The notes under the pieces: model-generated
The model's database searches: none
The model's input: the letters and a program-made list of their open reading frames with translations, nothing else
What the model was told of the DNA's origin: nothing
Shown: positions 1 through 32,387 of the stretch, one piece after another
How positions within the stretch are numbered: position 1 is the first letter of the stretch
Layout: every line of letters begins with the position of its first letter
Position numbers and translations under genes: made by a program
Assembly (NCBI GenBank): GCA_902518985.1
Contig: CABYIF010000001.1
Location: 72,814 to 105,200, forward strand
Reading direction: 5' to 3'
DNA from: an uncultured Alphaproteobacteria bacterium
Lineage (GTDB): Bacteria; Pseudomonadota; Alphaproteobacteria; HIMB59; GCA-002718135
Length of the DNA stretch: 32,387 nucleotides

Positions 1-4
1 CTAA

Positions 5-1645
5 ATGAAGCAAAATGATAAAAATATAAGCAATGATTATGAAAATCATATTAATTTAGGCATAAAATACATCAAGTCTGGCAACATTGCGAAAGGAATA
101 ACCAAATTAAAATATGCAATTAACTTAAATGATAAAAATTATAAAGCATATATAAATTTAGCCAATGCCTATTTATTATCTAAACAGATAGATAAAGGCA
201 TAAAGCTTCTTTTTGATTTTTTGAATAAAAACAAAACTGAAATTAACGTATTGAATCATTTAGTAAAAATTTGTTTGCAATATAAATTATATGATAAATT
301 GCCTAAAATATTTAAATTTAATAATTCAAATCAATTTAGAGAAAAGGATTTATACTATTTGTATTATGCCCAAGGTTTATTTTATGAGCTAAGATTTGAA
401 AATAAAAATGCTATAAACTCGTATAAATTATCAATATCATCAAATCCTAATTTTTTTAATTCATATGATAAATTATTAAATTTATTGGAACTATCAAATG
501 ATATAATAAATTTTGAAAATTTAATTAAAAAAGCAAATAAAATTTTTCATAATAATAAAACTATACTCTATTATCAGGCTTTACTTAATAATCGAAGAAA
601 GGAATTTAAATTATCAGAAGATATAATTTTAAAAAATAATTTAGAAAATCATTTTAAAAATAAAAATTATGATTTTGAAAGATTATTAAATCTTCAATCA
701 AAAAATAATGAGAAGCTAAAAAATTACAAAATATCATATGATAAAATAATAACAAGAAACAACTTAATTAAAAATTATGAAGAAAATAAAAATTATAATA
801 ATACTGCCATCATAGACAATATTCATAAATATAAAAATTTTTACAACAAGAAAAATGTGAAATTAATTACTAATAAATTAAATTATATAGATGACTCAAA
901 TTTAGTCTTTCTAGTTGCATTCCCAAGATCTGGAACAACGTTATTGGATACAATTTTAAGAACACACTCTAAAATAACAGTATTAGAGGAAGAGCCTTTT
1001 TTAATTAAAGCACGTCACAAATATTTTGAAATGAATGATAATAAATTAGACTCATTGCTAAAAATTACACAGTTACAAAAGGATGATATTAGAAATAGCT
1101 ATTTTAATGAAATAATAAAACAGAAATATGATCGCAAAAAAATCTTAATAGATAAACTTCCATTGTCAATTATTGAATTGGGTTTTATTAAATGTATATT
1201 TCCTTATTCAAAAATTATCCTAGCTTTAAGACATCCTTGTGATGCTGTTTTAAGCTGTTTTTTTAGTTCATTTAAAATAAATGATGCAATGGCTAGTTTT
1301 TTAGATTTTGAAGATACTGTTTCTTTTTATAATGAAGTTTTTAATTTATTTGAATTTTATGAAAATGAATTGGACCTAAGTTTGCATAAAATTAAATATG
1401 AAGAAACCGTAGGAGATTTTGAGAATAGCATTAGAAATTTATTAAAATTTTTAGATCTAGATTATGAAAAACCTCTAGAAAAATTTTACCAAACAGCATT
1501 AAATAGAAACAGAATTTCTACTCCTAGTTATAGTCAAGTTGTAAGCCCACTTTATTTCTCTTCTATAGGACGTTGGAAAAAATACTCAAATTTCATAAAT
1601 CCAGAAAAAAACTTAAAAAAGTGGATTAAAAAATTTAATTATTAG
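5..1645 (+). CDS. TPR-repeat sulfotransferase fusion protein
   Basis: Likely transfers sulfate from PAPS to a glycan, lipid or protein acceptor; the acceptor cannot be told from sequence. The first ~200 residues are helical TPR-like repeats (an early repeat carries NLGIKYIKSGNIAKGI, followed by A-Y-NLANAYL). A sulfotransferase domain starts near residue 298: a hydrophobic strand leads into the PRSGTTLLD 5'-phosphosulfate loop (about 307-315), and LRHPCDAVLS (about 408-417) fits the 3'-phosphate-binding region. This matches the TPR-plus-Sulfotransfer_3 architecture common in marine alphaproteobacteria. An in-frame TAA sits directly before the ATG (TAAATG), so the start is firm and the gene may be coupled to one outside the window. 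The middle (about 200-290) is extremely Lys/Asn rich and low complexity. Its 3' end overlaps a small minus-strand ORF by 11 bp. Confidence 0.85.
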   Translation: MKQNDKNISNDYENHINLGIKYIKSGNIAKGITKLKYAINLNDKNYKAYINLANAYLLSKQIDKGIKLLFDFLNKNKTEINVLNHLVKICLQYKLYDKLPKIFKFNNSNQFREKDLYYLYYAQGLFYELRFENKNAINSYKLSISSNPNFFNSYDKLLNLLELSNDIINFENLIKKANKIFHNNKTILYYQALLNNRRKEFKLSEDIILKNNLENHFKNKNYDFERLLNLQSKNNEKLKNYKISYDKIITRNNLIKNYEENKNYNNTAIIDNIHKYKNFYNKKNVKLITNKLNYIDDSNLVFLVAFPRSGTTLLDTILRTHSKITVLEEEPFLIKARHKYFEMNDNKLDSLLKITQLQKDDIRNSYFNEIIKQKYDRKKILIDKLPLSIIELGFIKCIFPYSKIILALRHPCDAVLSCFFSSFKINDAMASFLDFEDTVSFYNEVFNLFEFYENELDLSLHKIKYEETVGDFENSIRNLLKFLDLDYEKPLEKFYQTALNRNRISTPSYSQVVSPLYFSSIGRWKKYSNFINPEKNLKKWIKKFNY

Positions 1646-1790
1646 TTTTTTTTATATATTTTTTTATTAGCTCAATAGTTTTTAATACTCTATTGTGGTG
1701 TTCTTTGTAGTTTTTTCTGCCACTAGAAATACGTGGATATTTTTTTACTAATTCTAAAATATATTTTGGAGTTTGATTATTTTTGCTCAA
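1635..1790 (-). CDS. candidate 51-residue basic protein downstream of purH
   Basis: A short open frame starts with TTG at 1790-1788 and ends with TAA at 1637-1635. The TTG overlaps the purH stop as TTGA, an arrangement typical of translational coupling. The predicted product is basic and probably helical, with a central stretch reading YILELVKKYPRISSGRKNYK. An in-frame TAG lies two codons upstream of the TTG, so no longer version exists. I do not recognise the family. For: it fills nearly the whole gap between two convergent genes and lacks the low-complexity look of random AT-rich frames. Against: short, non-ATG start and no visible ribosome binding site. It could also be a decayed remnant. 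Confidence 0.4.
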   Translation of the reverse strand: MSKNNQTPKYILELVKKYPRISSGRKNYKEHHNRVLKTIELIKKYIKKTNN

Positions 1791-3298
1791 TGTCTAAAAA
1801 GTCTTTTTTTTGTAAAATATAATGAAATTTTATTCTTTATTGCAAATTTTATAATTTTAATATCATTAATTGAACCAAATGGCTGAGCAACAATTTTGCA
1901 ATTATTCTTTTTAAGCAAACTAATCCCATCAGCAAATGGAAAAAACCCATCAGAGACACAAACATAGTTTTTTGACTTATTGTTTGCCTTCATTTTGTCT
2001 AAAGCAATTTTTAAAGCATCAATTCTATTAGTTTGTCCCATACCTAATCCAATTGTTTTTTTATTAGATGCAAGAACAATAGCATTTGACTTTAAATGTT
2101 TCGCTACTTTCAGAGAAAAAACTAGATCATCAATCGATTTTTTAGATGCTTCTTTTTTAGAGACAAGATTAATAAACTTATGATTAATATCAAAATTATC
2201 ATTAACTTGAATCAATTTTCCAAATATTGTTGACCTAAACTCTTCTTTCTTCCTATTAATTTTGTCTAATTTAATTAAAATTAACTTCTCTTTTTTTATC
2301 AAAATATTCTCAGCTTTTTTATCAAATTTTGGACTCACTAAAATTTCAAAAAAATTTTTATTTATTATGTTGGCCAATTTTGAATTTATTGCTCTATTAA
2401 CTAAAACTATCCCACCAAAAGAACTTTTTTTGTCAGACTCTAAGGCTCTTAAAAATGCTTGTTGAATATTTTTTGCTGAAGCCACAGCACACGGATTTGT
2501 ATGTTTTATAATAACGCACGTTGGTTCTTTAAATTCTATCAGACAGTTGTAACCACTATCAATATCTATAATATTATTATAGCTTATTTCTTTACCATTT
2601 AACTGATACTTAGAAATTGATATTTTATTATTGTTTTCAATTGATGCCTTTTGATGGGGATTTTCTCCATATCTTAATTTAGTTTTATTTAAAAAATTTT
2701 TGTCATTTTTAAAATATCTATAAATATAATGATCATATTCAGAGGTGAGCTTAAAAGTCTTAGTTGCCAACAATCTTCTAAAATTTAAAGTTGTAAGCCC
2801 TTGGTTTTTTCTCAAATTTTGTATTAATTTTTTATAATCACTAATTTGAGTAATTGTTGTAACATATCTATAATTTTTACTTGAAGCTCTTAATAAGCTA
2901 TTACCCCCTATATCAATCATATTGATAGCCAAATTTTCATCTTTAATGATTGAGTATTTCTTAAAAGGATAAAGATTAACAACAACAATATCAATATCTG
3001 GAAAATTTAATTTTCTGAACTCTCTTTTATGTTCTAAACTATCTTTCTTATGTAAAATAGAGCCATAAACTTTTGGATGAAGCGTCTTAACCCTACCGTC
3101 TAAAATTTCTTTGAAACCTGTTAGTTTAGATAAACCAAGACACTTATATCCAAGTTTAATTATTTCTTTACTGGTTGCTCCCGTAGAAACAAAATTATAA
3201 TTAAATTTTGATAAATTACTACATAGATAATCTAAATCACTCTTATCATATACAGATATAAAAGCGAATTTTTGGTTTATATTTTTTCTAACGACCAT
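1787..3298 (-). CDS. purH: bifunctional AICAR transformylase / IMP cyclohydrolase
   Basis: Catalyses the last two steps of de novo purine synthesis: 10-formyl-THF-dependent formylation of AICAR, then ring closure to IMP, in the cytosol. The N-terminal MGS-like cyclohydrolase domain shows FISVYDKSDLDYL near residue 13 and GRVKTLHPKVYGSIL near 68-82. The transformylase domain carries LRYGENPHQKA and the catalytic KHTNPCAVA near residue 265. The C-terminus ends in RLFRH, matching the conserved family ending. At 503 residues it is slightly shorter than the usual ~520. The ATG lies inside the 3' end of the heparinase-like gene (22-bp overlap), so the two are likely cotranscribed. FolD at 26.7 kb supplies the folate branch that feeds this enzyme. 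Confidence 0.97.
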   Translation of the reverse strand: MVVRKNINQKFAFISVYDKSDLDYLCSNLSKFNYNFVSTGATSKEIIKLGYKCLGLSKLTGFKEILDGRVKTLHPKVYGSILHKKDSLEHKREFRKLNFPDIDIVVVNLYPFKKYSIIKDENLAINMIDIGGNSLLRASSKNYRYVTTITQISDYKKLIQNLRKNQGLTTLNFRRLLATKTFKLTSEYDHYIYRYFKNDKNFLNKTKLRYGENPHQKASIENNNKISISKYQLNGKEISYNNIIDIDSGYNCLIEFKEPTCVIIKHTNPCAVASAKNIQQAFLRALESDKKSSFGGIVLVNRAINSKLANIINKNFFEILVSPKFDKKAENILIKKEKLILIKLDKINRKKEEFRSTIFGKLIQVNDNFDINHKFINLVSKKEASKKSIDDLVFSLKVAKHLKSNAIVLASNKKTIGLGMGQTNRIDALKIALDKMKANNKSKNYVCVSDGFFPFADGISLLKKNNCKIVAQPFGSINDIKIIKFAIKNKISLYFTKKRLFRH

Positions 3299-4809
3299 TT
3301 TCTTGTCTGCTTAGTATTATTTATAACTCCTTTAACAACTATTTGTTTTGTAGGAACAGTATAATTTTTATCAACTATTATACTATCTTCTACAACTAAT
3401 TCTGCATCACTTTTAAATAACCACATATTATTTTGTTTTGTTTTTAGAATTACATTTCTTTTACTATTCGTAAAATTATATGAAATGCCATCTACAAGAT
3501 GAAATCTAATGTGATAAAATATTCTATTGTTTGTCTTTTTCAAAGAAATTATTGAGTCCTCACCTAGTATTTTATTACTATTTCTACTAATAATTAATTT
3601 TCTTTTTAAAATTTTATTAAATTTTTTGACATACCCATTATGAGATCCCTCAAAAATTATATTTTTTTCATTTACATCTCGGTTAAACACAACTGACTGA
3701 GGAAATCTTTTATGGGGATTATTTTCTTTGATTTCACTAATATTGGTATTTTGTAAAATTAATGTTGAGTGAGCAGCACTATATCTTAGGTATTCAGGAT
3801 TTTTTCCAAAACTCTCTGTTGCACCACAATTAGTAATTATTTTTTCACCTAAACTGCTAAATTCAAAGGAAAGAGTACCTGCGCTTAAATTATTGCTTAT
3901 ATTATCTTTATTTGGTTGAACAATATCAAAAAAAACTCTTTTTTGTTTGTCAGAATGAAAGGCAATTCCATTATTTATATTTATAAATTTTCTTGATTTT
4001 AAATATTCATCTTTGTTTAAGGACTCGTAAATCAACTTAGTGTAATTATTATTAGATCCATTAAATAATGGAATAGTCCCATCATCATGAAAATATTCAT
4101 TTAAAATTGATTGCATTTTGAATATATTTTCTTCGATTTTTTCAGGTATTTCATTTTTAAAAAATAAAAAAATATTTTTAATTTCATTTAAATTATTCAT
4201 AAACTTTGCATGTTCTAATATATTGTAACTTTTATGCATCCCAATACTATCAATTTGTCTTAAAATGATTAAAACAATAAAATCTATACTTTTTTTATTA
4301 ATACTTTTAAGAATAAAACTGCATAACAAATATGCTTTAATATCGTATGAGGTCAAATCCCCAATTTTTTTATTTTTAATATCATAGTTAATTCTAATCA
4401 TGTGTGTAAATAGCATTTCATTTAACTTTTTAGTTTCTTCTTCGGTAGAAGATGAATTAATAAATTCATAATTATAAACAATATTAAGGAATCTCTTTGA
4501 AGTAAGATCATCAGCCCAGGGAAAGTAAAGCTTATTTTTATTTATTTTGTACCAAGATAAAATATTTTTCTTTGATAGATTTATACCAATTTTTCCTCCT
4601 AATTTTTGGGAAAAATTTAAAAAATCAAAGCTTTGAACATACTTATTGTTTTGTTTAAAAAATTCATTTTTAAAAATAAAAGATTTTACTTGTTTATAAT
4701 TAGTAAAATCCAATTTTTTAAAATTTAGATCTTTAAAAGAGATATTTTTATCAACTTTTGCAAATTTAGAGATAATATAAATAAATATAATTTTTTTAAT
4801 AAGCCTCAT
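3277..4809 (-). CDS. heparinase II/III-family protein
   Basis: Resembles the heparinase II/III-like proteins that sit between rsmB and purH in many alphaproteobacteria. Enzymes of this fold act as polysaccharide lyases, but the substrate of this lineage is unknown. The N-terminal two thirds is a helical toroid-like region (WYKINKNKLYFPWADD near 85, later DDGTIPLFNGS near 245). The C-terminal beta-sandwich contains the family signature RYSAAHSTLIL (about 342-352), whose His lies in the catalytic cleft in relatives. The usual DGGHxSRNP-like stretch is eroded here to DSIGMHKSYN. The N-terminus (MRLIKKIIFIYIIS) is hydrophobic but is not a clear signal peptide. The start overlaps the rsmB stop as ATGA, and the 3' end overlaps purH by 22 bp. 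Confidence 0.75.
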   Translation of the reverse strand: MRLIKKIIFIYIISKFAKVDKNISFKDLNFKKLDFTNYKQVKSFIFKNEFFKQNNKYVQSFDFLNFSQKLGGKIGINLSKKNILSWYKINKNKLYFPWADDLTSKRFLNIVYNYEFINSSSTEEETKKLNEMLFTHMIRINYDIKNKKIGDLTSYDIKAYLLCSFILKSINKKSIDFIVLIILRQIDSIGMHKSYNILEHAKFMNNLNEIKNIFLFFKNEIPEKIEENIFKMQSILNEYFHDDGTIPLFNGSNNNYTKLIYESLNKDEYLKSRKFININNGIAFHSDKQKRVFFDIVQPNKDNISNNLSAGTLSFEFSSLGEKIITNCGATESFGKNPEYLRYSAAHSTLILQNTNISEIKENNPHKRFPQSVVFNRDVNEKNIIFEGSHNGYVKKFNKILKRKLIISRNSNKILGEDSIISLKKTNNRIFYHIRFHLVDGISYNFTNSKRNVILKTKQNNMWLFKSDAELVVEDSIIVDKNYTVPTKQIVVKGVINNTKQTRKWSLEKI

Positions 4810-6077
4810 AAATTTTTCTTTAAATATGCTGCAAAATATCCATCAACGTTATAGTTTTTTACTTTTGTGGGCAAAGTCAGCATATAGTTTTTATTAATAA
4901 ATTTTTTAAAATATTCATTATTACCATCCATAGGGAAATCGTTTAGAGAAAAATTTTCATTTTTTAGAAGAAATTTATCAATCTGATTAACCGTTTCCTC
5001 TTTAATGAAAGAACATACCATATAAAGGATTATCCCATTTGTATTTAAAAGAAGAGATGCTTTTTTTAACAATTTTTCCTGTAAGTCTGTAAGTCTTTTG
5101 AAGTCTGGTTTTTTGGATTTATAAAATATTTCAGGGTTCCTTCTTATAGTCCCTACTGCTGAGCAAGGCGCGTCTAAAATTATGAAATCAAATTTATTTT
5201 GTTTCATCTCTAAAACATCATAATTTGTAACAGTTGCTTTAAATTTCAATCTAATCAAATTTTGTTTCAGTAGTTTTAATCTTTTTTTACTTATATCATT
5301 TATGATAATTGCCTTATTTTTTGACAGAACTTGAAAAGATTTGCCACCAGGAGCAGAGCACAGATCTATAATCCTATTACTAAGAATTTTATTTGATATA
5401 TTTATCAATGGCAAAGATGATGAAAAGTCCTGTACCCACCAATCTCCATTTATAAAAGAGGACATATTAGTTATTTTTATATTATTTTTAGCAAAACCTG
5501 AAACACTTGAAGTGTGATCAATTTCTTCTTCAAAATTTAATAAACTTTTTTTATTTTTGAAAACTAAATGCAGATGAGGTTGTTCACTAAAATTTTGTAA
5601 GAAATTTTTTTTTTCTTTTAATTGTAAGTTATTGGTTTTTTTGGTAAACCAATTTGGTAAATCAGAAAATTTAATTTCAATAAATTTAAGCTTTTCTTTA
5701 TTTTTGGAAACTTGTTTTAATAAAGCATTTACAAATCCTGGATAAATTTTTAGTTTTTTAGCAATTTCTACTGTACAGTCTATTACTGCATATTCTTTAA
5801 ATTCTAAAAAAACAATTTGTGTTATAGCACTGTTAAATAAAATTAATTCATGTAATCTAGACTTCCTTTTAGAGTATAGTTCAATTATTTTTTTTGTGTG
5901 AAAATAAAATCGCATTGAGTTTAGGCAGACGTTGTTTATGAAAGCTATATCTTTTTCATTATTTTTATCAATTTTATCTTTTATAATAGGATCATCAAAT
6001 ATTTTGTTCTGTTTATATATTTCATAAAGAATATTATGAACTGTAATTCTTATATTAACACCTTTTTTAGTTTGCAC
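4806..6077 (-). CDS. rsmB: 16S rRNA m5C967-type methyltransferase (RsmB/Sun)
   Basis: Cytosolic SAM-dependent rRNA cytosine-5 methyltransferase. An N-terminal NusB-like helical domain (about 1-130) precedes the Rossmann methyltransferase domain. Motifs seen: LCSAPGGKSF (SAM-binding motif I, about 240), DAPCSAVGTIRRNPEI (motif IV with its PC dipeptide, about 300), and YMVCSFIKEET (motif VI, about 352, keeping the catalytic Cys although the usual TCS is VCS). The start codon is GTG at 6077-6075, preceded by AGGA six bases upstream; no in-frame ATG lies nearby. It leads a likely operon with the heparinase-like gene (ATGA overlap) and purH. Its promoter region is shared divergently with tdk. Confidence 0.93.
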   Translation of the reverse strand: MQTKKGVNIRITVHNILYEIYKQNKIFDDPIIKDKIDKNNEKDIAFINNVCLNSMRFYFHTKKIIELYSKRKSRLHELILFNSAITQIVFLEFKEYAVIDCTVEIAKKLKIYPGFVNALLKQVSKNKEKLKFIEIKFSDLPNWFTKKTNNLQLKEKKNFLQNFSEQPHLHLVFKNKKSLLNFEEEIDHTSSVSGFAKNNIKITNMSSFINGDWWVQDFSSSLPLINISNKILSNRIIDLCSAPGGKSFQVLSKNKAIIINDISKKRLKLLKQNLIRLKFKATVTNYDVLEMKQNKFDFIILDAPCSAVGTIRRNPEIFYKSKKPDFKRLTDLQEKLLKKASLLLNTNGIILYMVCSFIKEETVNQIDKFLLKNENFSLNDFPMDGNNEYFKKFINKNYMLTLPTKVKNYNVDGYFAAYLKKNL

Positions 6078-6113
6078 ACAATTTCCTAATTAATTTTTTA
6101 CTATTCAGATAAA

Positions 6114-6125
6114 TATACTATAGTA
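6114..6125. promoter_or_regulatory. symmetric -10 region for divergent rsmB and tdk
   Basis: The 71-bp gap between the two divergent starts contains TATACT (plus strand, 6114-6119) merging into TATAGT on the minus strand (6122-6117). The core TACTATAGTA (6116-6125) is a perfect 10-bp palindrome. Distances are plausible for both genes: about 30 bases to the tdk ATG and about 40 to the rsmB GTG. No good -35 hexamer is visible on either side. The motif is seen; promoter function is inferred. Confidence 0.4.
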
Positions 6126-6148
6126 ATAATATTAAAAAAAAATATTTT

Positions 6149-6700
6149 ATGAGAGGAAATTTAGAAACTATAGTAGGAGCAATGTTTGCTGGCAAAACTA
6201 GTGAATTGTTAAAAAGAATACTATGGGCTAAACATCAAAATAAAAAAATTATAGTATTAAAGCCAAGTATTGATAACAGATATTCAAATGAAAAAATAAT
6301 AACTCATAATGATCTCAGCCACGAATGTTATGCAATGACGAGCTGGGATAATGTCCTAAGCGACTTCAAATTTGACTTAAATAATGTTGACGTTGTCTTT
6401 TTAGATGAAATCCAGTTTATGGATACACACGAGACACTTAAAAACGTGGAAGAAATTTTAACTAAAGGAATAGATGTTATTTGTGCAGGTTTAGATCAGG
6501 ACTCAAGAGGAAAACCATGGGAAACTTCATCAATGTTACTAGGCCTTTCTGACAAAATAGTTAAAATATATGGTTTTTGTAATGTTTGCGGGATGGAAGC
6601 AACAAAAACTTATAGAAAAACTCAAGGCGGAGAAAGAACTCAAGTTGGTGCAGCTAACATTTATGAACCAAGATGCCTAAAGCACTGGCAACCCAGATAA
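6149..6700 (+). CDS. tdk: thymidine kinase, type II
   Basis: Phosphorylates thymidine to dTMP with ATP (pyrimidine salvage, cytosol). The P-loop is MFAGKTSELLKRI (residues 12-24), and the Walker B/catalytic segment is FLDEIQFMD near 85-92. A Zn-binding lasso domain has CNVCG near 144 and RCLKHW near the C-terminus, giving the C-x2-C...C-x2-H ligand set of TK1-type enzymes. Length 183 is normal. The ATG follows an AT-rich leader without a clear Shine-Dalgarno. Its stop abuts the acs stop with zero intervening bases, so transcription of the two genes converges head-on. It stands alone on its strand here. Confidence 0.95.
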   Translation: MRGNLETIVGAMFAGKTSELLKRILWAKHQNKKIIVLKPSIDNRYSNEKIITHNDLSHECYAMTSWDNVLSDFKFDLNNVDVVFLDEIQFMDTHETLKNVEEILTKGIDVICAGLDQDSRGKPWETSSMLLGLSDKIVKIYGFCNVCGMEATKTYRKTQGGERTQVGAANIYEPRCLKHWQPR

Positions 6701-8623
6701 TTAATTATTTTGTCTGCCCTCAACTAGCTGGCTCACTACACTTGGATCAGCAAGAGTTGATGTATCACCTAAATTTTCAAAATCATTTGAAGCAATTTTT
6801 CTTAAAATTCTCCTCATTATTTTCCCAGATCGTGTTTTTGGAAGTCCAGAAGCAATATGGATAAAATCTGGTGTCGCAATGGGACCTATCTTTTCACGAA
6901 TAGTCCTTTTAAGATCACTAATCAAACTTTCAGAACTCTCTTCACCAACATTTAAGGAAACATAACAATATAATCCATTCCCCTTAATATCATGCGGATA
7001 TCCAACTACCGCCGCTTCAGCAACTTTAGGATGAGATACAAAAGCACTTTCTATTTCTGCTGTACCTAAATTATGACCAGAAACTATGATAACATCATCT
7101 ACTCTTCCAGTAATCCAGTAATAACCATCATTATCTCTTCTACAACCATCACCAGTAAAATATTTACCATCAAATTGTGAAAAATAAGTTTGAATAAATC
7201 TTTTATGATCACCATAAACAGTTCTCATCTGACCTGGCCATGACCGTTTAACACATAACATACCTTCACATTCCCCTGTTAGTTCTTCACCATCTTTGTT
7301 TACAATACAAGGTTCAATTCCAAAAAATGGCTTAGATGCCGAACCAGGTTTTAATTTTATAGCTCCTGTTTGTGGTGAAATAAGTATACCACCTGTTTCT
7401 GTTTGCCACCAAGTGTCAACAATTGGACACTTAGAATTTCCTGGTACTTCAAAATACCACTTCCAGGCTTCCGGGTTAATTGGTTCACCTACTGTACCTA
7501 ATAATTTTAATGATGATCTGTTTGTTTTTTCTACATGTGAATTACCTTCTCTCATCAATGCTCTAATTGCTGTAGGAGCTGTATAAAATATATTTACCTT
7601 ATGCTTATCAACTATTTGCCAAAAGCGAGAGAAATCCGGGTAATTAGGCACACCCTCAAACATTAATGTAGTTGCGCCATTACTCAGTGGTCCGTAAATA
7701 ATATAACTATGTCCTGTTATCCAACCTATATCAGCAGTACACCAATAAATATCACCAACATTGTAATTGAAAATGTATTCGTGAGTCATAGAAGCATATA
7801 CAAGATAGCCACCAGATGTGTGCATCACTCCTTTTGGTTTTCCAGTAGATCCAGATGTATACAGAATAAATAATGGATCCTCTGCATTGACTATTTCTGG
7901 CTCACAGTAATCTTCAACTGAGTTGATTACTTCATCAAAATAAACATCCCTATTTTCTAAAAAATTAATATTGTTACTTGTTCTTTTAATGACAAGACAT
8001 TTTTTTACATTTGGACACTTTTCTAAAGCTTTATCTACAGTTTGTTTTAGAGGAATAATCTTTCCACCTCTTATACCCTCATCCGCTGTAACAACAAACT
8101 TTGAGTCACAATCTTGAATTCTTCCTGATATAGATTCTGCAGAAAACCCTCCAAAAATTATTGAGTGAACTGCGCCAATTCTTGCACATGCAAGCATTAT
8201 ATAAGCTAGCTCAGGTATCATAGTTAGATAGATTGTAACTCTATCTCCTTTTTTAACACCTATTTTTTTTAGAACATTAGAAGCTTTGCATACATTAAAT
8301 AGTAATTCTCTATAAGTAATTTTTTTAGTTTCTTTAGGATCATCGCCTTCCCATATTATTGCAACCCTATCAGGGTTTTTTTTGGCATGCCTATCTATAC
8401 AATTATATGAAACGTTAAGATTTCCATCTTCAAACCATTTAATTGAGACATCATCTTTAGAATATTTAACGTTTTTTATTTTTGTAAACTTTTTATCCCA
8501 ATCAATTCTATTAGCTTGCTCTCCCCAAAATAAATCATTATTTTCAATTGAGTCTTTATACATGGACTCATATTTCTTAGAATCAATTTTCGCATTACTA
8601 ATCCAATTATCTTCTATTTTCAT
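6701..8623 (-). CDS. acs: acetyl-CoA synthetase (AMP-forming)
   Basis: Activates acetate to acetyl-CoA through acetyl-AMP, feeding external acetate into central metabolism. At 640 residues it is the normal Acs length. Visible are the N-terminal ACAS segment ([15 protein letters not shown], about 33-47), the adenylate-forming P-loop [14 protein letters not shown] (about 255-268), [10 protein letters not shown] (about 403-412), and the C-terminal [13 protein letters not shown] near 600. The Lys of that last motif is the catalytic residue controlled by acetylation in other bacteria. Encoded behind a 55-bp gap from the upstream EVE gene; no strong ribosome binding site precedes the ATG. Its GC content looks higher than the neighbouring glycan genes, as expected for a conserved enzyme. 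Confidence 0.97.
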
Positions 8624-8678
8624 GGATTAAGAGTAATTCTAAAACTGATAAATTTCAACAAATAATTTATTATTAAAG

Positions 8679-9083
8679 TCAGATTGACATTTTAATTATT
8701 GTATCCCACTCATTCTTTTTTAAAGGCATTACAGAAAGCCTACTTTGTTTTATTAAAGCAATATTTTTAAGTTTTTTTTCTTTTTTAATTTGATCAAGAG
8801 ACACAGAATTTTTAAGTTTCTTAAATGGCTTCACATCTACTACTACAAATTTTTCTGTTTCATCTGTTGGGTCATTATAGAATTCTTTCACAACTTTAAC
8901 AATTCCTACAACTGATTTATCAGTTACTGAATGATAAAAAAAACATAAGTCATTATTTTTCATTTTTTTTAAATTATTGCGCGCTTGAAAGTTTCTAACA
9001 CCATCCCACATTGATTGTCCCTCTTTAACTTGATCTTCCCATGACCACGCGCTAGGTTCTGATTTTAATAACCAATATTGCAT
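8679..9083 (-). CDS. EVE-domain protein (thymocyte nuclear protein 1-like)
   Basis: The 134 residues make up a complete EVE domain: QYWLLKSEPSAWSWEDQ at the N-terminus, then WDGVRNFQARNNLKKMKNNDLCFFYHS, a pattern diagnostic of the family. EVE domains share the PUA-like fold and are thought to bind modified bases in nucleic acid; no enzymatic role is established for this bacterial group. In many alphaproteobacteria it lies next to tsaD, as here, which supports orthology. Only 19 bases separate it from the tsaD stop, although the order tsaD then EVE on the minus strand usually has gpsA between them. Probably cotranscribed with tsaD. Confidence 0.9.
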   Translation of the reverse strand: MQYWLLKSEPSAWSWEDQVKEGQSMWDGVRNFQARNNLKKMKNNDLCFFYHSVTDKSVVGIVKVVKEFYNDPTDETEKFVVVDVKPFKKLKNSVSLDQIKKEKKLKNIALIKQSRLSVMPLKKNEWDTIIKMSI

Positions 9084-9102
9084 ATAATTTTTTTCATATT
9101 TT

Positions 9103-10113
9103 CTATAATTTTTTATTTATTGTAAGTCTAGGATCAGGTTTAAAAAAGATATCTTTTTTCTTATCTTTATAGTTTATTAAACAAGCCCAAGCTATCATAG
9201 CTGCATTATCACCCATCATTTCTTTGATTGGATAATAAAGATTTATTTTTTTTTGATCAAATAAATTTTCTAATCTTTTTCTTATGTACGTATTATTAGC
9301 TACACCTCCAACAACTGATATAGATTTAATATAAACATTTTTCTTATATAAAATTTCAAGACCAATTTCTATTTTTTTAGTAATTATATCTACCATCGTT
9401 TTTTGAAAAGAAGCTGAAATATTACGAATGAAATTTTTATTTAAATCATTTTTTTTTGTTAAAATATTAATATGAGTTTTAATTCCAGAAAATGAAAAAT
9501 TGAAATTTTTATCATGAAATAAGGGTTTTGGTAATTCAAAAGCATTTTCATTTCCTTCCTTTGCAGCTATTTCAATCTCTGCTCCACCTGGATAACCTAA
9601 TCCAAGTAATTTAGCAGTTTTGTCAAAAGCCTCTCCTATTGCATCATCTAGACTTTGACCCAGTAAATTTGCTTCTTTGCTATTCTTCATTAAATATATT
9701 TGTGTGTGGCCACCTGTTAATAACACAACAAGTTGAGGATATTTAATTTCATTATTGAAGCTTGTTGATAACAAATGACCTTCTAAATGATTAATTGGAA
9801 TGAATGGTTTATTGAAGCTCAGTGACAGAGACTTTGTAAATGTTGAGCCAACTAACAAACTGCCTATCAGACCAGGTCCGCATGTAGCACAAAACACATC
9901 AATTTCTTTTGCATCTATTTTCGTTTTTTTAAAAGTATCAAAGACTATTGCTTGCAAATTTTCAAGATGCGACCTAGAGGCCAGTTCTGGTACTACACCG
10001 CCATATTTATTATGAATTTCTTGAGAAAAAATAACATGTTTAATAATTTTACTATTATCCATCAAGCATATTGAGGTCTCATCACATGAGGTTTCACAAG
10101 AAAAAACAAGCAT
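9103..10113 (-). CDS. tsaD: tRNA N6-threonylcarbamoyladenosine synthase subunit
   Basis: Transfers the threonylcarbamoyl group to A37 of ANN-decoding tRNAs, working with TsaB/E/C. The ATG at 10113-10111 gives the canonical start MLVFSCETSCDETS and has GGAA six bases upstream. An in-frame TTG at 10128 would add five residues and is less likely. Motifs: CGPGLIGSLLVG near 78-89, metal-binding NHLEGH (His109, His113), GGHTQIYLM, the second metal region SVVGGVANN and MGDNAAMIAWA near the end. Length 336 is normal. It diverges from the mitofilin-like gene across only 45 bp. No hemC/hemD lies between them and no gpsA lies downstream, unlike many relatives. Confidence 0.97.
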   Translation of the reverse strand: MLVFSCETSCDETSICLMDNSKIIKHVIFSQEIHNKYGGVVPELASRSHLENLQAIVFDTFKKTKIDAKEIDVFCATCGPGLIGSLLVGSTFTKSLSLSFNKPFIPINHLEGHLLSTSFNNEIKYPQLVVLLTGGHTQIYLMKNSKEANLLGQSLDDAIGEAFDKTAKLLGLGYPGGAEIEIAAKEGNENAFELPKPLFHDKNFNFSFSGIKTHINILTKKNDLNKNFIRNISASFQKTMVDIITKKIEIGLEILYKKNVYIKSISVVGGVANNTYIRKRLENLFDQKKINLYYPIKEMMGDNAAMIAWACLINYKDKKKDIFFKPDPRLTINKKL

Positions 10114-10158
10114 AATATTTCCGTACAATATTTTCTTCTGTGAAACAACAAACTAATA

Positions 10159-11055
10159 ATGTTAAAAAAACATATGAAAAAAATATTTGATAATTTCTAT
10201 ATATTTTCAAAATTTGCATTTAGCCTTATCTTACTAATTTGTCTGATTGGTGTATTATATGTTTTTTTAATTAACTATAAAAACCAAGACAAACTATCAA
10301 AAAATCAATTTATATTCGATCAAGAATTAAAGGAAAATATTTATAAAAACTCACAATTAATAAACAAAATTGCAGAGGAAATTAAATTTAATGAAAAAAC
10401 TTTAAATGAAATAAAAAAAACATTAACAATTCAGGATGAAAACAAAATGATTTCAAATGTTAATAAAAACATTCAAGTCTTGAATAAAAATTTTGAACTT
10501 TTATCAAAAGAAATAGATAACTTAAAAAATAATAAAGTTTCTTCCTTACAAAAAAATAAAAAAGAATCACAAGATATTTTTGATAAAAATAGAAGTGATA
10601 TTATAGATCTAATTTTAATTAAATATGAGAATAACATTGAGTTTGATCAGGAGTTTGAATATTTAAGAAAATTAATAAGCAAAAGTAATGTTCTTAATTA
10701 TGAAAAATTATCAATTTTATCAGCAAAAAAATTCAAGGGATATAAATATATCAAAGAAATATTTGAGGAGGAGGTAAATTTATTCCTTAAAGAATCAATT
10801 AATCAAAACCCTGACTCTTTTTTTAGTAAAATTATTTTACCTTATATAGAAATTTCTCCAACTTCTGAAAATACAATTACAAATGACCTTATTTTAAAGA
10901 TTAATGAAATCAAATTACAAATTGAAAACAGAAAAATTACAAGCGCTCTAAAAAATTTACAAACTATTGAAAATTATGAAAAAATATTTAAATTATCATC
11001 TCTTGAAATCAAAAAATATTTAAATTTTAAAACTGAATTAAATATTTTAAGATAA
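10159..11055 (+). CDS. mitofilin/Mic60-like inner-membrane coiled-coil protein
   Basis: A single transmembrane helix (about residues 15-37, FAFSLILLICLIGVLYVFLI) is followed by a long Lys/Glu/Asn-rich segment predicted to be coiled coil (about 45-140) and a helical C-terminus. This topology, plus position directly upstream of hemY, matches the alphaproteobacterial mitofilin (COG4223-like) proteins, relatives of mitochondrial Mic60 that shape intracytoplasmic membranes. The sequence itself is too diverged for a motif-based match, so the call rests mainly on context. At 298 residues it is short for the family. A second ATG at 10174 (MKKIFDNF) is an alternative start. Its TAA overlaps the hemY ATG by one base (TAATG). 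Confidence 0.6.
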   Translation: MLKKHMKKIFDNFYIFSKFAFSLILLICLIGVLYVFLINYKNQDKLSKNQFIFDQELKENIYKNSQLINKIAEEIKFNEKTLNEIKKTLTIQDENKMISNVNKNIQVLNKNFELLSKEIDNLKNNKVSSLQKNKKESQDIFDKNRSDIIDLILIKYENNIEFDQEFEYLRKLISKSNVLNYEKLSILSAKKFKGYKYIKEIFEEEVNLFLKESINQNPDSFFSKIILPYIEISPTSENTITNDLILKINEIKLQIENRKITSALKNLQTIENYEKIFKLSSLEIKKYLNFKTELNILR

Positions 11056-12356
11056 TGTATAAGCTGATAGTTTTTTCGATCCAATTAATACTTCTAATAA
11101 CAATTTTAACAGCAATTTTTACAAATCCATTTATAATTTCTTTAGATATTGGAAACTTAAAATATTCTTTTTCATCTAATATTTTTGCAGGGATTTTAAT
11201 TACTCTGTTAATTTCTATTTATGTTATTTTTTATTTATTTTTTAAATCCAGATTGTCATTAAGTAATTATTTTTTAAAAAGTAGATATAAAAAATTAGAA
11301 AAAGGATATTTTTATTTTGTTGAAGCTATGATTGCTATTTCTAACAAAGATAATATTAATGCTATTAAATATCATAAAAGGATGAATTCTTATTTAAAAG
11401 ATGAACCATCTTTATCACTTCTTTTAAGATCTGAGGTTTATAAAATTGAAAGAAAACACAATGAATTAAGAGAGGTTTATGAACAGATGCTTAAATCAAA
11501 AAAAACAGAATCTTTGGGTTACAGAGGCCTAATGGAAAATAATCTTAAAGACCATGATTATCATCATGCTTTTTTATATGGTGAAAAGCTTTTTAACCTA
11601 AACCCTAATATAGAAAAATTATATGAAACATTAACCTATATTGCAGCAAAAACTAAAAATTGGAATCAATTATTAATAATTACAGATAAGGCTTATTCAA
11701 AAAAAATTATTAATAAAGAAACATTTTATGAAAATAAATCAATTGCTTATTATGAGATTGCAAAAATAAAATCTGATAGTAATCTTAAAGAAGCAAATAA
11801 GAATGTACTTAAAGCTATAAATTTAAAAAATAACTTTCCACCGTATATTAAATTGCACTTAGAATTAATTGCTAAATCTAATAACCTGTCTCTTTTAAAA
11901 AAATTAATTAAAAAATATTGGTTATCAAGTCAAAGCGCACTTCTTAGAAAAATAATTACTACAATTATAAATGATAATAATTTAGATAACCTTGTTTTTA
12001 TTAATCAAATTATAAGAAGCAATATAGAAAACGAAGAGTCAAAAAAAATGTTGATTTTTTTTGCTATTAAAAATCAAGATTGGAATGTTGCAAGAACCAA
12101 TATTGTCGGATTAATAGGATCTAATCCTTCAAGTGAAATATGTCTTTTTATGGCTGATATTGAGCTTGGACAAAGCAATGATAAACAAAAAAGTGACTCT
12201 TGGGTATTAAGATCTGAAACTGCTTTATCTGAAAATATTTGGATTTGTAAAATTACTAATAAATCACAAGAGGAATGGAATAGTTTATCTGACTCAGGTT
12301 ATTTTAATTCTCTTGTTTTAAATAATATAAAAATGATAGATAATAGTAATATTTAA
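11055..12356 (+). CDS. hemY: HemY-like TPR membrane protein
   Basis: Belongs to the HemY family named for its place in hem operons; it is not the protoporphyrinogen oxidase also called HemY. Two N-terminal membrane segments (about 5-25 and 40-62) precede YFYFVEAMIAISNKDNINAIKYH and a helical TPR-like region up to about 390. The C-terminus keeps WICK...EEW...SGYFNSL, the skeleton of the family's terminal cysteine-rich knuckle, but only one Cys (about residue 398) of the expected four remains. It starts inside the stop of the mitofilin-like gene (TAATG), and the next gene starts one base after its stop, so these three plus-strand genes form a likely operon. Confidence 0.8.
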   Translation: MYKLIVFSIQLILLITILTAIFTNPFIISLDIGNLKYSFSSNIFAGILITLLISIYVIFYLFFKSRLSLSNYFLKSRYKKLEKGYFYFVEAMIAISNKDNINAIKYHKRMNSYLKDEPSLSLLLRSEVYKIERKHNELREVYEQMLKSKKTESLGYRGLMENNLKDHDYHHAFLYGEKLFNLNPNIEKLYETLTYIAAKTKNWNQLLIITDKAYSKKIINKETFYENKSIAYYEIAKIKSDSNLKEANKNVLKAINLKNNFPPYIKLHLELIAKSNNLSLLKKLIKKYWLSSQSALLRKIITTIINDNNLDNLVFINQIIRSNIENEESKKMLIFFAIKNQDWNVARTNIVGLIGSNPSSEICLFMADIELGQSNDKQKSDSWVLRSETALSENIWICKITNKSQEEWNSLSDSGYFNSLVLNNIKMIDNSNI

Positions 12357-12357
12357 T

Positions 12358-13059
12358 ATGAGTATTAATTTTTTTATTGGGTATGATGCAAAAGAAGATA
12401 TTGCCTACAGAGTATGCAAGCATTCATTAATTAAGAGAGCATCTAAAAAAGTAAATGTAGTTTCTTTGAAGTTAGAGGAGCTTATATCCAGAAATTTATA
12501 CACAAGAGAAGTAGACCCTTTGGCCTCAACACAATTTACTTACTCTAGATTTCTAGTTCCCAAATTAATGAATTATCGTGGTTGGGCTGTATTTTGTGAT
12601 TGTGACTTTATTTTTTTTGATGACGTTAATAACTTAATGAAAAATCTTGATGATACCAAGGCCGTTTATTGTGTTCAACACGACTATACCCCAAAAGAGA
12701 AGCATAAAATGGATGGTCAAAAACAAACCATTTATCCAAGAAAAAACTGGTCAAGTTTTATTATTTTTAATTGCTCCCATCCTAGTACAAAAAATCTTTC
12801 ATTAGAAACTGTTAATACTGAAAGTGGAGCATACCTTCATCAGTTCAAATGGTGTAAAGATACAGAAATTGGATCATTAGATGAAAGATGGAATTGGTTA
12901 GAAGGATGGACTTCAAACCACAATAACACAAAACCTTTTGCTGTTCATTATACTAGGGGCGGACCTTGGTTTTCTGAATGGCAGGATGTGGAGTTTGCAA
13001 ATGAATGGATAAAAGAAAGAGACGAATATCTCTCAAATAAATTTAACTCAATAATTTAA
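12358..13059 (+). CDS. GT8-like glycosyltransferase
   Basis: A compact 233-residue glycosyltransferase resembling the GT8/nucleotide-diphospho-sugar transferase fold. It opens with FFIGYDAKEDIAYRVCKHSL, a typical first strand/helix. FTYSRFLVPKL precedes the DxD-containing segment FCDCDFIFFDD (about 78-88), expected to bind metal and nucleotide sugar. VHYTRGGPWFSEW near 196-208 matches the HxxGxxKPW-type C-terminal motif. No transmembrane helix or signal peptide, so it acts in the cytosol. Donor and acceptor are unknown. It follows hemY by one base, and its 3' end overlaps the convergent TPR-glycosyltransferase gene by 12 bp. Probably makes part of a surface glycan, but nothing in the sequence proves that. 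Confidence 0.75.
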   Translation: MSINFFIGYDAKEDIAYRVCKHSLIKRASKKVNVVSLKLEELISRNLYTREVDPLASTQFTYSRFLVPKLMNYRGWAVFCDCDFIFFDDVNNLMKNLDDTKAVYCVQHDYTPKEKHKMDGQKQTIYPRKNWSSFIIFNCSHPSTKNLSLETVNTESGAYLHQFKWCKDTEIGSLDERWNWLEGWTSNHNNTKPFAVHYTRGGPWFSEWQDVEFANEWIKERDEYLSNKFNSII

Positions 13060-14829
13060 AAATTTAGATACCAGATCTTTTTTATTAAAAATATCCTCTC
13101 TGTTAATTAATTCAATAGACTCGTACCATGGTGATTTATTGCTCGATTGGTTCCAATAGTGAAATATTGCATGATTTTTGGGTTTGATTAACAATGTTTT
13201 AACTCCTAATGATCCAGCCAAATGAGCTGTACTATTGCTCACAGATATAAATAAATCTAAATTTTTAAGTAATGCAGCTAACTTATCAAAATCATTAAAT
13301 AAATCTATATTTTTAATACTTATTAATTTTTTATTATTATTTGAATTAAATTTTTTTATTTCATCTTCAACATTACCATATTGGAGATTAATAAAATTAC
13401 AATTTTTTGTATTAAAAATTTTATTAAGATCTTCTAAAATTAGAGATTTTTCAAGCGCATATCTATTTTTAAAACTTTTCCAAGAAATACCGACATTAAA
13501 TTTTTCTTTTAAATTTTTTAAATCATTATTAATCTCTTTATATATTTTGCTATCAACCTCTAAATAACAACCATTACTAAAATCATTTATATTATTTCTG
13601 TAAAATCTTCCAAGACTACCAGCATACATTACATAATCATATTTTTTTAGTGCTTCTTCATTTTGAGAAATCATACCTAAATCTACAAATGAATTTTCAT
13701 ATTTTGGAAATGATTTTTTAAAAATATTTTTTAATCTACTATCACACTCTATTGATACATCTTTAAAATATTTCAATAGATCAGGGTACATTGTGCCATA
13801 CAATATTTCATCACCTATTCCCTGTTCTCTTAAGATTAATAACTTAGAATTTTTACCCAATCTATTGTTATAAACAAGTTTGTTTCTAATTTTATCTAGC
13901 GAGTTATTTTTTTCAGCAAAATCAGATAATTTTAATCTTCCATCAAATAATGGCCAGCCATCTTTATAATTATTTTCTCTTATATAAATTAGGGAGAGAA
14001 TTTTTTGTATATTTCCGTCTTCTTTATTAAGACTTAAAGCTTCTAAACAATATTTTTTTGCCAATTTTAAGTTATCAATATCAAAGTAAACTTTTGCTAA
14101 GTTATTAATAATTGCTGGATTATTAGGATTTATTATTAAAGCCTTATTATAAAGCTCTATTGATTTCTCATAATTTGCCTCTTCTCTATAAAAACCGGCT
14201 AAATTATTAATTATTTCATAAGAGTCTCTCTTGATTTCAAATGCTTTGAGAAGATATTTTTCAGCGTTTTTTGAGTCTCTCCTTTCATGATAAAATCGTC
14301 CTAATGAATTTAATAAAATAGGATTATTTTTATCAATTAAAAGTGCCTTTTTGAAAATTAATTCAGCTTTATCAAACTCATTTTTTGCAAAACAGTTTAA
14401 GCCAATAATATTCATGAAAAAAACATCATTATTTGTTAATAAAAAATTTTTACAAATTTTTATAGACTCATCAAATTTATTAAGTTTGTACAAAACAAAA
14501 GCCTTATCTTTAACCGTATCTTGAAAATTATTATTTTCTAAAATTTTATTAATTAAATTAAGTGCTTCAATGAAATTATCTTCTTTTATATAAATTTGAT
14601 ATAGATTTGTCATAGCTTTTATATTTAAGCTATTTTTAATAAGAAATTTGTAATTTAATTTAGCTTCTTCATTTAAATTCAATGATTGCTCTATAACAGC
14701 AATATTAAATCGAAGTTTTTCATCTTCTTTATTCTTTTTAAAAATTTTTTTTAATTTTAGGTAGGCACCTTTTTTATTTCCTGCAGAGAACTCCCTTAAT
14801 GCTAAGTTTATTTCTGTACTTGTGTTCAT
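13048..14829 (-). CDS. TPR-repeat glycosyltransferase (GT9-like C-terminal domain)
   Basis: Residues ~1-290 are tandem TPR units (for example NLAGFYREEANYEKSIELYN then NLAKVYFDIDNLKLAKKYC). The C-terminal half, from LLILREQGIGDEILYGTMYP near 330, is a GT-B domain related to family 9. SVSNSTAHLAGSLGVKTLLI near 527-546 forms the nucleotide-sugar region, and SPWYESIELINRED near 570 matches the WYPS-xxLFRQ tail common to TPR-GT proteins of this type. Substrate unknown; candidates are protein or surface-glycan acceptors presented by the TPRs. The ATG lies only nine bases beyond the T-tract of the terminator that closes the upstream BI-1 gene, leaving little room for a separate promoter. Convergent 12-bp overlap with the GT8-like gene. 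Confidence 0.8.
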   Translation of the reverse strand: MNTSTEINLALREFSAGNKKGAYLKLKKIFKKNKEDEKLRFNIAVIEQSLNLNEEAKLNYKFLIKNSLNIKAMTNLYQIYIKEDNFIEALNLINKILENNNFQDTVKDKAFVLYKLNKFDESIKICKNFLLTNNDVFFMNIIGLNCFAKNEFDKAELIFKKALLIDKNNPILLNSLGRFYHERRDSKNAEKYLLKAFEIKRDSYEIINNLAGFYREEANYEKSIELYNKALIINPNNPAIINNLAKVYFDIDNLKLAKKYCLEALSLNKEDGNIQKILSLIYIRENNYKDGWPLFDGRLKLSDFAEKNNSLDKIRNKLVYNNRLGKNSKLLILREQGIGDEILYGTMYPDLLKYFKDVSIECDSRLKNIFKKSFPKYENSFVDLGMISQNEEALKKYDYVMYAGSLGRFYRNNINDFSNGCYLEVDSKIYKEINNDLKNLKEKFNVGISWKSFKNRYALEKSLILEDLNKIFNTKNCNFINLQYGNVEDEIKKFNSNNNKKLISIKNIDLFNDFDKLAALLKNLDLFISVSNSTAHLAGSLGVKTLLIKPKNHAIFHYWNQSSNKSPWYESIELINREDIFNKKDLVSKFLNY

Positions 14830-14834
14830 GTTAT

Positions 14835-14870
14835 AAATAAAAAAACCCAGTCTAATGAAAGACTGGGTTT
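14835..14870 (-). terminator. Rho-independent terminator of the BI-1 gene
   Basis: A perfect 11-bp stem (AAACCCAGTCT at 14843-14853 pairing with AGACTGGGTTT at 14860-14870) encloses a six-base loop. On the minus strand it is followed by a run of seven T and then ATTTA. This is the strongest terminator in the window and lies 20 bases past the BI-1 stop. Its T-tract is also the immediate 5' leader of the TPR-glycosyltransferase gene. Confidence 0.9.
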
Positions 14871-14890
14871 AGTAAATATAAAATAATAAA

Positions 14891-15640
14891 TTATCTTCTT
14901 TGTCCAAATAATTGTAACAATAAAATGAATAAATTTATGAAATCAAGGTAAAGTTTCAAGGCTCCCATAAGTGCTTTTTTTGAACCAATTTCCTCACTAT
15001 CACCTCTATAGTACATGTTTTTTATATTTTGTGTATCATAGGCAGTAAGACCAACAAATACCAAAACACCAATTACAGAAATTGCAAATGCCATTGGCCC
15101 TGATTGAAGAAATATATTTACAACGCTAGCAATTATAATTCCAATTAAGCCCATAAATAGAAAACCACCAAGTTTAGTCAAGTCTCTTTTTGTAGTGTAA
15201 CCATACAAGCTCATTGCTCCAAACGTACCAGCGGTAATAAAAAATACTCTAGCAATCGATGCGCCTGTAAACTGGATAAATATTGATGCTAAAGATAGCC
15301 CCATTACAGAAGCAAATATCCAAAAAGTAATCTGAGCAGATGTAGATGACATTTTATGAATTCTTGCACTTAAGTAAAAAACAAAACCTAATGGTGCAAG
15401 CATTATAATCCATGCAAGCCCTGTATTAAAAAGCATATTTCCCAGAGGAGTCAGAGCAACTCCATTAGGTAGATAAGCAGCAACAGAAGCTTTTCCAAAA
15501 AAATAAGCAATAAAACCAGTTAGTACCAAACCAGTAGTCATGTAGTTATAGACTTTAAGCATATAAGCTCTCAAGCCTTCATCTATAGCCGCTTGATCTA
15601 CTGTTTTAGTAAATGATCGTTGATTAAAGTCTAAAGCCAT
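14891..15640 (-). CDS. BI-1/YccA (Bax inhibitor-1) family membrane protein
   Basis: An inner-membrane protein with seven hydrophobic segments and a soluble N-terminus (ALDFNQRSFTKTVDQAAIDE, then GLRAYMLKVYNYMTTGL, typical of the alphaproteobacterial branch). Structurally studied relatives (YetJ) are pH-sensitive calcium leak channels with an aspartate-pair sensor. Both aspartates appear present: LTAYDTQNIK near 202 and LYLDFINLF near 231. The C-terminus ends FGQRR. The ATG is preceded by a good Shine-Dalgarno (AAAAGGAGA), and the gene ends in a strong terminator, so it forms its own transcription unit. Bacterial YccA relatives modulate the FtsH protease; whether that applies here is unknown. 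Confidence 0.93.
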   Translation of the reverse strand: MALDFNQRSFTKTVDQAAIDEGLRAYMLKVYNYMTTGLVLTGFIAYFFGKASVAAYLPNGVALTPLGNMLFNTGLAWIIMLAPLGFVFYLSARIHKMSSTSAQITFWIFASVMGLSLASIFIQFTGASIARVFFITAGTFGAMSLYGYTTKRDLTKLGGFLFMGLIGIIIASVVNIFLQSGPMAFAISVIGVLVFVGLTAYDTQNIKNMYYRGDSEEIGSKKALMGALKLYLDFINLFILLLQLFGQRR

Positions 15641-15644
15641 AATT

Positions 15645-15653
15645 TCTCCTTTT
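15645..15653 (-). promoter_or_regulatory. Shine-Dalgarno of the BI-1 gene
   Basis: AAAAGGAGA on the minus strand ends four bases before the ATG at 15640. It is one of the few strong ribosome binding sites in this window and suggests high translation. Confidence 0.75.
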
Positions 15654-15663
15654 AATATTTACT

Positions 15664-15691
15664 AATATCGCTATAAATCTGTTAATTTCAA
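15664..15691 (-). promoter_or_regulatory. putative sigma-70 promoter of the BI-1 gene
   Basis: On the minus strand TTGAAA (15691-15686) and GATATT (15669-15664) are separated by 16 bases, with a start site expected near 15657, just upstream of the Shine-Dalgarno. The -35 is good and the -10 only fair. It sits in the 70-bp gap shared with the divergent aldo/keto reductase gene. Confidence 0.35.
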
Positions 15692-15710
15692 GGCATTTTA
15701 GAAAAATAGT

Positions 15711-16766
15711 ATGAAGTATAGAAAATTAGGAAACACAGATATTGACGTAAGTGTAATATGCCTTGGTACTATGACTTTTGGGGAACAAAATAGCCAAGAA
15801 GAGGGTTTCCAACAAATGGATTATGCACTCGATAGAGGTGTAAATTTTTTTGATACTGCTGAGCTATATGCAGTAATGCCTAAAAAAGAGACTTATGGAA
15901 AAACAGAAGAAATTATTGGTAATTGGATAAAAGAAAGAAAAAATAGAGATAAAATTATTCTTGCATCAAAAATAGCTTCAAAAGCTGAAGGTGATCTTTC
16001 ATGGATCAGAGATGGCTCAAATAATTTAGGTTTTGATAAAAAAAATATTAATGATGCTGTAGACAATAGCCTTAGAAGATTGAAGACTGATTATATAGAT
16101 TTATACCAGTTACATTGGCCAGAGAGAAAAGTACCTAAATTTGGAACTCTCGATTTTGAATATGATCCAAAAGATACTGAGTGGACCACAGTTGAAGAAG
16201 TATTAGAAAATTTAAATAACTTAGTCAAATCTGGCAAAGTAAGACATGTAGGTCTTTCAAATGAAACTCCCTGGGGTGTTATGAAATTTCTTCAAATTTC
16301 AAAAGAAAAAAATTTACCAAGAATGATGTCTATTCAAAATGTTTATAGTCTTGTTAATAGAATTTTTGATGTTGCAAACTCAGAAGTTTCTATTAGGGAA
16401 AAGTGTGGTCTGCTGGCATATTCACCTTTAGCTGGTGGGAGATTAAGTGGTAAATATATTGGTAATAAGAAACCTCAAAATGCAAGATATACTATATGGC
16501 CAAGAAGATTTAGCAGACACCATACCAGACGAGGTGAAATTGCAATAGAGTCTTATTTTAAATTAGCTAAAAAACATGGAATTAAACCATCTACTTTTGC
16601 TAATGCATTTGTCAATGACCGTCCTTTTGTTACAAGTAATATAATTGGAGCAACGAGTATGGAACAACTCAAAGAAAACATAGACAGTATAAATATAACT
16701 TTATCAAAAGAAATATTAGAAGATATACAAAACATCCATTTGTCAGATCCAAATCCTTGCGTATAA
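15711..16766 (+). CDS. aldo/keto reductase (Tas-like)
   Basis: NADP(H)-dependent oxidoreductase of the aldo/keto reductase superfamily, closest in look to the Tas/YajO group. The full catalytic tetrad is visible: Asp48 and Tyr53 in FFDTAELY, Lys87 in LASKIAS and His135 in LYQLHWPER. Cofactor-binding features include YSPLAGGRLSGKY near 239-251 and the late NIIGATSMEQLKENI near 304-318. Length 351 agrees with the Tas group. The physiological substrate is not predictable. Its ATG follows a 70-bp divergent gap, and its stop is 13 bp from the convergent asnB stop, with no obvious terminator hairpin between them. Confidence 0.9.
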   Translation: MKYRKLGNTDIDVSVICLGTMTFGEQNSQEEGFQQMDYALDRGVNFFDTAELYAVMPKKETYGKTEEIIGNWIKERKNRDKIILASKIASKAEGDLSWIRDGSNNLGFDKKNINDAVDNSLRRLKTDYIDLYQLHWPERKVPKFGTLDFEYDPKDTEWTTVEEVLENLNNLVKSGKVRHVGLSNETPWGVMKFLQISKEKNLPRMMSIQNVYSLVNRIFDVANSEVSIREKCGLLAYSPLAGGRLSGKYIGNKKPQNARYTIWPRRFSRHHTRRGEIAIESYFKLAKKHGIKPSTFANAFVNDRPFVTSNIIGATSMEQLKENIDSINITLSKEILEDIQNIHLSDPNPCV

Positions 16767-16779
16767 ATTTAAATAACTT

Positions 16780-18669
16780 TTAGTTTTCAACCAAATTATT
16801 ATATTTTTGATTAGAAATAGATATATTTCCCATCATATCATTTTTGTTTTTAAAACCATTAATCATTAAAAAATATTTACAAATATTCCATACCTTAACT
16901 TGATTATTACCTTCTTCAAAATCTCTGGTTATATTATCAATTTTAAAGCAACCCATTTCTTTAAATTCTTTTAAACTTAAGATTTCTTTAATAAACTTAA
17001 TCGTTTGATCATTAATTTCAAATTTTTGAGATTTTAATCCTTGTTTAAAATTTTGATTAAACATATTCGAGCTAAAATAATCTTTAAAAGATTCTCTTAA
17101 AATTGATTTTGTAAGACCGCCTCTTATTTTGTTGTTGCCTGATAATGATAAAGTAAATAATCTTACCTGATTATCTAAAAATGGCATTCTAACTTCTACA
17201 GAGTTCGACATTGATGCCCTATCCCATTTATTTAAAAAATACTGAAACCATCCACAATATGACATCAAATAAGTAAATGACAATTCATAGGAAAAATTAC
17301 TTAATTCTTCAATATCATCATTTATAACCTGATAGTCTGTATCAAAGATTTCAGTATATATATAATCATTGTAAATATTATTAATTTGCGGAGTAGTTCT
17401 AAAATTTATAATGTTTGGGACCTTGTCACCAAGTCCAAATAGTTTTTTGTATCTATTTATATTGTGGGTATTGCCAAATTTTAATATTGTTTTGTAAGAA
17501 TTTATCAAATTATTAAAAATATCTACAGATAATTCTGGTAACCAATTTGGGTAACCTAAAAATTCATCAGCGCCATGACCATCCAAACTAACTTTTACTC
17601 CTTTTTCAAATTGATGTTTATATAGGTAATATTGCATGTAATATTCTTCTATTATTTCTAGAGAAGTTAATAGTTTTTGAGTATTGTCTATATCTGCAAC
17701 ATCAAAATCAAGCACATTATATTTTCGTCCAAATTTATTTGAAAGTTCTTTTGCATCTTCTATTGTTTTCATTTCTTTATAATTCATTATAATTGGTCTT
17801 AGATCTAAATTATCTTTATTTAATTTTTCTTTTTTTTCTATTAAATTTAACAATGTGAATATTGATGATGAGTCTAATCCCCCACTAAGTGATGTTCCTG
17901 TTTGCACGTCACTATTTAGACGAATCTTTGTTGAATTGTATAATAGATCAAAGTATTCTTTTGTATTTTCTTTAAAACCCGAGTTAATTTTTGGTAGTTT
18001 GTTTAGAGGATAGTCCCACCTTTTTATATTTATTTTTGGGTTATTAATTTCTGTGACTATTAATCTCCCTTGTGGCAATTGGGTTATATTTTTAAAAATT
18101 GTTTTACAGCAATTATAGAGTGTGATGTTGTCTATACCAATATTTTGAGTGTCAAATTCAAGATTGTTATTTAGTGGATATAGGGATTTTATTTCAGAAC
18201 TAAACGCTAAATACTTTTTATCATTATAAATGTAGCACGGTTTATAACCAATACCATCTCTACAAATTATAATTTTTTCTTCAATTTTGTCAAAAATACA
18301 TAAAGCCCATTCCCCATTAAATTTCTCAAAACAATTTAATCCCCATTCTTTATATGCATTTAGAACTACTTCAGTGTCTGTATTAGAGTAAAATTTATAA
18401 TTTTTACCGATCAGCTCATTTTTAATACTAAGGAAGTTATAAATTTCTCCATTATAAATTATCCAATACCTTCCATCAACAGACATAGGTTGAGCTCCTT
18501 TTTCTGACAAATCCATTATTGATAATCTAGTATGACCAAGTAATAAATTTTTATGTTTCATGTATCCTGATCCATCAGGACCTCTATGTCCAAGTAGCGC
18601 ATTCATCTTAAGGATGATTGATTCATCAACCTGTTTATTTTTGAAAATAATACCGTTTATTCCACACAT
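16780..18669 (-). CDS. asnB: asparagine synthase, glutamine-hydrolysing
   Basis: Amidates aspartate to asparagine using glutamine and ATP. The N-terminal Ntn glutaminase domain begins MCGINGIIF with nucleophile Cys2, then HRGPDGSGY, GHTRLSIMDLS and NGEIYN near 74-79. The ATP-pyrophosphatase domain has LSGGLDSSSIF near 261-271 and KWDRASMSNSVEVRMPFLD near 482-500. At 629 residues it fits the AsnB/TIGR01536 group. That group also includes amidotransferases that amidate sugar acids, so a role in glycan modification is an alternative given the neighbouring glycan genes. Its ATG follows the stop of the FN3K-like gene directly (TAAATG), so the two are translationally coupled. Confidence 0.88.
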   Translation of the reverse strand: MCGINGIIFKNKQVDESIILKMNALLGHRGPDGSGYMKHKNLLLGHTRLSIMDLSEKGAQPMSVDGRYWIIYNGEIYNFLSIKNELIGKNYKFYSNTDTEVVLNAYKEWGLNCFEKFNGEWALCIFDKIEEKIIICRDGIGYKPCYIYNDKKYLAFSSEIKSLYPLNNNLEFDTQNIGIDNITLYNCCKTIFKNITQLPQGRLIVTEINNPKINIKRWDYPLNKLPKINSGFKENTKEYFDLLYNSTKIRLNSDVQTGTSLSGGLDSSSIFTLLNLIEKKEKLNKDNLDLRPIIMNYKEMKTIEDAKELSNKFGRKYNVLDFDVADIDNTQKLLTSLEIIEEYYMQYYLYKHQFEKGVKVSLDGHGADEFLGYPNWLPELSVDIFNNLINSYKTILKFGNTHNINRYKKLFGLGDKVPNIINFRTTPQINNIYNDYIYTEIFDTDYQVINDDIEELSNFSYELSFTYLMSYCGWFQYFLNKWDRASMSNSVEVRMPFLDNQVRLFTLSLSGNNKIRGGLTKSILRESFKDYFSSNMFNQNFKQGLKSQKFEINDQTIKFIKEILSLKEFKEMGCFKIDNITRDFEEGNNQVKVWNICKYFLMINGFKNKNDMMGNISISNQKYNNLVEN

Positions 18670-19542
18670 TTATATTTTTATCTTTTTCAATAATTTAATT
18701 ACATCATCAATATAATTTCTATCCCACAAATAGACATTTAATAGTGAGTAATACAACTGATATATTGGTTCATAAGTTAAATAATTTTTATCTATGGTAA
18801 TTACATCATCGTATTTCTCTAAAAAATCATTATCAATAAATGATGGATTGAACCATCTTAAATAGGCAACTTCTAGCTCATTATGACCAAAAAATGAGCC
18901 TGGATCTATAAATCCTGAAAATTTTAAATTAGAAAATAGTATATTTCCCTCCCAAAGATCTCCATGTAAAAGAGATATTTTTGGATTTTTTGGTATGTAA
19001 TTTTCCAAGTTATTTATTAGTCCTTCGATTTTTATATTAATTGATTTATCCATTTTTTCATCAGTGTTTATTAGCTCAAAAATGTAATTAAGCCTTTCAT
19101 CTCTATAAAAGTTAACCCAATCAGTGTTTAATTTATTTTTTTGTCTTAATCCTCCAATTTGAGTATCAAACTGAAAGCCATATTTTTCATTTGAAAAAGA
19201 GTGTAGGTAAGTAACTGCTTCTAAAAAATCATTTTTGGTTATACTAGGTTTGATGGCATCATTTTCAATATAAGACATTACCAAGTAATCATCATTATTG
19301 TTTATAATCTTTGGAAAATAATTTATTTTTAAATTATTAAAAAAAATTAAATTTTCAGTTTCTGCTTTTATTGCATTAAATGTGTAATTCTTGTTTTTAT
19401 AAAATTTTACAATATTATTTTTATTATCAGAAGTTTTGACTTTTATACACTTCATCCCAAAAGAGTCAGATAATAATTCAAAATCAAAAATTCTTTTATT
19501 TAATAATTTTTCTATTTCACTAATTCTGTTATTAATTGACAT
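18670..19542 (-). CDS. fructosamine-kinase (FN3K)-family phosphotransferase
   Basis: A 290-residue protein-kinase-like small-molecule kinase. The catalytic loop is LLHGDLWEGN (about 190-199), followed by the DFG-equivalent region FIDPGSFFGHNELEVAYL (about 213-230); HGDLWxGN with IDPxxxxGHxE is the FN3K (PF03881) signature. The N-lobe carries IVKFYK near 45-50, likely with the ATP-contacting Lys. FN3K enzymes phosphorylate ketosamines on glycated amines, destabilising them and reversing glycation; bacterial YniA-type members are poorly characterised. It is coupled to asnB (TAAATG). Its ATG lies only five bases from the divergent DUF3429-like gene, so any promoter must lie inside coding sequence. 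Confidence 0.75.
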   Translation of the reverse strand: MSINNRISEIEKLLNKRIFDFELLSDSFGMKCIKVKTSDNKNNIVKFYKNKNYTFNAIKAETENLIFFNNLKINYFPKIINNNDDYLVMSYIENDAIKPSITKNDFLEAVTYLHSFSNEKYGFQFDTQIGGLRQKNKLNTDWVNFYRDERLNYIFELINTDEKMDKSINIKIEGLINNLENYIPKNPKISLLHGDLWEGNILFSNLKFSGFIDPGSFFGHNELEVAYLRWFNPSFIDNDFLEKYDDVITIDKNYLTYEPIYQLYYSLLNVYLWDRNYIDDVIKLLKKIKI

Positions 19543-19547
19543 AATTT

Positions 19548-19985
19548 ATGATTTATAAAATGAATTTACAGTTTGTTTTTTCGTATCTAGGTCTATTGCC
19601 ATATATTTATATTTTAATTGATAGGTTTTTTTTATATCGTATCAAAACAGAATTCATCCTAGAATTTACATTATATTATACTTTAATAATAATAGTATTT
19701 ATAGGATCAATAAATTGGAATCTAAAAAAAAAAATTTCCCTAACAATCTCAGTGTTGGGAATATTGCCAAGTATATTTGCCATTTTTATAATTGTTTTAA
19801 ATTTAATTAATTTTAATAAAATATACTTATTTATATTCCTATGTATTTTTTTAACGATACAACTAATCGGGGATTATTTTTTTGTTTTTAAAGAAAAGAA
19901 ATATAAAAAAATTTTCTATTTTTTAAGATTTCCACTAACAATATTTATAATTTTCTTCTTAACTTTTAATTCTAGTATCAATTAA
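19548..19985 (+). CDS. DUF3429-like small membrane protein
   Basis: 145 residues with about four to five hydrophobic helices. The opening FSYLGLLPYIYILI, the internal FIGSINWNLKKK, SVLGILPSIFAIF and late FYFLRFPLTIFIIFFL resemble the pattern of DUF3429 proteins (xLGLLPF, FLGGxxWG, PSLxAW, LRxxLT). Function of that family is unknown. A second ATG at 19560 (MNLQFVF) could be the true start. It diverges from the FN3K-like gene across five bases, and its 3' end overlaps the convergent asparaginase gene by 27 bp. It sits alone on its strand between asparagine-related genes; a functional link is unproven. Confidence 0.6.
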   Translation: MIYKMNLQFVFSYLGLLPYIYILIDRFFLYRIKTEFILEFTLYYTLIIIVFIGSINWNLKKKISLTISVLGILPSIFAIFIIVLNLINFNKIYLFIFLCIFLTIQLIGDYFFVFKEKKYKKIFYFLRFPLTIFIIFFLTFNSSIN

Positions 19986-20975
19986 GCCAATTTTTAAGTT
20001 TGCATGATTAATTATATTAAAACTGCTTGCTTTTTTTAAAAAAATTAATTCATCTTTGTTCAATATACTAAATTTTTTAAACAGATTATAAATAACTGAA
20101 GGCATGGCTCTTTCATTACCATCTGACACCTTAATAATTCCTGATATATTTTTCTTTAGATGTACAAAAAGAAATACCCCTTCCGCACCACCTTTACAAA
20201 ATAATTTATTTTTTGTTATTTGCATAATTCTGCTATCTAAACTATCCGATCCACCAATGAATTTTGGGTATTTTAATACAGAATTAATTAAAATATTTGT
20301 TTCGTTACTATAATAAAACTCATCTTTATAACTTTTTATTAAGTTATTTAACAAAGTTGATATATCTTTAATCATAAAACAATATTGAGGCGCACTACAT
20401 CCATCAATCCCATAATTGTTTTTATTTATTTTTGTTTTTGTAAACTTCTCAAAGATTTTTCTTATACTTGATTGGTGTTTATGATTAAAATTTAAATATT
20501 TTTTAGTATTATACCTATTTGCTATACAGCTGGATAACATGGCTAAGTGTTTGCCTGCACAATTATTATATAATTGGTTTGCCTTCTTATTAGATCTTAG
20601 AAATCTATCGGACTCTATTTTATTGAGTGGATTGTGAATTCCACATCTAAGTAGGTTTTTATTTATATTTATTTTATTTACCCAATCGTTTAATTCTTTA
20701 ATATGATATGCCTCGCCTCTGTGAGAAGAGCAAGACAAGGCTATCTTTTTTTCATTAAGATTAAATTTACCTGGAGCTTTTGACAATATAAAAGGAATTG
20801 CTTGAAAAATTTTAATAGACGATCTTGGATAAATTAAATCGTTATCATTATCCGTACTATATATTACTTCTCCGTTAATTTTAGAAATCAGAGCTTTTAT
20901 AGAATGAGAACTCTCTATAATTTTTCCTCTATAAAAGTTAGTAACTATTCTATTCACTTGTTCATTATAGAACAA
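19959..20975 (-). CDS. L-asparaginase, rhizobial inducible (AnsA/ReAII) type
   Basis: Predicted to hydrolyse asparagine to aspartate and ammonia, using the PF06089 fold unrelated to classic asparaginases. Signature blocks: PRSSIKIFQAIP near 49-60 (catalytic serines), CSSHRGEAYH near 83-92, NNCAGKHLAML near 137-147 and YGIDGCSAPQ near 188-197. Cys139, the Lys of AGKH and Cys193 match the zinc-site residues of the R. etli enzyme. The start is uncertain. The outermost in-frame start is TTG at 20975, just after an in-frame stop, and a GTG at 20957 is the next candidate; neither has a Shine-Dalgarno. A 20-bp dyad covers this start region. Eleven bases separate it from chrR upstream, so it may share that transcript. 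Confidence 0.85.
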   Translation of the reverse strand: MFYNEQVNRIVTNFYRGKIIESSHSIKALISKINGEVIYSTDNDNDLIYPRSSIKIFQAIPFILSKAPGKFNLNEKKIALSCSSHRGEAYHIKELNDWVNKININKNLLRCGIHNPLNKIESDRFLRSNKKANQLYNNCAGKHLAMLSSCIANRYNTKKYLNFNHKHQSSIRKIFEKFTKTKINKNNYGIDGCSAPQYCFMIKDISTLLNNLIKSYKDEFYYSNETNILINSVLKYPKFIGGSDSLDSRIMQITKNKLFCKGGAEGVFLFVHLKKNISGIIKVSDGNERAMPSVIYNLFKKFSILNKDELIFLKKASSFNIINHANLKIGLIDTRIKS

Positions 20976-20976
20976 G
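20957..20976. promoter_or_regulatory. perfect 7+6+7 dyad around TATAAT at the asparaginase start
   Basis: On the minus strand CTTGTTC-TATAAT-GAACAAG is a perfect inverted repeat with seven-base arms, and the six-base centre is an exact consensus -10 hexamer. It spans the TTG start candidate (20975) and ends with the first base of the GTG candidate (20957). It could be an operator over a -10 element or, if transcribed, a start-codon hairpin. No convincing -35 is present. The symmetry is seen; the role is inferred. Confidence 0.5.
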
Positions 20977-20986
20977 AAGCATTAAT

Positions 20987-21616
20987 TTACTTAAAAAAAG
21001 ATTTTATAAATGTAAATAAATTTAGGAAAGATCCATAACGACCAAAGAAAATAACGTCTTTTTCAGTTATAGTTAAGCATATACACCCCTCATCATTAGA
21101 AGCAATTGGAGTGTGTTTAATTTTTTGGTCATTAATCTGGATGTCACCTTTTTGATATGTCCCGAATTCATCACAGAAACTTCCACTAAGAACGAGGATG
21201 TATTCCTTCCCACCATGAGAGTGTAATGGAACTGAAGCACCTGGGTCCATCTTGATAAGCTTAAGATCATCATCATCCTGAAATTTTGGATCAAATTCAC
21301 TAAAGCCCTTATAAATTTGTTTCCAATTAATTTTATTTAAAGGTCCAACAAGCTTGGTAATTGGGTTTAAATTTTTTTGGGCAGAGATTTTTTCGTGTGA
21401 ATTGTCAGAAATACAGTCCGAGTATTTTAGGGTTTTAATTGGAACATCTTTATTTTCAATTAAATTGTCACCCAATATATTTTCGAAGGTTAGATTTAGC
21501 TTTGATGCACTGGAATTAAGGTACAGATATGTAGATGCTAGTAGTGATTTTGAAGGTCCCAAAGACCCTGAAGCAAAGTCAAAGACAAGCTGATTTTTTA
21601 CCAAAATTCCGTTCAT
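20987..21616 (-). CDS. chrR: ChrR-like anti-sigma factor with C-terminal cupin
   Basis: Partner of the ECF sigma factor encoded immediately upstream (ATGA overlap). The N-terminal anti-sigma domain keeps VFDFASGSLGPSKSLLAS. However, the zinc ligands of R. sphaeroides ChrR (His6, His31, Cys35, Cys38) are replaced: no N-terminal His, and Tyr30, Asn34 and Ala37 at the aligned places. The C-terminal cupin (about 120-190) is intact: PLHSHGGKEYILVLSGSF has the HxHxxxE ligands, followed by DEFGTYQKGD and His in KHTPIAS. ChrR normally releases RpoE upon singlet-oxygen or organic hydroperoxide stress. The cupin state here suggests stress sensing is retained while zinc-dependent anti-sigma folding is not. 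Confidence 0.85.
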   Translation of the reverse strand: MNGILVKNQLVFDFASGSLGPSKSLLASTYLYLNSSASKLNLTFENILGDNLIENKDVPIKTLKYSDCISDNSHEKISAQKNLNPITKLVGPLNKINWKQIYKGFSEFDPKFQDDDDLKLIKMDPGASVPLHSHGGKEYILVLSGSFCDEFGTYQKGDIQINDQKIKHTPIASNDEGCICLTITEKDVIFFGRYGSFLNLFTFIKSFFK

Positions 21617-22146
21617 ATAATTCTCTGCATTTTTATTAAAATATGCCTTATTCTAGATTTAACTGTCCCAAGTGGAATTTCAAGCTCTTCAGATATTTTT
21701 TTATGACTTTTATTCTCAAAAAAATTCATTTTGATCATTTTTTGCTGATCTTTATCAAGTTCTTTATTAATTCTAGCCACTTGGTCTTTAACCTCGCCTT
21801 CATTTATTTTATCAGTCTCATTATTATCATATAAAAACTCTCTTATATCTTCTTCTTTAAAGTCAATTTTCGAATTTTTCCTTAAAAAGTCTACTTTTTT
21901 GTTTCTTGCTATTGTGTAAACCCAAGTTGAAACAGCAGCTTTTGAGGCATCATATTGATGAGATTTTGCCCAAACTGTGCTTAAAACCTCTTGTGTTAAT
22001 TCCTCTGAGTTATCAGGCAATAAGCCATTTTGAATAAAATAGGCATTGATTTTTGGAGCTAGAAAATCAAATAAAGTTGAAAAAGCCATTTCGTCGCGAC
22101 CACTACTTATTCTCAGCATTAATTCCTCAAGTTCTAGTTTATTCAT
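21613..22146 (-). CDS. rpoE: ECF sigma factor, RpoE/ECF11-like
   Basis: A 177-residue group IV sigma factor with only regions 2 and 4. Region 2 spans about 18-90 (AFSTLFDFLAPKINAYFIQNG, SEELTQEVLSTVWAKS, STWVYTIARNKKVDFLRK). Region 4 spans about 118-172, with the helix-turn-helix HKKISEELEIPLGTVKSRIRH. Pairing with a ChrR-type cupin protein assigns it to the ECF11-type photooxidative/peroxide stress sigma factors. The stop overlaps the chrR start (ATGA). A weak match to the RpoE promoter pattern (TGATTA-N17-TATAG, 22177-22150) ends three bases before its ATG, suggesting possible autoregulation. It is divergent from the IalB-family gene. Confidence 0.92.
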   Translation of the reverse strand: MNKLELEELMLRISSGRDEMAFSTLFDFLAPKINAYFIQNGLLPDNSEELTQEVLSTVWAKSHQYDASKAAVSTWVYTIARNKKVDFLRKNSKIDFKEEDIREFLYDNNETDKINEGEVKDQVARINKELDKDQQKMIKMNFFENKSHKKISEELEIPLGTVKSRIRHILIKMQRII

Positions 22147-22204
22147 ATTCTATAAATTTAATATCATTCCTTAATCACTCTTAACTATTAGCGTAAGATA
22201 TACT

Positions 22205-22210
22205 AAAAGG
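22205..22210 (+). promoter_or_regulatory. ribosome binding site fixing the ialB-like start
   Basis: AAAAGG lies eight bases before the ATG at 22219. It favours that codon over the in-frame TTG at 22216, which gives the same protein plus one residue. A TATACT -10-like hexamer sits just upstream at 22199-22204. Confidence 0.55.
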
Positions 22211-22218
22211 TATAATTG

Positions 22219-22689
22219 ATGAAAATATTTTTAATAATTTTTTCTATAATATATCTGTCCCTGTCTTTTTCAGCCTTTTCTCTTGAAAAAGGTAAATGGA
22301 GTTTTGTTAAGACAGATGAATATTGTTATGTAGGTAGCCTAGCTATAGAAACAGATTTACCTCCAGAAAAGATCAGGGGAGATTATTATATACTAGTCTA
22401 CAAAAACATAGGTGACACTGAAACAGTAATTCAAATTGAAGCTGGCTACGATTATAAATTAGGATCAAAAATAAATGTTCAGATAGATAAAGGCGATTAT
22501 CAGTTTTATACAACAGAAGATTTACAGGGAGCGGCTTGGACTGAAGAAGACAAGAAAGTAATATACGCAATGAAAAAAGGATTAAAACTAAAAGTAACTG
22601 GGCAATCAACAAGAGGCACTATTACAAACGATATTTACACTCTCAAAGGCTTTACAGCTTCAGTTAATAAGTTAGAAGCTGATTGTTAA
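22219..22689 (+). CDS. secreted IalB-family (invasion-associated locus B) protein
   Basis: A periplasmic or secreted protein of the PF06776 family. A signal peptide covers about residues 1-21 (MKIFLIIFSIIYLSLSFSAFS), with cleavage before LEKGKWSF. The mature part shows WSFVKTDEYCYVGS, then IQIEAGYDYKLGSKINVQIDKGDYQF, AWTEEDKKVIYAMKKGLKLKVTGQSTRGTITNDIYTL split over the last third, and a terminal Cys. The early Cys and the terminal Cys could form a disulfide. IalB relatives are widespread in free-living alphaproteobacteria; despite the name they have no proven virulence role there. The stop is directly followed by the argG ATG (TAAATG). It is divergent from the sigma factor gene, so it is a candidate member of that regulon (inference). 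Confidence 0.85.
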   Translation: MKIFLIIFSIIYLSLSFSAFSLEKGKWSFVKTDEYCYVGSLAIETDLPPEKIRGDYYILVYKNIGDTETVIQIEAGYDYKLGSKINVQIDKGDYQFYTTEDLQGAAWTEEDKKVIYAMKKGLKLKVTGQSTRGTITNDIYTLKGFTASVNKLEADC

Positions 22690-23880
22690 ATGTCTAAAAA
22701 AATAGTTTTAGCCTACTCTGGGGGATTAGACACTAGTGTTATTCTTAAATGGCTTCAATTAAAATATAATTGTCCAGTAGTTACTTTTACAGCTGATATT
22801 GGTCAAGGAGAAGAATTGTCCCCTGTAAAAAGCAAAGCAGAAAGTCTTGGTGTAGAAGAAATATTCATTGAAGATCTAAAAGAAGAATTTGTCAGGGACT
22901 ATGTTTTTCCAATGTTTAGAGCAAACGCTCTTTACGAAGGTTTCTATCTTTTAGGAACTGCAATAGCAAGACCATTAATTGCTAAAAGACAAATAGAAAT
23001 TGCTAATCTGGTAGGTGCTGACTCTGTGGCACATGGTGCTACTGGAAAGGGTAATGATCAAGTAAGATTTGAATTAGGTTATTATGCAAATAATTCAAAT
23101 ATAAATGTTATTGCTCCCTGGAGAGATTGGGAGTTTGAGTCAAGAAATGATTTAATAAAATTTGCCAAAGAAAATCAAATTCAAGTTGCTAAAGATAAAA
23201 TTGGTGAGTCACCCTTCAGTACAGATGCTAATCTTTTACACACATCATCAGAAGGCAAAATTTTAGAGGATCCATGGGTTGAGCCTCCTGACTATTTATA
23301 TACTAGAACTAAAAATCTTAACGATGCTTTGAATGAGCCAGAGATTATTGATATTGGTTTTGAAAACGGCGATCCAATTTCAATAAACAATAAAATTTTG
23401 AAACCTCATCAGATTTTAAACGAATTAAATATAATTGCTGGCAACCACGGTGTAGGTAGAATTGATATTGTTGAAAATAGATTCGTAGGAATGAAGTCAA
23501 GGGGTGTTTATGAAACTCCAGGTGGAACAATTCTCATGCATGCACACAGAGCTATTGAAAGCATTACTCTAGACAAAGGAGAATCCCATCTTAAGGATAC
23601 ATTAATGCCAAAATATGCAGAAACTATTTATAACGGATTATGGTTTTCTTCTGAGCGCATAGCTATGCAAAAATTAATAGATTCTACACAAATTAAAGTT
23701 GCAGGAAATGTAAGGGTTAAAGTTTTCAAAGGAAATGTTATTATTCTTGGAAGAAAATCACCAAATTCACTATATGATACAAACTTAGTGTCATTTGATG
23801 AGAAAGGTGATTATAATCAAAAAGATGCAGAAGGTTTTATAAAAATAAATTCAATTAGATTAAGAAAAAATAAGCAATAA
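22690..23880 (+). CDS. argG: argininosuccinate synthase
   Basis: Condenses citrulline with aspartate using ATP, the penultimate step of arginine synthesis. The N-type ATP pyrophosphatase loop is [15 protein letters not shown] (residues 8-22). Also visible are [20 protein letters not shown] (about 115-134) and the substrate-binding stretch [18 protein letters not shown] near 179-196. At 396 residues it is of normal length. The ATG abuts the ialB-like stop, and four bases separate its stop from the first GT9-like gene, so argG is embedded in a mixed plus-strand operon. The usual partner argH is not in the window. Aspartate could be supplied by the nearby asparaginase (inference). Confidence 0.97.
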
Positions 23881-23884
23881 TATT

Positions 23885-24736
23885 ATGGGTTATGGTGATG
23901 ACATAATGATCACAGCTCATGCTACGAACTTGAAAAAAAAATTTCCCGAAAGACAAATTGTAATTGGTAATATTAAAAAGAAAGAAGCCTACCACTCAGT
24001 AGTTTATGATAACAATCCAAATATAGCAGATTGTAGAAATGTTGATCTAAAAAAACCAATTCATATTATTGATTATCATGAAGGTAATAGACCATATATT
24101 GATTATAAAAAAAGCTTATCCTCAAAAAAATATATTTGGAACAAAAATTTCAAACCAACTCCTGGAGAATTATATTTCACAAAAGATGAGAATAATAATG
24201 CGGATGAAGTAATTGATAAAGCACATAAATTTTGGCAAAAAAATCATAAACAAAAAGCAAAAAAAATTATATTTGTTGAAACGTCATCTACAAAAATTGA
24301 TGATTATCAATATAGCATAAAACACAAAAATAAGGATTGGGGACATTCAAATTGGATAAATTTAATTAATCAAATAAAAGATAAATATTTAATTATTCAA
24401 TCAGTGCACGAAAAGTCAACAAAAATAGATGGAGTTTATTCAGATTTAAAAATTAATTTTAGATTAGCTTGTGCAGTAATTAATAAGTGTGATCTTTATG
24501 TGGGTCCTGAAGGTGGCTTTGGTCATGTCGCCGCTGCATTAAAAAAGAATGCCGTAATATATTTTGGCGGATGGATATCACCCAATGTTATTGGTTATGA
24601 CTCACATTACAATATTTATTATGATCATAAAGATTCTCCATGTGGTGAATTTAAAAAACTATGTAGTCATTGTGAAAAAGCTAGAAAAAATATCAAAGTT
24701 GATACTTTTAGAGAATATATAGAAAAAGCTCTATGA
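23885..24736 (+). CDS. GT9-like glycosyltransferase, copy 1
   Basis: A 283-residue protein of the ADP-heptosyltransferase-like (GT9) type. The N-terminus starts at once with the glycine loop MGYGDDIMITAHATNLKKKF, without the first Rossmann strand that normally precedes such a loop. The C-terminal donor-binding part reads CDLYVGPEGGFGHVAAALKK near 198-217, followed by VIYFGGWISPNVIGY. A terminal three-cysteine motif, SPCGEFKKLCSHC, is shared with its neighbour copy. Donor and acceptor are unknown. It follows argG by four bases, and a near-identical-length paralogue follows after 74 bp. Very Lys/Asn-rich, more AT-rich in feel than argG. Confidence 0.7.
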   Translation: MGYGDDIMITAHATNLKKKFPERQIVIGNIKKKEAYHSVVYDNNPNIADCRNVDLKKPIHIIDYHEGNRPYIDYKKSLSSKKYIWNKNFKPTPGELYFTKDENNNADEVIDKAHKFWQKNHKQKAKKIIFVETSSTKIDDYQYSIKHKNKDWGHSNWINLINQIKDKYLIIQSVHEKSTKIDGVYSDLKINFRLACAVINKCDLYVGPEGGFGHVAAALKKNAVIYFGGWISPNVIGYDSHYNIYYDHKDSPCGEFKKLCSHCEKARKNIKVDTFREYIEKAL

Positions 24737-24810
24737 ATTTATTTATATAAATTTACCCATTTAAATAAGAATATCATTTAAGTTTTTTTATAGCATATTA
24801 TAATCAAGAT

Positions 24811-25659
24811 ATGGGATATGGTGATGACTTAATGATTACTGCATTTGCAGCAAAAATAAAAAAAAAATATCCAGAAAGGCAAGTAGTTATTGGTAATATT
24901 TCTGAAAAAAAAGCATATGACTCAATTGTTTATGAAAATAATCCTAATATAGCTAACTGTAATAATTTGGATTTTTCTAAACCTATACATATAATTAATT
25001 ATCATAATAAAAACAGACCCTACATTAACTACTCCAAAAGCGATAACGTTAGATATGTTTGGAATAGTGATTTTAGAGTTACTCCTGGAGAATTATATTT
25101 TTCAAATACGGAAGTTAATCAAGCAGAAAAGGTATTTAAGCTTGCTAAAAAGTCTTGGTATGAAAAATATCAAGAAAAATATAAGGGGGTAATTTTTTTT
25201 GAAAGCTCTGCGACTAGATCGCATAGATCAAAGTTTGAAAATAAATATAAAAATCTTGATTGGGGCTTTGAAAATTGGAAAAAATTAATAAATAAGATTT
25301 CAAGCAAATTTTTGATAATACAATCATCTCACCAAAACACAAAAGTATTAGACAACTCTTTCATATCAAACAAATTAGGTTTTAGAGAGTCTTGCGCACT
25401 TATGAGCAAGTGTGATTTATATATTGGTTCACATGGTGGATTTTCTCATGTTGCAGCAGCACTGGATAAAAAAGCTGTAGTTTACTTTGGTGGTTGGGTG
25501 TCTCCAAATATATTAGGATATCAAACACATCAAAATTTATATTTTGAAAACAGCAAATCTCCTTGTGGGAGCGTAGGAATAAATTGTGATCATTGTCAAA
25601 AAGCAAGGGAATTTATTAAACCTGAAATTTTTGAAGAAAAAATTCTTACTTATTTTTAA
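24811..25659 (+). CDS. GT9-like glycosyltransferase, copy 2
   Basis: Tandem paralogue of the preceding gene, 282 residues. It shares the abrupt start MGYGDDLMITAFAAKIKKK, IGSHGGFSHVAAALDKKAVVYFGG split across the donor site, and the end motif SPCGSVGINCDHC. By eye, about 54 of the first 76 residues are identical to copy 1. The frame is open back to a TAA at 24766 but contains no start codon before this ATG, so the short N-terminus appears genuine. No clear promoter or Shine-Dalgarno is visible in the 74-bp spacer. The 3' end is 24 bp from the convergent gmd. The pair likely act on successive or related sugar residues (inference). Confidence 0.7.
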   Translation: MGYGDDLMITAFAAKIKKKYPERQVVIGNISEKKAYDSIVYENNPNIANCNNLDFSKPIHIINYHNKNRPYINYSKSDNVRYVWNSDFRVTPGELYFSNTEVNQAEKVFKLAKKSWYEKYQEKYKGVIFFESSATRSHRSKFENKYKNLDWGFENWKKLINKISSKFLIIQSSHQNTKVLDNSFISNKLGFRESCALMSKCDLYIGSHGGFSHVAAALDKKAVVYFGGWVSPNILGYQTHQNLYFENSKSPCGSVGINCDHCQKAREFIKPEIFEEKILTYF

Positions 25660-25683
25660 ATTAAAATTATTTTGTTAAATAAC

Positions 25684-26667
25684 TCACACTCTTTTTTTTA
25701 ATGCATCATAGTCATTTATGACCATTCGTTCGACAAGTTTATCAAAACTAACTTTGGTCTTCCATCCAAATTTTTTTTTAATTTTAGAGGGATCACTTAT
25801 TAAAGTTTCAACTTCACTAGGTCTGTACAAGTGCTTTTTGATTTTTAAGTATTTTTTGTAGTCCATGTTTAAAATTTTAAACGCAATATTTGCAAAATCT
25901 CTAACACTATAGGCTTTACCAGTACCAACAACATAATCATCAGCCTTTTTATCTTGTAACATAAGCCACATAGCATTTACGTATTCCGGAGCATAACCCC
26001 AGTCTCTTTTTGCATCAATATTTCCTAATTCTAAATTCTTTTGAAGGCCTAATTTTATCATGGCTGCTGAGTAGGATATTTTTCTTGTAACAAATTCGTA
26101 ACCTCTTCTTTCAGACTCATGATTAAATAAGATTCCACTTGAAGCATGCATACCATATGCTTCTCTGTAATATCTTGTCAGATCAAATCCAGCAACTTTA
26201 GATATGCCATATATTGATCTAGGATGAAAAGGAGTAGACTCATTTTGGGGACTTTCGTGAACTTTACCAAACATTTCTGAGGATCCAGCAAAATAAAATT
26301 TAGTTTTTTTTAAGTCTAATTCTTTAATTGCAGATAAACAATAATGAGTCGAATTTATATTAGAGGACAATGTAGAATATTCATCATTAAAAGAATCACT
26401 TACAAAACTCTGAGCTGCTAAATGGTAAAATTCATCAGGTTTAATTTTATTAATAATTTTAAAGATACTGGAATAGTTTTCCATAGTTCCTGCATGAATA
26501 TTTATTTTATTTAAATTGTTTTTAATTCTCCAATATCTTTGGTTTGGATCCTCTATTGCTACCCGCCTAACTATTCCATGAACTTCATAACCTTTGTTAA
26601 TCAATAATTCTGCTAGAAAAGATCCATCCTGTCCGGTTATACCCGTAATAATTGCTTTTTTAGTCAT
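25684..26667 (-). CDS. gmd: GDP-mannose 4,6-dehydratase family protein
   Basis: Predicted to convert GDP-mannose to GDP-4-keto-6-deoxymannose, a precursor of fucose, rhamnose or perosamine-type sugars. A short-chain dehydrogenase/reductase (extended) fold: cofactor loop GITGQDGSFLAELL (9-22), GIVRR near 31-35 typical of NADP-binding GMD, catalytic GSSE (128-131) and Tyr153/Lys157 in YGISKVAG. NHESERRGYEFVTRKI near 182-197 is the GMD substrate region. At 327 residues it is a little short of the common 340-370. No partner reductase (fcl, rmd) or aminotransferase lies nearby, so the end product is open. Its ATG overlaps the folD stop by one base (TAATG). Confidence 0.88.
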   Translation of the reverse strand: MTKKAIITGITGQDGSFLAELLINKGYEVHGIVRRVAIEDPNQRYWRIKNNLNKINIHAGTMENYSSIFKIINKIKPDEFYHLAAQSFVSDSFNDEYSTLSSNINSTHYCLSAIKELDLKKTKFYFAGSSEMFGKVHESPQNESTPFHPRSIYGISKVAGFDLTRYYREAYGMHASSGILFNHESERRGYEFVTRKISYSAAMIKLGLQKNLELGNIDAKRDWGYAPEYVNAMWLMLQDKKADDYVVGTGKAYSVRDFANIAFKILNMDYKKYLKIKKHLYRPSEVETLISDPSKIKKKFGWKTKVSFDKLVERMVINDYDALKKRV

Positions 26668-27554
26668 TAAGAATTGAGGGAATTCTTAAAGGCAATTGTT
26701 GTATTTCTCAGAAGACAAGCAATCGTCATAGGTCCAACTCCCCCTGGTACTGGAGTTATAGCAAAAGCCTTTTTTTCTAACTCATTATACTTAACATCAC
26801 CAACAAGCTTCGTTTTAACTTCATTATTTTGGTCGACTTCTATTCTATTAATTCCAACATCTATCACAACACAACCTTCCTTAATAAAATTTTCTCTTAT
26901 CATCTCAGGTCTTCCTACTGCAGCAATTAAAATATCCGCCTGACCACAAACTTTTTCTAAGTCAATAGTTTTTGAATGGGCTATTGTTACTGTACAAGAC
27001 TCTTTTATTAGTAATTGAGCCATAGGTTTTCCTACAATATTTGATCTTCCAACTACGACAGCATTTTTTCCAGTGAGGTCAATACCTAATCCCTTTAGCA
27101 TAAGTAAGCAGCCATATGGAGTACAAGGAATAAGCAAGTTTTCATCATTTGTTGCACTTATTGATAGTTTCCCAACATTTAGTGGGTGGAATCCATCAGC
27201 ATCTTTTTTAGGATCAATACAATCAAGTATTATTTGTTCATTTATGTGGTTGGGTAATGGAAGTTGAACCAATATACCATTAACATTTTCTTGATTATTT
27301 AAACTTTCAATTAATGCAATTAATTCTTTTTGAGTAGTTGTATTTTCTAAATGATGATCAATAACTTCGATACCAACCTCTAATGCACTTTTTGTTTTTG
27401 CCTTTACATAAACACTACTTGCAGCAACATTTCCTACTTGAACAACAGCTAAGCCAGGAACCTTGTTGTATTTTTCTTTGAGCTCAATTATTTGTTTTTT
27501 TAAATTCGATCGCAGATTTTCAGCAATTAATTTACCATCTATTTTTTTAGACAT
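26667..27554 (-). CDS. folD: methylene-THF dehydrogenase / cyclohydrolase
   Basis: Interconverts 5,10-methylene-THF and 10-formyl-THF, supplying one-carbon units to PurH and others. Catalytic YVKAK (Tyr49, Lys53), VQLPLPNHINEQ near 97-108, DGFHPLNVGKL near 121-131 and the NADP loop VVVGRSNIVGKP near 165-176 are all present. PVPGGVGPMTIACLL lies near the C-terminus. Length 295 is normal. Two bases separate it from the YggT-family stop, and its own stop overlaps the gmd start, giving a YggT-folD-gmd transcription unit. The N-terminus MSKKIDGKLIAENLR matches the family, supporting the ATG. Confidence 0.97.
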   Translation of the reverse strand: MSKKIDGKLIAENLRSNLKKQIIELKEKYNKVPGLAVVQVGNVAASSVYVKAKTKSALEVGIEVIDHHLENTTTQKELIALIESLNNQENVNGILVQLPLPNHINEQIILDCIDPKKDADGFHPLNVGKLSISATNDENLLIPCTPYGCLLMLKGLGIDLTGKNAVVVGRSNIVGKPMAQLLIKESCTVTIAHSKTIDLEKVCGQADILIAAVGRPEMIRENFIKEGCVVIDVGINRIEVDQNNEVKTKLVGDVKYNELEKKAFAITPVPGGVGPMTIACLLRNTTIAFKNSLNS

Positions 27555-27556
27555 TT

Positions 27557-27838
27557 TTATCTTGGCCAGTATTCAATTAATAGGCTTTTTATAAACCAAA
27601 GCCCAAGATAGACAACAATTGGTGACAAGTCTAGTGAACCAAATGTGGGCAAATATTTTCTTACAAAACTCAGACTAGGCTCACATAGTCGATACATAGC
27701 TTCCATTATTGAATAAACAAAGCGATTTGAGGCATTAATAATATTAAAATTTAATAGCCAAGTGCCAATAATGTAAACAACTAATATTAATTGAAATAAA
27801 TTAATAATCTGAATAATTAATCCTAAGAGAGATATCAT
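27557..27838 (-). CDS. YggT-family integral membrane protein
   Basis: 93 residues with two long hydrophobic segments (about 3-30 and 66-90) joined by a soluble loop. That loop carries the family pattern NRFVYSIMEAMYRLCEPSLS then FVRKYLPTFGSLDLSPIVVYLGL. One YggT domain is present; Proteobacteria often have two in tandem, while alphaproteobacteria commonly have this single form. Role unknown; relatives are linked to osmotic tolerance and to cell-division loci. First gene of the unit with folD and gmd. Its promoter should lie in the ~50-bp gap to the upstream terminator. Confidence 0.85.
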   Translation of the reverse strand: MISLLGLIIQIINLFQLILVVYIIGTWLLNFNIINASNRFVYSIMEAMYRLCEPSLSFVRKYLPTFGSLDLSPIVVYLGLWFIKSLLIEYWPR

Positions 27839-27887
27839 AAAAATGTATTTTATACATTAGTTAGTGTATTTTATATATATTCAAAAT

Positions 27888-27918
27888 AAAAAAAGCGGCT
27901 TTTTAAGACCGCTTTTTT
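27888..27918 (-). terminator. Rho-independent terminator of the substrate-binding protein gene
   Basis: GCGG (27895-27898) pairs with CCGC (27909-27912), extended by A/T pairs on the outside (seven A against six T). On the minus strand it is followed by a T run. It lies about 20 bases after the stop of the ABC substrate-binding protein gene. Confidence 0.85.
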
Positions 27919-27937
27919 AAATTATTTTAATATTATA

Positions 27938-28771
27938 TTACATAGATATGTCTCTACCAAACCATCTCTTTGTAATTTCAGCTGTGGTGCCATCTTTTGA
28001 CATTTCTGAAATTGCTGCATTCCACATTTCTAAAATATCACCATCTTCTTTTCTAACAGCTCCACCAACACCATCACCAAATACCCCACCTGAAAAAGTA
28101 GGCCCAGTAAAGGCAACATCAACTCCGCCATCTGACTCCATAAAATCAATAATAGATCCCACGTCAGCTAGTATAGCATCACATCTACCAGCAGCTAAAT
28201 CAAGATTGTGATCATCAACTGATTGGTACAATTTTACATCTACCGCACCTGACATGTGTTTCTCTAAAAAATTTTGGTGAATTGTAGATGACTGCACACA
28301 TACAGTTTTACCATCCATTGCAGCGATAAGTTGTCCTATTGCAGCTTGCTCTTTACCACCAGCATTATTCAAATTAACTTTTGCCATTCCTGCAATATTT
28401 AAATCAGATAAACCACTGCCTTTTAAAACAGCAAACCTTGCACCATCTGTCATATAACCTGTGGTAAAGTTTACCTTTTCTTTTCTTTCTTCAGTAATTG
28501 ACATACCAGCAATTATGATGTCGTATTTACCTTGTAAGAGAGCTGGAATAATTCCATCCCAATCTTGAGTAACCCATTCACAGGTAACACCCATTCTTTC
28601 ACAAGCTTCATTTCCAAAATCAATTTCAGCACCTTCCAAGTCACCAGCAGAATTAATGTTGTTCCATGGTGGGTAGGCGCCTTCAGTACCAATTCTTATT
28701 GTTTGAGAGTTAGCAATTGAAGCCAATCCTAAAACACCAAGAGATAAAACAATTAATAAAAATTTTTTCAC
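27938..28771 (-). CDS. ABC transporter substrate-binding protein, polar amino acid / opine type
   Basis: Periplasmic family 3 solute-binding protein. A signal peptide covers about 1-22 (MKKFLLIVLSLGVLGLASIA, then NS) and cleaves before QTIRIG. The binding core shows GTEGAYPPWNN near 28-38, GAEIDFGNEACERMG, WDGIIPALLQGKYDIIIAGMSIT near 70-92 and ILADVGSIIDFM near 200-211. It resembles the HisJ/OccT/NocT group; exact ligand unknown (basic amino acids or opines are candidates). The start is GTG, preceded by a full AAGGAGG Shine-Dalgarno. It is flanked by its own terminator, and no permease or ATPase genes accompany it here, so the transporter's other parts lie elsewhere. Probably a highly expressed single-gene unit. 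Confidence 0.9.
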   Translation of the reverse strand: MKKFLLIVLSLGVLGLASIANSQTIRIGTEGAYPPWNNINSAGDLEGAEIDFGNEACERMGVTCEWVTQDWDGIIPALLQGKYDIIIAGMSITEERKEKVNFTTGYMTDGARFAVLKGSGLSDLNIAGMAKVNLNNAGGKEQAAIGQLIAAMDGKTVCVQSSTIHQNFLEKHMSGAVDVKLYQSVDDHNLDLAAGRCDAILADVGSIIDFMESDGGVDVAFTGPTFSGGVFGDGVGGAVRKEDGDILEMWNAAISEMSKDGTTAEITKRWFGRDISM

Positions 28772-28775
28772 GTTT

Positions 28776-28782
28776 CCTCCTT
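28776..28782 (-). promoter_or_regulatory. consensus Shine-Dalgarno before a GTG start
   Basis: AAGGAGG, a full match to the anti-Shine-Dalgarno, ends four bases before the GTG at 28771-28769 of the substrate-binding protein gene. It is the strongest ribosome binding site in the window and fixes the non-ATG start. Confidence 0.85.
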
Positions 28783-28856
28783 AAAGAAGTAATTTCAAAT
28801 TATGATATGACCATATAATCTAAATTTAAAAAAACAAAATAAATTGTTAGTATGAC

Positions 28857-29237
28857 TTATCTTTTTCTTATCCGATAAATGAAGAAAAACAGGCTAAAAA
28901 CTAATAATATGAAAGGAAAAGCCCAAAGAAACAAGTTTTTATAATTTAATAAAGGCTTAAAAAGAATGTACTCTCCATACCTATTAGTTAAAAAATCTTT
29001 AATTTCTTTTTCGGATTTTCCTTCCTGAAATTTTTTTCTTACTATTTTTTTTATATCATTTGAAAAATCGGCCTCAGAGTCATAGATGCTCTGATTTTGA
29101 CACGTCATACATCTTAGCTCTAAGGTAAGTTTTTTTACTTTTTCATCAATTAGTTCGCTAGCAATTACATCAACAAAGAAAAAAATTAATATTAATTTTA
29201 TTAAAATAAATTTATTATAAGAGTGGTTCAATTTCAT
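28857..29237 (-). CDS. ccmH: cytochrome c maturation thiol-disulfide protein CcmH
   Basis: Periplasmic, membrane-anchored thioredoxin-like factor that reduces apocytochrome c CxxCH motifs together with CcmG. A signal-type N-terminal helix (about 10-27) precedes the diagnostic LRCMTCQNQSI with active-site Cys43 and Cys46. ADFSNDIKKIVRKK and RYGEYILFKP follow, and a C-terminal transmembrane helix lies at about 103-121. Length 126 is the short, single-domain form lacking the TPR (CcmI-like) extension. Its ATG lies 23 bp inside the ccmG gene. It is the last gene of the ccm block; 85 bases separate it from the next gene. Confidence 0.95.
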   Translation of the reverse strand: MKLNHSYNKFILIKLILIFFFVDVIASELIDEKVKKLTLELRCMTCQNQSIYDSEADFSNDIKKIVRKKFQEGKSEKEIKDFLTNRYGEYILFKPLLNYKNLFLWAFPFILLVFSLFFFIYRIRKR

Positions 29238-29739
29238 TTAATATTATTTCTTTTGTTAATGGTCCCATAAATTTATAAATTATTTTTCCATTTTCATTAA
29301 TTAAAAAAGTTTCAGGAAGACCAAAAACCCCAAACTCTAATGCTATCATTCCATCTTTATCTACCCCAACAAAATTGTAAGGATTACCATCCTCTAATAA
29401 ATATTTTTTTGCATCTTCTATTTTATCTTTATGGTTAAAGCCTAGTATAAATAAATCTGGATAACGTTTTGATAATTCAAAGAAAAGAGGGTGCTCAACT
29501 TTACAAGGTAAGCACCATGAGGCAAAGAAATTTATTAATACTTTTTTATTTTTTACTTTTTCATAGTTTATATAAATTTTAGGATTGTATAATGAATTAC
29601 TCTCAAAATTAGGAACATTTTTATTTAATAAAACACTTGGTGGTTTATTTGGGTCTTTATTACTTAATAAATATATTAAAAGAAATATGGATATTATAAA
29701 AAGTATCACTAGGGGGGTTAATATTATTAATTTTCTCAT
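29215..29739 (-). CDS. ccmG: cytochrome c biogenesis thioredoxin CcmG/DsbE
   Basis: Periplasmic thioredoxin-fold reductant for CcmH and apocytochrome c. An N-terminal membrane anchor (about 5-26) is followed by a thioredoxin domain with NFFASWCLPCKVEHP holding Cys76 and Cys79 (WCxPC, as usual for CcmG). A cis-proline region follows in GVFGLPETFLI near 135-145. Length 174 is normal. The ATG overlaps the ccmF stop (ATGA), and the 3' end overlaps ccmH by 23 bp. Electrons would come from a CcdA/DsbD protein not encoded here. Confidence 0.95.
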   Translation of the reverse strand: MRKLIILTPLVILFIISIFLLIYLLSNKDPNKPPSVLLNKNVPNFESNSLYNPKIYINYEKVKNKKVLINFFASWCLPCKVEHPLFFELSKRYPDLFILGFNHKDKIEDAKKYLLEDGNPYNFVGVDKDGMIALEFGVFGLPETFLINENGKIIYKFMGPLTKEIILNEIEPLL

Positions 29740-31601
29740 TTTTTAGTTACACCTATAAAACCAGACAAAACCATTATTAAAACTCCTAACCATATAAAAC
29801 TTACAAAAGGGTTAATATATATTTTAATAAACCAATTATTATCTTTTTGATCACCAACTATAAAATATATATCTCTAAACCATTCATGGAAAATTCCTGC
29901 TTCAGAGGTAATCATTTTAGATACAGGATAATAGTTTTTTCCAGCTCTTATGTTTGCAACTAACTTCTCATCTTTTTTTATTAAAAAATTTGCCCTCAAT
30001 GCTTGGAAATTTGCTTCATTAGTTGTTTCAACTTTTTGAAAAGTAATAAATGTATTTTTAATTCTAAACTTATCCCCTTCGTTAATATTATAATCATATT
30101 CTTCTTTAAATACGCTAGAACAGGTTATTCCCACAATAGCTATTCCTACTCCTATATGTGCTATATGTGGGTTTATTTTCTGTAACATTTTATAACTAAA
30201 TTTAATTTTATAAGAAGAAAATATTGAAATAATAGAAGCAACAATTATCCAGACGCCTAATATTAATCCTAATACCCCCCAAGTATTGAAAGTAGTAAAA
30301 TATGATTGTATTAGAACAACAACGCTAATGATCATAAAACCCAAAACATAAAGTTTTGCATTTCTTAATCTATTTGTTTGCCAAGATAATACTGGTGCAA
30401 CACTCATGAGTAAAAAACCAGGCATCATGATAGGTATTACTGTTGAGTTGAAATAAGGTCCACCAACTGAGATTCTATCATTTGTAATTACTTCAATAAT
30501 AATTGGATAAATCGTACCCAGCAAAATAGTTAATGTAGTAATGATCATTAATACATTATTAATTACAAGTGCTGATACCTTGTTTACAAATAGTAAGTTA
30601 ATTGGTTTTGAGTTTTCAGGAGTTCTTAATAAAAAAACTAAAAAACCAAACCCTGTGATAATAAAAAAAATCAATAAAATAAACAATCCTCTTGAAGCAT
30701 CGGCTGCAAAAGAATGAACACTTGTCAAAATACCTGATCTTACTAAAAAAGTTCCAAATATACTTAGTGAGAAGCACAAAATAGATAAAAAGATTATCCA
30801 TTTCTTAAGTATTTGTTCACCCCTAATCATTAAAAGTGAGTGTACTAAAGCTAAACCTGTAATCCATGGCATCAATGATATATTTTCAACAGGATCCCAA
30901 AACCACCAACCACCCCATCCAAGCTCGTAATATGCCCAATAAGAACCTAGCGCTATACCACCTGTTAAAAACGTCCAACTTATTAAAGACCATTTTTTAG
31001 CAATATATAACCACTCATCATCATTGTTTTTATTTAATAATCCTGCAATTGCTAAACTAAAAATGATTGAATAACCAACATATCCTGCGTACAGAACTGG
31101 CGGGTGAATTGCTAGACCTGGGTCTTGTAAAATGGGGTTTAAGCCCAAACCCTCTTTAACAATAACAGAATTAACCAAAAAGGGATTTGATGTAAAAACA
31201 ATAAATAATCCAAACAAAATATGAAGTGATGATTGTATTACAAGTGTTAATTGTTTAAATTTTAAATCAGCTACTTTTGTTATAGAAAATAAAAATCCAT
31301 AGATGGATAATATTGATATCCATAAAAGCATTGAACCCTCATGATTGCCCCATGTACCTGAAATTTTATATATTAATGGTTTATTTGAGTGAGAATTTTG
31401 AAAAACATTAAAATTTGAAAAGTCAGATGTTACATAGCTAAACATAAGTGAAAAGAAAGAAATGAGAGTTAGAACTGAAGACAGACGAACAATTAGATTA
31501 AAGTTATAATTTTTATTTTTTAAAAAAAAATATGAAAATAATAAAAAAAAATTTATACCAATTGCAAGCGATAAGGAAATAAAACCAACTAATGAGCTCA
31601 T
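29736..31601 (-). CDS. ccmF: heme lyase subunit CcmF
   Basis: Large polytopic inner-membrane protein that ligates heme from CcmE to apocytochrome c. The WWD heme-handling signature WGGWWFWDPVENISLMPW lies near 226-243. The four conserved histidines are recognisable in AIHPPVLYAGY, LALVHSLL, SVHSFAAD and NPHIAHIGVG. About 14-15 hydrophobic segments are present and length (621) is slightly shorter than the typical 640-660. The start overlaps the ccmE stop (TAATG), and the stop overlaps the ccmG start (ATGA), so translation of the block is coupled throughout. Confidence 0.97.
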   Translation of the reverse strand: MSSLVGFISLSLAIGINFFLLFSYFFLKNKNYNFNLIVRLSSVLTLISFFSLMFSYVTSDFSNFNVFQNSHSNKPLIYKISGTWGNHEGSMLLWISILSIYGFLFSITKVADLKFKQLTLVIQSSLHILFGLFIVFTSNPFLVNSVIVKEGLGLNPILQDPGLAIHPPVLYAGYVGYSIIFSLAIAGLLNKNNDDEWLYIAKKWSLISWTFLTGGIALGSYWAYYELGWGGWWFWDPVENISLMPWITGLALVHSLLMIRGEQILKKWIIFLSILCFSLSIFGTFLVRSGILTSVHSFAADASRGLFILLIFFIITGFGFLVFLLRTPENSKPINLLFVNKVSALVINNVLMIITTLTILLGTIYPIIIEVITNDRISVGGPYFNSTVIPIMMPGFLLMSVAPVLSWQTNRLRNAKLYVLGFMIISVVVLIQSYFTTFNTWGVLGLILGVWIIVASIISIFSSYKIKFSYKMLQKINPHIAHIGVGIAIVGITCSSVFKEEYDYNINEGDKFRIKNTFITFQKVETTNEANFQALRANFLIKKDEKLVANIRAGKNYYPVSKMITSEAGIFHEWFRDIYFIVGDQKDNNWFIKIYINPFVSFIWLGVLIMVLSGFIGVTKK

Positions 31602-32038
31602 TAATATTTTTTATTCCAATAACCTGAATCCTCTAATTTAGATTTAACTGATGAAGGCATATAATTCTCATCATGTTTAGCAAATACAGTTGTTGCATTA
31701 AAGATTTTTTTATCATCAAAGTAACCCTCAATTACAGTTCCTTGTTCTTCTCTAAATAAATCTGGAAGAATTCCACTATAAATAACACTAATAGATTTTT
31801 CATTATCAGTAATTTTAAAATTGAATTCACTGGATGAAATTTTGTTAAAACTATTTTTTTTAACAAAACCACCTATTCTAATTTTTTTATTAATAGTTAT
31901 GTTAGAAGAATTTATCTCTGATGGTGTATAAAAATAAGATATATTTTCTTTTGCATTAAATAAAATTAGCATTACCGCTATTAAAATTAAAATTAAAGTT
32001 ATTAAAATTAGTAATAATCTTTGATAACGAAGGCTCAT
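31601..32038 (-). CDS. ccmE: periplasmic heme chaperone CcmE
   Basis: Carries heme covalently on a histidine between CcmC and CcmF. An N-terminal signal anchor (about 7-27) precedes the beta-barrel OB-fold with IRIGGFVKKNSF near 53-64 and SVIYSGILPDLFREEQGTVIEG split around 84-105. The heme-binding stretch AKHDENYMP has His122 and Tyr126. Length 145 is normal. It starts inside the ccmD stop (TAATG) and ends inside the ccmF start (TAATG). Confidence 0.96.
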   Translation of the reverse strand: MSLRYQRLLLILITLILILIAVMLILFNAKENISYFYTPSEINSSNITINKKIRIGGFVKKNSFNKISSSEFNFKITDNEKSISVIYSGILPDLFREEQGTVIEGYFDDKKIFNATTVFAKHDENYMPSSVKSKLEDSGYWNKKY

Positions 32039-32139
32039 TATTTATTTGTTCTTTTATATTTAATGTAACTAAGAAATAATAAGCCAATTATAAGTGCAAA
32101 AGCACTGACGTAAGCTGTAAAAATATACCAAAAATACAT
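32038..32139 (-). CDS. ccmD: small membrane protein CcmD
   Basis: A 33-residue protein, MYFWYIFTAYVSAFALIIGL and then LFLSYIKYKRTNK, with one transmembrane helix and a basic cytoplasmic tail. That pattern, length and its position between ccmC and ccmE identify CcmD, which helps release holo-CcmE from the CcmABC complex. The ATG is at 32139-32137; the TAA overlaps the ccmE ATG (TAATG). Confidence 0.88.
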   Translation of the reverse strand: MYFWYIFTAYVSAFALIIGLLFLSYIKYKRTNK

Positions 32140-32203
32140 ATTCTCTATTACCAAATAAATATAATAAAGATATCTCTTCTGGGGGACTAAAAGTCACAAA
32201 TAG

Positions 32204-32387
32204 TTAGAGATTTTGTTCTCTTGCAAATATTTCTGTTTTAATTCTTAAAATTGCAATTGTTATTCCAATAAAAATAAAGGCTATTGTCATAATAACTAAA
32301 GGCGCCATCATTGAGGGATCAATACTTGGTTTTGAGAGCTTGCTTATTGTAGCTGGTTGATGCAGGGTATTCCACCAATCCACTGAA
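32204..32387 (-). CDS. ccmC: heme exporter protein CcmC, C-terminal part
   Basis: Partial gene running off the window's end; only the last ~60 residues are present. The reading frame gives SVDWWNTLHQPATISKL, matching the periplasmic heme-binding loop (WWxTLHQP) with its conserved His. SKPSIDPSMMAPLVIMT, a final transmembrane helix and a tail ending in AREQNL follow. CcmC passes heme to CcmE. A 64-bp spacer to ccmD is unusually long for this otherwise overlapping block; it contains a small GACT-AAA-AGTC hairpin at 32185-32195. Confidence 0.93.
   Translation of the reverse strand, partial: SVDWWNTLHQPATISKLSKPSIDPSMMAPLVIMTIAFIFIGITIAILRIKTEIFAREQNL

Follow-up and report, generated by a model that had tools for sequence, protein, structure and literature searches.

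The window, a 32,387-nucleotide stretch of DNA from an uncultured alphaproteobacterium, carries a ChrR-like anti-σ factor gene paired with the gene for an ECF σ factor (Table 1). The encoded protein matches Rhodobacter sphaeroides ChrR in the PDB (phmmer match 2z2s_B, E 4e-15). It scores 52.6 bits against Pfam Cupin_7 (PF12973), above the gathering cut-off of 27, and 112.6 bits against NCBIfam TIGR02451 (anti_sig_ChrR), below the curated cut-off of 124.5. Strand, length and the alignment to ChrR all agree with the original prediction of a ChrR-like anti-σ factor at this open reading frame. No second ChrR match was present in the window genome, searched as available (about 70% complete). Elsewhere in the window, two adjoining tandem paralogues (23885–24736 and 24811–25659) are 54% identical over 279 aligned positions.

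Table 1. Features of the σ/ChrR locus, in window coordinates.
Feature	Position	Strand	Evidence
ChrR-like anti-σ factor, 209 aa	20987..21616	(-)	Cupin_7, TIGR02451, phmmer to 2z2s_B
N-terminal anti-σ domain (ASD), codons 1–62, without His or Cys	21431..21616	(-)	sequence; AF2 model helices; dN/dS 0.082
Codons Tyr30 to Ala37, sites of ChrR His31/Cys35/Cys38	21506..21529	(-)	alignment to ChrR; invariant in 66/66 genus proteins
Cupin domain with His132, His134, Glu138, His168	20987..21340	(-)	Cupin_7; ligand alignment; dN/dS
ECF σ factor, 177 aa, partner gene	21613..22146	(-)	Sigma70_r2 + Sigma70_r4_2 domains
Conserved block between σ gene and divergent gene	22180..22203	(-)	conserved in genus main-clade rows listed
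Divergent IalB-family protein, common intergenic region with σ gene	22219..22689	(+)	PF06776, 7.1e-09

In R. sphaeroides ChrR the reported ligands are His6, His31, Cys35 and Cys38 in the N-terminal anti-σ domain (ASD) and His141, His143, Glu147 and His177 in the cupin (PMC6852236). The window protein keeps the cupin set, predicted as HxHxxxE plus a later His and found at His132, His134, Glu138 and His168 (counted from Met1). At the four ASD sites it has a non-His residue early on, then Tyr30, Asn34 and Ala37. Residues 1–67 contain neither His nor Cys, and therefore no ligand of the window protein has merely shifted. The ligand pattern given for zinc-binding anti-σ (ZAS) proteins, H/C-x24/25-H-x3-C-x2-C (PMC6432622), is found neither in the window protein nor across its genus.

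Of the 101 genomes in the genus, most of them incomplete, 79 have a ChrR match; within the family to which the genus belongs, one of six genera does. Tyr30, Asn34 and Ala37 are invariant in all 66 distinct proteins of the genus (drawn from 95 loci, with source records that partly overlap), so the predicted ligand-free sites, with no early His and with these three residues, are borne out both in the window and throughout the genus. A sequencing or start-site artefact is ruled out, as the same residues recur in 66/66 distinct proteins. Ligands at shifted positions, named beforehand as the case against the prediction, were found in none of these proteins and are ruled out for the 66 compared. Read by eye, all 12 rows listed for a divergent clade of the genus carry Tyr30, Asn34 and Ala37; row L124 among them combines a His at position 6 with loss of the other three ligand sites. 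Mixed ASD and cupin coordination has been suggested for oxidised ChrR (PMC6432622), and on that model the window ASD might bind a metal through other residues or share that of the cupin. This reading is highly improbable given an N-terminal region (residues 1–67) devoid of His and Cys; moreover, none of the 66 genus proteins has a Cys in residues 1–62, where the sole recurrent His, at residue 59 (37/66), is absent from the window protein.

Over 1304 pairs from 67 coding sequences, pooled dN/dS is lowest in the cupin (0.032), higher in the ASD (0.082) and highest in the linker (0.195). Judged by these ratios and by the conservation of the pair, the ASD evolves under purifying selection and the two genes are not decaying in the genus. 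The σ stop and the ChrR start overlap as ATGA in the window; of the 95 genus loci, 94 have an overlap of exactly 4 nt and the last has a single base in common. With matches to both σ70 domains and this overlap, the σ partner is intact and overlapping, as had been anticipated; the ATGA overlap in 94/95 loci, the purifying selection on the ASD and the fixed ligand substitutes agree, at the level of sequence, with the further expectation that the pair is probably functional. The ASD might instead have ceased to bind σ, leaving the σ factor constitutive or otherwise controlled and only the cupin in use, as could be supposed from the reported requirement of zinc binding for inhibition of σE by ChrR in R. 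sphaeroides (PMC6852236). We consider such a loss improbable, since the dN/dS of the ASD is below that of the linker, the three substituted residues are invariant and the overlap is nearly constant.

An AF2 model built with 40 genus sequences has a mean pLDDT of 66.4 and a pTM of 0.62, with ten-residue blocks of the first 60 residues at pLDDT 52–82. This moderate model places three N-terminal helices at residues 2–15, 20–32 and 34–44 (numbered from protein residue 2); the class I ASD fold has four. Against the PDB it comes closest to ChrR bound to σE (2q1z; Z 18.8 and rmsd 1.9 across 136 residues, spanning model residues 5–184), and the first cupin match other than ChrR follows at Z 11.6. The 136 aligned residues exceed the cupin, and the match therefore includes part of the helical bundle. 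AF2 may be drawing here on ChrR structures in its training data; the model agrees with a zinc-free bundle of the ChrR type and is not proof of one.

Across the order, TIGR02451 matches 127 of 162 genomes, in two of seven genera, and one genome (1/162) rises above the curated cut-off, at 124.8 with its neighbours in frame. The second matching genus, in family f2, includes a 1.4 Mb single-contig genome and encodes a ChrR homologue with a shortened N-terminus. Six aligned f2 rows have no ASD ligand set and, by eye, the first ASD helix is largely gone, an observation that lends some weight to the loss of σ binding considered above. On a quick tree the two families of the order form one group (support 87, not starred).

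Beyond the order, we compared ChrR homologues from a sample of the class in which TIGR02451 matches 162 of 385 genomes; the list used stops short of the lowest-scoring matches, and most of its rows were taken up, a few such as G508 and G418 being left aside. The alignment holds 156 proteins among the matches listed; ligand loss may well be commoner among weak matches. The four cupin ligands (HHEH) are present in all 156 aligned homologues among the matches listed. The 142 proteins aligned from outside the order, again among the matches listed, comprise 109 with four ASD ligands, none with three, four with two, 12 with one and 17 with none, where the His6 count depends on the alignment (L209, L149 and L244 have a His beside the His6 column). 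Row L267 of f2 was scored as having one ligand, apparently through an N-terminal alignment artefact. The ASD set is incomplete in 33 of the 142 rows and 19 of 67 families outside the order among the matches listed, and five of these 19 families also hold full-ligand proteins. The families concerned, including f40, f122, f20 and f67, have the same kind of ligand loss as the window protein, with the cupin kept.

Among the matches listed, both Cys are lost in 29 of the 33 ligand-less rows outside the order (a count independent of the His6 alignment), and His31 is retained in 15 of 33. Ser, Asp or Asn, residues of the helix-capping type, replace Cys35 in 22 of the 33 ligand-less rows among the matches listed, against a background of 11.8% for these three residues in that stretch, in a binomial comparison that treats related rows as independent. 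Ala or Ser replaces Cys38 in 20 of the 33 (among the matches listed). On the quick tree, built without the ligand columns and without rows L265 (a fragment) and L260 (frameshifted), the ligand label needs 13 changes by parsimony, compared with a shuffled mean of about 39; the starred branches alone force two changes. The tree leaves 54 of its 151 inner branches open and has no inferred root. The ligand-less homologues of other families fall apart from the window order on this tree, with modest support. A unique loss of the ASD ligands is ruled out by the class alignment, the 19 of 67 families and the quick tree. Two side observations concern gene structure: L254 carries a tandem pair of ChrR homologues, encoded on the same strand and each with the full set of four ligands, and at L260:698-1399 a ChrR homologue is split across two overlapping frames, probably by a frameshift.

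We counted a row as having a σ neighbour if a σ open reading frame lay on the same strand, at most 800 nt upstream of the ChrR frame, using a model grown from the window σ factor. A σ gene lies close upstream in 97 of 109 full-ligand rows versus 36 of 47 others among the matches listed, and in 12 of 12 rows of the order. Outside the order, the ligand-less rows have such a neighbour less often than the full-ligand rows (23/33 versus 97/109 among the matches listed; Fisher p 0.012), a difference that would favour an ASD detached from its σ partner, with a model that may miss divergent σ factors.

Promoters of the ECF11 type in Shewanella are described as having TGATCC and CGTATT/CGTAAT-like elements (PMC4336711). 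We searched upstream of the σ genes with the pattern TGAT[C/A]-N16-19-CGTA or TGATC-N15-18-CGT, which matches 1.3% of shuffled sequences that preserve base composition only. Among the matches listed, such a promoter precedes σ in 72 of 96 full-ligand loci versus 14 of 36 others. The ligand-less loci outside the order have it in 13 of 23 cases, 10 of which retain no more than one ligand (among the matches listed); the frameshifted row, counted separately, has none. Several ligand-less families elsewhere keep the classical promoter, unlike the window order, where a weak form occurs in one of 12 rows and the six window-genus rows examined have no match before σ. Read from these upstream sequences, ligand-less versions elsewhere sit in ordinary-looking ECF11 operons, and the window order has departed from the classical promoter. 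The block at 22180–22203 is unlike the classical ECF11 promoter and is probably a regulatory site; with up to three mismatches allowed, it matches the window genome once. In f2, the rows L100, L104, L262, L263, L267 and L268 have a σ gene with a different conserved upstream block; it matches exactly once in each of two genomes, and one of these has a further site with three mismatches.

Photolyase and cfa are reported as genes of the RpoE2 regulon in Shewanella (PMC4336711). CMAS genes occur in 17 of 17 chosen genomes of the order and photolyase in 15 of 17. Three clusters followed gene by gene (L297, L298 and L299) run from photolyase through an FAD oxidoreductase, DUF1365 and CMAS to a fifth gene; domains were assigned for L298, in which this fifth gene is DUF2878, and the other two clusters were read by eye. 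The three clusters adjoin a small gene that, judged by eye, resembles the one for ribosomal protein L33. Inspection by eye of the sequence upstream of the photolyase cluster gave no clear common motif, and over four genomes of the order the ECF11 pattern gave 45 matches, fewer than a reversed-pattern control (55). By these two approaches no promoter common to σ and the photolyase/CMAS genes was found. Because the order is without the classical promoter and the scan stayed below its control, we do not assign photolyase or CMAS to the regulon of this σ factor.

Among characterised systems, the window pair is closest to R. sphaeroides ChrR/σE (RpoE), the ECF11 pair of PDB 2Q1Z/2Z2S, with which it has in common the two-domain layout, the cupin ligands, the σ neighbour and the best fold match. 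Unlike R. sphaeroides ChrR, the window protein is without the HHCC site in the ASD and falls below the TIGR02451 cut-off, and its σ gene is without a TGATCC-type promoter. Other anti-σ factors resemble it in the ASD instead; of these, RskA is a membrane protein, and neither RseA nor RskA is known to have a cupin. Both, members of class I, are likewise described as having an anti-σ helical bundle that relies on no zinc motif (PMC7406223; PMC6852236), and RseA, unlike ChrR, is cleaved at the membrane and has no significant sequence similarity to ChrR (PMC6852236). RsiW of Bacillus subtilis is reported to bind independently of zinc (PMC7406223), with σ inhibition insensitive to the absence of zinc (PMC5358783); it keeps its CHCC motif, whereas the window protein has lost the ligands. 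According to one survey, the Hx3Cx2C motif is absent from about 44% of class I anti-σ domains and present in about 72% of the soluble ones, and zinc and non-zinc proteins mix within groups (PMC7406223). The bundle is said to be holdable by either zinc or protein contacts, RseA having a similar bundle without zinc (PMC6852236). The accessible parts of PMC7406223, PMC6852236, PMC6432622, PMC5358783, PMC4336711 and PMC3420878 contain no statement on AS11 (the ChrR group) lacking the zinc motif, and the subscription literature lies mostly outside this scope.

These precedents place the window protein. The original prediction had been of a zinc-free anti-σ fold; that remains the simplest reading, while its singular status does not stand, given ligand-less homologues in 19 of 67 families and published zinc-free ASDs (PMC7406223; PMC6852236). 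Zinc-free ASDs being known from RseA and RskA (PMC7406223), the window ASD is therefore, as far as sequence comparison reaches, a recurrent variant fixed in its genus rather than a unique protein.

We favour, with a probability of roughly 0.6, a working ECF11-type σ/ChrR pair in which the ASD would fold and bind σ without zinc and σ would be released through the cupin. The four ASD ligands would have been replaced as a set, with Cys35 giving way to Asn (of the helix-capping type), Cys38 to Ala and His31 to Tyr, and side-chain packing may have taken over the role that zinc plays in R. sphaeroides ChrR, much as protein-protein contacts do in RseA. If the ASD is zinc-free, then release must depend on the cupin, whose metal ligands all remain. 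The trigger would probably be oxidation or lipid-peroxide signalling, followed by proteolysis.

A working zinc-free anti-σ factor might also have lost the sensing of singlet oxygen (1O2) or peroxide, with a cupin that now responds to something else, for instance a metal, a small ligand or the state of the membrane. The oxidisable zinc thiolates of the ASD, whose oxidation has been proposed as perhaps central to the 1O2 response (PMC6432622), are gone, the classical ECF11 promoter is missing before σ in the order, and the blocks upstream of σ differ between clades. On the other hand, the cupin is reported to be needed for the 1O2 response, with Glu147 and His177 of ChrR among the residues necessary for it (PMC6852236), and the cupin ligands are kept; photolyase and CMAS genes are present in the order, and some ligand-less pairs elsewhere retain the classical promoter. 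Weighing these, we hold such a change of signal to be less likely than release through the cupin by oxidation or lipid-peroxide signalling.

What exactly the ASD zinc does in the 1O2 response of ChrR is, according to PMC6852236, not known; ligand-less homologues bear directly on the dispute over its part in sensing. As natural ChrR homologues with an intact cupin and no ASD ligands, they separate the idea of zinc oxidation from that of sensing by the cupin; zinc oxidation would be dispensable if they still release σ on exposure to singlet oxygen. Tentatively, and with somewhat less than even confidence, the ASD zinc site may be an optional brace, lost in one piece on many occasions and superseded by helix capping and packing, with photo-oxidative release acting via the cupin alone and zinc oxidation not general in ChrR sensing. 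Our results suggest that an entire lineage of small-genome, probably marine bacteria uses a σ/ChrR pair without ASD zinc. Ligand-less ChrR proteins would best serve as a natural test of zinc-based versus cupin-based sensing, ideally in a culturable lineage with a classical promoter.
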